Numbered from the stretch's first letter, positions 1 to 64,000 are shown. The stretch is DNA of 64,000 nt from Gemmatimonadaceae bacterium (GCA_022843265.1 JALHNZ010000013.1:1-64000), one strand, 5' to 3'. Notes: generated by a model from the letters alone, not told the origin. A program made the numbers and translations.

Positions 1-2
1 TT

Positions 3-341
3 GTGCTCGGCGCGCTCATCATGCTCGGCGTGGGCAACTACGGCCCCACATTCGTATTGCTCAGCGCACTCGGCATGGATCCGCGCGCCGCGTTCCCGAT
101 CATGATGGGAAGCGGCGCCTTTGCCGCGCTGTTCGGCTGTTTCGCTTTTTTGAAGCGTCGCAGTCAGGTGAACCAGCCGGCGCTTGGACTCACGATCGGT
201 GGTATTCCCGGCGTACTTGTCGCGGCGCTGCTCGTCACGTCGATGCCGATCAACGTGCTGCGATGGTTGGTGATCGCGGTGGTCGTGTACGCGGCGTTTA
301 CGATGTTGCGGCCCGGCGCGTCCGTGAGCGCCTCACCGTAG
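3..341 (+). CDS. TauE/SafE-family permease, C-terminal fragment
   Basis: This is the 3' end of a gene that begins before the window, so the start is not visible. The roughly 112 residues form three or four hydrophobic stretches separated by short basic loops (FLKRRSQ). The arrangement of Gly/Pro-rich helices, with a loop near NQPALGLTIGGIPGVL and a final helix near VLRWLVIAVVVYAAFTML, matches the C-terminal half of the TauE/SafE (DUF81) membrane permeases. That family exports or imports small sulfur-containing or organic anions across the inner membrane. The substrate cannot be told from a fragment. The gene converges on the ABC-F gene with only 6 bp between them. Confidence 0.65.
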   Translation: MLGALIMLGVGNYGPTFVLLSALGMDPRAAFPIMMGSGAFAALFGCFAFLKRRSQVNQPALGLTIGGIPGVLVAALLVTSMPINVLRWLVIAVVVYAAFTMLRPGASVSASP

Positions 342-347
342 CGCCAC

Positions 348-1958
348 TCACTTCCGGCGCGCCTGATCCTCTTCCCACTCCACAAACGGCCCGTCAAAAT
401 CCATCAGACGAGTGCCGTTAAACCACCACACGCGCGTCGCGACTTCACGCAGGAACGCACGGTCGTGGCTGACCAACAGCACCGTGCCTTCGTACTCATC
501 GAGGGCGTCTTCCAGTACTTCGATGTTCTCGACGTCGAGGTGATTGGTCGGCTCGTCAAGCACCAGCAAGTTGGCGCCAGTGAGCGTCATGATGGCGAGC
601 GCCATACGCGCACGTTCACCACCGCTCAACGTATGAATTTCGCGAAACACTTCTTCGCCGCTGAAACCGAATGCGCCGAGGTGGTTCTGCACCTGTCCGC
701 GATTCCAGAGCGGGCGTTGCGCGTGAATGGCGTCGGACATGGACGAGCGGAGCGGAAGATCGGCCAGGTCCTGGCGGAACCACGCCGGCATGATCGACGC
801 GCCCACTTTGGCGGAGCCAAGCGCTGGTGTGCGATCACCAAGGATCGTGGAGATGAATGACGACTTGCCCGCGCCATTTGGGCCAACGAGCGCGACAAAA
901 TCGTTGCGTCGCAGCACCGCCGTGAAGTCGTCAACCAGTACGCGACCCGGCACCTCCACACGCAGATCCTTGATTGCAACCACCTGATCACCACCGCGTT
1001 CCGCGACTTTAAACTCGAGGGACATTGCCGCAGGGTCGCCGGGTGGCGGCGCCAAACGCGGCAATCGCTCAAGACGCTTGCGCTTGCCCTTGGCCTGGAA
1101 CGAGTTCACACCCGCAAGATTTCGCCGAATGTACTCTTCTTCCTTTTTTACATACGCGCGCTGCTTCTCGAGTTCACGTTCGCGCGTAAGGCGACGTTCC
1201 GCGCGCTGCGGTACAAACTGGCTGTAGTTGCCCTTGTACGCCTCGCTCGACTTCGCTTCGACGTGCAGAATGTTTGTACAGACGGCATCGAGAAACGCAC
1301 GGTCGTGTGACACCACGAGCACCGTTTCTTCGGCATCTTTCAACCACTCCTGCAACCACGTGGTGGTGTCGAGATCCAGGTGATTGGTGGGTTCGTCGAG
1401 CAGCAACAAATCCGCCGGCGCGATAAGCTGCGCGGCCAGACCTACACGACCGCGTTCCCCGCCCGAGAGCGTTGAGACAAGCCGGGTTTTTGAATCCTCG
1501 GCATCAAAGCCGAGTCCTTGCAACACTGCGTCTACGCGCGCGTGATACACGTAGCCACCCAGGTCCGCGAAACGCTCCTGATCGTGGCCGAACTTTTCGA
1601 GCATGTCGTCGGTGATTTTGTCGCCCATCTCGCCCAGCGCCATGGCCTGTTCGGCGATGCGTTGCTCGAGCGCGATCACTTCACGCCACGCGGCCGCTCC
1701 CGCTTGCCACACGGTGGTCGCACCCTCAAACGCACGGTGCTGATCGAGCAGCGCGTGCCGAAGCCCCGGCTTGCGTGCGACCGCGCCAACATTGGGCTGT
1801 CGCTCGCCGGTGATTACGCTGAAGATCGACGTTTTACCGGCGCCATTGCGCCCGATAATTCCCCACCGCTCACCCTCTGCGACGGTGAAGGTGATGTTCT
1901 TGAGCAGCTCGGTGGCTCCGAAGGAGATACCGATATTGGAGCAGGAGAGAAGAGTCAC
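348..1958 (-). CDS. ABC-F family ATP-binding protein
   Basis: A soluble tandem ABC ATPase of 536 residues with no membrane segment, the hallmark of the ABC-F family, whose members act on the ribosome in translation control or antibiotic protection. Domain 1 has Walker A GRNGAGKTS (about 36-44), signature LSGGE (164-168) and Walker B LLLLDEPTNHLD (184-195). Domain 2 has Walker A GPNGAGKSS (359-367), LSGGERAR and LLVLDEPTNHLD. Between them lies a charged, helical linker (about 236-310) rich in Arg, Lys and Glu, as expected for the P-site tRNA interaction motif. The length is normal for ABC-F. The subgroup (Uup, EttA or YkpA-like) cannot be fixed by eye. No resistance context is visible. Confidence 0.9.
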   Translation of the reverse strand: MTLLSCSNIGISFGATELLKNITFTVAEGERWGIIGRNGAGKTSIFSVITGERQPNVGAVARKPGLRHALLDQHRAFEGATTVWQAGAAAWREVIALEQRIAEQAMALGEMGDKITDDMLEKFGHDQERFADLGGYVYHARVDAVLQGLGFDAEDSKTRLVSTLSGGERGRVGLAAQLIAPADLLLLDEPTNHLDLDTTTWLQEWLKDAEETVLVVSHDRAFLDAVCTNILHVEAKSSEAYKGNYSQFVPQRAERRLTRERELEKQRAYVKKEEEYIRRNLAGVNSFQAKGKRKRLERLPRLAPPPGDPAAMSLEFKVAERGGDQVVAIKDLRVEVPGRVLVDDFTAVLRRNDFVALVGPNGAGKSSFISTILGDRTPALGSAKVGASIMPAWFRQDLADLPLRSSMSDAIHAQRPLWNRGQVQNHLGAFGFSGEEVFREIHTLSGGERARMALAIMTLTGANLLVLDEPTNHLDVENIEVLEDALDEYEGTVLLVSHDRAFLREVATRVWWFNGTRLMDFDGPFVEWEEDQARRK

Positions 1959-2091
1959 GCGGCAGAGATTGAGTCAGGAAAATGTCGTGTAAGGAAAGGT
2001 AAACGGTCGCGAAAACAGATCCACCAACCCCGCACCTGGCGTACGTGCAGTTCACACGCACTCTGTCAATATTTGCAAGGGGTCAGGATTC

Positions 2092-2817
2092 ATGCTACGA
2101 GGCACACTGAAGCGCACTGTTGTCGGCGCACTGCTCGCGGCTGTCGCCGCCAGTGGCGCAGCCGCCCAGGTCACGATTGGCACACCCGGCGCGGCCGGCA
2201 ACGGGAGCAACTACCCGTTCGGTCATTCTGGTGGCTGGACGAAGTTCCAGCAATTGTATTCGTCGACGTTGTTCACCGCGCCGCTCAACATCGGCTCGGT
2301 AAGCTTCTTCACCAAGCCGAACACCGGCATTCTGCAGCAAGGGACGTTCAACTTTTTCTTCTCGACGACCACAGTCGCGCCGGTGGATGTGAACACGAGC
2401 ACGCCCAGCGCAAATGTGACCGGTCCGCGTCAGGCTTTTGGTACGCTGACCATTGCGGCAAACACGGCGGCACCCTCGGTGCTCACGGTCACGGGCTCGC
2501 CCTTTTTGTATGACCCGATGCAGGGCAACTTGCTGCTCGAAGTCGATTTCACTGCGATCGGCGGCGGCTTCGCGATTCCAGCACGTGCGGCGTTTGATCT
2601 GTACCGCGACGCTCCGGGCGAGTTTCTGGTCTCTACTGCCAGCGATCGTCAGTTCGGCGTGTTGGCGAGCAATGGTATTCGTGGTCAGGGGCTTGTGACG
2701 CGATTTGGCGAAGCGAATGTGGTACCGGAGCCAGAATCCGTGCTCCTCATGGTGAGTGGCTTGGTCGGACTGGCGATGGCTGTTCGCGCACGCCGCCCCT
2801 CCACCAACCACGCCTGA
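2092..2817 (+). CDS. PEP-CTERM sorting-signal secreted protein
   Basis: A 241-residue secreted protein. It has an N-terminal signal peptide (basic start, hydrophobic core, ending near ASGAAAQ) and a C-terminal PEP-CTERM tail: VPEPES, a hydrophobic helix LLMVSGLVGLAMAV, then RARR. In known systems this tail is recognised by an exosortase, which removes it during export to the surface or extracellular matrix. The mature region is rich in Thr, Ser, Gly, Phe and Ala and has no recognised catalytic domain. The ATG at 2092 follows a purine-rich AAGGGG stretch. No exosortase gene is in the window, so it must lie elsewhere. The specific function is unknown. Confidence 0.85.
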   Translation: MLRGTLKRTVVGALLAAVAASGAAAQVTIGTPGAAGNGSNYPFGHSGGWTKFQQLYSSTLFTAPLNIGSVSFFTKPNTGILQQGTFNFFFSTTTVAPVDVNTSTPSANVTGPRQAFGTLTIAANTAAPSVLTVTGSPFLYDPMQGNLLLEVDFTAIGGGFAIPARAAFDLYRDAPGEFLVSTASDRQFGVLASNGIRGQGLVTRFGEANVVPEPESVLLMVSGLVGLAMAVRARRPSTNHA

Positions 2818-2848
2818 GCTCCCCTTCCTGAGCTCTCTTCCTGAGCTC
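2813..2848. repeat. three direct copies of CCTGAGCTC
   Basis: CCTGAGCTC occurs at 2813-2821, 2827-2835 and 2840-2848, overlapping the stop codon of the PEP-CTERM gene. Each copy contains the self-complementary GAGCTC. A small GCCTG-ATA-CAGGC hairpin follows at about 2852-2864. There is no T-run, so this is not a clear terminator. It could be a local duplication or an RNA structure at the 3' end. Confidence 0.6.
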
Positions 2849-2949
2849 GCCCGCCTGATACAGGCGTATCATGCTGGTGACGTGGGACCAACTGAGAAAC
2901 TGAATACCAACGCGGCCGTACGGGCGTCCACACTCTTCACGAGACGCCC

Positions 2950-3504
2950 GTGCACGCCGCAAACTTCTCTCGCATTCGCACCGTATTTGTCGCCGCGCTT
3001 GTACTCGGCTACTGGTCGCTCCTCGCATACCAACACGCCAACGGCGGCGTACCATCACACAGTTTTCTGGCGCGCAGCGACATGCCGGAGATTTCAAACT
3101 GGTGGGGCGTTCTTGTTGTGCCGGTTGTTGCGTGGACACTCACCGGACTGATTCAGCGAAGGCTCACGGCGTTCGGTGCCGATCGTATCGCCGCCGACCG
3201 TACACTGAGGTTCGCCGTGTACGCCTTTGTTGGCGCGCTTCTGTACGCCGCGACCATGGCAACAAGTTTTTCGCTGAATCGGGAAAGCGAACTGATTTCC
3301 TACATGTTTTTTGCGTTGCCACTATTCGCGCTGCTGTTGCCGGTGTTCAAACCAGAGTACGTGCTCGGATTTGTGCTTGGCCTGACCTACACTTTTGGCC
3401 CAGTGCTGCCGCTCGTGATCGCCTCCGGCGTATCGCTGCTTAGCGCTCTGGCCCATCTGCTGGTGCGTCCACTCGCGCGTCGATTGTATCAGCGCGCCCG
3501 CTGA
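2950..3504 (+). CDS. hypothetical membrane protein, about five helices
   Basis: A 184-residue integral membrane protein of no family I recognise. Hydrophobic segments can be seen near residues 10-26 (VFVAALVLGYWSLLAY), 50-68, 86-104, 115-132 and 137-165, followed by a basic tail LARRLYQRAR. The start is GTG at 2950; the nearest internal ATG (MPEIS) would cut off the first helix, so I keep the GTG. It lies between the PEP-CTERM gene and the convergent tamB gene, 28 bp from the latter. Nothing in the context assigns a role. Confidence 0.6.
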   Translation: MHAANFSRIRTVFVAALVLGYWSLLAYQHANGGVPSHSFLARSDMPEISNWWGVLVVPVVAWTLTGLIQRRLTAFGADRIAADRTLRFAVYAFVGALLYAATMATSFSLNRESELISYMFFALPLFALLLPVFKPEYVLGFVLGLTYTFGPVLPLVIASGVSLLSALAHLLVRPLARRLYQRAR

Positions 3505-3531
3505 CGTTCATCCGGAAGCAACACGCAGATC

Positions 3532-6500
3532 CTAAAACCGCCACACCCGCGTCAGAAATAGTCCCAGCGCGTGCGCGCGACGCAGTTCCTGCTGCGTGAG
3601 CGAAGGATCCGGCAAGAAGAACCGCGGCTGAAACGTGGACTCAATGGTGAAGCCCGGACTGCGACGGAAACGGTGTTCAATCCGGAACCCCGGTATGGAA
3701 GTCAGCTGCGCTTGCAGTCCGACAAACGTGCCCGTGTTGATGTACTTGCCGAATTCAAACTGCGTGCCCTTCAGAAAAGTCTCGAACGCGCCAAAGTTTC
3801 CGCTCGCGAGCTCGGTGGGCACGTTCGCTGGCGTAATGTTGAACACGTCGGCACCAAGCGAGCGGGACGCCTGGCCTTCGAGCTCGTTTACCGCCACGCC
3901 GAGTGCAACGCTGGCAAGCTGTCGCGTGGCGAGTGCCGCACTCGTGCCAACCAGCGTGCCGCCTGCCGATCCGCCCGACACGCTCGACCCACCAAACTGC
4001 AGCAGCGAACCGGATTCACTGCCAAACGCGAGGTAGCTGAGCAGATCGCTCTGCGAGATGGGTGGCTGCGCGTCACTCTCCAGCGTAATACGCGGACTCA
4101 GCATCGTGCCACCAATATTCACGCGTACCGCAAGCGCTTGCTGCGAGGCTTGTTTGACTTCGAACTCACCCGTGAGCTGCAGCAATGGATCCAGTTCCTC
4201 GGTGCCGATAAACGTGGCCGTGCCACGCTTGATCTGGAATCGTTTGCTCAGAAACTCGTATTCACCACGGTCGGTATTCACGACACCATCCAGGGCCAGC
4301 GCCTTACGACGCTGATCGATCACGATGCGCAGATTGCCATCGCTGTAGATCTCGACATTCGCTTCTGGCGAGCGCACCCAGGTGTTGCGGTCCACCGACA
4401 GTCGGAGATCCATGCGCAGATTGTCCATGAGCGCCGACGTTTCTGGCACAAGCTCCGTTTGCGCTTCATTGGTGGTATCCACAACGGCAAATACAGCCGG
4501 ATCACTCGCGGTGATAGCGGTGGCCGTGCTGGTTTTCGGAATGTACAGCACACCTTCTCGAATGCGTGCGGTGCCGTTCACCAAAACGCCATTGAACGGA
4601 CCCTTGATTCGAATGTCCGCGTTGGCGTCGACGCGACCCGTTTCGTTGTCAAGCACTCGCGCGTTGACCGCCGTGAGATGCAGGTCAAAGCTCGGCTCGG
4701 CGATTTTCGCAATTCCGATTCCGCCGCGCAGGCCGATCGCGCCACGACTGCGTGCGTTCAAAGAATCGAGCAACACCGTATCGCCCTGCAAACGCAGCGT
4801 ACCGGTGATATCCCGGAACGTCACGCCGAGCGCATTGATCCGCCCGCTGCCCAGTGCGACGTCGAAATCACCCGTTAGCTCGGGTTCCTTTAGCGTGCCG
4901 CGCAGCGACGCTTCGCCTTTGGCGTAACCTTGGATCTGCGAGACGGCGTCGGTGAAGCGCGACGCCAGATCCAGCGGCAGACTGTCCAGCGTCATATTGG
5001 CCGTTACGGGCGCGTCGAGCAACCGCGAGGCGGTGTCGGCCCGCAACGCAAGATTGATCGGAAGCACCCCATCGCCACGTGCAATCTGACGCCCAAAGTA
5101 TGTGGCGTCGGCTCGCGCGGTGAGCTGGAGATCCTTATACGCAAATGTGGTGCGAATGTCGGGCACCGTGTCGCCGGCGTACATGGCATCAGTGAGCGAC
5201 GCATTACCGCTGATTACCGGCGCCTCACCGGTACCAGACACGGACGATTTTACGGAAAGCAGTCCTCGCCCGGGAACGTCGCTCTGCAACAGGCCGAGCA
5301 GATCGCCGAGCTGAAACCGTTCAATCACCACGTCAAGATTGGCGTCTCCTTCCGTCGGCACGCGGCCGTTCACAAACAGTCGACCGTTCGCGCCGCTACG
5401 CAAATCAATCGAATCGATGACGATTCCCGGTTGTCCCCACCGCACTGCTCCCTCTCGCGCCGACGCCCAGAGCGTCGTATCGAAGCGCATGCGGACTCGG
5501 TTGAGCAGCAGCTCACTGCTGTCGGCATAGAGCGCATAGTTGGCGGCCACACTGTATTCGCGGGTGTTGTCCTGAAATACCGCGACCTCCGCAGATCCGC
5601 CGGGAGCCCGATACGTGGCTTTGACGGACACGCTGTCCAGCGCGAACCCTGACGCGCTGACGGTATCGCCGCTGATCTCCCCGCTGGCAATGGCGCTGTC
5701 TGTGAGCGCCCCAAGCCAGGTGTACTTCGCCCGGGCAATACGCACGCTATTTCCAAGCACGACCAACTTCTCAGCGCTGGCGATACCACGCACATCGAAT
5801 CCGCCGAGCCCGCCTTCCACGGTACCGAGCGCTCGGACGGAACCGGAAAGCTCACTGCGACGCACAGACGGGATCGAATCAACGAGAATTGGTCTGCCTG
5901 GCGGCTCAACGCCCGCCGCGCGTGCGACGAGCAGCCGTTGTGCTTCCGCCATGGAGTCAGCGCGTGCACGGGCGACGCGCGCGGCCAGGATAGATGGACG
6001 TGGCAGCACGATTGCCGTGTCTCTCGGCAGATAGCGCGCGAGCCCACGCATGGAATCCACGGCGACATCATAGGTGAGCGATCCGCGCGCCGTCTCTGCC
6101 AGTCCGAACGTTCCGATGGCACTGATGCGCGTGCCCGGCGCGCCAATGAAGAGCGTATCAATCGACGCCATGCCATTGGCAATGCGCACGCGCACGCGCG
6201 CCGAGTCCACCGCCACGGTATCAAGCGTTGACGTTGAGATATTCGCGAAGAGATCCGCTCGCATGGTGGCGGGCTCTACACCGCGTCCCGTGGCGCGAAA
6301 CAATCCACTGAGCGATGTGACGGGTGCGGTTTCAGCCAGCAGGTTCGCATTGAAGAGCACCGTGGAAACTTCCAGATCGTAGCCCAGCAGTTCACTTTCG
6401 AGATCAACCCGCCCGCGTGCAACGATCGTACCGCCGTCCGGTGCGCGAAGCGTTGATGAGATCTCGAGATCTCGCAGGGGGCCGCGTACGTTGATCGGTC

Positions 6501-8115
6501 CGGTCACATCGCCGCGAAGTCCTGCGGCGGGAGCGAACAGGCCCACCGTCGCGAGCGACAACGGCGACGCTTCGAGCGCCGCCTCGATGAATGGCGACGT
6601 ACCAAAGCGCACTCCGCCCGAGCCAGTCACGCGAGACCGCGCGCCCCGATCGCGGTGCGTAAGATCGGCGCCACTGAACGCGAGACGCTTGTCAGTCGCG
6701 CCATCAAGTGTGACGCGGCCCGTGACCGTGCCACGCACCGGCAGCGCTTCTGCCAGGACATTGTTCGCCAGCCCAACCTGCATTGGCGAAAACGTCAATC
6801 GCAGATTCTGAGCCGAGATCACATCACCCGTCGTTCCAAATCGGCCAACCGCCACGACTCGACTGCGGCCCGACAGTTCGTCATCAAACGTGACGTCACC
6901 GTCGACATCAAGCGCCAGCAGGTCTCCGTCGAGACTGGCGCGTCCCGACAACTCGCCCGTCGCTGGCAGATCCCATGCCGGCACGAGCTGCTCAATGAGC
7001 GCCGTCGATACACGAGAGAATGTGACGTTTGTCTGCTCGTACGTTATGCTCGTGTCGCGCAGCATCACGCCGATCTGCCCCTGCGCACGCGCCGATCCGG
7101 ATGTGACATCGAGCCCGCGCACGTCGTAGCGCTGCGTGTCGCCAACCCACTGCAGCGCCAGATCAAATTTCGCCGTGCCGCTGTCCGGCATGGCGGGATA
7201 CACAAATCGCACATCGGCGAGCGCGACTCTCCGCGCAGCGATCTGCAGTGCAAGATCGCCGTTTTCGATGGTGTAACGTCCGCCCAGCGTTGCGTCAGAT
7301 GCAGGCAGCTGCAGCTCAAGATTGGCAAACCACACGGAGTCCGCATTCAGCTCGATCGCGCCGCGCGCCTGCCGGACATCAATGGCGGGCGGGGCGAAGG
7401 CCCGTGCGATCATTCGCAGCGAGTCGGCTTCTACACGCCGGGTGTCGTAATCGGGATGCGCCCAGCGCACCAACGGCAGACGCGCATCGATCCGATCGAA
7501 ACGCTGTACCACCTGCAGTCGCCCGTCAATACGCTGCACCACCACGCGACTGTCGTCACTCTGCGCAAACAACGCTGCGCTGTCACGCTGTGTCGTCGAC
7601 AATGTGCTGTCAGGCGTCCAGGGCATGCGAACGGTTACAGAACCTTGCACCATCTGCACATCATGCAAGACCAGCCACTGGCCCCATTGCAAGTCCTGGC
7701 TTGCTGGAGAGCCTGTGGAATCCACAGGGAAAATGCGCTCGTAGTTCCACTTCCCGTTAACTGCACGCTCAAGCACAATCACTGGGCGATCGAGAAATAC
7801 ATCACGCAACTCAATGCGTTTGGTCCACACGAGTGGAACGAGCGAATAGTCGGTGCGTACTTCCGGGATACTGATGAATGGCGCGCCGCTGCTGTCTGTG
7901 ATCGTCAGGTCACGAATGCGCAGCCCCGTGAGCACATTGCCTTCGAGCTCACCGATGGTCACGGTACCGTTGGCGGTTCCTTGCAACGCGGACACGACGC
8001 GCGCGCGGATTTTCTCGCGGCCCCAGTCACTGCTGGTGAGCACAACCGTAGCGCCAACAACGACAACGAGCGCGCCGGCGAGCACTGCGGCCGAGATCTT
8101 CAGCGCTTTCCGCAT
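3532..8115 (-). CDS. tamB: TamB-family translocation/assembly protein
   Basis: A 1527-residue protein with an N-terminal membrane anchor (about residues 7-30) followed by a very long repetitive beta-rich region, the pattern of TamB/YdbH/AsmA-like proteins. These span the periplasm as a hydrophobic groove and work in lipid transport or outer-membrane assembly. The C-terminal DUF490 domain is clear: it contains a stretch like QPPISQSDLLSYLAFG, and the protein ends in an aromatic residue (TRVWRF). It lies directly downstream of a TamA-like gene. The start ATG overlaps the upstream stop as TGATG, so the two are translationally coupled and should act as one TamAB module. Confidence 0.9.
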   Translation of the reverse strand: MRKALKISAAVLAGALVVVVGATVVLTSSDWGREKIRARVVSALQGTANGTVTIGELEGNVLTGLRIRDLTITDSSGAPFISIPEVRTDYSLVPLVWTKRIELRDVFLDRPVIVLERAVNGKWNYERIFPVDSTGSPASQDLQWGQWLVLHDVQMVQGSVTVRMPWTPDSTLSTTQRDSAALFAQSDDSRVVVQRIDGRLQVVQRFDRIDARLPLVRWAHPDYDTRRVEADSLRMIARAFAPPAIDVRQARGAIELNADSVWFANLELQLPASDATLGGRYTIENGDLALQIAARRVALADVRFVYPAMPDSGTAKFDLALQWVGDTQRYDVRGLDVTSGSARAQGQIGVMLRDTSITYEQTNVTFSRVSTALIEQLVPAWDLPATGELSGRASLDGDLLALDVDGDVTFDDELSGRSRVVAVGRFGTTGDVISAQNLRLTFSPMQVGLANNVLAEALPVRGTVTGRVTLDGATDKRLAFSGADLTHRDRGARSRVTGSGGVRFGTSPFIEAALEASPLSLATVGLFAPAAGLRGDVTGPINVRGPLRDLEISSTLRAPDGGTIVARGRVDLESELLGYDLEVSTVLFNANLLAETAPVTSLSGLFRATGRGVEPATMRADLFANISTSTLDTVAVDSARVRVRIANGMASIDTLFIGAPGTRISAIGTFGLAETARGSLTYDVAVDSMRGLARYLPRDTAIVLPRPSILAARVARARADSMAEAQRLLVARAAGVEPPGRPILVDSIPSVRRSELSGSVRALGTVEGGLGGFDVRGIASAEKLVVLGNSVRIARAKYTWLGALTDSAIASGEISGDTVSASGFALDSVSVKATYRAPGGSAEVAVFQDNTREYSVAANYALYADSSELLLNRVRMRFDTTLWASAREGAVRWGQPGIVIDSIDLRSGANGRLFVNGRVPTEGDANLDVVIERFQLGDLLGLLQSDVPGRGLLSVKSSVSGTGEAPVISGNASLTDAMYAGDTVPDIRTTFAYKDLQLTARADATYFGRQIARGDGVLPINLALRADTASRLLDAPVTANMTLDSLPLDLASRFTDAVSQIQGYAKGEASLRGTLKEPELTGDFDVALGSGRINALGVTFRDITGTLRLQGDTVLLDSLNARSRGAIGLRGGIGIAKIAEPSFDLHLTAVNARVLDNETGRVDANADIRIKGPFNGVLVNGTARIREGVLYIPKTSTATAITASDPAVFAVVDTTNEAQTELVPETSALMDNLRMDLRLSVDRNTWVRSPEANVEIYSDGNLRIVIDQRRKALALDGVVNTDRGEYEFLSKRFQIKRGTATFIGTEELDPLLQLTGEFEVKQASQQALAVRVNIGGTMLSPRITLESDAQPPISQSDLLSYLAFGSESGSLLQFGGSSVSGGSAGGTLVGTSAALATRQLASVALGVAVNELEGQASRSLGADVFNITPANVPTELASGNFGAFETFLKGTQFEFGKYINTGTFVGLQAQLTSIPGFRIEHRFRRSPGFTIESTFQPRFFLPDPSLTQQELRRAHALGLFLTRVWRF

Positions 8116-10454
8116 CAGAAAGCCTGCCCGATTGACAGATGCAACGTCAACCGATTCACAAGTTTGTTGAGAAAACTGCGCGGCTCGTCAAGGGACGGGA
8201 ACACGCGGCATCCCGATGTCGTGGCGGTCACGCAACCACCAAGCGGTGTGAGATCCACCAGCCTGCGCGTACCGGTGCTGTCAGTCTCCTGTGTAATCAC
8301 CGGCAGTGCACGACGAAGCAATGGACGCACGCCGAGATCGATACGAATGGGACCAACCGGCGACTCGTAGCGCACGCCGAATCCTGGGGTAATCGCTCCA
8401 CTGCCCCGCGTGATCGAGCTCAGCGTGCCTTCGCCCAGAATTGCGCCGTCGACAAACAGCGCGCCAACCACGGAGCCCCACACAGGAATGCGAACTTCCA
8501 CACCGCCCTCAAGCAGCGTGGTGCCACCTAGAGGCCGCGGGCGGAAATCTGCATTGGTGAGCCCTTCCCGATTCAGGTCACACTGCTGAATAGGTGTAGA
8601 CGGATCACACGCATACAGGGTAGTTCCGGCCGAGTCGCGACGTCCGCGCAAACGATCAGGATCGATTGTGAGGACACGAGGGCCGAGCTGATTCTCCCCG
8701 AATCCACGAACGCTTTGTGAGCCGCCAGCGTAGAAGCGCTTTCTGGGGTGCAGCACCGCACCTGCCGAGGCACCGGGCGCGCCACCAATCCCTACGGCGT
8801 CTGTCGTGCTGGCGAGCGGATCCACCCAACCGGCGCGAATATTGCCCGCAACAACTATGTCGCGCCCCGGAAGAATCGGAAACGGCAAGGTCCGGTACAA
8901 CGCGGCCTCAGCGTACGCACGGTTGTAGCGAAACTCTGATCCGGTGTATGCCGACGCGTGCTCCAGCTCGGCGCGTACTCGCATCCCACGGGTGGGAGAA
9001 AACGGCAAATCCGTTGTGCTCAGATTGAACGCCAAAGCAACGGGAGAGAGTCGCTGATCGCCGCGCAGGGCATCGATAGTACCAAGATCACACACGCCAA
9101 AATTCACGCAGAAATACACATCGCCGGCTTGCACGCGTGAAATTTCGAATCGATAGATGGCGCTGAGCGTGGTACGCTCCGCCAGCTCGCGAGTAAACGT
9201 AGTATTGGCGCCGTAGCCTTGATCCACAAACACACCGGGCGAGCTGCGACGATGGCTGAAGATGCCTGCACCAATGGTGTTGCGCGGGTTGCGGAACCAG
9301 CGCTGTCGAACATCGGCGCTCACCTGATACGTCGGGACAAAGAAGCGGCCCAGCGCATTGTCCGGCACGATGTTCGCGAAGTCCGCGAAGATCGGGGTTG
9401 AACTGAGCTGTTTTGCAAACAGGTTGCCAACCGCAGCATTCAGATCCAGTCGGCGTGCTCCGCCGAGCCAGTAGTTGTGCGTAAATCGAGCGTCAACCAG
9501 GGCGAAGTCCGCTGTGGTAAACCCAGCGCGTAGTCGCGCCTCGCGCAGCGGCGCTTCCTGCACGCGTACGATGAGACTGATTGCCGTGTCCACTGTGGCG
9601 GACGGCGAGCGCGCCACCGTATCGATCATGACGCGCCGAAACAGGTTCGACTCGTACAACGCCCGCTGACTTCGTCCGATCGTGGAGCGCCGGAACAGGT
9701 CTCCTGACTTGATGAGCAGAGAATTTCGAATCGACTTCTCGTCTACGGTTTCATGTCCGTCAATGCGTATCTCACCGATTCGTACCACAGAACGCGGCTC
9801 GACCACCAGCCGAAGGTCTGCCGTATTGAGCGAGTCGTTTACGACCGTTTGTGTAGTGACCTGGGCATCCGCGAATCCGCGATCCCAGAGCAGGCCGCGC
9901 AACTTCACCACACTGGAATCGAGCGACAGGAGATCCAGCGGTTCGCCGACACGCGGCTTGAACGCCTCGGTGAGCTCCCGTGCTGACAGGCCGCCACTAT
10001 CCGCAACGGTACGCGTTGCCACCTCGGTTGGCGGGCCTTCTGTGACATTCAGCTCGAGCTTTACCGTATTGTCTCGACCCCGCGTGACCACTGTGTCGAC
10101 CGAGGCGCTGCGATAGCCGCGCCGATAGTAGTACACGAGCACGCGCAGCACATCACGCGAGAACTCTTCCGAATCGAGATAGCGCCGCTCGTACACGAAG
10201 CGCGACTTGTTCACGAGGCAGAACGGCCGCAGCAACAAACTCAAACAGGCCGACGGTCCGGTGACGAGACTTTCTCTCAGCTCAGACTTGTCAACCGAGC
10301 GCACGCCGGTGATCCGCAGCTCGCGCACTTCCGGAGCTCCGATTTCGTCCGGATTGTTGCGCGACTGCGCGTACAACGACGTTACCGCCGGCGTGCTCAA
10401 GAGCAGAGCGCTGCCGGTCGCGAAGATCCAGCGTGTAGCCGCGCTTCGAATCAT
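8115..10454 (-). CDS. tamA: TamA/BamA (Omp85) family outer-membrane protein
   Basis: An Omp85-family outer-membrane protein of about 779 residues. After a signal peptide (ending near SLYAQ) come about three POTRA-type domains, for example RELRITGVRSVDKSELRES and VRIGEIRIDGHETVDEKSIRN. A 16-strand barrel follows, with the family VRGF motif (GGSQSVRGFGENQLGP) and a terminal beta-signal ending in SIGQAF. Three POTRA domains and linkage to tamB favour TamA over BamA. The track start is eight residues longer; I prefer the second ATG (MIRSAATRW), which gives a normal signal peptide. Oddities are a Cys pair in the first POTRA domain (GPSAC and RPFC) and several cysteines in barrel loops. Confidence 0.88.
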   Translation of the reverse strand: MIRSAATRWIFATGSALLLSTPAVTSLYAQSRNNPDEIGAPEVRELRITGVRSVDKSELRESLVTGPSACLSLLLRPFCLVNKSRFVYERRYLDSEEFSRDVLRVLVYYYRRGYRSASVDTVVTRGRDNTVKLELNVTEGPPTEVATRTVADSGGLSARELTEAFKPRVGEPLDLLSLDSSVVKLRGLLWDRGFADAQVTTQTVVNDSLNTADLRLVVEPRSVVRIGEIRIDGHETVDEKSIRNSLLIKSGDLFRRSTIGRSQRALYESNLFRRVMIDTVARSPSATVDTAISLIVRVQEAPLREARLRAGFTTADFALVDARFTHNYWLGGARRLDLNAAVGNLFAKQLSSTPIFADFANIVPDNALGRFFVPTYQVSADVRQRWFRNPRNTIGAGIFSHRRSSPGVFVDQGYGANTTFTRELAERTTLSAIYRFEISRVQAGDVYFCVNFGVCDLGTIDALRGDQRLSPVALAFNLSTTDLPFSPTRGMRVRAELEHASAYTGSEFRYNRAYAEAALYRTLPFPILPGRDIVVAGNIRAGWVDPLASTTDAVGIGGAPGASAGAVLHPRKRFYAGGSQSVRGFGENQLGPRVLTIDPDRLRGRRDSAGTTLYACDPSTPIQQCDLNREGLTNADFRPRPLGGTTLLEGGVEVRIPVWGSVVGALFVDGAILGEGTLSSITRGSGAITPGFGVRYESPVGPIRIDLGVRPLLRRALPVITQETDSTGTRRLVDLTPLGGCVTATTSGCRVFPSLDEPRSFLNKLVNRLTLHLSIGQAF

Positions 10455-10600
10455 CAACGAGAATTGAACTTTGAGCACAACAGGTCTGGCTATGAAACAC
10501 TAGCGTTCCATACACGCCAGCAAGCCGTGCGTTCAGAGTACCTCTTATGGGATACTCCCAAAGAGCGAGACGCTGCTTGCGCGCGCAACAAGGTCGCGTG
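10455..10600. promoter_or_regulatory. divergent promoter region, tamA and membrane protein
   Basis: This 146-bp gap separates tamAB on the minus strand from a small membrane-protein gene on the plus strand, so promoters for both must lie here. A 12-bp perfect palindrome TTGCGCGCGCAA lies at 10577-10588, just upstream of the plus-strand gene. No confident -35/-10 pair stands out. Confidence 0.4.
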
Positions 10601-11095
10601 ATGTTTCTGAGGCGTCTGGAGATGCATCCAGATATCACGGAGCCGCCTCGCGATTTTGTTATGTCGTTACGACCTGTTGCTGTGCGTCTGCTCATGATGG
10701 CGTTGTTGTTCCAGTCAGTCGGAGCGATCGGCGGTGGAATCGCGCTGCTCGCGGATCCAAGTGGCGCAAAGATCGGAATGTCGGTCGACATGTTGTCCGG
10801 ATCGCCGTTCGCTGATTTTCTGATTCCCGGCATCGTCCTGCTTGGCGTGCTCGGCTTGTATCCTCTGACTGTCCTATGGGGTGTGTGGCGGCGGGAGCGA
10901 TGGGCGTTGGCGGGCTCAGCTGCGCTTGGGCTCGCGCTCGTAGTCTGGATCGCTGTGCAGATCAGCGTGATCGGCTATTCATCACGCTCACCGCTTCAAC
11001 TGGTGTACGGGCTGCTTGGTGTTGCCTTTCTTGCGCTCTCCTCACTACCAAGCGTAAAACACGACCAGCGCACACCACACTCACACACAACGTGA
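10601..11095 (+). CDS. hypothetical small membrane protein
   Basis: A protein of about 164 residues with four hydrophobic segments: around AVRLLMMALLFQSVGAIGGGIAL, FLIPGIVLLGVLGLYPLTVLWGV, WALAGSAALGLALVVWIAVQISV and LVYGLLGVAFLALSS. A basic and His-rich tail follows. I do not recognise the family. The ATG at 10601 has AAGG seven bases upstream. ATG 10622 also has a plausible Shine-Dalgarno, and 10661 would start right at the first helix, so the true start is uncertain. The upstream part of the track ORF (from 10547) is probably leader sequence. Confidence 0.6.
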   Translation: MFLRRLEMHPDITEPPRDFVMSLRPVAVRLLMMALLFQSVGAIGGGIALLADPSGAKIGMSVDMLSGSPFADFLIPGIVLLGVLGLYPLTVLWGVWRRERWALAGSAALGLALVVWIAVQISVIGYSSRSPLQLVYGLLGVAFLALSSLPSVKHDQRTPHSHTT

Positions 11096-11159
11096 CGTTG
11101 CCAGCGGAATGGCGACGCATTGCGTCGCGGCGTAGACTCTTCCAGGCGCAACACCCATC

Positions 11160-13301
11160 ATGACCTCAGCGAGGCAGTCGATGCACAAGCGATCCTTCCG
11201 GGTCTCCGCGCAGGCATTCACGCTTGCGACCACCCTTGCTGTTTCCGCGCAGTCCCTTCAATCGCAGCCCCCCGATGCCTGCACCGCGCGATGGGAGGGC
11301 TCGATTACGCTACCCACCGGCTTGCTCGCCTTCGATGTGGATCTGCGTCGCAGTGCCGCTGCTGCGTGCGCTGGTGACATTTCGATCCCTGCGCAGAGCG
11401 TCCGCGATGTGGCGCTGCTGAATGTGCTGGCAACGGCTGACTCGTTGCGGTTCACCATCAGCGGTGTGCCAGGAAATCCCACATTCTCCGCGGCGCGCTC
11501 CATTGGTGCACGAACGGTGAACGGCACGTTCGCGCAGGGAGCCGCTCGTTTTCCGTTCACGATGTCGTTGGGCGCATCACCCGCCGAACAAGCACGTGCT
11601 GCGCTGGCGACGTTTGGTTCCTGGATTGACTCCACGCTGGCCAGGTGGCACGCGCCGGGACTCGCCATTGGCATTACCGTAGACGGTGAAACAGTGTACC
11701 TCGCCGGACACGGGCTGCGGGATCAGGAGCGCCAACTTCCCGTCACAGCAAAAACGTTGTTCGCTATTGGCTCCTCGTCGAAGGCGTTCACCACGTTCGC
11801 CATGGGCGCACTCGTGGATAACGGCACCATGCAGTGGGACACACCGCTGCGCACGTACCTGCCGTGGTTCCGCATGCACGATGATGTGGCCACGCTCCGC
11901 ATCACGCCGCGCGATCTGGTCACGCATCGTAGCGGATTACCCCGTCATGATCTGGTGTGGTACAACAACAACTCGAGCACGCGCGAAGAACTGGTGCGTC
12001 GCATTGCGTATCTTCCGCTGAGCAAAGATCTGCGCACCACGTTTCAATACAACAATCTCATGTTTCTCACCGCCGGGTTTCTGGTGGGTGAGCTGACCAA
12101 CTCCACGTGGGAAGCGGGACTGCAGCAGCTCGTGCTCGATCCGCTTGGCATGACGCGCACCAACTTCAGTGTTAAACAATCACAGCTCGATTCGGATCAC
12201 GCGCTGCCGTATCGAACCACTGGCGATACGATCACCCGCATTCCTTTTCGGGATATCACACTGGTTGGTCCAGCCGGGTCGATCAACAGCAGTGCCGAAG
12301 ACATGCTGCGCTGGCTGAATCTGCATCTGAGTGGCGGCAAGCGAGGCGACACGCAGGTCATTCAGGCCAATACCCTGCGCGACATGTATCGTCCGTACAC
12401 ACCGATCTCCGGACTGGGCACTGATCCGGAATTCGGTCCACAGTCGTATGCGCTGGGCTGGTTCGTGGATACGTATCGTGGACAGTACCGTGTGCAGCAC
12501 GGCGGCAACATTGATGGCTTCACCGCGGCCGTGCAGATGCTTCCCACGAAGAAGATCGGCATTGTCGTACTTGTGAATCAGAATGCTTCTTCACTTGGCG
12601 AGCTCATCTCGCGCCATGCAATGGATCGTTTGCTCGGCGGCGACACGCGCGATTGGAGCGCCGAGGGTATCGCGCGCCGGAATGCGGCAGCGCTGGCGGC
12701 GCGTGGCGCGCCAAGTTTGCAAACAGTAGCGCGAGTGGCCAACACCAAACCGATGCACGCACTCTCACGCTACGTGGGAGCGTACGCCGATTCCGGTTAT
12801 GGCACCCTGAACATTACGTTGGAGCGCGATACACTGCGGGGTACGTACAACGGCATCTCGGCCCTCTTCGGGCATTGGCATTACGAAACCTTTAACGGGT
12901 TGCGTAATCCCGAGGACCCGACCTTCGAGAACCAGAAGGTCACGTTCCGCACGAACAGCGCGGGGCGTGTTGACGCGTTGCATGTTATCCTGGATGGCAA
13001 CGTGCCACCGGTCACATTCCTCAAACAGGCCGACGCACGACTACGCGAAAGCGCGTACCTGCAATCGTTTGTTGGTCGCTACAACAATCCGGCCGTACAG
13101 ATCGAACTCGTCCTGCGTAACAACACGCTGGTGTGGCTGCAGGCCGGCACGCCCAGTGAGCTTGAACCGTTGGAGACGGACCGTTTCACGATCAAGGGCG
13201 TGCAGGGTGCAACCGTCGAATTTGTGCGTGACAACAACGGACGAATCACGTCGCTTCGCGCGATTCAACCGGGCGCCGTGACGGTGTTTACGCCGAACTG
13301 A
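11160..13301 (+). CDS. secreted serine hydrolase, beta-lactamase/PBP fold
   Basis: A 713-residue exported protein. After a signal peptide and an unassigned N-terminal beta domain of about 130 residues comes a class C beta-lactamase-like hydrolase domain. It has the SxxK nucleophile motif in AIGSSSKAFTTF (near residue 205), a YxN-type motif in FQYNNLMFL and an HxG motif in VQHGGNIDGF. The last 200 residues resemble DUF3471-type C-terminal domains often attached to these enzymes. The family includes peptidases, esterases and D-amino-acid hydrolases; true beta-lactam resistance is unlikely and the substrate is unknown. The start at 11160 or the nearby ATG 11181, which has a better GAGG, are both possible. 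Confidence 0.85.
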   Translation: MTSARQSMHKRSFRVSAQAFTLATTLAVSAQSLQSQPPDACTARWEGSITLPTGLLAFDVDLRRSAAAACAGDISIPAQSVRDVALLNVLATADSLRFTISGVPGNPTFSAARSIGARTVNGTFAQGAARFPFTMSLGASPAEQARAALATFGSWIDSTLARWHAPGLAIGITVDGETVYLAGHGLRDQERQLPVTAKTLFAIGSSSKAFTTFAMGALVDNGTMQWDTPLRTYLPWFRMHDDVATLRITPRDLVTHRSGLPRHDLVWYNNNSSTREELVRRIAYLPLSKDLRTTFQYNNLMFLTAGFLVGELTNSTWEAGLQQLVLDPLGMTRTNFSVKQSQLDSDHALPYRTTGDTITRIPFRDITLVGPAGSINSSAEDMLRWLNLHLSGGKRGDTQVIQANTLRDMYRPYTPISGLGTDPEFGPQSYALGWFVDTYRGQYRVQHGGNIDGFTAAVQMLPTKKIGIVVLVNQNASSLGELISRHAMDRLLGGDTRDWSAEGIARRNAAALAARGAPSLQTVARVANTKPMHALSRYVGAYADSGYGTLNITLERDTLRGTYNGISALFGHWHYETFNGLRNPEDPTFENQKVTFRTNSAGRVDALHVILDGNVPPVTFLKQADARLRESAYLQSFVGRYNNPAVQIELVLRNNTLVWLQAGTPSELEPLETDRFTIKGVQGATVEFVRDNNGRITSLRAIQPGAVTVFTPN

Positions 13302-13316
13302 CGCCCGCCACCTGTC

Positions 13317-13676
13317 TCAGGGCCTGATCGTAAGATTGTTGACCACCGAGTAGCCAGCCGACTTCGACGTCGCCACTTCGCCCGCGAGTGTCTTTTCCGC
13401 TTCCGTCTTCACCGTGCCGTTCAGTGTGACGGTTTTGGTGGCTTCATTCGTGTCTACGTTGATGTCGGTGGCGCCAACGCGCGTGTCAGCCAGCAGCGCC
13501 GACTTGACTTCACCGGTTTGCAACGCGCCGTCCATCTTCGTACCTGCCTGGTCGGCCGCCCGCTCCGTTTTCTCCGCAGCGATGTCGGCGTCCTGCTTCA
13601 CGCCGTCAGCTGTGTTTCCGCAACCCACCGAAAAGGCAAGCAGCGCAATCGCGCCAAGAACTGTGACCTGTTTCAT
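13317..13676 (-). CDS. BON-domain periplasmic lipoprotein-like protein
   Basis: A protein of about 119 residues starting at MKQVTVLGAIALLAFSVGCGN, a signal peptide with a lipoprotein-like Cys at residue 19 or so (non-ideal box SVGC). A polar, charged linker follows (residues 22-50), then one BON domain: LADTRVGATDINVDTNEATKTVTLNGTVKTEAE and ending SVVNNLTIRP. BON domains bind membranes or ligands, and OsmY-type proteins carrying them are induced in osmotic or general stress. The track start is 19 residues upstream and would bury the signal peptide, so I reject it. A sequence resembling two other stress-gene sites lies 92 bp upstream. Confidence 0.8.
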   Translation of the reverse strand: MKQVTVLGAIALLAFSVGCGNTADGVKQDADIAAEKTERAADQAGTKMDGALQTGEVKSALLADTRVGATDINVDTNEATKTVTLNGTVKTEAEKTLAGEVATSKSAGYSVVNNLTIRP

Positions 13677-13767
13677 CGTGTTCTCCCGGGGAAAAGAAGT
13701 GTGGGGATGGCTAGCGCACTCTGATTGTACCACACAATGTAGGTCCGCGTGCCATCCCAGCCGCTCG

Positions 13768-13789
13768 ATTTCGTTCCCTCGTCGGAGAA
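13768..13789. promoter_or_regulatory. weak copy of a shared stress-gene motif
   Basis: ATTTCGTT-CCCTC-GTCGGAGA, 92 bp upstream of the BON gene. Over 21 bases it matches the reverse complement of the site at 30205-30225 at about 15 positions; the left arm is 7 of 8. It is not a good palindrome itself. I list it as a possible, not proven, third copy. Confidence 0.3.
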
Positions 13790-13811
13790 GCCGATGAAAC
13801 GCTGACGAACA

Positions 13812-15122
13812 TCACGTGCGCGTCAACCTCGCCTCTTGCACACCATATCCACGCAGTCGCGTCACTTCAAATCGCGCTTCTTCAAACTCCACCACATCAC
13901 CCACACGTGGTGGACGACCGAGCAACGCGAGAATGAGCCCGCTGACGGTTTCGACTTCGTCGTGCTCAAGGACGGCGTCGATCGCGACGCCGGCATCGCT
14001 GAGACGCACGGTGCCCACGATCAGGAATCCTCCCTCAGGGCTCGGGCGGATCTCGGTGGTAGCGCCCGGATCTTCCGTCAGCTCACCTACCACTTCTTCC
14101 AGCAGGTCTTCGAGCGTGATCACACCGGCAGTTCCGCCGTGTTCATCCATCACCACCACCATCTGCGCGCGCGCAGCGCGCATGGCGGCGAGCACCTCTT
14201 CAGTCGTTGCAGACTCCGGCACAAACGGAACGGGACGCGCGGCCAGCGATGCGATGGTCGTGCCAGCCGCGAGGCCGGCGAGCAGATCCTTGACGTGTAG
14301 CATGCCAACGATGTGGTCAAGATCACCCTGAATCACCGGGTATCGTGTGTGCGGCGTGCGATCGAGAATTTCACGTAGCTCGGCGGGACCATCTTCGAGA
14401 TCCAGGCCGACGACTCGTACGCGCGGCACCATGACCTGCGAGGCCGTAAGATTTCCGAATTCCAGCAGCTCCTGCACCACGCTTGCCGCTTCCCGACGCA
14501 GCATGCCACCCGCCTGACTTTCGCGCACTATGTACGCGAGTTCGTCAGCCGTTCGCACCGATTCGCCGGAGGCATCATTGCGTTGCAGGCCTAACATACG
14601 CATGACCGCATTGCCAACGCCGTTGAGCACGACGACCAGCGGAAACAGTGCGAGTTGAATCACACGCATGATCGGTGCGATCAGGAGAACCGCACGATCA
14701 GCACGCTGCAGCGCGATCGATTTGGGCACCATCTCGCCAACCACGATGTGGAAGTACGTGAGCGTCATGATCGCCACGATGCTGCCGAGTGTGTGCGCAG
14801 CAATCCAGCGCCCGGCACCAAGCGCTTCGAATTGCTCGGCAAGCCAACCAGCCAGCAGATGCTCGCCGTACATACCGAGGCCGAGACTGGCAAGCGTGAT
14901 ACCCAACTGCGCGGTCGCAATAAAGCGATCGACTTCACGCGGTTCGGCAAGCAACCGTCGTACGCGCTTGGCCGCCCAGCTTCCTGACTGCGCCAGTCGG
15001 TCGATCGTTGCTTTCGGCGCACCCACGATTGCAAACTCAGCCGCAACAAAAAATCCGTTCAGCAGAATGAGCACAGTCACAATCAGCGTGGGTACAAGCG
15101 TGGCCGCTACAAAATCATTCAT
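13812..15122 (-). CDS. CNNM/CBS-domain membrane transporter (HlyC/CorC type)
   Basis: A 436-residue protein starting at MNDFVAATLVPTLIV. It has an N-terminal CNNM (DUF21) membrane domain of three or four helices, with LLNGFFVAAEFAIVGA in the first one. Two CBS domains follow (MVPRVRVVGLDLEDG; HTRYPVIQGDLDHIVGMLHVKDL) and a C-terminal transporter-associated CorC_HlyC domain (EGGFLIVGTVRLSDAG). The family is linked to magnesium or cobalt efflux and membrane-protein homeostasis. The track start adds 27 unlikely residues inside the upstream gene. The ATG at 15122 overlaps the stop of the upstream paralogue by 8 bp, so the pair is co-translated and may form a heteromer. Confidence 0.88.
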   Translation of the reverse strand: MNDFVAATLVPTLIVTVLILLNGFFVAAEFAIVGAPKATIDRLAQSGSWAAKRVRRLLAEPREVDRFIATAQLGITLASLGLGMYGEHLLAGWLAEQFEALGAGRWIAAHTLGSIVAIMTLTYFHIVVGEMVPKSIALQRADRAVLLIAPIMRVIQLALFPLVVVLNGVGNAVMRMLGLQRNDASGESVRTADELAYIVRESQAGGMLRREAASVVQELLEFGNLTASQVMVPRVRVVGLDLEDGPAELREILDRTPHTRYPVIQGDLDHIVGMLHVKDLLAGLAAGTTIASLAARPVPFVPESATTEEVLAAMRAARAQMVVVMDEHGGTAGVITLEDLLEEVVGELTEDPGATTEIRPSPEGGFLIVGTVRLSDAGVAIDAVLEHDEVETVSGLILALLGRPPRVGDVVEFEEARFEVTRLRGYGVQEARLTRT

Positions 15123-16443
15123 CGTCGACGTCCTGCGTAACCGGTCGCACCAGCAACGATTCAATCGCGCGACCTCGCATGCGCTCGACTTCGATTTCAA
15201 CACCGTCTATCGTGAGCAGGTCGCCTTGCCTGGGCAGACGGCCGAGCTTTTCCATTACTAGCCCGGACACCGTATACGAATCGGCCTCCCAGAGGACGCC
15301 AACGAACGGGGCCGCGAGGTCGAGACGCGCGGTACCCGAAAGGCGGATGCGACCGTCGTCCAGTGTGGTCGGGATCGCGTCGCCAAGTTTGAACTCGTCG
15401 GCCGTATTCCCCAACAATTCATCAAGCATATCACCCACGGTGATCAGGCCAGCCGTGCCGCCGTATTCGTCAGCGACGATGGCCATTGCCTTGTGCTCGC
15501 TGCGCAATCGATCGAGCAGACGATCCGCCGTCATTGTTTCCGGGACGATCATCACTTCACGCACAAGCTCCCGCACCGAACCAGCTTCGCTGGCCGACGT
15601 CGCCGAGCGGTGCGCGAGTCGCTTTGCAACATCGCGCACGTGCAGCGCGCCAATGATATTGTCGAGCGATTCTTCGTACACCGGTAATCGCGAATACGGC
15701 GTGCGCTTCATCATTTCAACCACTTCATCCCACGGTGTATCCACCTCGACACCAACCATGCGAGGCCGTGGCACCATGAGCTCGCCCGCCGTGCGCAATC
15801 CCAAACGCAAAGCCTGACGCAAGCGTGTGGACTCGGTGGGTTTCAGCGCGCCGCCATCGCGACTTTCGCCAATGAGATACTCAATCTCCGACGCCGAATG
15901 GATGTGGCGATGTCCGCTGGCCGGCATGCCGATCAGCTTGAGAAGAAACACACCACTTCCGTTGAGAATGGCGATCAGCCACCGCATGGCTCGGATGGAC
16001 CATTCCAGCGGAACAACGGTGTACCGGGATGTGGGCGTGGGATACTGGAGCGCGATCGACTTGGGCACCAGTTCGCCCAACACCATTTGGCACACGGTCA
16101 GCACGATCAGCACAACCACAGTGGCCACGCTCTGCGCGGCAGCGACCTGTAGTCCGCCAAGCCGCTCGAACACCGGCACCAGACTGACGGCAAGCGTCGC
16201 TTGACCGTAGGCACCGAGTACCAGACTCGAGATGGTGATACCGATCTGACAGGCGGCGATGTAGCGGTCGAGCTTTGCGCCGTCCATCACAATTGGCAGC
16301 ATGCGACCTGCGAGGCCATCACCCTCTTCTGCCAGCTGCTGGAGGCGACTTCGCCGAACGCTGACGGCGGAGAACTCGGCGGCTACGTAGAGCGCGTTCG
16401 TGAGAATAAGCATGACGAGCACCGACACAACAATTAGACTCAT
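15115..16443 (-). CDS. CNNM/CBS-domain membrane transporter, first of tandem pair
   Basis: A 442-residue paralogue of the next gene with the same architecture: an N-terminal DUF21 membrane domain (LTNALYVAAEFSAVSVRRSRLQ), a conserved LGELVPKSIALQ segment shared with its neighbour as VGEMVPKSIALQ, two CBS domains (MVPRPRMVGVEVDTP; YSRLPVYEESLDNIIGALHVRD) and a C-terminal CorC_HlyC domain. CBS domains in this family bind adenine nucleotides and gate cation transport. The tandem, overlapping layout suggests a two-subunit transporter. The first ATG gives an N-terminus directly at the first helix, as expected. Confidence 0.88.
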   Translation of the reverse strand: MSLIVVSVLVMLILTNALYVAAEFSAVSVRRSRLQQLAEEGDGLAGRMLPIVMDGAKLDRYIAACQIGITISSLVLGAYGQATLAVSLVPVFERLGGLQVAAAQSVATVVVLIVLTVCQMVLGELVPKSIALQYPTPTSRYTVVPLEWSIRAMRWLIAILNGSGVFLLKLIGMPASGHRHIHSASEIEYLIGESRDGGALKPTESTRLRQALRLGLRTAGELMVPRPRMVGVEVDTPWDEVVEMMKRTPYSRLPVYEESLDNIIGALHVRDVAKRLAHRSATSASEAGSVRELVREVMIVPETMTADRLLDRLRSEHKAMAIVADEYGGTAGLITVGDMLDELLGNTADEFKLGDAIPTTLDDGRIRLSGTARLDLAAPFVGVLWEADSYTVSGLVMEKLGRLPRQGDLLTIDGVEIEVERMRGRAIESLLVRPVTQDVDDE

Positions 16444-16501
16444 AGCCTATAAGGCTAATGCAGTGCGAAAGTACCCGCCATTCGTCGGTCGAGTGATATG
16501 A

Positions 16502-17239
16502 TCATGAGCACGGCAGCGCGTCGAGCGAAAGCCGCTCTCCGCGGAAGGTCACCGCGCCGAGCTGATCAATCTGTATTTCGCCCTCGATGCGAAGCGTACC
16601 CGACGCATCATTCCAGATGCGCAGCGGTCGCTGTGGAACGAAACTGAGCGGCCGTCGCGTGGCCGCCGCGTCTCGTAGACGCTGCCTCCACGCGAGACGT
16701 TCTTCGTTGCCGAGCACACTCTCGAGCAATCGCGGATCAAGTCCACCCTTCCACTCACGCGTCGTGTCCGTTGGCCCGGTGCCGTGCCAGTCGAGATCGA
16801 CGTACGCCACCACACTCCCGGTTCCAACCGCAACGCGACTGAAGCAAGACGCCGCGAGCGCAGCGATAGTCGGTGCTGCCGCCGCTTGTACGTAATAGCC
16901 CTCGGGCTCACGCGGTACCAAAGCGGTGTCCGTGGCATCGCGAGCGCCGTGTTGCAACGATGACACCTTCGACGCGACGCGCAGAAAAAACACTCGCGGC
17001 GCTCCTGCTATCGTACTTTCAAACCGGTACGTACCGCCGACCGGAACGCGCACGCCACGAAGACGCGCGTTATCGATATCGATGCGCGCGTACGATAGAA
17101 ATGTGCGCGACGGAAAACTTGAACGTAGCGTAGAGTCGGCACGCACGCGTTTGGCGAACTCTAGCGCGGCGACCGAATCGGATTCCTCGCCGTGATTGGG
17201 CAACATGTCGTAAAAGCGCAGCAACGCGTCGGTGCTCAA
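16502..17239 (-). CDS. hypothetical secreted protein body (probable frameshift at 5' end)
   Basis: A 245-residue ORF of unknown family whose only available start is TTG at 17239. In the same frame, coding-like sequence continues upstream to about 17280 (NFAALDVPRQAP before LSTDALLRFYD) and then loses coherence. In the frame shifted by one base, an ORF from ATG 17387 encodes a convincing lipoprotein signal ending at VSAC. One inserted or deleted base near 17275-17295 would join the two into a lipoprotein of roughly 290 residues. The body has no recognised catalytic motif and contains beta-type segments such as GTLRIEGEIQIDQLGAVTFRGERL. It lies downstream of the regulator gene on the same strand. 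Confidence 0.5.
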   Translation of the reverse strand: MSTDALLRFYDMLPNHGEESDSVAALEFAKRVRADSTLRSSFPSRTFLSYARIDIDNARLRGVRVPVGGTYRFESTIAGAPRVFFLRVASKVSSLQHGARDATDTALVPREPEGYYVQAAAAPTIAALAASCFSRVAVGTGSVVAYVDLDWHGTGPTDTTREWKGGLDPRLLESVLGNEERLAWRQRLRDAAATRRPLSFVPQRPLRIWNDASGTLRIEGEIQIDQLGAVTFRGERLSLDALPCS

Positions 17240-17274
17240 GCGTGGTGCTTGCCGAGGTACGTCGAGGGCCGCGA

Positions 17275-17387
17275 AGTTCCCACGGCGTGGACGCCGTCGA
17301 ACATGCGCTGACCGGTTTTGCTATGCTCAGCAGTACGCAGAGGGGCGCAACGCGTTGGATGCAGCGAGTTGCAACAGAAACAAGCAT
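17275..17387 (-). pseudogene. lipoprotein signal segment, out of frame with 16502-17239
   Basis: The ATG at 17387, 22 bp after the stop of the response-regulator gene, begins MLVSVATRCIQRVAPLC, then a hydrophobic core, and a perfect lipobox VSAC. After about STASTPW the reading frame turns Arg-rich and non-coding in appearance, just where the next frame over becomes coding-like. This could be a real frameshift mutation, a sequence error in a short GC-rich run, or chance. It is not listed as a separate gene in most annotations. Confidence 0.45.
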
Positions 17388-17409
17388 GACAATACGCGCG
17401 GAGAAAGAA

Positions 17410-18066
17410 CTAGCTGGATGTCTCTCTTAATAATCCCCGCCGCATCGCCATAATGATAGCCTGCGTGCGATCGCGCGCCTCCAGCTTATCAAGTATCGCC
17501 TTTACGTGCGCCTTGACGGTTGCCTCGCTGATGAACAAGGTCGCCGCAACTTCATGATTGGATTCGCCTCGGGCCAGACAGTCGAGCACTTCCTGCTGGC
17601 GAGGGGTCAGCGACTTGCTCGACACGTGTTCCGCCATCCGCGATGCGATATGTGAGCTGAACACCTTGTGCCCAGCGTGCACCTCGAGAACCGTCTTGAT
17701 CAGCTCTGCAGTGGGCGTGCGTTTCAACACATAGCTGGATGCTCCGGCCTGCAACGCCCGGAAGACATCTTCGTCCGTGTCGTAGGCCGTGAGAATGATC
17801 ACCTTGCACTCCGGGCGACGCTCGCGAATTGCCCGGGCAACGTCGCAGCCATCCATGGGCGACATTCGCATATCGGTGGTGCACACATCGGGCTGCGTCT
17901 CGTCCAGCATGGCGACTGCGGTTTCGCCATCTTCCGCTTGTCCAACCACATGCATGCCCGCCTGGCGAAAGACTGCCGCGAGGCCGTCACGCATGATCGC
18001 GTGGTCGTCAACGATCAGGACCCGGATAGGTGCACTGTCCGTGGACGTGCGTGAGGTCTCATTCAT
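17410..18066 (-). CDS. NarL/FixJ-type response regulator
   Basis: A 218-residue two-component regulator. The receiver domain has the acidic pair VDDH, the phospho-acceptor Asp in VCTTDMRMSPMDG, a Thr in ILTAYD and the Lys in YVLKRTP. The C-terminal LuxR-type helix-turn-helix (about residues 150-213) reads LTPRQQEVLDCLARGESNHEVAATLFISEATVKAHVKAILDKL. It binds DNA as a dimer after phosphorylation. No histidine kinase lies next to it, so the partner is unlinked. The upstream 200 bp gap holds its promoter. The possible lipoprotein downstream may be co-transcribed. Confidence 0.9.
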   Translation of the reverse strand: MNETSRTSTDSAPIRVLIVDDHAIMRDGLAAVFRQAGMHVVGQAEDGETAVAMLDETQPDVCTTDMRMSPMDGCDVARAIRERRPECKVIILTAYDTDEDVFRALQAGASSYVLKRTPTAELIKTVLEVHAGHKVFSSHIASRMAEHVSSKSLTPRQQEVLDCLARGESNHEVAATLFISEATVKAHVKAILDKLEARDRTQAIIMAMRRGLLRETSS

Positions 18067-18267
18067 CGCACACTACCTCGGTCGGCAGTTTAGGCAGAAG
18101 CACACAGGTGATGGTCGAACAACCAGTCAGGGGTGTGCCAAGCTCCGCCAGCGATGGACGAACCTGGCGGATTGTAGTCTGCTGCATAGCGCAGCATAAC
18201 TGCAACAGGCTTTCCCCTACGTAGCGACGTGCGCGCCTCAAAGTTACACCGCTGAGACATCTGACTA

Positions 18268-19215
18268 CTATCGGGCGCCATGCGCCAGCGTGCGGTGTTC
18301 CGGTAGCAACGATTTATGGATCGCCATCGCCACGATTGCTCCTCCACATGCCGCCCGCACTGCGAGCTGTGGTCCGGGAGTGATATCGCCGGCCGCGAAC
18401 ACGCCATCAACCGACGTGGCGCCGTGTTCACTCACGACCACGTGCTCGCCGACATCGCGTTCGCACCCCAATTGCACGCCCACATCATCCGCCGGGTGCT
18501 GCGCCAACGTGAAAAAGATCTTATCGGCATTGAGCCGCTTGCCATTCGAAAAAATGAGACTGTCGATCTTCTCTCCGTTGCGCCCGAGTTCAACGATTCG
18601 ATCAGGCACCACAGAGATGTTGCACGCCTCGAGCTTATCGCAAAGCACCGCTTCGTCAATTTCGGGCGGCTCTCCGTGCGTGCAAATCGTGATGTGCTCA
18701 GTCCATGTGGTCAGCGCCAGCGCCATCGACACAGCGCGCTTGCCGCTCCCGATGACCACCACCTGCAGGCCACTTGCTTCATGACCATCGCAGTCGGGGC
18801 ACACATGTGCGTTGGCCCCGTACACGTGTTCGAGCCCAGGCACGTTGGGCCAGACATCGCGCATACCCACCGCGATCAACAGTCTCGATGCTGAAAGCAT
18901 CTGGCCGGTGCCGAGCTCAAGCAGAAAGTCTTCCGCACTCCTCATTGTCGCCTTTACCACATGCTCGTCGAGCAGCACCACACCATACTCCGCGCACTCC
19001 GCCCGCCCACGCGCCCGCAGTTCCGAGGGCAGCACGTGCGGCAAGCCGAGGTAGCCGTTGACCCCGCGGGATTCCCAGTTACGCGGATCACCGCGATCAA
19101 TCAGCACGACCGAGTGCCCGTACCGCGCACTCCACACGCCCGCGCTAAGCCCCGCGGGTCCACCGCCAATAATGGCAATATCAAAACGCGTTTCGGTATC
19201 AGCCGCAGACGACAT
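18268..19215 (-). CDS. thioredoxin-reductase-like FAD/NAD(P) oxidoreductase
   Basis: A 315-residue flavoprotein. It has the FAD-binding Rossmann motif IIGGGPAGLSAGVWSARYG near the N-terminus, a second nucleotide-binding motif VVIGSGKRAVSMAL in the middle and the C-terminal FAD motif GVFAAGDITPG. The redox-site region reads VCPDCDGHEASG, a CxxC-containing variant of the thioredoxin-reductase active site (CATC in E. coli TrxB). It is therefore a TrxB-like protein, though its electron acceptor could be something other than thioredoxin. It starts 11 bp after the catalase gene on the same strand, so the two probably form an oxidative-stress operon. Confidence 0.85.
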   Translation of the reverse strand: MSSAADTETRFDIAIIGGGPAGLSAGVWSARYGHSVVLIDRGDPRNWESRGVNGYLGLPHVLPSELRARGRAECAEYGVVLLDEHVVKATMRSAEDFLLELGTGQMLSASRLLIAVGMRDVWPNVPGLEHVYGANAHVCPDCDGHEASGLQVVVIGSGKRAVSMALALTTWTEHITICTHGEPPEIDEAVLCDKLEACNISVVPDRIVELGRNGEKIDSLIFSNGKRLNADKIFFTLAQHPADDVGVQLGCERDVGEHVVVSEHGATSVDGVFAAGDITPGPQLAVRAACGGAIVAMAIHKSLLPEHRTLAHGAR

Positions 19216-19226
19216 GATGCGGCGCC

Positions 19227-21554
19227 TCAGATCAACGGTGGATCGGTGTCGCGTTCCGGATGCCTGTGACGCCCGAGCGCCGCGATGAACTGCGTGATGG
19301 CCGCCTCCGGCTTGCCCGATGCGCCGATGATGATACCCGGATCTGGTTCATCGGTGAGAAGCATTGCAGGCACATCGCAGCGGGTGAGCAACTGCGCTCC
19401 GGCACCAAGCACCAGAATTGTTTTCGTGTGTCGATAGGTATCGCGCATGAACTCCCGGGTGTGCCCGTCGCGCAGTAACGCTTCAATTGATGCGGGTCCG
19501 TCGGGGATCACGACGGCGTCGAACAACACCGACGGCGACATTTCCAGCGACCGGTCAGCGGCGATCGTTTCCCCAGTGGCCGCCACGAAGTCGCCAAGTC
19601 GAACGCTCACCAGTTCGCACACCGCTCCCTCTCCTTCAAGCATCGACTTCGCGAGCGAGAGCGACGCGCCGTTCACTCCCGATGCCGCCAGTATTGCGAC
19701 CTTGCGCGTGCGAATGCCGCCATCGCCCGGATGCGCGTGTAATGAGAGCATGCTTGACTCTGTAAACTCGGGAAGGACATCCGTGTCGGCGCGCGAGCGT
19801 GGCTCCGGCACCGCGATGCCAAGTCCGCTCGCCACCCCTTCGGCCAGCTCATCATGCACGTTGGCCAGTAGCGAGACCATTCGCTCGCGAATCGCCGGCA
19901 CCGTCACTTTCGAGAGTTCAAAGCGGAAAGCGCTGATCATGTGCCGACGCTCAACCACGGTCTGACTCTCGTAGAACAGCCGTGCCTGATTGTAGTGTTC
20001 GGCGAACTTCTCCGGCTTGCCCCGCAGTTTGTCTTCGTGCACCGGCTCCGGAAACGACGTAAAGCCCATGCTGCCCGCCTGAAACGGACATCCGCCGCCC
20101 AGCGAATTCGGCTCGTACGCCACCCGCCCGCGGTTCACCGCCTGACGGTGCATGCCGTCGCGCTGGTTGTTGTGCACAGGCGCTAACGGCGCATTAATCG
20201 GAATTTCGTGGAAGTTGGGACCACCGAGTCGCGAGATCTGCGTATCGACGTACGAATGAATGCGGCCTGCCAGCAGCGGATCGTTGCTGAAGTCGATGCC
20301 CGGTACCACATGCGCCGTACAGAACGCGGCCTGCTCTGTTTCGGCAAAAAAATTGTCCGGGTTGCGATTCAGAATCATGCGCCCGATCGGGCGAACGGGA
20401 ATCAACTCTTCGGGCACCAGCTTGGTGGCGTCGAGAATATCAAAGCTGAACTCTTCGGCCTCTTCTCCCGTGATCAGCTGGACACCGAGCTCCCACTCCG
20501 GGTACTCGCCTCGCTCAATCGCTTCCCACAGGTCGCGGCGATGATAGTCCGGATCCGCTCCGCCAAGTTTCATGGCTTCGTCCCACACCAACGAGTGCGT
20601 GCCAAGCCTGGGCGTCCAATGAAACTTCACGAAATGTGAGATCCCTTCGACGTTTACAAATCGAAATGTGTTTACGCCAAATCCTTGCATCATCCGATAG
20701 CTGCGCGGGATACCGCGGTCAGACATGACCCAGGTCAGCATATGCGTGGACTCGGGCATGAGTGACGCAAAATCCCAGAATGTGTCATGCGCAGACGCCG
20801 CCTGTGGCATGCCGTGATGCGGCTCTGGCTTCAGTGCGTGCACGAGGTCCGGGAACTTCATGGCGTCCTGAATGAAGAAGACCGGGATGTTGTTGCCCAC
20901 CAGGTCCCAGTTGCCTTCGTCGGTATAAAACTTCACCGCGAAACCGCGGGCGTCACGCGCGGTGTCGAACGACCCACGTTCGCCCGCCACAGTGGAGAAT
21001 CTGGCAAACACCGGAGTTTGTTTGCCCGCGGCAGCAAACGGCGCTGCCCGCGTGAACTCGTCGAGCGCTTCATATGCCTCAAACACGCCGTGCGCGGCCG
21101 ATCCGCGCGCGTGCACAATTCGCTCGGGAATTCGTTCGTGATCAAAATGGGTGATCTTCTCGCGCAGAATGAAATCTTCAAGCAGTGTTGGCCCGCGTAA
21201 GCCGGCGCGCAGCGAGTTCTGATTGTCGGCAACCGGCACGCCCTGATTGGTCGTAAGCATCTGCCCACCAGAGTCCACGCGAACACGGGCAATCGAGCCA
21301 TCCATCGCGCTGTGTCCCGCCGGCGCCCGCGAGCCCGTCTTGTTCGTCGCGTTCCCTTCGCTCAACGTGCTGGCCGTGACGACTTCATCCGTAACGTCTG
21401 CAGTTGCTCCGACCGGCGGGTTATGGGCGTTGTCGTAGCCGTACTCGAGCGGCTTGTTGATATTCTCCGGCATCGCGGCGGCTAATCGATCCGCGGCTGC
21501 CGCTTTCATGTCGACGGGATCCTGTTTCGCGGCAACTTTGTGCTTTTTAGGCAT
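19227..21554 (-). CDS. katE: large-subunit heme catalase (KatE/HPII type)
   Basis: A 775-residue monofunctional catalase of the large-subunit clade, which breaks down hydrogen peroxide. The distal heme His lies in [12 protein letters not shown] and the distal Asn in [13 protein letters not shown]. The proximal heme-ligand Tyr is in [24 protein letters not shown]. Residues from about 600 onward form the extra flavodoxin/DJ-1-like domain of this clade ([16 protein letters not shown]). The N-terminal about 70 residues are polar and Lys/Ala-rich ([11 protein letters not shown]), as in HPII-type extensions. The heme-side Tyr-His crosslink of HPII cannot be judged by eye. It is followed closely by the TrxB-like gene, and a hairpin separates it from the upstream stress operon. 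Confidence 0.95.
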
Positions 21555-21608
21555 GGGATTTCAACCTGAGAGAAGAGATTGTGGATCACGACGTGCGCGA
21601 AACAACAA

Positions 21609-21632
21609 CGCGCGCAGCAACTGCTGCGCGCG
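21609..21632 (-). terminator. hairpin terminator after the YqjD/DUF892 stress operon
   Basis: A perfect 11-bp inverted repeat around AC, containing GCGCGCAGCA and TGCTGCGCGC. On the minus strand it follows the small membrane-protein gene and is followed by GTTGTTGTTT, a T-rich tail. It probably ends the 23.6-21.7 kb operon before the catalase promoter. Confidence 0.6.
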
Positions 21633-21665
21633 CTTCACTGGACCGACATCGCGCAGTTGAGACGA

Positions 21666-21866
21666 CTACGGTCTCGGTGCGCCGGGATTTGTCGCCGTTC
21701 CAACGCTTCCCGAGTTCCGGGACATTGAATCGGTGTTGCGGGACATCATGTTGTCATTGGTCGCGGACCGGCCGAAGGCAAACCAGACCACAGCGGCAAG
21801 CACGAGCAGGCCGATAATCCAGGGCCAGATGTTCGTGTCTTTCTTTTGTACGTGAAGCTCAGCCAT
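21666..21866 (-). CDS. small single-helix membrane protein
   Basis: A 66-residue protein: a short polar start, one strong membrane helix (IWPWIIGLLVLAAVVWFAFG, about 14-33), then a disordered Asn/Ser/Met/Gly-rich tail (TNDNMMSRNTDSMSRNSGS). ATG 21866 has a good Shine-Dalgarno, CAGGAG, at a normal distance. It is the last gene of the stress operon, 13 bp after the DUF892-like gene. Similar small membrane proteins often accompany YqjD/DUF892 genes, but the role is unknown. Confidence 0.7.
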   Translation of the reverse strand: MAELHVQKKDTNIWPWIIGLLVLAAVVWFAFGRSATNDNMMSRNTDSMSRNSGSVGTATNPGAPRP

Positions 21867-21879
21867 TTTGATCTCCTGA

Positions 21880-22485
21880 TCAGACGGGCATCTGCGTGGG
21901 CTGCACTACGCCCGCTTCAGAATCCCATACGCGTTGAGTGGCACGGCCGATTTCTTCGAGACGTTCGGTGCGCACCGGGAATCCTTCCTCTTTGAGAAAG
22001 GTCATCACTGCTGCTGGAATCATGTTGTGCACCGTCATCACGTTGCGTGCGTGCTCTTCCAGATGCTGCTTGGCCATGTCCGCGACGGCTTCGTCATCAA
22101 GCGCGGATGCTGTTGTGTGGAGCATCACGTATCCGATCGACGCCAGTGAAAGGGCGGTGTAGTCGTCACGCAAGTTCTTCGGCAGTTTTTCGGCGCGTAC
22201 AAAATCGATGCCCGCGGCACCAACGCCCAGAATGGCCGAGGCCGCCTTCTTGACAGCGCCGGCAATTCCCTGACCACCACCCTCACGCTGCTCAGCCATT
22301 GCTTCGAGCGATTGCACGTGCATCTGACACTGAGCGTGAATCGGCTGCAGTTGACGCACAACCTCCGGATACTCATCGAGATCCGAGATCTGTCCCTCGA
22401 TTGCCTGCATGATGTGCTTTTCGAGCGCCAGCATATCGGTGATGTAGCTCGCAATTGCCTCGCGTGTCTCTTTGCTGTCTTGCAT
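21880..22485 (-). CDS. DUF892-type (YciF-like) ferritin-like protein
   Basis: A 201-residue, wholly helical protein. The pattern of helices with spaced Glu/His residues (LALEKHIMQAIEGQ; IHAQCQMHVQSLEAM; ADMAKQHLEEHARNVMTVHN) fits the DUF892/YciE-YciF group of ferritin-like four-helix proteins, which are induced by osmotic or general stress. A Gly/Ala-rich insert (GGGQGIAGAVKKAASAILGVGAAG) sits between helices 2 and 3. Metal binding is likely but the full ligand set is not clear by eye. It lies in an operon with YqjD/YqjE-like genes, which supports a stress role. Confidence 0.75.
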   Translation of the reverse strand: MQDSKETREAIASYITDMLALEKHIMQAIEGQISDLDEYPEVVRQLQPIHAQCQMHVQSLEAMAEQREGGGQGIAGAVKKAASAILGVGAAGIDFVRAEKLPKNLRDDYTALSLASIGYVMLHTTASALDDEAVADMAKQHLEEHARNVMTVHNMIPAAVMTFLKEEGFPVRTERLEEIGRATQRVWDSEAGVVQPTQMPV

Positions 22486-22518
22486 CGTTTGCGTCCTGAA
22501 GTTGAGAGAAGGATTCGG

Positions 22519-22950
22519 TTACGAATCGTTAGTTCGCGGTGCCAGCGTTTTCCGCACCCCATCGGTCAACATGTCGGCAAGCCGCTGCCCGACAAGCGTG
22601 GACACGGTCAACGCCATATTGCCGATGACCTGTCCGGACTGTGACCGCGCTGCAGACCGCAGCGTGGACGGATCACGCTCGAGCGCTTCCGATACGCGTG
22701 GTCGATTCGCCGAGCGGTTGCTGAGCACACCGAGCACAACGCCCAGCGCTGCCGCCGCACCGACGGTCATCAATGGGTGTTCCCGGAGCCGCGTGCGAAC
22801 GTCGAGTCGATCGCGCACCGTGGTGCTGAGTTCGTCGAGCGAGCGCTTCAGTTTCTGTCGTTCCGCCAGCACCACGACTTCAAGCTCTTCTGCAGAATCC
22901 GGCAGACTGTCCGAAAAATCACTGGTGCGATTGGTGGCGACGTCACTCAT
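22519..22950 (-). CDS. DUF3618-like membrane-associated stress protein
   Basis: A protein of about 143 residues starting at MSDVATNRTSDF; the longer track start lies inside the upstream gene. An N-terminal amphipathic, charged helix (ELEVVVLAERQKLKRSLDELSTTVRDRLDVRTRLREHP) leads into a hydrophobic helix (LMTVGAAAALGVVLGVL). This fits DUF3618 proteins, which occur next to YqjD/YqjE homologues. A second amphipathic helix follows. The ATG overlaps the upstream stop by 4 bp (ATGA), so translation is coupled. Confidence 0.75.
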   Translation of the reverse strand: MSDVATNRTSDFSDSLPDSAEELEVVVLAERQKLKRSLDELSTTVRDRLDVRTRLREHPLMTVGAAAALGVVLGVLSNRSANRPRVSEALERDPSTLRSAARSQSGQVIGNMALTVSTLVGQRLADMLTDGVRKTLAPRTNDS

Positions 22951-23297
22951 GACTCTGCTCCATTCGTGCGTGCAGTGAGAAAGAACAGAATCAGCGCAAC
23001 GGCGCCAACGAGGAGTCCCGCACTCAGCGTGACGAGCCACATGTCCGCTTCGTATGACAACCGCATAATGCCGGCGACCAGCAAGACGATGAACGCCACC
23101 AAACCCAGTACCGCGCTCATCGCCAGAAACACGAACCGTCGCGCCTGTGCCATCAGCTGATCTTGTGCGCGAACAACTGCCAGCCTGATCTCGCCGCGTA
23201 CCACATTCTCGGTCAGTGCTGCGGTACTCTGCAGCACCTCGGCGACCGATCGCGACGGCGTGGCGGTCGACGCGGAATCAAGCCGGCGTTCAATCAT
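22947..23297 (-). CDS. YqjE/holin-superfamily membrane protein
   Basis: A 116-residue protein with an N-terminal amphipathic helix (SVAEVLQSTAALTENVVRGEIRLAVVRAQDQLM) and two membrane helices (FLAMSAVLGLVAFIVLLVAGIM and WLVTLSAGLLVGAVALILFFL). This is the form of the phage-holin-3_6 or YqjE family, a chromosomal stress-associated inner-membrane protein and not a phage lysis gene. It overlaps both neighbours by 4 bp (ATGA at each end), making a compact yqjD-yqjE-DUF3618 set. Confidence 0.8.
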   Translation of the reverse strand: MIERRLDSASTATPSRSVAEVLQSTAALTENVVRGEIRLAVVRAQDQLMAQARRFVFLAMSAVLGLVAFIVLLVAGIMRLSYEADMWLVTLSAGLLVGAVALILFFLTARTNGAES

Positions 23298-23629
23298 GAG
23301 CGTGTGGCCGCTCGGCCCGCGAGGAAGCCAACCACAGCGGCGGCGGCGAGCGTGACACCGGGGTGACGCTTTGCCATGGCGGTGATGTCTTCCATCACAT
23401 CACGCGAATCAATGTCGCGCACATACTGAGCGGTGGAGCCCAGCGCACCGGCCGCCTTGTCGGCATACGTCGCGACACGATCACTCACACTGTGACCCGC
23501 GCGTTCCACATGACCCGCTGCACCATCAAGCGCGTGCGTGGCTTTGTCTTTCAGATTATTGGCGCCAGCGTTTACGGTGCCAGCGGCACCCGACATGCTG
23601 AGGTCGCGATCAAATGGCTGAGCTTCCAT
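23294..23629 (-). CDS. YqjD/ElaB-like (DUF883) protein, first gene of stress operon
   Basis: A protein of about 111 residues starting at MEAQPFDRDL, with a strong Shine-Dalgarno (AAGGAG) just upstream; the longer track start includes untranslated leader. The central region is an amphipathic Ala/Asp/Lys-rich coil (NNLKDKATHALDGAAGHVERAGHSVSDRVATYADKAAGAL). A C-terminal membrane helix ends in GFLAGRAATRS, typical of YqjD-type tail-anchored proteins. E. coli YqjD binds ribosomes at the membrane in stationary phase; whether that applies here is inference. The perfect palindrome at 23733-23753 lies 104 bp upstream. Confidence 0.78.
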   Translation of the reverse strand: MEAQPFDRDLSMSGAAGTVNAGANNLKDKATHALDGAAGHVERAGHSVSDRVATYADKAAGALGSTAQYVRDIDSRDVMEDITAMAKRHPGVTLAAAAVVGFLAGRAATRS

Positions 23630-23968
23630 GATGTACTCCTTTGGGATGATGTCGCAGAAAGAACTCGCAGCAGCGACGAAACGCTGTGGATCTCTTCTGA
23701 ACCAAGGAATACGGGATTCGTGCATTATGCGCTATTCGTCGGAAGGACGAATACGCTCCGCTGTAATAGGACAAAAAGGATGACTCACTTTGGAAGGAGT
23801 GCTATGGCATCCCAACTGCTAATGCTCGTTTGTCTGACAGCAAAAAGAATGACGTGTATCACTGCTTGTCGCTCGGTTGATGGAGCTGTGTTTCACTCTT
23901 CCGACGTCTGGCTGACGTGGAAGCTCGTCGCAATACTGCGAGTCCCACTAACGCTACAGGTATCTCAC
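23630..23968. promoter_or_regulatory. divergent intergenic region, 339 bp
   Basis: No convincing gene lies here; the track ORF 23363-25105 runs through it only because it lacks stops. It separates the stress operon (minus) from the sugar operon (plus) and must hold promoters for both. It contains the palindrome at 23733-23753 and, on the minus strand three bases beyond it, CATAAT (23724-23729), a possible -10 for the stress operon. Confidence 0.6.
23733..23753. promoter_or_regulatory. perfect 8-bp-arm palindrome, candidate operator
   Basis: TATTCGTC-GGAAG-GACGAATA is a perfect inverted repeat with 8-bp arms and a 5-bp spacer, 104 bp upstream of the YqjD-like ATG. A closely related sequence occurs at 30205-30225 upstream of a SRPBCC gene. 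It may bind a dimeric regulator or form part of an alternative sigma-factor promoter. Confidence 0.55.
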
Positions 23969-25105
23969 ATGTCCGTACGACTTTCCGAAGTTTCCGATCC
24001 AGAGAGCGGCGTTCTGCTGTGCTTCTCGCACCTGCGCTGGAGCTGGGTGTATCAGCGGCCTCAGCATTTGCTCACACGCGCCGCGCGAAACCGTCCCGTG
24101 TATTACTTCGAGGAGCCGATCTTCGACTCACCAACGCCGCGACTTTCTGCGCACACCGTTGGCGAGAACATCGTGGTGTTGCAGCCGCATCTGCCCGGGG
24201 GCATGCCGGAGCGTCACATCGACAACGCGCAGCGAGATCTGCTCGACGCGTTTATCGAGTCAAATGCACTTCGCCTTGAAACACTGTGGTACTACACGCC
24301 AATGGCGCTGACCTTTACGCGCCATCTTAAAGCGCGCACGTGTGTTTTTGATTGCATGGACGAGCTGACCGCCTTTGCGGGTGCACCACTTGCACTCCGC
24401 CTGCTCGAGCGGCAGCTGATGCAGCAGTGTGACGTCGTGTTCACAGGCGGCTGGAGTCTGTACGAAGCGAAAATGCAGTTGCATTCCAACTGTCACGCCA
24501 TGTCGAGCAGCGTCGACGTCGCTCACTTCTCGCGGGCGCGCATTGCGAATCCGGAGCCGGCGTCTCTCGCCGGTATTCCGCATCCGCGTATCGGGTATTG
24601 CGGCGTGATCGACGAGCGCATCGATCTCGGCTTGATTGCGACGGTGGCAGCGGCCCGTCCAGACTGGCAGCTGGTACTCATTGGTCCGGTGACAAAAATT
24701 GATGAGGGCTCCTTGCCGCGCGCCGCAAACATTCATTACCTCGGCGCGCGCGCGTATGACGAGCTTCCAACAGAGATGGCGGGTTGGGACGCGGCGTGGA
24801 TGCCCTTTGCCATGAATGAATCAACCCGCTACATCAGTCCCACCAAAACGCCTGAGTATCTGGCGGCTGGACTGCAGGTGGTTTCCACGCCGGTGCCTGA
24901 TGTGGCGCGAAACTGGGGCGCCGACCAGCTGGTGCACATCGCCTACGACTGCCGCGAATGCATTGACGCACTCGCGCAGTGTCTGCTGCCGGCCGAAGAG
25001 CGCTGGCGCATGCAGGTGGACCGGGCTCTCTCGCAGCTTAGCTGGGACAACACCTGGAATCGCATGCAGAGCATCATCTCACGCTCTGCCGAAGCGGCGG
25101 CCTAG
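23969..25105 (+). CDS. glycosyltransferase, GT4/GT-B type
   Basis: A protein of about 378 residues. I take the ATG at 23969 (MSVRLSEVSDP) because upstream residues of the track ORF look non-coding. The N-terminus CFSHLRWSWVYQRPQHLLTRAA resembles the acceptor-binding start of a GT-B glycosyltransferase. The C-terminal donor half has GYCGVIDERIDLGLIATVAAARPDWQLVLIGP, PYDELP-like YDELPTEMAGWDAAWMPF, and SPTKTPEYLAAGLQVVSTPVPDV, where the Glu of TPEYLAAG corresponds to the donor-sugar contact of family 4. Immediately downstream is UDP-galactopyranose mutase, so the product may transfer galactofuranose or build a Galf-containing glycan. Confidence 0.82.
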   Translation: MSVRLSEVSDPESGVLLCFSHLRWSWVYQRPQHLLTRAARNRPVYYFEEPIFDSPTPRLSAHTVGENIVVLQPHLPGGMPERHIDNAQRDLLDAFIESNALRLETLWYYTPMALTFTRHLKARTCVFDCMDELTAFAGAPLALRLLERQLMQQCDVVFTGGWSLYEAKMQLHSNCHAMSSSVDVAHFSRARIANPEPASLAGIPHPRIGYCGVIDERIDLGLIATVAAARPDWQLVLIGPVTKIDEGSLPRAANIHYLGARAYDELPTEMAGWDAAWMPFAMNESTRYISPTKTPEYLAAGLQVVSTPVPDVARNWGADQLVHIAYDCRECIDALAQCLLPAEERWRMQVDRALSQLSWDNTWNRMQSIISRSAEAAA

Positions 25106-25111
25106 TCGAGC

Positions 25112-26239
25112 ATGCAACAGGCCTATGACTATCTGATTGTTGGTGCCGGATTCGCGGGAAGCGTTGCGGCGGAACGGCTAGCCCGGGTGTTCAACAAGCG
25201 CGTGCTGCTGGTCGACCGCCGGACGCATATCGGTGGCAATGCTTTTGATTTTCATGATGCGCACGGCGTGCTCATCCACAAGTACGGGCCACACATCTTT
25301 CATACCAACTCGGATGAGGTGTTTTCATACCTCTCGCAGTTCACTGAGTGGCGCAAGTATGAGCATCGCGTGCTGGCATCGGTTGACGGTAAGCTGGTGC
25401 CGATACCGATCAACCTGACCACGATCAACCAGTTGTATGACTGGTCGCTGAACAGCGAGGAGCTGGAGCAGTATTTTCAGTCCGTCGCCGAACCCGTGGC
25501 GCAGGTCCGCACCTCAGAAGATGTGATTGTTGGACGCGTCGGCCGGTCGCTTTACGAAAAGTTCTTTCGCAACTATACACGGAAGCAGTGGGCGCTTGAC
25601 CCATCAGAGCTTGACGCATCGGTCACGTCACGCGTCCCCGTTCGCACCGACACGGACGATCGGTACTTCACCGACCGTCATCAGGCCATGCCCTTGCATG
25701 GCTACACCGCGATGTTTGAACGTATGCTGGATCATCCGAATATTGACATCGAACTCAGCGTTGACTACGCCGATGTGAAGCGCCGCGTACAGTATCGTGA
25801 GCTCATTTTTACGGGCCCGGTTGACGAATATTTCGATTGGCAGTTCGGCAAGCTGGAGTACCGCTCGCTCGAGTTCCGCTTTGAAACGCATCACCAAACA
25901 AAGGTGCTGGCGGCGGCGGTGGTGAATTATCCGAACGATCACGAATACACGCGCATTACGGAGTACACGCAGCTGACCGGGCAGCAGCACACGCACTCCA
26001 CGCTCAGCTACGAGATCCCGCGCGCCGAGGGTGATCCGTACTATCCCGTGCCGCGGGAAGCCAACAAGGCGATCTACGAAAAATATCGCGAGTTGGCGGA
26101 GAGCGTTCCCGATGTGCATTTCACGGGACGGCTGGCGACATACCGCTACTACAATATGGATCAGGTGGTCGCGCAGTCACTGGCATTGTGTACGCGCCTC
26201 ACAGGTGTGGCGCGATCTACGCTTGCGGCAGCCACATGA
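25112..26239 (+). CDS. glf: UDP-galactopyranose mutase
   Basis: A 375-residue flavoenzyme that converts UDP-galactopyranose to UDP-galactofuranose, the donor for Galf-containing surface glycans. The FAD-binding motif is YLIVGAGFAGSVAAERLA. Next come RTHIGGNAFD, HKYGPHIFHTN, the active-site stretch FFRNYTRKQWALDPSELDASVTSRVPVR (with the TRKQW family signature) and the C-terminal GRLATYRYYNMDQVVAQSL. The length is standard. It starts 6 bp after the glycosyltransferase stop, and its own stop overlaps the next gene as ATGA, so the three genes form one operon. Confidence 0.95.
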   Translation: MQQAYDYLIVGAGFAGSVAAERLARVFNKRVLLVDRRTHIGGNAFDFHDAHGVLIHKYGPHIFHTNSDEVFSYLSQFTEWRKYEHRVLASVDGKLVPIPINLTTINQLYDWSLNSEELEQYFQSVAEPVAQVRTSEDVIVGRVGRSLYEKFFRNYTRKQWALDPSELDASVTSRVPVRTDTDDRYFTDRHQAMPLHGYTAMFERMLDHPNIDIELSVDYADVKRRVQYRELIFTGPVDEYFDWQFGKLEYRSLEFRFETHHQTKVLAAAVVNYPNDHEYTRITEYTQLTGQQHTHSTLSYEIPRAEGDPYYPVPREANKAIYEKYRELAESVPDVHFTGRLATYRYYNMDQVVAQSLALCTRLTGVARSTLAAAT

Positions 26240-28368
26240 TTGAGGCGTGGGTCGGACTCGAGTGCACCGTAAATCGAGTTGGCGATCGATATCTTGATCA
26301 GGTGGATCGAACCGGACACAGTGGCCGTGTCGATGATATCGACCGGATTGCTGCGCTTGGCGTGGGCAGGCTGCGTTATCCGCTGCTTTGGGAACGCGTT
26401 GCGCCAAACGGATTACACGCGCCGCAGTGGCATCGTACTGACGCGCATCTGGATCGCATGCGGGCGCTCGGCCTTGCACCCATCGCGGGCCTGATGCATC
26501 ACGGGAGTGGCCCGTCGTATACGCAGCTGCTCGATCCCCTCTTCCCGGAGCATCTCGCGAAGTACGCCGAGGCGGCCGCCACCCGGTATCCATGGATTGA
26601 CGCGTGGACGCCGGTGAACGAACCGATGGTGACGGCGCGGTTTTCCGGACTGTACGGACATTGGTACCCACACCATCGCGATGACCGGTCATTCGTACGC
26701 ATGGTGATGCACCAGGCGCGCGCCAGTGTGCTCTCAATGCAAGCCGTCCGTCGTGTGAACCCGACGGCGGAGTATGTGCACACGGAAGATGGCGGTACGG
26801 TCTTCAGCACACCTGTTCTTGGCTATCAGGCCGACTTTGAGAATGCTCGTCGTGATGTGTTCCTCGACCTGCTGTACGGCAAGGTGGGTCCGCAGCACCC
26901 GATGTGGACCTACCTGATGACGCACGGAGCCAGTGAGGCAGAAATAGGCTGGCTCGCAGAACGTCAGGTGACGCCCGACGTGATTGGGATCGACTACTAC
27001 GCCACGAGCGATCGATTCCTCGACGATCGGCGCGCGTACCACCCGGCGGAAGCGTTTGGCGGGAACGGGACGCATCAGTACGCCGACGTGGCCGCTGTGC
27101 ATGGCATGCCGGGCTGGCAAATCGGATTCAACAGTGCGCTTCGACGCAACTTTACTCGCTATCGCACTCCCGTCGCCCTCACAGAAGTGCATTTGGGTTG
27201 CACGCGCGAGGAGCAGCTGCGGTGGCTGCACGCGGCGTGGAAGGGAGCGCAGCTCGCGGAAAGCCAAGGCGTCGACGTTCGAGCAGTCACCACATGGTCG
27301 TTGTTTGGTGCGTTCGATTGGGATGCACTCGTCACCAGGGAAACGGGAAGTTACGAACCCGGCGCGTTCGATGTGCGCTGCATACCACCGCGCAAAACTG
27401 CGATCGCCGATGCCGTGTACTCGTTGACGTCGACTGGCTGCATGACACACCCGGTGCTGTCGCAGCCTGGATGGTGGGAAGGCACGGCGAGTCGTGTTCT
27501 CCCGAGCATGCAAAGGCCCCGTCACAAGCGTCTTCTTATTTTCGGAGCTCGAGGAACGCTCGGAAGCGCGCTCGTCCGGCGCTGCGAACAACGCGGCCTT
27601 GGTCATCTCGCGCTGTCCCGCGCCGAAGTGGACATTCGCGAACCAATCGAAGTGCGGCGAGCCATTGCCGCGTGTCGTCCCTGGGCCGTCATCAACGCAG
27701 CGGGATTTGTTGACGTGGACGCAGCCGAGCACGATGTGGAAGCGTGCGTGCGCACCAACACACTGGGCGCGGAGTATATGGCAGACGCCTGCGTCAGAAG
27801 TGGCGCCAAAATGCTGACGTTCTCTACGGACCTCGTGTTTGACGGTCGACAAGGCACACCCTACGTGGAGAGCGACGTCACGTTCCCGCTCAGCGCGTAC
27901 GGGCGCAGCAAGCAGATCGCCGAAGATGCGGTGTTCGCATGTTTGCCAGACGCGTTGGTTGTGCGTACCAGCGCATTCTTCGGACCGTGGGACGACAGCA
28001 ACTTCGTCACGGGCGTGATGGGGTTGTTGAGTCGCCGCTGCGAAGTCCGCGCGGGCGCGCAAATGATCTCGCCGACCTACGTTCCGGCCCTTGTCGATGC
28101 CGCGCTAGACCTCATCATTGACGGCGAGTCGGGCATCTGGCACCTGAGCAATCGTGGCGCATACTCCTGGTATGAACTGGCGCGACTGATTGCCGAACGC
28201 GCTGGATTGAACCCTGAGCTCATTGAGCTGTGCACACCTGACAGACTGGGTTGGGTAGCGGCGCGCCCGCCGTACAGTGTGCTCGGCAGCGAGCGCGGCG
28301 CCATTATGCCCACGGTCGAAGAATCACTCGACGCGTATCTGATCTCGCGTCGGGTCGGCAGCGCCTGA
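26236..28368 (+). CDS. fusion: GH1-like glycosidase domain plus RmlD-like reductase
   Basis: A 710-residue two-domain protein starting at [15 protein letters not shown] (ATGA overlap with glf; the track start is 16 residues too long). Residues 1 to about 415 resemble a family 1 glycoside hydrolase TIM barrel: the acid/base motif appears as [20 protein letters not shown] and the nucleophile motif as ALTEVHLGC, so both Glu seem kept. Residues from about 430 form an RmlD-type sugar-nucleotide reductase/epimerase: Rossmann motif [24 protein letters not shown], and YGRSK (YxxxK). The GH1 domain may trim or bind a glycan while the RmlD domain acts on an NDP-sugar. Its 3' end overlaps the convergent dehydrogenase gene by 45 bp. 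Confidence 0.82.
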
Positions 28369-29553
28369 TTGCGCGAGGCCATTGGGTTTCATCACGACCT
28401 TCACGCAACCATCGTCGTGCGCATTGAATTTCGCGTACGCGTTGGGAGCGTCGTCGAGTGATACCCGATGAGTGATGACAAACGACGGGTCGATGTCGCC
28501 ATTAAGTACATGCTCCAGCAGTCGCGGCATGTATTTGTGCGTGTGCGTCTGACCCATCTTGAAGGTGAGGCCTTTGCCGAAGGCGACTCCAAAGTTGAGC
28601 TTGTCCACAATCCCTGAATAGACGCCGGGCACTGACACCGTACCACCAGGGCGACACGCCTGGATTGCCTCGCGTAGCGCATTCGGTCGATCTGTCTGGA
28701 GACGCAGCGCCTGTTTCGCGCGATCGTATATCTCCATAAGCCCGGTGCCGTGCGCTTCCATGCCCACCGCATCGATTACCGCATCGGGCCCGCGGCCGCC
28801 CGTCATTTCCTTGATCGCTTCCACGACGTCGTCTTCTTGCTCAAAGTTGATCGTGCGAGCCCCACATCGCGTTTCGGCGAGTTGCAAACGCTCCGGCGTT
28901 CGATCAATGCAAATCACCTGCTCCGCGCCTAGCAGCTGCGCGCTGATAGCGGCCATGAGTCCTACCGGTCCCGCGCCCCAGATCGCCACAGTGGCACCCG
29001 GGCGAATGTTGCAGTTCTCGGCGGCCATGTAGCCGGTGGGAAAAATGTCGCTGAGAAACAGTACCTGCTCATCAGGCACTGATGGCGGTACAACGAGCGG
29101 CCCAACGTCCGCAAATGGTACGCGCACGTACTCCGCCTGACCTCCTGCATATCCGCCGTACATGTGGGAGTATCCGAAAAGCGCGGCAGCCGGGTACCCA
29201 GTCACGGCGGCGGCGTCCATTCCATTGGGATTGCTGTTTTCGCAGGCCGAATACTCTTCCCGCATGCAGAAATAGCACATCCCGCAGGCGATGTTGAACG
29301 GCACCACAACACGGTCGCCAACCTTCAGACGTCGCACGGCGCTACCAACCTCGACAATCTCACCCATGAACTCGTGCCCGAGAATGTCGCCCTTTTTCAT
29401 CGCGGGATTGTAGCCGTTGTACAAATGCAAATCGCTACCGCAAATGGCTGTGCTCGACACACGCACAATCGCGTCTGTAGGCAGGATCAGTTCTGGATCG
29501 GGGACGGTTTCCACGGTCACGTCATGCGTACCTGAGAAACACACGGCTTTCAT
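28324..29553 (-). CDS. zinc-dependent alcohol dehydrogenase (formaldehyde-dehydrogenase-like)
   Basis: A 409-residue medium-chain dehydrogenase. The catalytic-zinc region includes [13 protein letters not shown] and [12 protein letters not shown]. The structural-zinc loop is [20 protein letters not shown]. The NAD(P) motif is [24 protein letters not shown]. The long insert and total length of about 400 are typical of the glutathione-independent formaldehyde dehydrogenase or threonine-dehydrogenase-like subgroup. The substrate is uncertain. It follows the SRPBCC gene with a 4-bp overlap, so the two are translationally coupled. Its last 45 bp overlap the end of the opposing sugar gene. Confidence 0.88.
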
Positions 29554-30134
29554 CGTGTCTCCTGCGGCTGGCCGCTCGTTGCTGGTTCTTGCTCGGCACG
29601 CATCTCGTCGCGCTCATCCTGCAGCTCGTCTGACTGCGCACTACCTCGTGGTTGACCACGAGTTGTGGAGACGTAGCCAGTTTCCATGCGCTGTTTGAAC
29701 TGGTGCAAATCAACGTCGAGTTGTTTGGCCGGGTCGTCTCCAGTGAGCTTGGCGATGGCCGCACCCAGTGCGCCTGCGGGTGGCCGCCAGTGCAGGACCA
29801 CACTCATCTCGGTACCAGAGCCTTGTCGCGCCGGTGTGAAGCGCACTTCGCCCGCATGTTCAACATCGGCGGCGCCAACGGTGCGCCAGCTGATGACCTC
29901 GCCCGGCACGTCATCAACGATTTCCGCATTCCATTCAACGGAGCCGCCTGGTGCGGAGACTTGCCAGTGCGAGCGCCGCTCATCGAGCTCAACAACCGAA
30001 ATCACCTGCTGCATAATCTCTGGCAGCCGCACAAAATCTCGCCACTGCTCATACAACTCGGTCGGTGTACGACGAATGGTGAGCACCGTGCTCACCATTC
30101 GTGACCCGCCATCTTCAACGACTTCGCGAGCCAT
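29550..30134 (-). CDS. SRPBCC/polyketide-cyclase-like protein 1
   Basis: A protein of about 194 residues starting at [13 protein letters not shown], with AGGGGGAAG upstream; the track start is 15 residues further up. The core fold fits the START-like SRPBCC superfamily: [49 protein letters not shown], then [20 protein letters not shown] and [13 protein letters not shown]. This group of periplasm-free cyclase/dehydrase-like proteins often pairs with stress genes. The C-terminal tail is charged and probably disordered ([18 protein letters not shown]). The motif at 30205-30225 lies 71 bp upstream. It is coupled to the dehydrogenase downstream. Confidence 0.82.
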
Positions 30135-30204
30135 GACTTCCCCCTGCGATGTGTGGACCGACGACATCTCGTATGTCAATGTCCTCGCGTTCTTGTTTCC
30201 ACGA

Positions 30205-30225
30205 TATTCATCGAAGGGACGAAAT
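30205..30225. promoter_or_regulatory. near-palindrome matching the site at 23733
   Basis: TATTCATC-GAAGG-GACGAAAT, imperfect palindrome 71 bp upstream of the SRPBCC-1 ATG. It shares 7 of 8 left-arm and 6 of 8 right-arm bases with the perfect palindrome at 23733-23753, with the same 5-bp spacing. Probably the same regulator or promoter class. Confidence 0.5.
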
Positions 30226-30240
30226 TACCGGCTCGGGAGT

Positions 30241-30687
30241 TTAGTTCTCCATCAGTCGTTTGAAGCAGTTGAGATTCTGCTCAATGTGAGCGCGTGCGTG
30301 CTCGAGCACGGGCGCGCTCGTGGCGTTCTCTGCACTGGAGTCCCAGCTCAGCATAATGCGGACTTCCGTTGCGCCGGCGTTTGATGTGGAGTGGAACCAC
30401 ACTTCGCCGCTTTCCTGAATGCTCGCCTGTGGCAGCGATCGCCACGCCAGAAATACACCGGGAATCTGATCAACAAGCAGCGCGCTGATATCGGGTCCCA
30501 CGCATGGCGCTTTGATCACCGCGCCGCGTGGCCCGGCATTCGGCGCTGCCTGAGTTCGGTAGGAAGACTCTGATGGGCGGCGTGCGAGATCCTGCCATGC
30601 CGAATAGAGAGCCATAGCCGAGCGATTGATGCTCACCGAATGTGAGCATCGATGTGTTGCTGTGCCGGCGTCCGCAACGTCGTTCAT
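30241..30687 (-). CDS. SRPBCC/polyketide-cyclase-like protein 2, divergent
   Basis: A protein of about 148 residues starting at MNDVADAGTATHRC with GAGG upstream. The other 109 residues of the track ORF are Arg-rich and look non-coding. Like its neighbour it has a SRPBCC pattern: HSVSINRSAMALYSAWQDLARRP, then FLAWRSLPQASIQESGEVWFHS and ATEVRIMLSWDSS, ending in a helix LEHARAHIEQNLNCFKRLMEN like the neighbour's [16 protein letters not shown]. It seems a diverged paralogue. The middle is shorter than in paralogue 1. Function unknown; perhaps a regulator or partner of the coupled pair. Confidence 0.7.
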   Translation of the reverse strand: MNDVADAGTATHRCSHSVSINRSAMALYSAWQDLARRPSESSYRTQAAPNAGPRGAVIKAPCVGPDISALLVDQIPGVFLAWRSLPQASIQESGEVWFHSTSNAGATEVRIMLSWDSSAENATSAPVLEHARAHIEQNLNCFKRLMEN

Positions 30688-30839
30688 ACCTGCCTCAATC
30701 GCGCGGGGTGGTGTACGCTCCGGCAAACGACGTCCGAATTCACACACCACGTGTATAGCACATAATCGGCGATTCCGCTGTGTGGCGCGATTAGCCGCAA
30801 GGTTGATCTGTCGCTGGACCCTTTGGCGGATAACGGCCC

Positions 30840-31739
30840 ATGGCTCGTTTGCAGTTTTTGTGGAGTGTGCTGCGCGGCACAGTTTCGGAGGCGCTCGACG
30901 ACAATTTGTTGCGCCTGAGCGCCGCGCTCTCCTACTACGCCATCTTTTCGCTCGCACCGCTGTTGCTGATCGCCGTGTCAGTTGCCGGGCTGGTGTTTGG
31001 TGCAGATGCAGCATCTGGTGTGCTGGCTGATGAACTCACCGCGAGCATGGGCAAACCTGCGGCGGAGACGGTGCAGGAGTTAATCAAGAACTCACGTCGA
31101 CCGTCTGACAACATTCTCGCCGCTGTCGTGGGCGTGGCGATGTTGTTGTTTGGTGGAAGCGGTGTCTTCCTGCAGTTGCAGGACGCACTGAACACCGTGT
31201 GGGGATTGAGAACGCGTGCAGGGTCCGGCATTCGCGGCATGATCAGAAACCGACTGCTGTCGTTCTCCATGGTGCTCGGCGGGGGATTCCTCTTGCTCGT
31301 GTCGCTCGGGCTCAGCACCGCCCTACACGCCGCGAGCAACTGGCTCGCCAACGTGGCGCCATTGCATCCGGTGGTGTGGAGCCTGCTCGGCAGCGCCGCT
31401 TCTTTCCTCGTGATCACGCTGTTGTTCGCGACGATTCTGCGCGTGCTGCCAGACGCCGACATTGCGTGGAAGGATGTGTGGCTTGGTGCGGTGGCCACGT
31501 CGCTACTCTTCTCACTCGGCGAGTACGTGCTGAGCTGGTATCTGGGGCGCGAAGCAACCTCATCCAGCTATGGCTCGGCTGGTGCGCTCGTGCTCATTCT
31601 GCTCTGGGTGTACTACTCGTCAATCATTCTGCTCTTTGGCGCTGAGTTCACGCAGGTACTCGCCAGCGCCCGCGGCCGCGAGATATCGCCCACTGACCGT
31701 GCAGTGCGAGTCGAGGTGTCGGTGATTGAACAGGAGTAG
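30840..31739 (+). CDS. YihY/BrkB-family membrane protein
   Basis: A 299-residue inner-membrane protein with about six helices. Family-typical segments are NLLRLSAALSYYAIFSLAPLLLIAVSVAGLVFG, the short LFGGSGVFLQLQDALNTVWG, WSLLGSAASFLVITLLFATILRVLPDADIAWKDVWLGA and ATSSSYGSAGALVLILLWVYYSSIILLFGAEFTQVLA. These match the YihY (formerly called ribonuclease BN) family. The true function is unknown; no nuclease motif is visible. It is divergent from SRPBCC-2, and the 152-bp gap should hold both promoters. Confidence 0.9.
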   Translation: MARLQFLWSVLRGTVSEALDDNLLRLSAALSYYAIFSLAPLLLIAVSVAGLVFGADAASGVLADELTASMGKPAAETVQELIKNSRRPSDNILAAVVGVAMLLFGGSGVFLQLQDALNTVWGLRTRAGSGIRGMIRNRLLSFSMVLGGGFLLLVSLGLSTALHAASNWLANVAPLHPVVWSLLGSAASFLVITLLFATILRVLPDADIAWKDVWLGAVATSLLFSLGEYVLSWYLGREATSSSYGSAGALVLILLWVYYSSIILLFGAEFTQVLASARGREISPTDRAVRVEVSVIEQE

Positions 31740-31802
31740 CACGAGCGACGTGCGGTTTTCAAAGCGCGCTGGTGTTGCTCGCGACACGGGCAACAACGCC
31801 TG

Positions 31803-32573
31803 TCACCGCCCGTCGCACGGCCATTTGGTCAGCGACGGTACGCGTGCACCACCCTGCTCAGTCCGCGCCGCAAGCTGCTCACGCGTCATCGTGGTGCTCA
31901 TGTCGGCGCGGATCGCAGACACCATATGGCGATCAAACGTGCGCGGTACGAGTGACCGCCTCTGCACCGAGTCCGAGCCAAACAGCACATACAGCGTTGT
32001 ATCTATTGGTGGAGCAGCGCTGCATCCGCGAACGTAGCGTACCGTGTCCCGGTGCTGCACGATCCGGGTGTTGGCCGAAATGAAATATTCGCGCGGTGCG
32101 GCCGGTGACGCATCCGGACTCATGCCTGACCTCGCCATGGCGGGGAGTCGCGCCTGCATTTGCTCAGTACGCAGCGTCTGTTCGAGAATCTGGCGTTCGC
32201 CCAGCACCACCATCATGGGCACGCGATTTCCCGGCTCGATCGCACTTCTTGGCGATCCGTCGGCGCCGCTTGATGCAACAAGCTGCGCCTCGTCTCCGCG
32301 TTGCACGTACGTGAGCGAGCTCACGAGCTTGCCATTCACGTACATGGTTCGCACGGCCGTGTCGCCGCGCAAGATGAGTCGAGTCATCGTAGTATCACGA
32401 CTGCGCCAGATCGTGTCGCCATGATAGCGCAACTCAGCGCCGCCAATGGACTGCACCGTGGTTTGTGCGGCGAGCGGGCGCACGACGATCAGGCCCACGA
32501 TAGCGAACACTACAGCCGATAACGGTCGGGCCCTGACTTCCGGAAATCTCCGAGCGATGGTTGTCTGAGTCAT
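31803..32573 (-). CDS. hypothetical exported protein
   Basis: A 256-residue protein of no recognised family. The N-terminus is a signal peptide with a twin-Arg-free basic start and hydrophobic core (SAVVFAIVGLIVVRPLAAQ), probably cleaved after PLAA. The mature region is beta-rich: GGAELRYHGDTIWRSRDTTMTRLILRGDTAVRTMYVNGKLVSSLTYV. A Cys pair appears at GCSAA and near the C-terminus (KWPCDG), perhaps one disulfide. Its role is unknown; the neighbours (YihY upstream, PHP-lipoprotein downstream) do not help. Confidence 0.55.
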   Translation of the reverse strand: MTQTTIARRFPEVRARPLSAVVFAIVGLIVVRPLAAQTTVQSIGGAELRYHGDTIWRSRDTTMTRLILRGDTAVRTMYVNGKLVSSLTYVQRGDEAQLVASSGADGSPRSAIEPGNRVPMMVVLGERQILEQTLRTEQMQARLPAMARSGMSPDASPAAPREYFISANTRIVQHRDTVRYVRGCSAAPPIDTTLYVLFGSDSVQRRSLVPRTFDRHMVSAIRADMSTTMTREQLAARTEQGGARVPSLTKWPCDGR

Positions 32574-32655
32574 GACGTAAATGACAATCCAAACCGAACG
32601 CTGTCAACGCGGCCAAGCGTACTGGATCCAGCCTGACCGAACTTCGTGTACGGCC

Positions 32656-34146
32656 TTAGCGCACGTTGATCCAGATGGGATTTGAGTAGAACCACAGATC
32701 CTGCCACATGTCTTCCCCTTTCGGGTCAGGCAGTGGTTCAAGCTCGTTCGTGTTCGTGCCGCGCACGCGCAGGTAGCTGTTGCGCTGCACGCCGCGCACA
32801 AGATGCGACATTACGAGGTACTCCCCGTCTACCGTCCACTGGTTCGGCGAAAAGCGTTGCACGACGCGAGTGGTGGGATTGCGGTCGAGCGTTCGGTCAG
32901 CAGATGGGCCCACAACCTCACCCATGATCAGATCAACGCGAACCACACTGGGAGTATTGCCACGATGATTCGCCGCGAGCGGATCGCGGACTCGGATCGT
33001 GACTTCGATATCCTGTGTGCCGCCAAGCGACAGTGTCCCGCCAATGGATGCCGTTGCCGATCCCTGACCGGCGCGCTTCACGGTCACGTCGAGTTCGCTG
33101 ATCAGATCTCCCGTCGTCACGAATACACGGCCGTTGCGAATCCCGTCAAGAATGTCAGCGTGTGTGGGACGCGCAAGCACGTAGGTTTTTGAGAACTCAC
33201 CGGGCCAGAAATCACTCCCCCCTTCACTGTAGTGACGGTGCGAGTCCGACGTCGACGTAACAAACCACTTCCGTCCCTCACCAAGCATCGAATCCCAGAA
33301 ACCGCCGAGAATCGCCGTCATCTGATCAAACCCACCAAGCGTTGGCGAGTTGCTGTAACCGCCGCGTGATCCAGTTGAATCAATAGAACCATCACGGTTG
33401 AGCGCGCTCGCCTGATGTCCGGGCGCGCCCTCCATCCCCACGGCAACCTGTGGTGCGGTATCGTTCCAGTCGCGAAACTCACGCGGCGAATACAGTCCAT
33501 ACGAGCCAACACCACGCGCCGAACGCGACGGATGATTGCCAATCACGACGGGCGGCGTTGGCAAACCACGCATATACGTAAGCGCCTCAAGCATTTTGGG
33601 TTCGGTATCCCTCGCGGTATCGCGCGGATACGCATCGCGCTTCGAAAAGCGGGACTCAATGTCACGCAGCGTCTGCCGTTCAGCCGGCGTGTTCGGCATG
33701 ATCATGCTGCTGTGATCTGCACCCGGTGTGTCGAACTCCATGCCGTAGAACTGCACAACGTCTGGCACCTCGTTGCGCGATTTCAGCAGTGCGGGATAGG
33801 CCTGTTCGTAGTTCAGCTTCGCATGGTTCGGCCCACCGTGATCCGTAGAGACCATCCAGCGCAGTCCATGTTCGCGCGCTTTGCTCGCATTCATGGAGAT
33901 CGCGTAGCGCCCATCGGCACCGAGGATCGGCGCCGGCGGCTCCGAGCTGCCTTCGGCAGGCAACGAATATCCGGTGCTGAACTCGCTGTGAATGTGATGA
34001 TCACCAGCAAGCCATGCGCGGCCATCCGACTCCCGCGACGGCTCGGCGCCGCGTGGCGAGATCACGGCGCAGGCCACAACCGCTCCCAGCATGGTCAGGG
34101 CGAACAGGTTTCGCGCTCGTCGCGGAGCGAAAGAGTAGGTAGACAT
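32656..34146 (-). CDS. PHP-fold (CehA/McbA-like) metallohydrolase lipoprotein
   Basis: A protein of about 496 residues starting at MSTYSFAPRRARN, with a hydrophobic core and a good lipobox VVAC, so probably a lipoprotein. The PHP metal-binding signature appears as GDHHIHSEFSTGY, followed by WMVSTDHGGPNHA and, later, TSTSDSHRHYSEGG. This matches the CehA/McbA family of PHP phosphoesterase-like hydrolases, which cleave esters or carbamates in some members. A C-terminal beta region holds the long insertion (ITVRVRDPLAANHRGNTPSVVRVDLIMGEVVG). The substrate is unknown. Downstream genes are on the same strand; the Mrp operon stop lies 62 bp away. Confidence 0.82.
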   Translation of the reverse strand: MSTYSFAPRRARNLFALTMLGAVVACAVISPRGAEPSRESDGRAWLAGDHHIHSEFSTGYSLPAEGSSEPPAPILGADGRYAISMNASKAREHGLRWMVSTDHGGPNHAKLNYEQAYPALLKSRNEVPDVVQFYGMEFDTPGADHSSMIMPNTPAERQTLRDIESRFSKRDAYPRDTARDTEPKMLEALTYMRGLPTPPVVIGNHPSRSARGVGSYGLYSPREFRDWNDTAPQVAVGMEGAPGHQASALNRDGSIDSTGSRGGYSNSPTLGGFDQMTAILGGFWDSMLGEGRKWFVTSTSDSHRHYSEGGSDFWPGEFSKTYVLARPTHADILDGIRNGRVFVTTGDLISELDVTVKRAGQGSATASIGGTLSLGGTQDIEVTIRVRDPLAANHRGNTPSVVRVDLIMGEVVGPSADRTLDRNPTTRVVQRFSPNQWTVDGEYLVMSHLVRGVQRNSYLRVRGTNTNELEPLPDPKGEDMWQDLWFYSNPIWINVR

Positions 34147-34208
34147 AAGACAAGTGTAGGGGGACCCGGGAGGTCCAATAGAGCCAGGAAACGCCCGTGA
34201 CAAAATCG

Positions 34209-35996
34209 CTACGATGCACCAAACCGGAAAAGCAGCAACAGCATCACAACCAACACGCCGAACACTATTGGCGCCACACTTCGCAACGCGTCGTCGGCTC
34301 GCGCGGGATGCTCGACCCGAACCCTGGCGCGAAGCGACTGAAGCGCGACGATAACAGGCGCGGCAACCGCGCCGCTTAGTGTGGGACTCGCGCCGCTCTT
34401 CGCGCGCTCGCTTGGATCACGTCCAATTCCTGTCCCCTGCGCTCGCACCCAATGCCAGAGCGCGCGAAGCGGAACAAGCAGGTCGCCTGAAGGCACGCGC
34501 CACAACGGTAGCAAACGTTGAGATGAAGCCCACGCGGCGGCACCCACCAGTACCAATGCCAGCGCGATTGGCCACATGAGTGAGACAGCGTCCAACCATT
34601 CGGCACCGGGCCAGGCGGGGGCCGCGCTCGGCAGGCCGAGTGACCACACCCCCAGCACAACGAGCCCCACTGACATCAGCCAACCAACGGGCCATGACGA
34701 AACGACCTCGCCTTCTGCCGTTTCGTGCGCAAGACACCAGAGGGCGCGCACCACGAGCAGCGTGGTGCCAGCCGCAGCGAGCGAGAGTGCCGTGCCAAGC
34801 CACGGCCACACACTCGCCACATCGTACAATGCGTACTTGGTCACGAGCTTGGCCGCCGCGCCGCTCGTGAAGGGGGCACCAGCAAGCGACGCACCAACGA
34901 GAGCGCACAACGAGACGACCAGCACTCGACTGAATCGGTCTGAGCCTCGTGCGGTGTCGACACCAAGAAAGAGTGACGCTTTCGCGAGCCCGTGATGCAC
35001 CGCAAACAGGGTAACCGCGCCGATCGCGAGCGGCGCGATAGACGGAGTGTGCAACGCCGCACCAATCGGCACCATAAGCAATCCCATCTGACTGATACTC
35101 GAGTAGCCCAGCACCGTGACAGACGCATGCTGCATGATGCCGACCAAAGCGCCGCCAAACGCACCCGTGAGCCCCACTACAATGATGAACGCACCGAGCG
35201 TGGGCAACGAAACAGTGCCGAGCGGGAGCGTACTCAACATGCCGAGCACGCCCGCATTGATCATCGCGCCACCGAGCACCGCCGCCACGGGTGGTGGTGC
35301 ATGTGTATATGCGCCCGGTAGCCAGAAGTGCAGGCCTACCACGGCGGTCTTCACACCAAAGCCCATCCACAAACAGAGCGTTGCGATCGCGGCGTGCGAC
35401 GACGTCGCAATGGCCACGGGAACGTCCGTGAGTAGCGGACTGGAGAGACCACGGGTGGCAATCAGCAATCCGCTCAGAATCAGCACTTCGCCGAACACGG
35501 TCATCGCCACATACACTCGCCCCGCGGCGAACGCGTCGTCGGTCCGCGTGTGCACCACCAGCAGATACGCGCTAAACGACATCAGCGCGAAAAACGTGTA
35601 GAAACCAGCGACATCCTGCACGAGCATCGCCGCGACGTTGCCGGTCATGGCGAGCAGCCATCCGAGTTGCAACGAGGTGCGATGCGTTCCGTCAACAAAG
35701 CGCGTTCGCATGTGCAGTCCGGCCAGTATCCAGACCAGCGCCGCGGCCGCGAGCAGCGCACGACGCGCCGGATCAATTTCCCAGACACTGCCGAGTAACA
35801 ACCACGGCAGTTCGAGGCGTATGCCTTGAGTAGCACCAAGCGCAGCGATGAGCGCGGGAATGGGCGCGAGCGTTACAAGCCACGACCACCACGATGCGTC
35901 TTGTAGCGTGCCGCGAAACACGGCGCTCGTGGCCAGCATCGTTGCCAGAGCCAGAGGCCACGCAACGGTTAGCACAAGCAGCACGACCCCGATCAT
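34209..35996 (-). CDS. third MrpD/NuoL-like antiporter subunit, degenerate
   Basis: A 595-residue protein with about 14-16 helices in the proton-pumping-MrpDM family. The TM7 Lys-His region is kept (VKTAVVGLHFWLPGAYTH). However, the position of the conserved TM5 Glu reads FFALMSFSAYLLVVH, where its paralogue has FYELLTLSTYPLVVH, so Glu is replaced by Ala. The TM8 His and Lys (LLHAVAVVKAG in the paralogue) are replaced by Gly and Asn (LGGAMINAG). It therefore may be a structural subunit that does not itself move protons. It starts with ATGA overlap and closes the operon; its C-terminal extra helix could be an added anchor. Confidence 0.78.
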   Translation of the reverse strand: MIGVVLLVLTVAWPLALATMLATSAVFRGTLQDASWWSWLVTLAPIPALIAALGATQGIRLELPWLLLGSVWEIDPARRALLAAAALVWILAGLHMRTRFVDGTHRTSLQLGWLLAMTGNVAAMLVQDVAGFYTFFALMSFSAYLLVVHTRTDDAFAAGRVYVAMTVFGEVLILSGLLIATRGLSSPLLTDVPVAIATSSHAAIATLCLWMGFGVKTAVVGLHFWLPGAYTHAPPPVAAVLGGAMINAGVLGMLSTLPLGTVSLPTLGAFIIVVGLTGAFGGALVGIMQHASVTVLGYSSISQMGLLMVPIGAALHTPSIAPLAIGAVTLFAVHHGLAKASLFLGVDTARGSDRFSRVLVVSLCALVGASLAGAPFTSGAAAKLVTKYALYDVASVWPWLGTALSLAAAGTTLLVVRALWCLAHETAEGEVVSSWPVGWLMSVGLVVLGVWSLGLPSAAPAWPGAEWLDAVSLMWPIALALVLVGAAAWASSQRLLPLWRVPSGDLLVPLRALWHWVRAQGTGIGRDPSERAKSGASPTLSGAVAAPVIVALQSLRARVRVEHPARADDALRSVAPIVFGVLVVMLLLLFRFGAS

Positions 35997-37504
35997 TGTG
36001 TGTACACCCGCGCCACCACCAACATCGCCCAGCGCAACGGACTGTACGGCATGTTCGCAAAGACGCCAGCACCCACGGTGAAGACGGCCGTGGCAATGGT
36101 TGGAATGAGAAGCCAGCGATTGGTTTCGCCCGTTCCGAACGAGTGCTCATCCGGCCATGGGGCAGTCTGCGGACGGAACCAGAGACGATGCACGATCGGC
36201 AGGAAATACGCCGCATTGAGCAGACTGCTGAGCACGAGCACACCGAGCACCCAGGGCATTCCTGACTCAAGCGCACCGAGCCCGAGATACCACTTGCTGA
36301 CAAATCCGGCGAGGGGCGGCACCCCGATCATTCCAAACGCACCAATCGTGAACGCCGCACTCGTGACGGGCATACGACGTCCAGCGCCATCGAGCTCCGC
36401 GATATCATGCACGCCCAGTGTTTCCGCGTAGTTTCCCGCGCAGAAGAAGAGCGTGATTTTCATCAACCCCTGATGCAGCAGGTGCGCCAGACCACCGATG
36501 GATCCCCACGGCCCAAAGAGCGCAATGCCGAGCGCAATGTACGACACCTGGCTGATGGTGGAGTAGGCGAGTCGTTTCTTGATTTCCGTTTGAAAGAGCG
36601 CGCGCACCGAGCCCCAGAGAATCGTTATGCTGGCGAGTACGGCCAGCGGAAACAACACGCCGAGCGCCTGCGCCGTTTCTACACCGTAGACGTTGTACAC
36701 GACGCGAACAATGCCAAACGCGCCGGCTTTCACCACGGCCACGGCGTGCAGCAACGCACTCACCGGTGCCGGTGCCACCATGGCAATGGGAAGCCAGCCG
36801 TGCAATGGGACCAACGCGGCCTTCACCCCAAGGCCGGCGATCAACAACCAGAAGGCGACGCGCAGCAGTGTTGCATCGTACGACGCTTCGCTCACCAGTG
36901 CGCCCGTGTCTGCGAACGACACGTCACCCACAAGACTCGTGAACAGCGCGACGCCAACGAGCAACACGGCACCGCCACCGATCGTGTAGCGCAAATACGT
37001 TCGGCCCGCATTGAGTGACTTGGGTGTGCCACGGTGCACAACCAGCGGGTAAGTGGACAACGTCAACAGTTCATAAAAGACGAGAAACGTGACAAGATTG
37101 CCCGCCAGCGCAATTCCCATCGTGCTCGCCACACACAGACTGAAGAACCCGAAGAACCGACTACGATTGGGCGCACCTTCGAGATAGCCAATCGCGTAAA
37201 TGGTGGTGAACAACCACAGGGCCGCCGACAGACCGGCAAAGAGCATGGACATGGCGTCGGCTCGCAACACGAAGTCCACGCCGGGCATCATGCCAAAGCG
37301 CAGTTCGTAGTTGTTGCCAAACGCAACACCCCACGTCATGTACGCCACCAACGCAAGCTTCACAACAGCCGCGCCAAGATTGAGCACGGTGCGTACGCCT
37401 TGTCGGTGTTCGGCGAGCAACATGATCAGCAACGCCGGCACCAATGACGTGCCGAGCACGGCGAGCGGCAACCACCAGCCGCTGATCTCCGGAATGGGGC
37501 TCAC
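35993..37504 (-). CDS. MrpA-N/NuoL-like antiporter subunit
   Basis: A 503-residue multi-helix protein of the proton-pumping family. I take the GTG at 37504 (VSPIPEISGWWLPLAVLG), which overlaps the preceding stop as GTGA; the track start has 89 unlikely residues. TM5 Glu (FLVFYELLTLSTYPLVVH), the TM7 Lys/His (GVKAALVPLHGWLPIAM) and TM8 His/Lys (ALLHAVAVVKAGAFG) are all present, so it should be an active cation/proton channel. The TM8 His is typical of NuoL, MbhH and MrpA N-terminal halves, so this may replace the missing MrpA core. Confidence 0.85.
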   Translation of the reverse strand: MSPIPEISGWWLPLAVLGTSLVPALLIMLLAEHRQGVRTVLNLGAAVVKLALVAYMTWGVAFGNNYELRFGMMPGVDFVLRADAMSMLFAGLSAALWLFTTIYAIGYLEGAPNRSRFFGFFSLCVASTMGIALAGNLVTFLVFYELLTLSTYPLVVHRGTPKSLNAGRTYLRYTIGGGAVLLVGVALFTSLVGDVSFADTGALVSEASYDATLLRVAFWLLIAGLGVKAALVPLHGWLPIAMVAPAPVSALLHAVAVVKAGAFGIVRVVYNVYGVETAQALGVLFPLAVLASITILWGSVRALFQTEIKKRLAYSTISQVSYIALGIALFGPWGSIGGLAHLLHQGLMKITLFFCAGNYAETLGVHDIAELDGAGRRMPVTSAAFTIGAFGMIGVPPLAGFVSKWYLGLGALESGMPWVLGVLVLSSLLNAAYFLPIVHRLWFRPQTAPWPDEHSFGTGETNRWLLIPTIATAVFTVGAGVFANMPYSPLRWAMLVVARVYTQ

Positions 37505-38994
37505 GTTCCACCCGCCATCACGCGAAGCCCGCTGGTCATGGTAGACAACGGCGCCTGACTTGCCAGTCCGAGCGCAATGGCCATGGCGGCCAGCGTGAGC
37601 GCCACCCAATCGTAGCCGCGCGGCGTGGGCGTAAACTGCGAATCCTTGCTCTCGACAAACGATTCGCGAAACACACGAAACACATAACCTGCGGTGAGCA
37701 ATCCTCCGCTCAGCAACACACACAACCAGAACCACTGACCACTCGCGAGCGCGCTCTGCAGCAGCAACCACTTGGCGTTGAATCCGCCACTTGGTGGTAG
37801 TCCCATCAGACTGACGCCCGCGAGTCCGAACGCGAACAACGACATGGGCATGTGTCGGCCAATACCGGCCAGATCAGCCACACCACCGCGACCGGCGGCC
37901 GCGATCAGCGTGCCGCTGGCCAGAAACATCGCGGACTTTGCAAACGCGTGCGCGACCAGATGCAACAACATGCCTTGCGTCGCAAGCGCCGCCGCCGACA
38001 CACCAGTGCCTACGGCCAGCGGGAAAAACAGAAACAAATATCCCAGCTGCGCTACCGTCGAGTGCGCCACGAGCATTTTCAGTTTCGGTTCACGCAGCGC
38101 CTGCCAGCCGCCCCAGAGCACCGCACCGGCACCTAACACTCCAAGTCCTTGCGCGGCGAGCGGTGTCACAGCCTCTGGCGCCACGTCAAACCACAAGCGA
38201 AACAAAATGTAGAACGAACCTTTGACCACGAGCGCTGACAGCAAGGCGCTCACGGGCGTGAGCGCGACGCCATGCGCGGGCGGAAGCCAACCGTGCAGCG
38301 GAAACAGCGCCGTCTTGAGACACAACCCAATCGTCATCAGCGCAATCGCCAGTTGGGTCAGTGGCTCTCGCGCGATCAGTTCTGCCAACTCCGGGAGCGC
38401 CAGCGTTCCGTACGCGGCATAGATGAGAGCTACACCCAGCAGATAGGCCAGCGAGCCGAGCAACGCGGCCATGAGGTAGCGCAATGCCGACGACAATGCC
38501 GTTTCACTACCACCGAGCGCGACAAGCCCAACCGCCGACAATCCGAGCAGTTCAAGTCCGACGTACAAGTTGAAGAGGTCGCCAGCCAGCCAAATGCCGT
38601 TGAGCGATGTCACGAGCAGCCAGAACAGCGGCCAAAAATAGCGCGGCGTCTCGGCGTCAGCGTCGTGAGCGGCGCGTTCAGTAGTCATCACGTACACCGC
38701 GCACGCGGCCGACACCACCGCCGTGAGCAGCACGAGCGTGACGGCGAGACCATCAGCCCGTAATCCGATACCGAGTGGCGCGCTCCAGCCGCCCAGCGCG
38801 TGCGCGGCGGGACCGCTGCGTGCCACTGATGTGTACAGCGCAACGCCAAGCGCGACGTGCAGCAAGACGCCAATGGCGTGCACCGCGATCGTCAATGCTC
38901 CGCGACGTGACTCGATGAGCACGGCAATGACCGCCCACGCGAGCGGCGCAACCAGTAGCCATGGCAAGAGCTGCCCTGCGCTGACAGCCGTCAC
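37501..38994 (-). CDS. mrpD: Na+/H+ antiporter subunit D-like
   Basis: A 497-residue protein of about 14 helices with the MrpD/NuoM pattern: TM5 Glu in LYVGLELLGLSAVGLVALGG, TM7 in CLKTALFPLHGWLPPAHGVALTPVSALLSALVVKGSFY (Lys, His and second Lys kept). No TM8 His, as in MrpD (family-known MrpD has Thr/Lys there). It should form one of the ion channels of the complex. GTG start at 38994; no better in-frame start exists upstream. It stands 22 bp after the MrpC stop. Confidence 0.85.
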   Translation of the reverse strand: MTAVSAGQLLPWLLVAPLAWAVIAVLIESRRGALTIAVHAIGVLLHVALGVALYTSVARSGPAAHALGGWSAPLGIGLRADGLAVTLVLLTAVVSAACAVYVMTTERAAHDADAETPRYFWPLFWLLVTSLNGIWLAGDLFNLYVGLELLGLSAVGLVALGGSETALSSALRYLMAALLGSLAYLLGVALIYAAYGTLALPELAELIAREPLTQLAIALMTIGLCLKTALFPLHGWLPPAHGVALTPVSALLSALVVKGSFYILFRLWFDVAPEAVTPLAAQGLGVLGAGAVLWGGWQALREPKLKMLVAHSTVAQLGYLFLFFPLAVGTGVSAAALATQGMLLHLVAHAFAKSAMFLASGTLIAAAGRGGVADLAGIGRHMPMSLFAFGLAGVSLMGLPPSGGFNAKWLLLQSALASGQWFWLCVLLSGGLLTAGYVFRVFRESFVESKDSQFTPTPRGYDWVALTLAAMAIALGLASQAPLSTMTSGLRVMAGGT

Positions 38995-39016
38995 GCCGAG
39001 ACCGCCAACATGGTGG

Positions 39017-39316
39017 TCACGACTGATCTTCCGGGAGTGCCGTGCTCCGACTCAACGCAAACCAGCGACGCAGCAGTATGATGGCCAATGCGGTTGCCGA
39101 GACGGCCACCACGATACCCGTCAGCACGAGCGCTTGCGGCACGGGGTCAGGTCCTCGGCCGTCTTGAGCGAGGCCGACAAGAATAAGGAAGGTGCCGCCG
39201 CCCATCACATTAAACGCCAGCAAGCGACGCAGCAGATGCGTGTGCGTGAGAAAGGCATACATCGCCATGGCAAACAGCACCACGCCCACGTAGGCATAGA
39301 GGCGATCAGCGTTCAT
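39017..39316 (-). CDS. mrpC: Na+/H+ antiporter subunit C-like (NuoK-like)
   Basis: A 99-residue protein with three helices (LYAYVGVVLFAMAMYAFL; LLRRLLAFNVMGGGTFLILVGLA; VPQALVLTGIVVAVSATALAIILLRR). It matches MrpC/MnhC/NuoK, with LAFNVMGGG corresponding to the conserved second-helix region and DPVPQALVLTGIVV to the third. Its ATG overlaps the end of the upstream MrpB-type gene by 4 bp. It probably links the pump subunits to the rest of the membrane arm. Confidence 0.88.
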   Translation of the reverse strand: MNADRLYAYVGVVLFAMAMYAFLTHTHLLRRLLAFNVMGGGTFLILVGLAQDGRGPDPVPQALVLTGIVVAVSATALAIILLRRWFALSRSTALPEDQS

Positions 39317-40011
39317 GCCTCGCCTCGTTGCGCGGGTGCTGCGGCAGGCCGCGACTGCGGTGCGTTGTCAAACAGACTGAACAACACTACGGCAATAGAG
39401 AGCGTAAGCGCGGCTTCGATCATCAGAATGAGCGCGCCTGCCCACGCCGGTGGATACGCCAACAGCGGTTGACCAGCCAACAGCGTTCCAGCGGCCACGA
39501 GCAAGAATACCGACAGCCCGAAGACAACAACCACGCGCGACGCCAGACGGTCGTCGACCGACAACACGGCAAGTCCGGACAATCGCAGCAACACCGCTGC
39601 GCCCGCGAGCACAGAGCCCGCCTGAAAGGCACCGCCAGGTCGAGTGCTGCCAGCCCACAGCAGGTACGCCGCCACGAGCACCAGGAGCGGAGTAATCCGC
39701 CACACGAACGTATCGAGAATCAGATACGGTTGGCTCGCAGGCATGCGCTCGCGAGGCGTATCCCGCAACGCGAGCGCAACCACAGCAGCGGCGAGCAAGA
39801 CCGCGATTTCAAGGAGTGTATCGTAGCTTCGAAAGTTGAGCAGTACGGCGGTGATGTCGTGACTCACCCCGCTCGCTGGCATGGCTTCTCGCACAAGCGC
39901 GGGTAATGACACCGTGGGGATTGAACGCACGCCAATGGCCTGCCAGAGCGCGATACCGACCGCAACACTCGCCACGCCGGCCACCGCGTGTCGCGCAACA
40001 CGGCGTCTCAC
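39313..40011 (-). CDS. mrpB: MbhE-MnhB fusion (MrpA C-terminal end fused to MrpB)
   Basis: A 232-residue protein in two parts. Residues 1 to about 85 match the MbhE part found at the C-terminus of MrpA: two helices with the tell-tale stretch SHDITAVLLNFRSYDTLLEIAVLLAAAVVAL. Residues about 95-232 match MrpB (MnhB): LILDTFVWRITPLLVLVAAYLLWAGSTRPGGAFQAGSVLAGAAVLL. So the MrpA end is joined to MrpB. The start is GTG, overlapping the upstream stop as GTGA. Confidence 0.82.
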   Translation of the reverse strand: MRRRVARHAVAGVASVAVGIALWQAIGVRSIPTVSLPALVREAMPASGVSHDITAVLLNFRSYDTLLEIAVLLAAAVVALALRDTPRERMPASQPYLILDTFVWRITPLLVLVAAYLLWAGSTRPGGAFQAGSVLAGAAVLLRLSGLAVLSVDDRLASRVVVVFGLSVFLLVAAGTLLAGQPLLAYPPAWAGALILMIEAALTLSIAVVLFSLFDNAPQSRPAAAPAQRGEA

Positions 40012-40298
40012 GTTGATCCCTTAACCGCGTCGTCATCGTTGTGCGATGGTGTCACGCTGCGGCTTTTCAGGTGTCCGATTGCATCCAGCAGCAGCGCACC
40101 CGTGAGTCCCGCGCCAATTGCGGCTTCGGCCAGCGCCAGATCTGGCGCCTGCAAACGCACCCACGCAAGCGCCATCAACAATCCGAACACAACAAACAAC
40201 ACCACACCACGAAAGAGCGTCTTCGAGAACAGCGCACCCGCGGCCGTCGCGACAAGCACGACGCCCAGCACCCAGTCAAACGCCAGCGATATCGTCAT
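40008..40298 (-). CDS. DUF4040/MbhD-like antiporter subunit
   Basis: A protein of about 96 residues starting at MTISLAFDWVLGVV, with ATGA overlap. Three helices with the motif GLLMALAWVRLQAPDLALAEAAIGAGLTGALLLDAI match DUF4040 (MbhD), the module that normally sits inside the C-terminal half of MrpA. Here it stands alone between MrpG and the MbhE-MrpB fusion. It contains the conserved Glu (LALAEAAIG), which in MrpA belongs to the proton path. A charged tail (NDDDAVKG) follows. Confidence 0.82.
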   Translation of the reverse strand: MTISLAFDWVLGVVLVATAAGALFSKTLFRGVVLFVVFGLLMALAWVRLQAPDLALAEAAIGAGLTGALLLDAIGHLKSRSVTPSHNDDDAVKGST

Positions 40299-40606
40299 GC
40301 CGTTGGCTTCTCCGTCCATGGTTGCAGCCCACGCGCACGCGCACGTCGCGCGACGAGCTGACCCGAGGTGGCGCTGCCAGCCAACACCACCAGCCAGACG
40401 AGCAGCAGCTTGAAGCCCTCACTCACGCTCCCCGCCGCGGGCAACAAACCAAGGACCAGCAACCCAAGTCCCAGATTGTCCGCCTTGGTGAGCGCATGCA
40501 CGCGCGTGTACACATCAGGAAATCGGAGCACACCGAGCGTTCCCACCGCGTAGAATCCCGCTCCGCACACGAGCAGCAGTGTCTGCACCCACTCAAGCCA
40601 CGTCAT
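40295..40606 (-). CDS. mrpG: Na+/H+ antiporter subunit G-like
   Basis: A 103-residue protein starting at MTWLEWVQTLLLVCG with GGGAGG at ideal distance; the track start is 103 residues too long. It has three helices with the MrpG/MnhG motif FYAVGTLGVLRFPDVYTRVHALTKADNLGLGLLVLG. It overlaps MrpF by 14 bp and the DUF4040 gene by 4 bp. Required for assembly in known Mrp complexes. Confidence 0.9.
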   Translation of the reverse strand: MTWLEWVQTLLLVCGAGFYAVGTLGVLRFPDVYTRVHALTKADNLGLGLLVLGLLPAAGSVSEGFKLLLVWLVVLAGSATSGQLVARRARARGLQPWTEKPTA

Positions 40607-40928
40607 GATCCTCCCGGTGCTGTGATGGTCGCTGGTTCGGCATCTCCGGCAATTCGCTGGCCGGGTCCGCTCCAACGCGTCCCACAAAGGCCACGACCGC
40701 GAGGACGGCGAGAACCGCCAACACAAGCGCCACATTTCGCAACGCGGGTTCACGAAGCACGACGGAGAGCACGAGCATGATGCCCACACCCGTCGTGCCA
40801 AAGAGTTGTGCGGCGAGCATGCGATCCTCGGCGGCGGGCCCGCGCCACACGCGCAGTAGCCCGGCGACAAGTGTGAGCAGTAGCACGAACGCAATCGCTG
40901 CGCACACCGTGTCAAAACTGTCGCTCAT
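40593..40928 (-). CDS. mrpF: Na+/H+ antiporter subunit F-like
   Basis: A 111-residue protein with three helices: VCAAIAFVLLLTLVAGLLRVWRGP, then AEDRMLAAQLFGTTGVGIMLVLSVV and NVALVLAVLAVLAVVAFVGRV. The motif RVWRGPAAEDRMLAAQLFGT fits MrpF/MnhF. The charged tail is Pro/Gln-rich. Its ATG overlaps the upstream subunit-E gene as ATGA. Confidence 0.87.
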   Translation of the reverse strand: MSDSFDTVCAAIAFVLLLTLVAGLLRVWRGPAAEDRMLAAQLFGTTGVGIMLVLSVVLREPALRNVALVLAVLAVLAVVAFVGRVGADPASELPEMPNQRPSQHREDHDVA

Positions 40929-41392
40929 GTCAGCGTTCGTTGAAAGATCGCGGCAATTCGACGCTCCACCTCACCAAGCTCACCGACCACATCATGCTGT
41001 GCATCGAGGACATGTACGGCCAGGCAATCGTCATCGATCGAGACACAAAGCGAACCCGGCAGCAAACTGAGGGTTCCCGCGAAGAGCACACGGGGTGCCC
41101 CCGCGCCCAGAAGTGTGCGATATGTCACCACCGCCGGCGACAGCGGAATCACCGGCGACAGCGTGCGTCTCGCCACATCCACACCGGCCGCGAGCGAGCG
41201 ACGCATGAAAAACAACAAGAATCCTGGTACCGCGCGCCACTGCACGCGGTGTGCGGGCTGCGGTCGCCAGCGCGTGACCACCACAGCGATCGCAACGATC
41301 ACGGGCGCGCCGATGAGCCAACTGTCCGATGCCCCTCCCGTGAGCACCGCCCAGATGACAACACCGAGGAGTAACGACGACCAGGATATCAT
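40925..41392 (-). CDS. mrpE: Na+/H+ antiporter subunit E-like, first gene of operon
   Basis: A protein of about 155 residues starting at MISWSSLLLGVVIWAVLTGG; the remaining upstream residues of the track ORF are non-coding. Two helices are followed by a cytosolic domain with the MrpE pattern: FMRRSLAAGVDVARRTLSP, then VLFAGTLSLLPGSLCVSIDDDCLAVHVLD. It begins the nine-gene mrpE-F-G-(DUF4040)-(MbhE-B)-C-D-(A-like)-(degenerate D) operon. The 206-bp gap to the divergent Ig-lipoprotein gene should hold the promoter. Confidence 0.87.
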   Translation of the reverse strand: MISWSSLLLGVVIWAVLTGGASDSWLIGAPVIVAIAVVVTRWRPQPAHRVQWRAVPGFLLFFMRRSLAAGVDVARRTLSPVIPLSPAVVTYRTLLGAGAPRVLFAGTLSLLPGSLCVSIDDDCLAVHVLDAQHDVVGELGEVERRIAAIFQRTLT

Positions 41393-41598
41393 ATGAAAAA
41401 ACCCAAGCGAGTCATGCCTTCGATGATAGCACCAAACGTGGCGCTCGTATCGATTTTGGGCGCTCGAGGACCGACACCACGCCGAGGGTGAGCCAGTTTC
41501 CCCCGTTTTCACGCGTGTGGAAGATACTGTGCTGCGGTGCGTCCCCGCAGTGCACGTCCTGCGTTGTCGACGCGGCCCATCCTCCTGGAGCAATTCGC

Positions 41599-43542
41599 AT
41601 GATAGCTCACTCGTTTCGTTGTCGAACTCTCCGTGCGACCTTTGTGTGCCATGTGTTGCTCGCCGCCGCCTGTGCAGGTGGCGACAGTGAGCCCACTCCG
41701 CCGCCGCCAACGCCGGTTGACGCACTGCGTGGTATTGGGCTCTCGCCATCGACTGACAACATCACCGTCGGTGACACTCGGACGCTTACGGCAACGGCAG
41801 ATCGCGCCGCTGCAACTGTGAATGTGTCACTTTCATACGCATCATCTGCGACCGCAGTGGCCACGGTTAACGGCGACGGCGTGGTCACCGCACTCGCACC
41901 CGGCGCAGCCACAATCACCGTCACGGCCGTGGGAAGCGGCGCGGGTTTCGTCACGAATACACGAACCGCAACAGCCAATATCACTGTGGTACCACGGCCT
42001 TCCGCGCTCACCGCGTTCAATGTGAGCCCGGACTCCGCTGTTATTGCGCCAGGCACGACTGTCGCACTGACCACTAGCGTCACAAGTGCTGCGGGCGCAA
42101 CGGTGGTGTACAGTTATGCCACCTCCACACCAGCGGTCGCAGCCGTGAGCAACGCGGGTGTCGTTACAGCACTCACCGGCGGAACGTCAGTCATCAGGGT
42201 AACGGCGAGTGCGACCGGTACTGGACTCGAGCCGAGTACACGCAGCGATTCCGTACTTATTCGTGTCGTACCGCCACCGGCAATCACAATGCTCACACTG
42301 GCTGCGGATTCCGTCGACGTTGTCGCCTTTCGCGAACAGACAGTCAACGCGACAGTGGCCGCTCCGGCGGGTGCACCAACAGCGCTGCTCTCGGCAACGT
42401 CGTCGTCCACGACGACTGCGACGGCCATGACTTCCGGAGGCTCCATTGTCATTACCGGAGCTTCACCAGGTACAGCCACCATCACCGTGCGCGCGAGTGC
42501 CCCGGCGAGTGCAACCTTCGCCGCGGCTTCAGTGGAGCGCCTGTTGCGCGTGCGGGTACTTCCCGCTCCGGATGCGCTGCGCAGTGTATCACTCACACCA
42601 GCGCGAGACACGTTGCAAGCTGGTGACGCGGTGACGCTTACCGTGTCGACCGATCTCGCCACCCCACTCGCAACGGTCACGCGCACGTTTCGTTCGACTG
42701 CCGCAGCTGTTGCAACAGTGAACGCCTCTGGTGTGGTCACGGGCGTGGCGCCAGGCTCTGCATTGATCATTGTGGATGTCACCGCCTCAGCCGCTGGGTT
42801 TACAACGCGAGCGCTGGCTGACACCACACAGATCGTGGTGATCGCTGCACCGGTACTTGGTATCGGCTTCGGCGACGAACAGTTTGCGGCAGCACGCGGC
42901 GGACAGTTTCAGATGGGATCCGTCAATGGAGACGCAGACGAGGTACCGCTGCGGCAGGTGACCACCAATCCGATCCGCATGCAACGCACCGAAGTCACGC
43001 AAGCGCAGTGGCAACAGGTGATGCAAGGCACATCACTCGCAAACCCTTCTGCTGACGCGTCGTGTGGACCCACGTGCCCGGTTGAAACCGTGAGCTGGTT
43101 GGACGTTCAGGAGTTTCTCACGCGCTTGAACGCACAGCAACCAGGAAAGGGGTACCGGCTGCCGACTGAAGCCGAATGGGAGCAGTGGGCGCGTGCTGGC
43201 ACTACGACTGACTATGCTGGCAACGGCGTGCTCGACGACATGGGCTGGTGGTCTGGTAACTCTGGCGGCCGAAAAAAGCCGGTGGCGCAAAAGCGGTCCA
43301 ACGCCTGGGGGCTGTATGACATGCACGGCAATGTGTGGGAATGGGTGAGCGACTGGTACGGTCCGTATATCGCCAACAGCCTTCAAAACCCGACCGGACA
43401 GCCGACCGGCACACAACGTGTGCGTCGCGGTGGTGCCTTCAATAGCACGACGAACAGTCCGCGTTCAGCGAACCGCGGCAGCGGCAATTCTGCCGATTTT
43501 GACCGCGGCTTCCGCGTTGTGATGTCGGTGCTACCCAACTGA
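41599..43542 (+). CDS. Ig-repeat lipoprotein with inactive FGE-fold head
   Basis: A 647-residue protein starting at MIAHSFRCRTLRATFVC (CTGGAG upstream; the track start adds 37 residues). A lipoprotein signal with Cys (LLAAAC) is followed by a Pro-rich spacer (PTPPPPTP) and four Ig-like (Big_2-type) repeats of about 90 residues. Residues from about 420 form an FGE/sulfatase-modifying-factor fold: GGQFQMGSV, RTEVTQAQWQQVM, RLPTEAEWEQWARAG, LYDMHGNVWEWVSDW and the end GFRVVM. Active FGE has two catalytic Cys in the RGGS segment; here it reads RRGGAFNSTTNSPRSANR with no Cys, so it is probably a binding module, not an enzyme. Confidence 0.85.
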   Translation: MIAHSFRCRTLRATFVCHVLLAAACAGGDSEPTPPPPTPVDALRGIGLSPSTDNITVGDTRTLTATADRAAATVNVSLSYASSATAVATVNGDGVVTALAPGAATITVTAVGSGAGFVTNTRTATANITVVPRPSALTAFNVSPDSAVIAPGTTVALTTSVTSAAGATVVYSYATSTPAVAAVSNAGVVTALTGGTSVIRVTASATGTGLEPSTRSDSVLIRVVPPPAITMLTLAADSVDVVAFREQTVNATVAAPAGAPTALLSATSSSTTTATAMTSGGSIVITGASPGTATITVRASAPASATFAAASVERLLRVRVLPAPDALRSVSLTPARDTLQAGDAVTLTVSTDLATPLATVTRTFRSTAAAVATVNASGVVTGVAPGSALIIVDVTASAAGFTTRALADTTQIVVIAAPVLGIGFGDEQFAAARGGQFQMGSVNGDADEVPLRQVTTNPIRMQRTEVTQAQWQQVMQGTSLANPSADASCGPTCPVETVSWLDVQEFLTRLNAQQPGKGYRLPTEAEWEQWARAGTTTDYAGNGVLDDMGWWSGNSGGRKKPVAQKRSNAWGLYDMHGNVWEWVSDWYGPYIANSLQNPTGQPTGTQRVRRGGAFNSTTNSPRSANRGSGNSADFDRGFRVVMSVLPN

Positions 43543-43816
43543 ACCGACGAGGTCATTTCGCAGTGCGCGATCTCACGCGGCGATGCGGTGCGTCATACCA
43601 GCGTACCGCACCGCCGTGCCACTCTGGCGAACCGAGTCGACGCACGTTTGTGCTGTAGCGCACGATCGCAGCCGCGCCAAGTTCGCGCGACACAGGTAAA
43701 GATCACCCCAACGGGCGATGTGGTTCCTTCACGGCGCTACCTACGTTGCGGTACGCGCCATTGAAAACGAGTGCTCCCTGAGAGCAGTGCGCGCGGCGCC
43801 CTGTCCCGTCGTTGTA

Positions 43817-44455
43817 ATGATCACCGTTGCCATTATCGAAGACAATCGTCTGGTGCGCGACGGAATTGCCACAATGCTGAACGCGTTGACGGATATCAGC
43901 GTTGTCTGTAGCGCCGACGGCGCATGTGTTGACGAGCTAAAACGCGTCAGTCCGCGAGTTCTGCTCCTCGATGTTGGCTTGCCTGAAGTGGATTGCCTGA
44001 GCATTGCCAGCAACGTACGACGCCAGCTTTCGCGATGCGATGTGATCGTCATGGATTTGCTTCCGGTGCACGAGGAAATCGCGCAGCTGATCAACGCGGG
44101 CGTCGCGGGTTTCATTCTCAAAGACGCAACATTTGACGAGTTTGTGCAGACGATTCGATCTGTGGCAAACGGTGTGGCGGTGCTCCCGCCACCGATGATC
44201 AGCCCGCTGTTTGCGCAGCTATCGTGCGTGGCCGTTGCCCGGCGGCCTCAGGCAACCGATGGGGCCCGTCGATTGACACCGCGCGAATCCGAAGTCATCG
44301 CGCTCATCGCCCTCGGCCACAGCAACAAGGAAATCGCGGTGCAGCTTGATGTCGCGGCCCACACGGTAAAAACGCACGTACGGAACGTGATGGAAAAGCT
44401 CGAATTGAATACACGTCTTCAGATTGCCGCATACGCGCACGAACATTTCGCCTGA
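43817..44455 (+). CDS. NarL/FixJ-type response regulator, orphan
   Basis: A 212-residue regulator starting at MITVAIIEDNRLVRDG; the track start is 33 residues too far upstream. The receiver has the acidic pair IEDN, the phospho-acceptor Asp in RVLLLDVGLPEVD and the Lys of FILKDAT. The usual Thr/Ser stretch is VIVMDLLPV, slightly unusual. The LuxR-type HTH reads LTPRESEVIALIALGHSNKEIAVQLDVAAHTVKTHVRNVMEKLEL. No kinase is adjacent. It precedes the adhesin gene on the same strand with 158 bp between, including the palindrome at 44466-44485, which may be the site it acts on. Confidence 0.9.
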   Translation: MITVAIIEDNRLVRDGIATMLNALTDISVVCSADGACVDELKRVSPRVLLLDVGLPEVDCLSIASNVRRQLSRCDVIVMDLLPVHEEIAQLINAGVAGFILKDATFDEFVQTIRSVANGVAVLPPPMISPLFAQLSCVAVARRPQATDGARRLTPRESEVIALIALGHSNKEIAVQLDVAAHTVKTHVRNVMEKLELNTRLQIAAYAHEHFA

Positions 44456-44465
44456 CGGCTGAATG

Positions 44466-44485
44466 GCGTACCAAATGTGGTACGC
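44466..44485. promoter_or_regulatory. 7-bp-arm palindrome between regulator and adhesin genes
   Basis: GCGTACC-AAATGT-GGTACGC, perfect 7-bp arms, 11 bp after the regulator stop and 128 bp before the adhesin ATG. No T-run follows, so it is more likely an operator than a terminator. Confidence 0.45.
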
Positions 44486-44613
44486 GCGCCCTCCCACCTT
44501 GTAGCGATGGGAGTCGATGTCTCTGCACGCTAGCCTCCCTGTAGCGCATGCCACACAGCACGACGCCGCGACGTCGCCTCTGCGTTCACAGAACAGGCCA
44601 GGAGCAGAATACA

Positions 44614-47202
44614 ATGTTTCACAAAACAGTCGGTACGCACGTCAGCGTACCACGAGCGCGTTATTCCATGATTCGCGTGTGCGCCGCGTTGGTTGCCGCC
44701 GCGATTTCGATTTCAGCATGTGACGTGCACGGCGTGAGTGAGCCCGGTTCGCTGACCACGTTGACCATCTCGCCAACCACGCAGTCGCTGCCGATCAATG
44801 GTACGCAGCAGTTTACGGTCGTGGGCAAGGATGCGGCCGGCGTTGACGTCACCGTTTCTCCCACCTGGACGGTCGCGGCGAACGGCGGCACGATCAGCAG
44901 CAGCGGATTGTTTACGGCCGGCACAGCGGTTGGCTCATTTCCCAACACGATTACCGCCACGAGCGGTGGTGTGACTGCGCGTGCATCCATCAACGTGGTC
45001 GCGGGCGCACTCACCACAATCGCCATCACACCAAATCCTGATACGCTCACCGTTGGGCAGACCCGGCAGTTCACTGCCGCCGGTCGCGACGCAGGTGGCA
45101 ATACGGTACCCGTGACGGCAGCGTGGACCGTTGGCACCGCGGGTGGTGGTTCGATTTCGGGCACTGGTCTCTTTACCGCTGGCACCGTTCCGGGCACCTA
45201 CACAAATACCGTGACCGCGTCGAGCGGCAGCACGGTTGGCACCGCGACCGTTGTCGTGAGGGCGGGTGCGCTTGCCAGCATCACCGTCACGCCGTCACCA
45301 GTAACGCTTGCAGTGCGCGGAACACAAACGTTCACGGCGGTAGGTAAGGACGCGAGTGGCAATGTCGTGCCGCTTACAACGACCTGGAGCATCACCTCGG
45401 GTGGAGGCGCCATCACCAGCGCCGGTGTATTCACGGCTGGCGACAGTGTGGGCACATTCACCAACACCGTGCGTGCCACAAGCGGTTCTCTGAGTGGCTC
45501 CGCGACAGTGTCCGTGACGGCCGGTGCCGCCACGACGCTCCTGATCACACCGAATCCGGTCACGCTCGCGACTGGTGCAATGCAGCAGTTCACCGTCGTC
45601 GCACGCGACGCGGGCATGAACATCGTACCCGTGTCGGCGCGCTGGAGTGTCGTCGGTGGCGGTGGGACGATTGACAGCCTGACCGGACGTTACACCGCCG
45701 GATCTGTTGGCGGCACGTTCACCAACACCGTGCGCGCGACGGTTGGCGCGATTGTTGGTTCGGCCACCGTTGTGGTGACGAACGCGCTGACCACCATGAC
45801 CGTTTCGCCGAATCCGGCGGTCGTCATGGTTAATGGCACGCAGCAGTTTACCGCGACGGGTCGCGGTTCAAATGGCGACACGCTCGTCATCGCACCGAAG
45901 TGGAGCGTAGTTGCGGGTGGCGGATCCATCGATTCCATGACGGGTCGATTTACTGCCGGCACAACGACCGGTACTTTCGCCAGCACGGTGCGCGCTACGA
46001 GCGGAGCCATCAACGCCTTCGCAACCGTACAGGTTACGGCGCCAGCTGCGCCGCGGATCGCCACGATCACCGTGTCGCCGACACCAACCGCTGTGCTCAT
46101 CAACGGCACTCGGCAGTTCACGTCGATCGCCAGAGACAGCAGCGGTAACGTGATCACGCACACGCCGGTGTGGTCTGTGGTGGCAGGCGGCGGCACCATT
46201 AATGCAACAACAGGCCTGTTCACCGCCGGCACGCTCGCGGGCACCTACACCAGCACCGTCCGCGCCACCGTTGATTCAGTGTTCGGTTCCGCCACGGTGG
46301 AAGTGCAGAACACGCCGACGCCCGCACTGGCCACGATCACCGTATCGCCGAATCCGGCGTCGATGCTTGTGAACGGCACGCAGACGTTTACCGCAGTAGG
46401 ACGTGATGCGAGCAACAACGTGGTCACATTCACACCGATGTGGTCGGTGACAAATGGCGGCGGTGTCATCAATGCGACAACCGGGCAGTTCACGGCCGGT
46501 GCGACGGCTGGTACGTACGCAAACACGGTGCGCGCCACCAGCGGCAGCATCATGGGCAGCGCAACGGTGACAGTGTTGGCGGGAACACCCGCTCCGCTCA
46601 TCAACCTCGGATCAGCGGCCGGCAGTGGTATCATGGCCGGTTCCACCGTGACCTGCGTAACCGGCGGAACGATCAGCGCCGATGTTAACGTGAGCCCAGG
46701 CAATACCATCAGTGGCTTCGGCCCGTGTGTGATTGCTGGCGTGCAGAATCTGGCCAACGCGGCCGCAGCCAACGCGCAGCTATCGCTGACCAATGCGTAC
46801 AATCAGCTCGCCGCGCTGCCATGTCCGCCGGCGAATGCGATTTCGGCTGACCTTGGCGGTACGACCAAGGCGGCCGGCGTGTACTGCTCGGCCACAAGCA
46901 TCGGCGTGACTGGCCCGCTCACGCTCGACGGCGGCGGTGACTCAAATGCCACGTTTGTCTTTCAGGCCGGCACGTCGCTCATCAGCGCCGGCAACATTGT
47001 GCTGATCAACGGCGCGCAGGCGAAGAACGTGTACTGGCTGGTCGGATCGTCGGCTACTCTCGGTACCGCGTCGGCGTGGAAGGGCAACATCATCGCGCTG
47101 ACGAGCATCACGATGGTTGATAACGCGACTCTTATCGGACGTGCGCTCGCGCGCAATGGCGCGGTCACGCTCGGAACCAACAACGTCATCACACTGCCGT
47201 AA
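44614..47202 (+). CDS. seven-Ig-repeat lipoprotein with DUF3494 ice-binding-type domain
   Basis: An 862-residue surface protein starting at MFHKTVGTHVSVPRARY (AGGAG upstream). The signal ends with a perfect lipobox ISAC. Seven Ig-like (Big_2-type) repeats of about 86-90 residues follow, each like LTTITVSPNPxxLxVNGTQQFTA...GTYTNTVRATSG. The last about 200 residues are a DUF3494 domain: INLGSAAGSGIMAGSTVTC, GGTTKAAGVYCSATSIGVTGPLTLDGGGDSNATFVFQAG, ending VTLGTNNVITLP. DUF3494 is the beta-helix of many ice-binding proteins, but relatives also act as adhesins. Lipid-anchoring plus a long stalk suggests a surface adhesin. The OmpA gene follows 26 bp downstream. Confidence 0.88.
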   Translation: MFHKTVGTHVSVPRARYSMIRVCAALVAAAISISACDVHGVSEPGSLTTLTISPTTQSLPINGTQQFTVVGKDAAGVDVTVSPTWTVAANGGTISSSGLFTAGTAVGSFPNTITATSGGVTARASINVVAGALTTIAITPNPDTLTVGQTRQFTAAGRDAGGNTVPVTAAWTVGTAGGGSISGTGLFTAGTVPGTYTNTVTASSGSTVGTATVVVRAGALASITVTPSPVTLAVRGTQTFTAVGKDASGNVVPLTTTWSITSGGGAITSAGVFTAGDSVGTFTNTVRATSGSLSGSATVSVTAGAATTLLITPNPVTLATGAMQQFTVVARDAGMNIVPVSARWSVVGGGGTIDSLTGRYTAGSVGGTFTNTVRATVGAIVGSATVVVTNALTTMTVSPNPAVVMVNGTQQFTATGRGSNGDTLVIAPKWSVVAGGGSIDSMTGRFTAGTTTGTFASTVRATSGAINAFATVQVTAPAAPRIATITVSPTPTAVLINGTRQFTSIARDSSGNVITHTPVWSVVAGGGTINATTGLFTAGTLAGTYTSTVRATVDSVFGSATVEVQNTPTPALATITVSPNPASMLVNGTQTFTAVGRDASNNVVTFTPMWSVTNGGGVINATTGQFTAGATAGTYANTVRATSGSIMGSATVTVLAGTPAPLINLGSAAGSGIMAGSTVTCVTGGTISADVNVSPGNTISGFGPCVIAGVQNLANAAAANAQLSLTNAYNQLAALPCPPANAISADLGGTTKAAGVYCSATSIGVTGPLTLDGGGDSNATFVFQAGTSLISAGNIVLINGAQAKNVYWLVGSSATLGTASAWKGNIIALTSITMVDNATLIGRALARNGAVTLGTNNVITLP
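44755..46595. repeat. seven tandem Ig-like coding repeats
   Basis: About seven copies of roughly 260 bp inside the adhesin gene, starting near 44755, 45010, 45268, 45526, 45784, 46048 and 46321. They are more alike in protein than DNA. Such arrays can expand or contract by recombination. Confidence 0.7.
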
Positions 47203-47228
47203 TACGCAGTCATTCACTGGAGATTGTT

Positions 47229-48236
47229 ATGTTGAAGCACGCAGTTCTGGCTGGTGCAGTGATCTGCATCGGTGCCGTACCGGTCGCCGCTCAGGAACGC
47301 GGCACCATGGAGTTCGGCGCATTTGGAAGTGTCGCATCGTTTGACAAAGCCCTGAGCCTTACGTCGGCGTTCGGCGGTGGCGGACGCGTGGGCATGTTTC
47401 TGGATCCGAGATGGTCGATTGAGTTTGAAGACGCAGAAATGCGTGCCAAGCGACCGAACGGATTGAAAGATGTCAACGTCGGCATCCTCTCCGGGCGGTT
47501 GGTCGGCGTTCCCATTGTTGCAGGTCGCTGGTCTGTGCTGCTCGGCGCGGGCGCCGGTGTGTCGACGGAAACGAACTTTCTGCATAGCTACGGCGTTGAT
47601 GTGCTCGGCGGAGTGAAGTTCAAGATCAACGACAAAGCGGCGCTGCGAGTCGACGGTGTGTGGGATTGGCTCGCCAACGAAGACTGGAAGAGCTATCAGA
47701 GCGTGCGCGCGGGCATCACGCTGTATCGTCATCCCAATCGTCGCGTTGAAACGGTGATGGTGCCAGGCCCGATGCAACATTCGGCAGATTCGGTCAGCGC
47801 CGCGGAAACACGGCGACTGCGTGAAGCCGATGCGGCACTGCGTGCCTTGCGCGATTCCATCCGCAACGCGCGGCCACTGTCCGCGGCATCAATGGCCACG
47901 ATGGAAGCAGACATTCGCTTTCCGTTCGATCAGTCGGAGCTGACGGATTCCGCCAAGCTTGTCTTGGATGACAAGGTGGAAGTGTTCCGCGCGAACCCCG
48001 ACATGAGCATCGCGATTGTTGGACATACCGATCTTGTCGGCACGGCTGGTTACAACGAGGCGCTCGGTGAACGTCGGGCCATGGCAGCGAAAGCGTATCT
48101 CGTATCGAAAGGCATCGCCGCAAACCGGATCATGATCGAGTCACGTGGCATGACCCAGCCCACCACGTCTACGCCGGGTGAGGGTGCGCAGGCACAGAAT
48201 CGCCGAGCCATCTTTCGGTTTCGTGTTGCGCAGTAG
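47229..48236 (+). CDS. OmpA-family outer-membrane protein
   Basis: A 335-residue exported protein with a signal peptide (MLKHAVLAGAVICIGAVPVAAQ), an N-terminal beta-barrel-like region (about 22-165) and a C-terminal OmpA domain (about 225-335). The latter reads ADIRFPFDQSELTDSAKLVLDDKVEVFRANPDMSIAIVGHTDLVGTAGYNEALGERRAMAAKAYLVSKGI. The family Asp and Arg residues that bind diaminopimelic acid of peptidoglycan are present (HTDLVGT; NEALGERRA). A coil of about 40 residues links the parts. It follows the adhesin gene closely, so the two may be co-transcribed, and a strong hairpin terminator follows. Confidence 0.9.
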   Translation: MLKHAVLAGAVICIGAVPVAAQERGTMEFGAFGSVASFDKALSLTSAFGGGGRVGMFLDPRWSIEFEDAEMRAKRPNGLKDVNVGILSGRLVGVPIVAGRWSVLLGAGAGVSTETNFLHSYGVDVLGGVKFKINDKAALRVDGVWDWLANEDWKSYQSVRAGITLYRHPNRRVETVMVPGPMQHSADSVSAAETRRLREADAALRALRDSIRNARPLSAASMATMEADIRFPFDQSELTDSAKLVLDDKVEVFRANPDMSIAIVGHTDLVGTAGYNEALGERRAMAAKAYLVSKGIAANRIMIESRGMTQPTTSTPGEGAQAQNRRAIFRFRVAQ

Positions 48237-48260
48237 ACTGAACAACTGACAGCTACACCA

Positions 48261-48318
48261 GACGACGTACGTGCATCGCTCTGCAAGCGGAGATGTGCAC
48301 GTACGTTTGTCGTTTTTT
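48261..48318 (+). terminator. long hairpin with T-run after ompA-like gene
   Basis: Left arm GACGACGTACGTGCAT and right arm ATGTGCACGTACGTTTGTC pair over about 15 bases with few mismatches. TTTTTT follows at 48313-48318. A good rho-independent terminator for the adhesin-OmpA unit. Confidence 0.75.
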
Positions 48319-48404
48319 CCATACACAGTTCGGCGCGAATCGCGTGCTGCTGGTGCGCGTGGTACGGATCGCCGTCATTACTCAACAACAGGGAGACTGC
48401 CCCG

Positions 48405-48914
48405 ATGACCGAACCCGTCGTTCGACCCGATCACGCGGAAGGCGTACAGAAAATCGCCGAGATCATCAAGGATCAGCGCATGGCGATGCTTGTGACACTC
48501 GATGCGCGCGGGGTACCAAACAGCCGTCCCATGGCCACACAGGGGGACGATTTTACCGGCACCTTGTGGTTCTTTACCGATCGCAACTCACCCAAAGTGC
48601 GCGATGTGACCAACAATCCGCGCGTCAATGTGGTGTACATGAAGAGCGCGAGCGAGAGTTATTTGTCTGTGGTCGGCACCGCCACGATCGATAATGATCG
48701 CGATCGCATGCGTGCCATGTGGAGCGCGTGGATGCGCTCGTGGTTTGACAGCGCGGACGACCCCAACCTCTGCCTCATGCGCATCGATGTGGAAGACGCG
48801 GAGTATTGGGACACACCGGGCGGCAAAGTCGCGTCGCTGATGTCGCTTGTGAAAGGCGCGATCACGGGCGACGGCGGTGACATGGAGTCGGACCACGGGC
48901 GCGTGTCATTCTGA
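48405..48914 (+). CDS. pyridoxamine-5'-phosphate-oxidase-like general stress protein
   Basis: A 169-residue protein with the split-barrel flavin-binding fold of the general stress protein 26 group: MAMLVTLDARGVPNSRPMATQGDDFTGTLWFFTDRNSPKVRDVTNNPRVNVVYMKSASESYLSVVGTATI, then WMRSWFDSADDPNLCLMRIDVEDAEYWDTPGG. Such proteins bind FMN, FAD or F420 and are stress-induced in several bacteria; the reaction is unknown. GGGAG lies at a normal distance before the ATG. It converges with the PAS gene, 22 bp apart. Confidence 0.88.
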   Translation: MTEPVVRPDHAEGVQKIAEIIKDQRMAMLVTLDARGVPNSRPMATQGDDFTGTLWFFTDRNSPKVRDVTNNPRVNVVYMKSASESYLSVVGTATIDNDRDRMRAMWSAWMRSWFDSADDPNLCLMRIDVEDAEYWDTPGGKVASLMSLVKGAITGDGGDMESDHGRVSF

Positions 48915-48936
48915 GCGCGCGAAGGCGCACGGCGCG

Positions 48937-49602
48937 TCACCAGTTTTCGTCGTCCGGGTAGTAGTACTCAAAGCACACGTCGCAGATGCCGTGTGACGTG
49001 CCTGCTGGCATCTGCTCAACCCAGGCCGGCACCCAATCCCATCGTGTTTTGTCCGCTCGGCGAACCATCCGGCAGTGGGAACATTGCAGAATGAGTCCGT
49101 CGGTTGACTGGTAAAGAGCTGTGTTCGGCGGCTGCGGTTCACCCTTGGACGCGTCGTGCGGGCGCGATGCAATGAGCGAATTGATCACGACGAAGCCTTC
49201 ATCTTTCGGCAGCGCATACACCTTCATCACGAACTGCCGAAAGATGTCAGCGGTGGAGCACTCGTACACGTGCGACACCGGGTGCATCGCGGTTCCCTCC
49301 TTCGGTGCACGCTCAAACAGCTGCGCATAGAACGGCTTGAGCGGCTCGGCGATCACATCCAGATACCGCTGACCAAGCCAGGCGCTCGGTGCATCAGCGA
49401 CGTGCGCACCATTCTCACGCGCAAAACGAGCCCACGCCGGATTGACATAGGCGAGTCGACCATCGGGCAGCAGGCCGAAGATGCTCGCAGGGTGCTTCTC
49501 AAGCTGTTCCAACACAAAGTTCGGCGATAGCACGCTGGCAAATCCCTCCGCCAGGCGCTGTGCGAGCGGCCACTCGCTGGTGGCGCTGGGTCTGACATTC
49601 AC
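48937..49602 (-). CDS. PAS-domain protein with C-terminal CxxC...CxxC motif
   Basis: A 221-residue protein. Residues about 25-150 form a PAS domain (LEKHPASIFGLLPDGRLAYVNPAWARFARENG, then YLDVIAEPLKPFYAQLFERA). The C-terminus holds a zinc-type motif LQCSHCRMVRRADKTRWDWVPAW...SHGICDVCFEYYYPD. The same C-terminal motif (CxxC, Trp, SHGICxxC, YP) occurs at the end of several sensor kinases and response regulators, but here it ends a short protein without a kinase domain. It may pass a PAS signal to a partner through the zinc site. Divergent from the next gene, with a 210-bp gap. Confidence 0.8.
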   Translation of the reverse strand: MNVRPSATSEWPLAQRLAEGFASVLSPNFVLEQLEKHPASIFGLLPDGRLAYVNPAWARFARENGAHVADAPSAWLGQRYLDVIAEPLKPFYAQLFERAPKEGTAMHPVSHVYECSTADIFRQFVMKVYALPKDEGFVVINSLIASRPHDASKGEPQPPNTALYQSTDGLILQCSHCRMVRRADKTRWDWVPAWVEQMPAGTSHGICDVCFEYYYPDDENW

Positions 49603-49812
49603 AAATGTCTACTCACGAGCACGGGAGGACAGGCGCGGCGAACCTCCGCGGAAAGTGCGCAACGCGCACATCGAGTGCTACCCTGCGTGACTCTGTTCGG
49701 ACCACAAGGAGTCGGGGAAGTCCTTACTCCTACTTTTGAATAAACGCTGAAGATTCCTTGAGCGGTAGGACGATCATTAGACGCACCGCACACTTCTTCG
49801 GGAGGCCGGGTG

Positions 49813-51396
49813 ATGAGACGAGCGCGATGGCTGGGCCTCGCCGTGCTTCTCGTGGGCGCCGGCTGCATGTATCGCATGGATCGCCGCCTCTACGCGCCAA
49901 ACGCCGCGCGGACGGTGGATCGCGCCGCCCCGTTCCTCAAAGCCCATATGCGCGACGGCGCACTGTACGTGTTGTCGCGGTGGGATGTGGACGAAAACAC
50001 CCGGTCGCTTCGCGGGAGTGGCGTGCAGTACAATGCGGCGCGAGGTGTCGTGCACGAAGGTGAGCTCTCAACGACCATCGATTCGGTCGTGCTGTTCGAA
50101 ACAAACGTCACGCGGACCTCCCCAAGCGTTGCCGCGCTGGCCGTCGTTGCCGGTGTAACCGCAGGGGTCGCGGTGTATTGTGCCACCAATCCCAAGGCGT
50201 GTTTCGGGTCGTGTCCTACCTTTTATCTGACCGACGGTTCGCGCGAATCCCTGCAGGCCGAGGGCTTTTCTGCAAGCATCGCACCGAGTCTTGAGGCGCG
50301 TGACCTCGATGTGCTGTATCGCGCACGGCCGCGAGGACGCGAGGTCCGCATTGACATGGTGAACGAGGCGTACGAAACGCACGTGGTGCGCTACGCGAAT
50401 CTGATCATCGCCCCACGCGCTCGAGACCATCGTGTGTTGCCGGATGCACAGAACCGCTACTGGTCAGTGTCTGCACCGATTGCCCCCAAGGTGTGCCGTG
50501 CGCCTGAAGGCGACTGCAGCGCGGCCTTGGCGGCGTTTGACGGACACGAGCGTTTGAGTGCCGCCGACTCCACCTCCCTCAGCGCACGGGAATACGTGGA
50601 CCTGGAGTTTGACGCATCCGTCGCGTCACCGGCGCTGGTGTTGGCCTCTCGTCAGTCGCTACTGCCGACGTACGTGCTCTATCAGGCATTTGCGTGGATG
50701 GGATCCTCCGCTGCAGAGTGGATGGCGTCTCTCGAACGAGGCACGGACGAGACCGTGCGCCAACTGCAAGGGCCGGCTGCGGCGCTTGGTGGGATCGACG
50801 TGCTGGTCGAGAACGGGGAAGGCGGCTGGGATTCTGTCGCAACGATTCGCGAAACCGGACCGTTGGCGGCGGATGTCAAAATGATCCCACTGCCACATCG
50901 CGACGTGGCCGCGCGCTCGTCGGGTAGCGTTTTGCAGGCGCAGCAGCCTGTCGCGACACCACCACTGCGCGTGCGACTTCGCATGGCGAAAGGTGCGTGG
51001 CGAGTAGACGCGGCAATGCTCGTGTCACGTGTGCAGCAAGTGCAGACACAGCGGCTGACGCCTCGCGTGGTATCACGCAACGGACGTCCCGACATCGACG
51101 CGCGCAACCGGTTGCACGACACCCTGCAGGCGCTCGTAACATTTCCGGGTGACCGATACACGCTGCAATACACGTTGCCCGCAAACGCCAGCGAGTTCGA
51201 ACTGTTCTTGGAAACCAAGGGCTACTATCTCGAATGGATGCGCGACGAGTGGATCGCAGAGCAGAATCCGCTCCGCGCCGCCGAACTCTTTCTTGATCCC
51301 GCCACGGCGTTGCGTCGACTTGCGCCTGCATACAAGCGCGAAGAAGCCGCCTTGGAACAGGCGTTCTGGAGGAGCAAGTATGCTGGGTTCCGATAG
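49813..51396 (+). CDS. hypothetical lipoprotein, first of an unknown pair
   Basis: A 527-residue protein starting at the ATG after GGAGG (49801). The signal ends near LLVGAGCMYR, probably a lipoprotein. A membrane-like segment follows at about 99-117 (SVAALAVVAGVTAGVAVYCATNP) just before a small Cys-rich patch (CFGSCPTFYLTDG). The rest is beta-type, with TFYLTDGSRESLQAEGFSASIAPSLEARDLDVLY and a long ending. I recognise no family. It overlaps the next gene by 17 bp, so the two are probably co-translated and may work together in the envelope. Confidence 0.65.
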   Translation: MRRARWLGLAVLLVGAGCMYRMDRRLYAPNAARTVDRAAPFLKAHMRDGALYVLSRWDVDENTRSLRGSGVQYNAARGVVHEGELSTTIDSVVLFETNVTRTSPSVAALAVVAGVTAGVAVYCATNPKACFGSCPTFYLTDGSRESLQAEGFSASIAPSLEARDLDVLYRARPRGREVRIDMVNEAYETHVVRYANLIIAPRARDHRVLPDAQNRYWSVSAPIAPKVCRAPEGDCSAALAAFDGHERLSAADSTSLSAREYVDLEFDASVASPALVLASRQSLLPTYVLYQAFAWMGSSAAEWMASLERGTDETVRQLQGPAAALGGIDVLVENGEGGWDSVATIRETGPLAADVKMIPLPHRDVAARSSGSVLQAQQPVATPPLRVRLRMAKGAWRVDAAMLVSRVQQVQTQRLTPRVVSRNGRPDIDARNRLHDTLQALVTFPGDRYTLQYTLPANASEFELFLETKGYYLEWMRDEWIAEQNPLRAAELFLDPATALRRLAPAYKREEAALEQAFWRSKYAGFR

Positions 51397-51922
51397 TCGA
51401 CGCGCCATCGCGCTCATGCTCGGCGTGTGCGCAGTCGGACTCGGCTGCACCAGAAATCCTGCGCCGGCGAAATGGCTGAAACCCGCGAAAGAAGCCACCG
51501 CGGACCCGTACGGCGCGTGGATCGAAATCACGTCGGACGACAAGCCAGTTGCCGTATTGCTGCGCGGCGAGTTGCTGTCGATTGAGCGGGACAGCGTGTT
51601 TGTCCTGCAGCAATCCGGAGAGGTTGGCGTGAGGGCACTCGCCGCATCACCGCGCGCTCGGGTTGCGTTCTACGATGGCAAGCACGGCAACACCGCCTCC
51701 TGGACCCTGCTTGGTGTCGTGAGCTCCGTGTCCAACGGTTTCTTTCTTGCGCTCACCGCGCCGGCCTGGATTCTCACCGGGACCTTCGCCGCCGTCGGCG
51801 ATTCGAAAGCCCCGATTGTAACACTTGTCACGTCTGCTGACTGGGTTGGGGCGCGCAAGTACGCTCGGTTCCCGGCCAATATGCCGTCCGGACTTCCGCG
51901 ACGTTTGCCCGTCAAGCGTTGA
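51380..51922 (+). CDS. hypothetical lipoprotein, second of the pair
   Basis: A 180-residue protein starting at MLGSDSRRAIALMLG (TGGAGGAG upstream); the track ORF is 77 residues too long. The signal ends in a Cys (VGLGC), so it is probably a lipoprotein, with a non-ideal box. The mature part has a short beta domain (DDKPVAVLLRGELLSIERDSVFVLQQSGEVGVRAL) and a hydrophobic hairpin near SVSNGFFLALTAPAWILTGTFAAVG. Unknown family. The overlap with the 527-residue lipoprotein gene suggests a functional pair. Confidence 0.65.
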   Translation: MLGSDSRRAIALMLGVCAVGLGCTRNPAPAKWLKPAKEATADPYGAWIEITSDDKPVAVLLRGELLSIERDSVFVLQQSGEVGVRALAASPRARVAFYDGKHGNTASWTLLGVVSSVSNGFFLALTAPAWILTGTFAAVGDSKAPIVTLVTSADWVGARKYARFPANMPSGLPRRLPVKR

Positions 51923-51973
51923 GCGTTTTCCGGTCCTCCCGTAGCTTAGGACAATGTCATCGCTGAACAAGAA

Positions 51974-53875
51974 ATGATGTCAATACCGGCGGCGCTTGCG
52001 CTTGTCGCACTCTCGCTTGAGATCGCGTGCGCCGCCGTGATGTTCTTCATCGCTCGGGCGCCGGGTTGGTCACGCGTTCGACTCATGGGGCTCATTGCGA
52101 CGTCGGCCGCCGCTTACACGGCGGTGAATCTGTTGTCGTTCTCTGTCTCGAATGACGCGCCGTCGCTACGCTGGATTTTCGAGATGAATCTGGTGAACGC
52201 TGCAGTCCACGCCTGCATGTGGATCTGGTTCACCTTCGCCGACGAAAAAGGCGCGTGGAGCTCAGTGCCAAGATGGGCGCAATGGCAGGCGCTCATCACG
52301 TTGCTTGCGGCACTGGCCGTGGCCCTTAGCGGATCGGCCACCGATCCGGACTCGGTGTTTGCTGTTGCGCCAGGGCTGCGAGGCGTCGCCACAATCGGCT
52401 ACCAGCTCACGGTCATGGGCAACCTTGTGGCTGCGCTCATCGTGTCCATACTGGTGAGCTGTGGCCTGGAATACTTTCGGCGCGCTCGATTGGGGTATCC
52501 GGGCTCGCGCGAAATTCTGGTCGGTTTTGCCCTGTTTGGTTTGTGCATCGTGGAAGAAGCGCTCGTTGCGGCCGGCGCGCTCGAGTTCTACTTCCTCTCC
52601 GATGTGGGTTATCTGTTCATTGTGATCCCGCTCGCGGGACAACTCATCGCGCGCTTCTCCGACGACGCCCGCCGTCTCTCGCGACTGAGCGTTGAGCTGG
52701 CCACGGAAGTGAAAGCGCGCACAAGCGAACGAGACGCCGCGCGCGAATCACTGATTGAGCAACAACGACTGGCCGCGCTTGGTCGCTTGGCCGCCGGCGT
52801 GGGGCATGAGATCAACAATCCGCTGCAGTATGTGATCTCGAATCTTGAAGAACTTGAGTCGGAAGAAACGGGTGACGAGGCATCGTGGCAGCAGAATGCA
52901 CTCGCCAACGCGCTTGAAGGCGCCGAACGAATCCGGCGCGTGGTAGAAGGTTTGCGGCGTTACGGCGCGGTCTCCGAGCGCTTTGAGCCGGTGGCTCTGC
53001 ACGATGTTGTGCGCACGGCGCTCCGGATCGCGGAGCCGCAGCTGCGCGCAGTGGCCAATGTACGAACGACCCTCGGTCCCGTACCACTTGTGCTTGGAGA
53101 CGAAGGACAGTTGGTGCAATGCGTAGTCAATCATCTGGTAAATGCCGCACAATCACTTGCGAGCACCAAGCAACGCAGCTCCGAGATTGTGGTGGGCACC
53201 GACACATCCAGCAACGGCCAGGCGTGCGTTCGTATCAGCGACAATGGCGACGGGTTCCCTGCTGAACTGTTGCCGCGACTCGGCGAACCGTATGTCTCAA
53301 CGCGCGTGCAGCAGGGCGGAACCGGCCTTGGGATCTTCCTCTCGCACGGCCTCATCGTTGCCCATGGCGGTACGCTCACGCTGCACAATGCAGAAACCGG
53401 TGGTGCTGTGGTCGAAATCTGTTTGCCGCCAGCCACGTCCCCGTCAACCAGCGCGATTGCGAACGGCGGCGATATGCCGGGTTCCGCACACCCCGCGAAA
53501 CAAGTCGCCGGGCGCGCGCGGCGCATTTTATTGGTAGACGATGAACCGGCGCTCGTCGCAGTGCTGCAGCGTGGCCTCTCGCGGCTTGGCCACACTGTTA
53601 TCGCGGCACGCGATGGCGTGGAGGCGCTTGCGCTCGCCCAGCACGGTGGTTTCGACGTTGTGCTGTCCGATTTGATGATGCCACACATGAGTGGCGCTGA
53701 ACTCGCGGCGGCGCTGGCTGATCAACACCCGAGACTGCGTGAACGCATGTTGATCATGACCGGCGGTGCGGTGAGTGACGAGCATAGCGCGTTCCTCGAG
53801 CGTACTGATGTGATCGTGGTCGAAAAACCGGTTCGCCTCGCACAGCTCGCGACTGCTATTGATCGGCTGACGTAG
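51974..53875 (+). CDS. hybrid sensor histidine kinase with membrane N-terminus
   Basis: A 633-residue protein. Residues 1 to about 225 hold six or seven membrane helices of a 7TM-type sensor region. A short coil leads to the phospho-acceptor H-box RLAALGRLAAGVGHEINNPLQYV (near residue 278), an N-box VVNHLVNAAQSLA, G-boxes ISDNGDGFP and GGTGLGIFLSHGLIVAHGG, and a C-terminal receiver (from about 510) with VDDEP, the Asp in VVLSDLMMPHMSG and the Lys in VVEKPV. It has no regulator beside it, so phosphorelay partners are elsewhere. Its 3' end overlaps the convergent gene by 20 bp. Confidence 0.9.
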   Translation: MMSIPAALALVALSLEIACAAVMFFIARAPGWSRVRLMGLIATSAAAYTAVNLLSFSVSNDAPSLRWIFEMNLVNAAVHACMWIWFTFADEKGAWSSVPRWAQWQALITLLAALAVALSGSATDPDSVFAVAPGLRGVATIGYQLTVMGNLVAALIVSILVSCGLEYFRRARLGYPGSREILVGFALFGLCIVEEALVAAGALEFYFLSDVGYLFIVIPLAGQLIARFSDDARRLSRLSVELATEVKARTSERDAARESLIEQQRLAALGRLAAGVGHEINNPLQYVISNLEELESEETGDEASWQQNALANALEGAERIRRVVEGLRRYGAVSERFEPVALHDVVRTALRIAEPQLRAVANVRTTLGPVPLVLGDEGQLVQCVVNHLVNAAQSLASTKQRSSEIVVGTDTSSNGQACVRISDNGDGFPAELLPRLGEPYVSTRVQQGGTGLGIFLSHGLIVAHGGTLTLHNAETGGAVVEICLPPATSPSTSAIANGGDMPGSAHPAKQVAGRARRILLVDDEPALVAVLQRGLSRLGHTVIAARDGVEALALAQHGGFDVVLSDLMMPHMSGAELAAALADQHPRLRERMLIMTGGAVSDEHSAFLERTDVIVVEKPVRLAQLATAIDRLT

Positions 53876-54392
53876 GTCGCATCCAACCGCGAATCAGCAG
53901 GACAAGCACGACCGCGGTGGCCGCAACGACAGCTCCCGATGAGGGAATCGCCAGCCACGCGAGTGATTCTTTAGCGGCCCCGGTACTGCCGAGGCCAGGC
54001 GCACGAAAGCCCGCCCACATCCAGAACACACTGTATCCCAGTGCGCCTGCGCCGAGCATTACGCTCAGCGCGCGTGCAACGCCGTGCCCGGTTCCGAGAA
54101 GTACGAGAATCAGACTTAACGCGATCGCCACCACGCCAAGGCTGCCCGCGTGCAAGTGCGCGCGTTGCATGTACGCCCATGACTTGTCGACCACCGCCTT
54201 CTGCGCCACGGCATCGCCGTTGTATGCCGTCGTCGCTACCGCCGCAGCGCTTGCATTCAATCGCGACTTGATCGCGTCTTCGTTCAATCCAAACACAACG
54301 CCGAGTGCGAACCCGAATAGCAGGGTCAGCATCGCGAAGACCAGCCCTGGCATAACCGGGCGCAGGCTGACGGACATTGATGACGTTGGCAT
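53856..54392 (-). CDS. hypothetical membrane protein, four helices
   Basis: A protein of about 178 residues starting at MPTSSMSVSLRPVMPG; the track start adds 23 residues. Four hydrophobic segments are visible: GLVFAMLTLLFGFALGVVFGL, then a helical charged region with RAHLHAGSLGVVAIALSLILVLLG, ARALSVMLGAGALGYSVFWMWAG and GAVVAATAVVLVLLIRGWM. The HLHAG stretch is notable: similar His-containing segments occur in heme-associated membrane proteins, but one His motif is weak evidence. Family not recognised. It faces a 470-bp divergent region. Confidence 0.6.
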   Translation of the reverse strand: MPTSSMSVSLRPVMPGLVFAMLTLLFGFALGVVFGLNEDAIKSRLNASAAAVATTAYNGDAVAQKAVVDKSWAYMQRAHLHAGSLGVVAIALSLILVLLGTGHGVARALSVMLGAGALGYSVFWMWAGFRAPGLGSTGAAKESLAWLAIPSSGAVVAATAVVLVLLIRGWMRPTSADQ

Positions 54393-54627
54393 ATAACCTG
54401 AGAGAGTATCGGGTGATGGCACAGCGCTGCCACAAAGTAGGTGGGTCCACGCTCCGACCAAGCGGGATAACCCCTACGAGAGATGCATTGAAGCGCATGG
54501 TTATGCACCACACGCCCGCACGCACGCGCAATCGTGGCACTACCACCTTCGTGCGATAGCGCGAAGCAGCCTGCTTGACTGGTGTGCATTGCTGCTACAG
54601 CGCACCTGCTGCGTACGCTCTGCACGA

Positions 54628-54646
54628 AATGTGCAAATCGCACATT
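54628..54646. promoter_or_regulatory. palindrome, possible enhancer site of a sigma-54 activator
   Basis: AATGTGC-AAATC-GCACATT, perfect 7-bp arms. It lies about 130-150 bp upstream of the proposed sigma-54 -24 element, the usual distance for an enhancer-binding protein. Confidence 0.5.
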
Positions 54647-54776
54647 GGTGGCGGCGCCGTCGTGAGAGTTTTCGCGTCTCTCCATGCGGGTTTGAGAGGC
54701 GTTACCGTGGTCGCAACGATCTCGGCCGTGCACGAAGACGTCACGCGCGAATTGTGCATACATCACCAACTCCCGC

Positions 54777-54791
54777 TGGCACGCGAATCGC
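54777..54791 (+). promoter_or_regulatory. sigma-54-like promoter before PEP-CTERM gene
   Basis: TGGCACG-CGAA-TCGC. The -24 part matches the TGGCACG consensus fully and the -12 part matches TTGC at three of four bases, with the required GG-N10-GC spacing. Transcription would begin near 54803, about 60 bases before the ATG. Sigma-54 promoters upstream of PEP-CTERM genes are known. Confidence 0.6.
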
Positions 54792-54819
54792 GCACATAGA
54801 CAACGCAGGAATAGGGGTT

Positions 54820-54835
54820 TTGGCACTCATGCCAA
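54820..54835. promoter_or_regulatory. TTGGCA-CTCA-TGCCAA palindrome in leader
   Basis: Perfect 6-bp arms with a 4-bp spacer, inside the predicted leader of the PEP-CTERM transcript and 27 bp before its ATG. It could be an operator or an RNA hairpin in the leader. Confidence 0.4.
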
Positions 54836-54861
54836 TCGTAGGATCTACAAGGAGAAACATC

Positions 54862-55488
54862 ATGAAGTTGTCACACCGCTTGACGGCTGTCGCAGCCGCT
54901 CTCGCCATCACCGCAGGAACCGCCGACGCGCAGATCATCAATTTCACCTCGTCGGGTCTGTTCACCGGAGCTGGCTGTGCTTCGACCATCCTGACCGCAA
55001 CGACGGCCTCGTGCACGGCCACGGGTGGCGTTGAACTGAAGTACACGTTTGGTGACATGCAGGTGCTCGACACGTTTGGTAACGCGCAGTTCGGCAAGTT
55101 TACCACGAGCGGCACCGGCCCATCCACCTTTCAGAATGTGTTCTTTGCGCTGACCATCAATCAGACCGCACCGAGCGCTGGCAACCAGATGGTCTCCGCC
55201 AATGTGACCGGCGTAGTCTCCGCCATTCAGGGTGGATTGAGCTGGGCGCCGCTTTCGGCCACCACGTTCTCAATCGGCACCGTGAACTACAACATCACGA
55301 CCGACCTCCTCACGAACGGCGTTCGCATTGATCCGCCGGGAGTGGGTGGCATCGTGAGCAACGATCAGACGATTCGTGGCTTTGTAACCACGCAGCCGAT
55401 CAGCGTCCCGGAGCCGGGTTCATTCGCGCTCCTCGCCGCCGGCCTGGTTGGCCTCGGCGTCATGGTTCGTCGTCGTCAGAACGCGTAA
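54862..55488 (+). CDS. PEP-CTERM sorting-signal secreted protein 2
   Basis: A 208-residue secreted protein starting at MKLSHRLTAVAAALAITAG with a strong AAGGAG. The signal is cleaved near ADAQ. The mature domain is Thr/Ser/Gly-rich and beta-type (FTSSGLFTGAGC, ATGGVELKYTFGDMQVLD). The C-terminus has the classic exosortase signal VPEPGSFALLAAGLVGLGVMVRRRQ. It is a second substrate of an exosortase that must be elsewhere in the genome. It has its own sigma-54-like promoter and a strong terminator, so it is a single-gene unit. Confidence 0.9.
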   Translation: MKLSHRLTAVAAALAITAGTADAQIINFTSSGLFTGAGCASTILTATTASCTATGGVELKYTFGDMQVLDTFGNAQFGKFTTSGTGPSTFQNVFFALTINQTAPSAGNQMVSANVTGVVSAIQGGLSWAPLSATTFSIGTVNYNITTDLLTNGVRIDPPGVGGIVSNDQTIRGFVTTQPISVPEPGSFALLAAGLVGLGVMVRRRQNA

Positions 55489-55511
55489 TCGCGTTTCGTA
55501 GTACGATGGGC

Positions 55512-55550
55512 AACGCGGGGTCACCTTCACGGGTGCCCCCGCGTTTTTTT
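55512..55550 (+). terminator. rho-independent terminator after PEP-CTERM gene
   Basis: Arms AACGCGGGGTCACC and GGGTGCCCCCGCGTT pair strongly and are followed by seven T (55544-55550). A textbook terminator. Confidence 0.9.
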
Positions 55551-55719
55551 GTCTTGCGTCACGAATGCGCGACTCACCCTTGCGCAGCCGCGTCACGTGC
55601 TCGAAGATCGAGCAGCTCACCCGTATAACCTGTGGGCTAGCGCACACTGTGACCCGAGTGACAGCCGAGCTCGCCGGTCCAGGCCACCGTTACGGTTTCC
55701 CCCTCTCGGAGACTTCGTT

Positions 55720-56286
55720 ATGGCCCTCTGGAAAGATCAGTCTGCTCCGCCGCGCACCGACGCGCCCAAACCCCTCGACACCGCACCACGCGACGAGGTC
55801 TTTACCGCGATGCCTGAGTACGCACAGCCGACGCCGAGCAGAAACAACGGCAGCGACGGAAAAGAATCGATCATTGGCGCGGACCTCGCGATTGAAGGAT
55901 CGATCACGGGCAGCGGCAGCGTGCGACTCGCGGGACGTTTTACCGGAGACGTCACCGTTGATGGCACCGTGAGCATCGAGCCCGGCGCGAAACTCGCCGG
56001 CGGCGTGCGCGCGACCACCGTGACCATCGCGGGTGAGCTTGAAGGCAACGTGTTGCACGCGTCGCGGGTGGATGTGCTCGCGTCCGGCGCACTGCTTGGC
56101 GATCTCAAAGCCGACACGCTCACCATAGCAGCAGGCTCACGCGTGCGCGGACACATTGAGTGTGGTGCGATCGAAGGCACCAGCAAAGCGCGCACAACGC
56201 CCTCGCGCGTGAGCAACGCCATCAACAATCCCGCGCCATCCGATCAATCTTTGAAGAACGGCAGCGAGGCGCTCAGTTCGTCATGA
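55720..56286 (+). CDS. bactofilin-family cytoskeletal protein
   Basis: A 188-residue protein starting at MALWKDQSAPPRTDAPK; the track start adds 57 unlikely residues. After a disordered Pro/Thr/Asp-rich arm (1-50) is a right-handed beta-helix with repeated short hydrophobic turns: GSVRLAGRFTGDVTVDGTVSIEPGAKLAGGVRATTVTIAGELEGNVLHASRVDVLASGALLGDLKADTLTIAAGS. This is the DUF583 bactofilin core, which polymerises without nucleotide into filaments that organise the envelope. The tail is disordered. The stop overlaps the next start as ATGA. Confidence 0.9.
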   Translation: MALWKDQSAPPRTDAPKPLDTAPRDEVFTAMPEYAQPTPSRNNGSDGKESIIGADLAIEGSITGSGSVRLAGRFTGDVTVDGTVSIEPGAKLAGGVRATTVTIAGELEGNVLHASRVDVLASGALLGDLKADTLTIAAGSRVRGHIECGAIEGTSKARTTPSRVSNAINNPAPSDQSLKNGSEALSSS

Positions 56287-56636
56287 GCACCACGCGCGCG
56301 GCGGTGCCGGGCGCCACTCGCACGTGTCCACACTGTCGTACGACAGTGTTGGAACGCGCGGTGAAATGTCCGCAATGCCAGAAGCATTTGCGCCATGATC
56401 CCGACGCAAACGTACGTGCTGCGCCGTCGGTCTCCCCGTTCCGGGTTGAAGGCACGATTGTGCCGCCAACCGGAGAAACGTGGGAGTACAACCTGCTCGT
56501 TGTGGTGAAAAACGCCAAAGGCGAAGAAGTCACGCGCCAACTTGTGGAGGTTGGGGCGTTGCCAAGTGGCGAACTCCGATCGTTTTCACTCGCCGTTGAA
56601 GTGCTGCCAGCCGTGAGTCGAAAGCCGGTCAGGTAA
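56283..56636 (+). CDS. zinc-ribbon protein coupled to bactofilin
   Basis: A 117-residue protein with a two-Cys-pair zinc ribbon (TCPHCRTTVLERAVKCPQCQKHLRHD) followed by a beta domain (VEGTIVPPTGETWEYNLLVVVKNAKGEEVTRQLVEVGALPSGELRSFSLAVEVLP). I do not know the family. The ATG overlaps the bactofilin stop by 4 bp, so it is co-translated with it and may be a partner or adaptor of the filament. The track start lies inside the bactofilin gene and is not used. Confidence 0.75.
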   Translation: MSTTRAAVPGATRTCPHCRTTVLERAVKCPQCQKHLRHDPDANVRAAPSVSPFRVEGTIVPPTGETWEYNLLVVVKNAKGEEVTRQLVEVGALPSGELRSFSLAVEVLPAVSRKPVR

Positions 56637-56645
56637 AGGCTCTGT

Positions 56646-58136
56646 CTAGCCCAGCCACAGCGTTTCGCGGTACGTGTGACCGGCATTGTCCGTGGCTTCC
56701 ACCGTGATTTCCCGTGCGGTCGGTGACGGATTGGCAAAGAAGAGATGCGTGGTTGGCACCGGATCCACCCACGTTCGAAGCGCGGGTTTGTCGGGACCGT
56801 CGTGCAGTTGTACCGCCAGCGGATCGCGCCCCTTCCGTCGCGACATCAGTCCGCGTGGCGCACCATCTTCAAACCAGCGCACACGCCACGAATCATCCCA
56901 CGCCCAGACATTCGCCACAATCTCGTCGGGGGCGGAGACATCCGCGCCGCGCGGATAGACGCGTAGCTGATGGTTCGCATCCTTGCCCGTACTCTGATAA
57001 CGCCAGGTCACAGCGGAATCGTCACCATTGAGTACGAGATATCCGTTGGGCGTGCCGTCATAACAGATCGGACCGCTCCACCACGCGCCACATACCGCGC
57101 CAGACACCACGTGCGTCGGTCCCCCTTCGTGCACGTGTTCAAGTTCGTGCTGATGACCCGACACAATAAATGCCTTGTACGGCTCGAGCATGCGGTAGAG
57201 CGCTTCCCGGTTCATTGTGGAGTTGCCGGTGTTCGGGCGCTTTGCGTTCGTGGCGCGCATATCGAACGTGCTCAGCGCAGGAATGTGCTGCAGCACCACC
57301 ACCGTGCGCCCACGCTCTACGGTAGCCAGATCTGCCGCCATCCAGTCCAGCTGTGTCGCATCGAGATAGCCGAGATAGCCCGCACCGTGCCAGAACACAT
57401 TATCGAGCACGATGTAGTGCACCGCTCCGATATCCATCGAATACGCGGTCGGACCGAAGTGCTTGCGATAGGTCGCGCTCGCACCCTCCGTCGTACGCGA
57501 CGCGAAATCAAGATCATGATTGCCAATCACTTGATAGAACGGCACGCCCATGCGCTGCACCGCGCGTTCCCACTCGGGATACAGCGTGAGATCATCAAAC
57601 ATGATGTCCCCGCACGCGACGCCGACCACGGCACGGTCGCCGAGTGTGCCAACCGTCTTGACCACATCGGGCACCGTCTGCGCATGCAGGAGATCCGTTT
57701 CGCGTCGATTTTCAGTTTGCGGGTCAGCCAGTACCAGCAGTGAGTGCTTGCTATCGCCAGGGCGCGGCACCAGCGCGAAGTCAACGGACTGTTCGTCGCG
57801 GCTTGCATCCAGTGTGTGATAAAATCGCGCGGTGCCCGACGCGTTTTGCGGTGGTTGCCAGCCGGCCGGCGTACAGACAAAGACAAACGGCTGTGAACGG
57901 TCGGCGAGCAGTGTGTACGTGCCGTCCGCGGCCGTCAGAACCACGCTGCGGCCGTCAGAGACTCGCACGTTCTCCAGCCCGCGACCGTTCCCCGTCACGC
58001 GTCCACGAACGCGAGAAGGCCCGGACGGCAACGTTGTCGAAGGAATCGGCGCGTACGGATCGGCGAGCAGGATTTCGGGAATCGCCAGCGCACCAATCGT
58101 GGCGCCACCGCGTGCGAGAAAATCACGACGTTGCAT
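56646..58136 (-). CDS. Tat-type calcineurin-like phosphoesterase
   Basis: A 496-residue exported protein. The N-terminus MQRRDFLARGGATIGALAIPEILLA is a twin-arginine signal, so it is folded before export. Residues about 35-130 form a carboxypeptidase-regulatory-like beta domain (VRGRVTGNGRGLENVRVSDGR). The middle is a calcineurin-like phosphoesterase with LLVLADPQTENR, GDIMFDD, GNHDLDF and VSGHQHELEHV; the last gives the expected metal ligands. The first ligand segment is DPQ instead of DxH, a slight variant. A C-terminal beta domain follows. Substrate unknown; it may be a nucleotide or phosphate ester in the periplasm. Confidence 0.85.
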   Translation of the reverse strand: MQRRDFLARGGATIGALAIPEILLADPYAPIPSTTLPSGPSRVRGRVTGNGRGLENVRVSDGRSVVLTAADGTYTLLADRSQPFVFVCTPAGWQPPQNASGTARFYHTLDASRDEQSVDFALVPRPGDSKHSLLVLADPQTENRRETDLLHAQTVPDVVKTVGTLGDRAVVGVACGDIMFDDLTLYPEWERAVQRMGVPFYQVIGNHDLDFASRTTEGASATYRKHFGPTAYSMDIGAVHYIVLDNVFWHGAGYLGYLDATQLDWMAADLATVERGRTVVVLQHIPALSTFDMRATNAKRPNTGNSTMNREALYRMLEPYKAFIVSGHQHELEHVHEGGPTHVVSGAVCGAWWSGPICYDGTPNGYLVLNGDDSAVTWRYQSTGKDANHQLRVYPRGADVSAPDEIVANVWAWDDSWRVRWFEDGAPRGLMSRRKGRDPLAVQLHDGPDKPALRTWVDPVPTTHLFFANPSPTAREITVEATDNAGHTYRETLWLG

Positions 58137-58241
58137 AAGAGAGGGTTTGAGGTAGACCTCAACGTTGCAAAGTCACCGCGCACATCACCGCACGGTCGCG
58201 TAACGTGGCCGTCACGATGTGCCGCGATCGCACAAACGCAA

Positions 58242-58272
58242 CGCGGGCCGCCCCGATCAGGAGCGGCCCGCG
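58242..58272 (-). terminator. strong hairpin after 58320-58877 gene
   Basis: CGCGGGCCGC and GCGGCCCGCG, perfect 10-bp arms with an 11-bp loop. On the minus strand it is followed by TTGCGTTTGTG, a T-rich tail, so it should end the upstream 185-residue gene. Confidence 0.65.
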
Positions 58273-58319
58273 CGTACCTCGACGAACGTAGACCAACAAA
58301 TCAGACAAGTCAGGATCCG

Positions 58320-58877
58320 TTAGTCGCCCTCCACATCAAAGGCGAATGCGTCGGCTTCGCGCATGTTATCGAGCCAATGCTCAGCGCCGGCGTCATCAAG
58401 TCGATTCAGCGAGCCACCACTGGCCGCTGTCGCGTACAACGTGCCCAGCGTGAAGCTGAGCGCCCGATCAGTGCCTTCCGGCCAATCGGGCATGGACAGA
58501 CCTGCCGCCACACGCCGAAGCGCGGGGCCATTCTCGCCAAGCAACTCGGCAGCACGCAACTGGAGCGTAGCCAGCGGAATATCGAGATCGCGTGTAACCA
58601 ACCGACCGGCGTCATCCCGCCACGCCGAATCACCCAACGCGCCCCGATCTGACCAGACACCAAGATGCCGTACCACTCCACTGCGAGCCTCTTCGAGCCG
58701 CTCACTCTCCACGGTGGCGGCAAGCGCCAGTGCGAGTGCGTTCGCGTCCGCCACACCATACAGCGTGACTACTTCACGGCGGGAACGAGTGCCGAAGGGG
58801 AGCACGGGAAGCGAGTTCACGTGCGCAAGTACCGGCGAATCGGTCCGACCATTCTCGAGTCGGACGAGCACATCCAT
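58320..58877 (-). CDS. hypothetical protein, 185 residues
   Basis: A 185-residue soluble protein starting at MDVLVRLENGRTDSP with AGGAGG upstream; the track start lies 36 residues too far. It has an alpha/beta pattern (SLPVLPFGTRSRREVVTLYGVADANALALALAATVESERLEE) and a helical C-terminus ending in acidic AFAFDVEGD. No known family is recognised. The strong hairpin downstream and unrelated neighbour upstream suggest a single-gene unit. Confidence 0.6.
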   Translation of the reverse strand: MDVLVRLENGRTDSPVLAHVNSLPVLPFGTRSRREVVTLYGVADANALALALAATVESERLEEARSGVVRHLGVWSDRGALGDSAWRDDAGRLVTRDLDIPLATLQLRAAELLGENGPALRRVAAGLSMPDWPEGTDRALSFTLGTLYATAASGGSLNRLDDAGAEHWLDNMREADAFAFDVEGD

Positions 58878-59099
58878 TGCAGCCTCCTGGCCAAAGGGAA
58901 AAGGAGCGGTGTGAGGCAGCGCCGAGTGCGCCGTATCACTGAGCAGACGGTCTCCACCGCCACTACGCAACGATATCCTGTGCAATCATGGTGCCAAGGT
59001 GACACTGGTCACCTCTTTGGCCTCAATCGCGTCACAGTAATCGGTGCTGCACCCTGTACCCCACTACACGCCTGCAAGGTCACGCCGAGCGTGATGGAA

Positions 59100-59576
59100 T
59101 CAGGCCAATGGTGCCGGCGCCGGGTGCTCTTCGGGTACCCCTGAAGCCCATGGGGTGACCAGCAACGCGACGGCGATCGCGAGGGCAAACGGAATGGCGC
59201 GCGCCAGACTGGTAACCACGGCGAAGCCAACACCGAATATCGGCGGAATCAGCCAGAGATTCAGCGCGACAAACAGCGTTGCAATGAGCAGGGCGGCGAG
59301 TACAAAAGCGACGCCCCGAAAATGTCGCACGATGAGCATCAAGAGCGCTCCCCAGATCGCGGACAGTACGAGATGGTGCATGAGGCCCACAGCGGTTGCC
59401 ACCGCCGGCAGCGCGGAGGCCGGGAATTCGCGCGACTCCAGCAGCATGCGACCAACATTGCGAAATGCCTTGCTCGGTGTGCCATCCTGCCAGCCGAACG
59501 CGAGCAGCGCTCCCGTGGTCGCCATCAGGACTAAGAGACCGGCTGTGCCGGGACGTGCGCGCGAAACCTGAGCCAT
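59100..59576 (-). CDS. hypothetical membrane protein, four helices
   Basis: A 158-residue protein with four helices: AGLLVLMATTGALLAFGW, then ALPAVATAVGLMHHLVLSAIWGALLMLIV, VAFVLAALLIATLFVALNLWLIPPIFG and AVVTSLARAIPFALAIAVALLVTPWA. The MHH pair inside the second helix is unusual and could bind metal or heme, but this is weak. Family unknown. The ATG lies near the start of the divergent DUF1800 track ORF; the real start of that gene is probably 158 bp further on. Confidence 0.6.
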   Translation of the reverse strand: MAQVSRARPGTAGLLVLMATTGALLAFGWQDGTPSKAFRNVGRMLLESREFPASALPAVATAVGLMHHLVLSAIWGALLMLIVRHFRGVAFVLAALLIATLFVALNLWLIPPIFGVGFAVVTSLARAIPFALAIAVALLVTPWASGVPEEHPAPAPLA

Positions 59577-59733
59577 GGTTCAAAGCAATCCCATACCGCA
59601 GTCCATCTCAAGGCCGCAGGGCCCGGATCGTTACAACGTTCTGAAAGAAGCGTGCGTTAACGCGGCCGCGGTGCCAACGTCCATCATGCTGTCCGGGGTA
59701 GAACGATCCAGCCCTCCTTGCCCGAGCCTCACG

Positions 59734-61761
59734 ATGACATCCTCCGCCTTCCGCCCGCGTCTTTCGCATTGGGCCACGATCCGCAACGTCTCTTTCGGTG
59801 CCGGTGCGATGAGCGCCCTTCTGGCGTTCACGCCGCTACCGGCACAGCACATGGCCACAGCGTCTCTGGCTGGCCGCGAGCAGACTGCCGATCAGCAGGT
59901 GCAGCACGCCCTCCACCGGCTCGCGTTTGGTCCGCGTCCGGGAGACGTGGAAAAAGTGCGCAGCATGGGCGTCGACACATGGATCGCGCAGCAGCTGTCC
60001 CCCGAAAAAATCAGCGACGCGCCCATGGACGCGTGGCTCACCCGATTCCCCACGCTCACCATGACGGGCGCGCAGTTCATCGCCAAGTATCCGCCGCCAG
60101 GTCAGCAGGTTGCACGCGCAGTGGCGATGCAGCAGCGCGAGATGGGCGCGGCACGTGCGCCCATGACATCGGCGAATAGCGACGCCGCACGTGCATTCAC
60201 GCTCTCACCCGCGGATTCCGCTCGTTTGCGCGATCAGGCGCGCGAAGGACAGCGCGCCAGCTCCGAGTTGTTCATCGCCCGGACCGGCCGCGCGGTCGCC
60301 AGTGAGCGTCAGCTGCAGGAAGTGCTGGTCGACTTCTGGGCCAATCACTTCAATGTTTTCGCCGGAAAGCAGCAGACGCGGTACTACCTCGCCGAGTTCG
60401 AGCACACGGCGATTCGTCCGCACGTACTGGGCAACTTCCGCGAACTGCTTGGTGCGGTTGCCAAGAGTCCGGCCATGCTCACGTATCTCGACCAGGCGCA
60501 GAGCGTCGCCGATAGCGGCCGCCGCACACTGGTGCAGCCGCGCACCCCGCAGCGCAATAACCTGCGCGGCGGACAGCGTGCGCTGCTCGACCGCACCACG
60601 GTTGGACAGCTGATCGATCGCGATCGCCTTCCCGAGCAGCAGAAGCAGCGCATCATGGCGTTGCCGCCCGAGCAGTATCAGCGCGTTCGCGACATGACGC
60701 TGGCGCAAGCACAGGAATTCATGGCGCAGCTCGCCGCGAATCCGCGTCGCCCCCGTGGCATCAATGAAAACTACGCGCGCGAACTGATGGAGCTGCACAC
60801 GCTCGGCGTTGACGGTGGCTACACGCAGCAGGACGTCATGGAAGTCGCGCGTGCACTCACCGGCTGGACGCTGAGCCGTGGAGCGGCGCAAGGTGGTGCG
60901 TTCGTATTCCGCCCGGAAACGCACGATGCAGAAGCCAAGACCATTCTGGGGCAGTCATTCCCCGCCGGCAAAGGACAGGATGAAGGCGAGCGTGTGCTTG
61001 ATCTGCTGGCCAATCATCCGAGCACGGCCCGTTTCATTGCCACGAAACTCGTGCGTCGTTTTGTCAGCGATGAACCACCCGAGCGTCTGATTGATCGCGC
61101 TGCGGCCACGTTCACACGCACGAAGGGTGATCTGCGCGAAGTCATGCGAACGATCGTGACCAGTGATGAGTTTTTTGCAGAAGATGTCTACCGCGCCAAA
61201 GTAAAAACACCGTTTGAACTTGTTGTGAGCGCGTCGCGTGCACTCGGCGGGCAGCCCGATATCACGCAAGGCACCGTGCAGTTGATTGCACGCATGGGAC
61301 AGCCCATTTACGGTCGCGCCACACCCGATGGATATCCCGACATGGCGGACGAATGGATCAACACAGGATCAATTCTGAACCGTATGAACTTTGGACTTGC
61401 GGTTGGCGCCGGTCGCCTGCCTGGTGCGCGTCTCGCGCAGTGGTCGACCGCGCGCGAGCTCGCGAGCAAAACACCCAATGAACAAGTGGACGGACTGGTC
61501 CGCGCCCTCTTTGGTGGCAATGTGTCGGCCGATACTCGCGCGGTACTCACCAATGGCGAAAACCCGCTGTTGTCACGTGCGCCCGCCGGCTCGGATTCCC
61601 TGTTTCGCGATGACGCCAGTACACCACCTGTTACGCCCGCGCAGATCCGCCAGGAGCGACAGGAACGTCAGCGTGCAAACGCTGCGACGCTCCCGGAGCT
61701 CACCGGATTTCCGAAACTCGTTGGGCTCGCGATTGGTGCGCCCGAGTTTCAGCGTCGCTGA
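59734..61761 (+). CDS. DUF1800-family secreted protein
   Basis: A 675-residue protein. I take the ATG at 59734 (MTSSAFRPRLSHW), which gives a signal-like N-terminus; the track start adds 53 residues overlapping the divergent gene's start. DUF1800 motifs include QHALHRLAFGPRPGDVEKVRSMGVDTWIAQQL, NENYARELMELHTLGVDGGYTQQDVMEVARALTGWTL and FFAEDVYRAKVKTPFELVVSASRALG. This family is exported and nearly always next to DUF1501. The function is unknown; a surface hydrolytic or polysaccharide role has been guessed for some. The DUF1501 gene follows 30 bp downstream. Confidence 0.9.
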   Translation: MTSSAFRPRLSHWATIRNVSFGAGAMSALLAFTPLPAQHMATASLAGREQTADQQVQHALHRLAFGPRPGDVEKVRSMGVDTWIAQQLSPEKISDAPMDAWLTRFPTLTMTGAQFIAKYPPPGQQVARAVAMQQREMGAARAPMTSANSDAARAFTLSPADSARLRDQAREGQRASSELFIARTGRAVASERQLQEVLVDFWANHFNVFAGKQQTRYYLAEFEHTAIRPHVLGNFRELLGAVAKSPAMLTYLDQAQSVADSGRRTLVQPRTPQRNNLRGGQRALLDRTTVGQLIDRDRLPEQQKQRIMALPPEQYQRVRDMTLAQAQEFMAQLAANPRRPRGINENYARELMELHTLGVDGGYTQQDVMEVARALTGWTLSRGAAQGGAFVFRPETHDAEAKTILGQSFPAGKGQDEGERVLDLLANHPSTARFIATKLVRRFVSDEPPERLIDRAAATFTRTKGDLREVMRTIVTSDEFFAEDVYRAKVKTPFELVVSASRALGGQPDITQGTVQLIARMGQPIYGRATPDGYPDMADEWINTGSILNRMNFGLAVGAGRLPGARLAQWSTARELASKTPNEQVDGLVRALFGGNVSADTRAVLTNGENPLLSRAPAGSDSLFRDDASTPPVTPAQIRQERQERQRANAATLPELTGFPKLVGLAIGAPEFQRR

Positions 61762-61791
61762 TCCCACACCGACTCATTGAGGACCACACAC

Positions 61792-63069
61792 ATGCAACGC
61801 CGAGTTTTTCTCAAGTCGGGTGCGCTCGCGCTGGTGACGATGGGGTTGTCGCCCTCGTTTCTCGAACGCACGGTCATGGGCATGTCGCTACCCAAAGCGG
61901 CCAAAGGCAAAACACTGATCTGTCTGTTTCAGCGCGGTGCCGCAGATGCGCTGAATGTTGTAGTGCCATTCGGTGAAAAGGCCTACTACAGTGCACGCCC
62001 GCAGCTCGCCGTCGCAGCGCCAACGCGCGGCGCGGCAACGGCTGGCGCGATTGATCTCGACGGATTTTTCGGATTGCACCCGTCGCTGGCGCCGTTCAAG
62101 CCGCTTTACGATCGTGGGTTGCTTGTCCCTGTTCACGCGGTGGGTAGCCCGAGTGCCACGCGCTCGCACTTCGACGCGCAGGATTACATGGAGTCGGCGA
62201 CACCAGATCGCAAAGGTACACGCGACGGGTGGCTCAACCGCTATCTGGCAACGCAGGGCACGTGTGAAGCGAACTGCGACGCGCACGCGTCGCCATTTCG
62301 TGCGGTGTCCATGACGCAGCAAACACCGCGCATTCTGGACGGCGCGGCACCGGTGGTGGCCATGAACTCACTCGAAGAGTTTTCCATTCGCTCGGCCGGC
62401 GGCGACAGCGAAAAGCGACTTGAAGCGCTGTACCGCACGGGCAAGGCAGATCTCGTTCATGGCTCCGGCTCCGACATGTTCGAAGCCATGAAAATGTTGC
62501 GCTCGGCAAACCCGCTGCAGTACCGGCCGGTAGCTGGTGCTAACTATCCGCGCTCACCGTTCGGTCAGCGCTTGCAGCAGATCGCGCAGCTCATCAAGTC
62601 AAACGTTGGCCTTGAAGTGGCGTTCGCAGATGTTGGCGGCTGGGATACGCACGTGAACCAGGGAGGCGCGCAGGGTCAGCTCGCCAACCGACTCGGTGAT
62701 TTTGCGCAGTCCGTGGCCGCACTTGTGACCGACCTTGGTGATCGCATGGATGACGTGGTGATTCTTACCATGTCGGAGTTCGGCCGCACCGTTCGACAGA
62801 ACGGAACGGGCGGCACCGACCACGGTCACGCTGGTGCGATGTTCGTACTCGGCGGCAATCTCTCGAGCAAACAGAAGGTGCTTGGCAAGTGGCCTGGACT
62901 CGAACGTGAGCAGTTGTACGAAGGGCGCGATCTCGCACTCACCACCGACTTCCGCGCCGTATTCAGCGAAGTCACCGCAAAACACCTCGGCGGCAAGTCG
63001 CTCGATCGTGTATTTCCGGACTATGGCGCGCGTGAAGCGGACTGGCTTGGGTTGCTGCCGCGTGCGTAA
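61792..63069 (+). CDS. DUF1501-family Tat-exported protein
   Basis: A 425-residue protein starting at MQRRVFLKSGALALVTM, a twin-arginine-like signal, after TTGAGGACC; the track start is five residues longer. Family motifs are FQRGAADALNVVVPFGEKAYYSARPQLAV, FFGLHPSLAPFKPLYDRGLLVPVHAVGS, FADVGGWDTHVNQGG and TMSEFGRTVRQNGTGGTDHGHAGAMFVLGG. DUF1501 proteins are sulfatase/phosphatase-fold-like and pair with DUF1800. The Asp/His residues in DTH and DHGHAG look like metal ligands. Its end overlaps the next gene by 8 bp. Confidence 0.9.
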   Translation: MQRRVFLKSGALALVTMGLSPSFLERTVMGMSLPKAAKGKTLICLFQRGAADALNVVVPFGEKAYYSARPQLAVAAPTRGAATAGAIDLDGFFGLHPSLAPFKPLYDRGLLVPVHAVGSPSATRSHFDAQDYMESATPDRKGTRDGWLNRYLATQGTCEANCDAHASPFRAVSMTQQTPRILDGAAPVVAMNSLEEFSIRSAGGDSEKRLEALYRTGKADLVHGSGSDMFEAMKMLRSANPLQYRPVAGANYPRSPFGQRLQQIAQLIKSNVGLEVAFADVGGWDTHVNQGGAQGQLANRLGDFAQSVAALVTDLGDRMDDVVILTMSEFGRTVRQNGTGGTDHGHAGAMFVLGGNLSSKQKVLGKWPGLEREQLYEGRDLALTTDFRAVFSEVTAKHLGGKSLDRVFPDYGAREADWLGLLPRA

Positions 63070-64000
63070 TGTGGCAGTGCGGTGGCTCGCACTTGTGGGC
63101 GTCGCCGCGATCGCGGCGTGTTCCAGTTCCGATTCGCTCACACCACCGTCTCCACCGCCTGTCGATCGATGGCAGGCGGTGGATAGTGTGGTTCGCGCGC
63201 AGATTGCCACCGCCGGCGGCACGGGAGATCTCACTGTCTCGGTGTACAACAATCAGAACGAGCGCGTCTTCGAGAAGACGTACGGTACGTTTACCCCGGA
63301 TCAGCGTGTGGCAGTGGCCAGTGCGTCCAAGCTGATTTCTGGCCTTGTGCTGCTCGATGTCGTGGCGCGCGGTGAACTGTCGCTCGAGAGTACCACGGCC
63401 TCTGTGCTCGGGTGGACCGGCGTGCACGGTACGATCACACTGCGGCATTTGTTGTCCTTCACGTCGGGGCTCGAGAACGAAAACGCATGCACCTTCAATC
63501 CGCTCATCACACTCAGCGCGTGTGTCGCAACAATTGCCACGGTCCCGATGCGCGCTGCGCCCGGCACGCGCTACGACTACGGCAGCACGCACTTGCACGT
63601 CGCGGCGCGCATGGCCGAAGTGGTGACGGGCAAGTCGTGGAACACGCTGTTTCGCGAACGCATTGCAGACCCACTCGCGCTGCCGACGGGCGTTCGCTAC
63701 TTCACCTTTCCCAATCAAGGCGTGGGTGAAGCGAATCCGCTTATTGCCGGCGGGCTGCGTGCATCGGCACGTGAGTACGCGCGCATGCTTGCGCTTGCCT
63801 ACCAACTGGGGCGTTACGATGGCGTCACCATCGGCACAGCGGCGCTGTTGCTGGCGCAGGCACGCGAGCCGTACCCGGGCGTGACAGTAGGCGCCTCGCC
63901 GGCAGTGAACCTTGGGCAGACATTTCGCTACGGCCTCTCGGTGTGGCTGGAGTGCAACACGCCAGCCGCTGGCTGCGCTGTGATTTCCTCGGCGGGCGCC
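63062..64000 (+). CDS. serine hydrolase lipoprotein, beta-lactamase fold, 3' truncated
   Basis: This frame stays open from 63062 to the window end and is missing from the ORF track because it has no stop here. It begins GTG (or a later GTG at 63071 or 63077) as RNVAVRWLALVGVAAIAACSSS, a lipoprotein signal with box IAAC, then a Pro-rich spacer. The hydrolase domain has SxxK in AVASASKLISGL and a YxS-type motif in TRYDYGSTHLHVAARMAE, with TSGLENENACTF before it. It is a class C-like or PBP-like hydrolase of unknown substrate. It overlaps the end of the DUF1501 gene by 8 bp. Confidence 0.82.
   Translation, partial: MRNVAVRWLALVGVAAIAACSSSDSLTPPSPPPVDRWQAVDSVVRAQIATAGGTGDLTVSVYNNQNERVFEKTYGTFTPDQRVAVASASKLISGLVLLDVVARGELSLESTTASVLGWTGVHGTITLRHLLSFTSGLENENACTFNPLITLSACVATIATVPMRAAPGTRYDYGSTHLHVAARMAEVVTGKSWNTLFRERIADPLALPTGVRYFTFPNQGVGEANPLIAGGLRASAREYARMLALAYQLGRYDGVTIGTAALLLAQAREPYPGVTVGASPAVNLGQTFRYGLSVWLECNTPAAGCAVISSAGA

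Follow-up and report, generated by a model that had tools for sequence, protein, structure and literature searches.

The operon at this locus raises two questions: whether a complete Mrp-type antiporter can be recognized when the domains of MrpA are spread over separate genes, and what a third antiporter-like subunit would contribute to it. The window, by which we mean the whole 64,000-nucleotide stretch of Gemmatimonadaceae DNA that was analyzed, carries nine ORFs head to tail on the minus strand; read from 41392 down to 34209, they are E-F-G-DUF4040-(MbhE+MnhB)-C-D1-L-D3. Six of the eight junctions are 4-bp overlaps, F and G overlap by 14 bp, and C and D1 are separated by 22 bp. A preliminary description had given this order with nearly all genes overlapping by 4 bp, and the Pfam matches agree with it. 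All nine ORFs match above the curated cut-offs, the weakest match being MbhE (27.2 bits against a cut-off of 27.0).

40925..41392, minus strand: mrpE-like subunit, 155 aa; Pfam MNHE 2.2e-23
40593..40928, minus strand: mrpF-like subunit, 111 aa; Pfam MrpF_PhaF 7.1e-11
40295..40606, minus strand: mrpG-like subunit, 103 aa; Pfam PhaG_MnhG_YufB 1.8e-23
40008..40298, minus strand: stand-alone DUF4040/MbhD subunit, 96 aa; Pfam MbhD 9.8e-19; matches to PDB 6cfw_D and 6u8y_D
39313..40011, minus strand: MbhE-MnhB fusion, 232 aa; Pfam MbhE 4.2e-6 and MnhB 2.7e-12
39017..39316, minus strand: mrpC/NuoK-like subunit, 99 aa; Pfam Oxidored_q2 1.4e-14
37501..38994, minus strand: D1, MrpD-type antiporter-like subunit, 497 aa; Pfam Proton_antipo_M 4.4e-48
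35993..37504, minus strand: L, MrpA-N/NuoL-like antiporter-like subunit, 503 aa; Pfam Proton_antipo_M 4.6e-55 and Proton_antipo_N 5.8e-6
34209..35996, minus strand: D3, third antiporter-like subunit, 595 aa; Pfam Proton_antipo_M 2.5e-26

The operon is far from a chance arrangement, because the identical order recurs in dozens of genomes. Promoter and terminator scans at the operon scored at or below shuffled expectation.

Conserved residues of a predicted cation half and of two predicted proton paths

The stand-alone DUF4040 subunit is the equivalent of part of the MrpA C-terminus, in which E706, D792 and E796 are carboxylates that cation transfer by Mrp depends on (PMC7419157). The alignment and a DTLxE motif place Glu58 of the DUF4040 subunit as the equivalent of MrpA E706 and of MbsD E58, and Asp64 and Glu68 of MbhE-MnhB as the equivalents of MrpA D792 and E796. 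Glu58 is present in 98 of the 99 relatives, Asp64 and Glu68 each in all 93. The fusion protein itself is predicted to have six transmembrane (TM) helices, of which the MbhE part contributes two long ones and the MnhB part the other four. Its best PDB match, both by sequence and by a Foldseek search with a predicted model of pLDDT 71.5, is the 235-aa MbsE chain of Pyrococcus furiosus (6u8y_E), in which TMH1-2 belong to the proximal and TMH3-6 to the distal module of MBS (PMC7684303). The predicted layout of two plus four helices fits this division, and the MbsE match provides independent backing for the borderline MbhE Pfam score. It also bears out the likeness to Mbh/Mbx modules proposed in the preliminary description.

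Two of the three large subunits carry the full set of proton-path residues that Mrp antiporters have in two antiporter-like subunits, a TM5 glutamate and the lysines of TM7, TM8 and TM12; D3 lacks two of the four. In D1 these are E148, K227, K258 and K408, and the key residues of L are E145, K228, H253 (the TM8 histidine), K259 and K404. All four positions are kept in nearly all relatives of D1 (n=109) and of L (n=117). By sequence, the cation half is thus intact, as are two proton paths, since E58, D64, E68 and the residue sets of D1 and L are all kept.

Maximum-likelihood analysis resolved D1, L and D3 as three separate, fully supported clades. D1 groups with MrpD/NuoM/NuoN (support 100/94). 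MrpA and NuoL form a clade of their own (support 100/98), with L and D3 outside it in the best tree; joining either to that clade is not rejected (p-AU 0.35 for L and 0.33 for D3). The earlier proposal that the core comes from a separate NuoL-like subunit holds in part: the L-family HMM favours MrpA/NuoL over MrpD, and the TM8 histidine also argues for it, while by the tree L is a possible ortholog of MrpA/NuoL. At 503 aa, L is too short to include the lateral helix or C-terminal brace.

A dispersed MrpA is a common arrangement

Mrp systems of groups 1 and 2 (Bacillus, Dietzia, Anoxybacillus and, within the same phylum, loci L159-L164) have the same domains and essential residues as the window operon. 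They differ in having only two antiporter-like subunits and in that MrpA is one large protein uniting the NuoL-like core, DUF4040 and MbhE, domains that lie on separate genes here. The genome of the window is 95% complete, and its single MbhD match and single MnhB match both fall inside the operon. With a second copy of either domain absent, a search by MbhD and MnhB finds no full-length mrpA elsewhere in this 95%-complete genome. Together with the matches of the 96- and 232-residue ORFs to the MbhD and MbhE profiles, this upholds the earlier view that MrpA is dispersed, with DUF4040 alone and MbhE fused to MnhB.

Calling this a rearranged form of Mrp was an over-reading. A published 'group 3' class of Mrp is defined by the presence of all subunits with MrpA dispersed, in irregular order and often with extra mrpD-like genes (PMC5703873), and the window operon agrees with that definition. 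Members of the class include cyanobacterial systems, mrpFGBCDDAE of Microbacterium TS-1 and the locus of Ca. Nitrospira alkalitolerans, which has two extra NuoM/NuoL-like genes after mrpD (PMC5703873, PMC7784846); all share the dispersed MrpA, irregular order and additional MrpD/NuoL-like genes, and we liken them to the window by their published description, the gene orders differing in detail. Four NCBIfam models (PRK12507, PRK12567, PRK12504 and PRK07234) also span the same fused domains.

The same split is found in archaea. The MBS arm of P. furiosus (MbsA-B-C-D-E-G-H-H') likewise has DUF4040 alone (MbsD), MbhE fused to MnhB (MbsE) and the same subunit set; it has two antiporter-like subunits and an attached redox module, whereas the window operon has three and no redox module.

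Of 395 genomes sampled from the window's phylum, 114 contain an MbhD domain. The matches number roughly 140; just about a dozen lie in frames longer than 750 aa, the size of a whole MrpA, and the others are in shorter frames. The nine-gene order is identical in the three same-genus genomes examined. Beyond the phylum, a search with the L alignment returned at least 592 matches. Among the best 80 loci of these, 30 have DUF4040 alone with MbhE-MnhB fused, and 35 have DUF4040-MbhE-MnhB in one gene. Gammaproteobacteria account for most of these best 80, and others belong to Alphaproteobacteria, Betaproteobacteria, Verrucomicrobia, Chloroflexota, Actinomycetota, Bacteroidota and Myxococcota. The split-form relatives among them include Marinobacter, Halospina, Thioalkalivibrio and Ectothiorhodospira. 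Several phyla share the operon, most of the genera concerned being halophilic or alkaliphilic. Annotated plasmid loci of Rhodobacteraceae, Rubrobacter, Aminobacter and Haloarcula closely resemble it in their subunit set and also have three large subunits. The split arrangement is not new; it is a common form, ordinary for its class.

The complete Mrp domain set (MrpE, F, G, MbhD, MbhE, MnhB, C and antiporter-like subunits) is present in one operon free of redox genes, and we conclude that the operon very probably encodes a dispersed, group 3 Mrp/CPA3 secondary cation/proton antiporter. From the gene content, the residues, the predicted folds of D3 and MbhE-MnhB and the conservation of gene order, which are direct observations, we infer an assembly order, an ion, a direction, a stoichiometry and a role for D3. 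E, F, G, DUF4040, MbhE-MnhB and C would form the cation-translocating half, with DUF4040 E58 and MbhE-MnhB D64 and E68 as its carboxylates. D1 and L, each with a full proton-path set, would carry protons inward, and Na+ (or K+) would be exported through the E-F-G-DUF4040-(MbhE-MnhB)-C half, driven by the proton motive force. D3 would sit at the far end of the complex as a divergent third antiporter-like subunit.

A divergent third antiporter-like subunit

D3 had been described as another D-type subunit. Its own deep clade, its altered residues and a C-terminal region like that of NuoL/MrpA set it apart. The TM5 glutamate, elsewhere almost universal, is missing in 81 of 82 D3 relatives, the sole keeper being a distant one (L056), and a Glu or Asp occupies position 170, on TM6, in 81 of 82. 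In the window D3 the TM5 glutamate is Ala137, the TM6 acid is E170, and the TM8 lysine is Asn247. This asparagine is shared by its three same-genus relatives, and 66 of the 82 relatives have lysine at that position. The remaining lysines are better kept, that of TM7 (K216) in all 82 relatives and that of TM12 (K383) in 73. At the column of position 170, the NuoL of the same genome has Asp, D1 has Ser, MrpA has Gly, and L has Gly (13) or Ser (1).

In an AlphaFold2 model of D3 (pLDDT 87.5), residue 137 lies on TM5 and residue 170 on TM6, and TM7 is broken at K216. At the C-terminus the model shows a TM helix at 474-492, an amphipathic stretch at 507-561 and a last TM helix at 564-594. The stretch at 507-561 is poorly predicted (pLDDT 54-72 over 520-580) and is amphipathic by its moment peaks. 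Foldseek aligned the model with NuoL and MrpA over 616-697 columns, at a TMq of up to 0.70; its alignments with NuoN, NuoM and MrpD chains were less complete (TMq 0.60-0.64). The C-terminal brace region superposes with NuoL/MrpA only at a large rmsd of 12-19 A. In MBS, the antiporter-like subunits are held together by the helix HL of H', a helix whose length depends on how many of them there are (PMC7684303). By analogy with this horizontal helix, the most likely role of D3 is to cap and brace the complex: its TM15, horizontal stretch and TM16 would probably replace the brace that MrpA gives in ordinary Mrp. Given its altered residues in TM5, TM6 and TM8, any proton path in D3 is likely to be modified or weak, and D3 may combine a brace with a modified third path.

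Whether D3 is structural or active in proton transfer is about evenly balanced. It is quite conceivable, if short of an even chance, that D3 is an inactive structural cap in the same antiporter, which would then have two proton paths as in ordinary Mrp. The loss of the TM5 glutamate in nearly all relatives, together with the asparagine at TM8 in the window's genus, points this way, as do loci in which the operon stops after L (L138 and L139) and which indicate that D3 is not always needed. Against a pure scaffold stands the retention of K216, K383 and the TM6 acid, which it would not need. It is also possible, on a more tentative footing, that D3 provides a working third path, the TM6 acid standing in for the TM5 glutamate, so that more protons move per cation than in ordinary Mrp. 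The positions of E170 and K216 in the model and the invariance of K216 are consistent with such a path, and so is the acid (Asp) in the TM6 column of the NuoL of the same genome; but that NuoL keeps its TM5 glutamate as well, which leaves no precedent here for a TM6 acid alone, and the window's genus no longer has the TM8 lysine.

A broader reading, somewhat unlikely in our judgment, is that these loci form a widespread Mrp class with three antiporter-like subunits, in which the D3 acid has moved from TM5 to TM6 and D3 carries the lateral brace; the D3 path of the window's genus would then be further eroded by the change of the TM8 lysine to asparagine. If true, such antiporters would differ from ordinary Mrp in the number of protons per cation and would represent naturally occurring variations on the proton path of complex I. 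In the literature we searched, mostly outside subscription journals, we found no description of an Mrp with three antiporter-like subunits, one of them glutamate-less. While the operon is one more member of a common and poorly studied antiporter class, the residue change in D3 is the one point that a specialist may not expect. It supplies natural mutants for the question of protons per cation in Mrp antiporters, and it bears on the debate over whether each antiporter-like subunit among the relatives of complex I needs a TM5 glutamate for protons.

The exchanged ion and a possible redox partner

Na+/H+ exchange has been reported for the group 3 Mrp of Aphanothece (PMC5703873, PMC7784846). An exchange of Ca2+ or of an inorganic-carbon-coupled species in place of Na+/K+ is improbable: Ca2+ exchange is reported for the Mrp of Thermomicrobium (PMC5703873) and L matches DabB2 weakly, but no DabA-like gene adjoins the operon and the carboxylates of the Na+ path are fully conserved.

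It is very improbable that the module pumps ions as one arm of an Mbh/Mbs- or complex I-like redox complex whose electron-transfer part is encoded elsewhere. This reading draws on the MBS-like DUF4040 and MbhE-MnhB split and gene order and on three antiporter-like subunits as in complex I, but it conflicts with the genome, in which no NiFe hydrogenase large subunit was found, with flanks free of redox module genes, and with annotated relatives (L073, L074, L076 and L077) whose loci contain no redox genes. The peripheral module of MBH/MBS, a NiFe or NiFe-like large subunit with Fe-S subunits, is thus missing, as the preliminary description had held for hydrogenase genes, and we rejected a hidden hydrogenase or other redox partner on the same evidence. 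The genome encodes six Proton_antipo_M proteins, three in the operon and three on contigs C78 and C33. We read the latter three as complex I subunits, because they lie on separate contigs, one of which (C78) has the only complex I 49-kDa gene of the genome, beside a NuoL-like gene.

Relatives and ancestry

Loci of halophile and alkaliphile Gammaproteobacteria (Halospina L081; Marinobacter L086, L087 and L090; Thioalkalivibrio L094; Ectothiorhodospira L137 and L152) are identical to the window in gene order and in the split between DUF4040 and MbhE-MnhB. D1, L and D3 each have an ortholog there. L is 58-69% identical to that of the window, whereas D3 is only about 30-40% identical and keeps the TM8 lysine in most.

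The genes flanking the window operon encode an ADH, a BrkB/YihY-like protein, an FGE-sulfatase protein, a response regulator and an ice-binding-like protein. Compared as a clue to function, these neighbours are not common to the same-genus operons. In each of the D1, L and D3 subtrees the window's genus falls beside Halospina, Marinobacter and Halomonas and not beside the other lineage of its own phylum (L057), a pattern that suggests horizontal transfer of the whole operon.

Genes flanking the operon

The genes found on the two flanks of the nine-gene Mrp operon include the following:

30840-31739, + strand, BrkB/YihY-family membrane protein
32656-34203, - strand, ORF of 515 aa
41488-43542, + strand, protein combining a sulfatase-modifying-factor (FGE) domain with Ig-like repeats of the Big_2 family
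44548-47202, + strand, large protein whose numerous repeats look Ig-like, with an ice-binding-like domain (PF11999) at the C-terminus

The 515-aa ORF, which has no Pfam matches, starts at most 10 bp from the stop codon of D3 (the last gene of the operon, encoding one of its three large antiporter-like subunits) and on the same strand, and it may be cotranscribed with the operon. It does not adjoin the operon in the three same-genus relatives. At the other end, the Big_2/FGE gene lies just upstream of mrpE on the opposite strand, and its ORF as listed starts some 100 bp away from where mrpE begins.

Variation among related loci

In five Halomonas/Vreelandella loci (L091, L097, L103, L104 and L075) and one from Thiohalocapsa (L118), the nine-gene operon is replaced by a reduced locus, in which a single MbhD+MnhC-like fusion protein of about 226-233 aa is followed by the large subunits D1, L and D3; no E, F, G or MnhB was recognised in these six loci. 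A YihY/BrkB-like membrane protein comes directly after D3 in the five Halomonas/Vreelandella loci; the family member in the window lies about 3 kb past the operon end.

Operons of the same kind as the window's in Dechloromonas and Burkholderiales MAGs (L138, L139) lack D3 and stop after L, the next gene encoding a membrane-bound diguanylate cyclase-like protein. Halochromatium salexigens (L106) carries a tandem pair of D3-like genes downstream of L.
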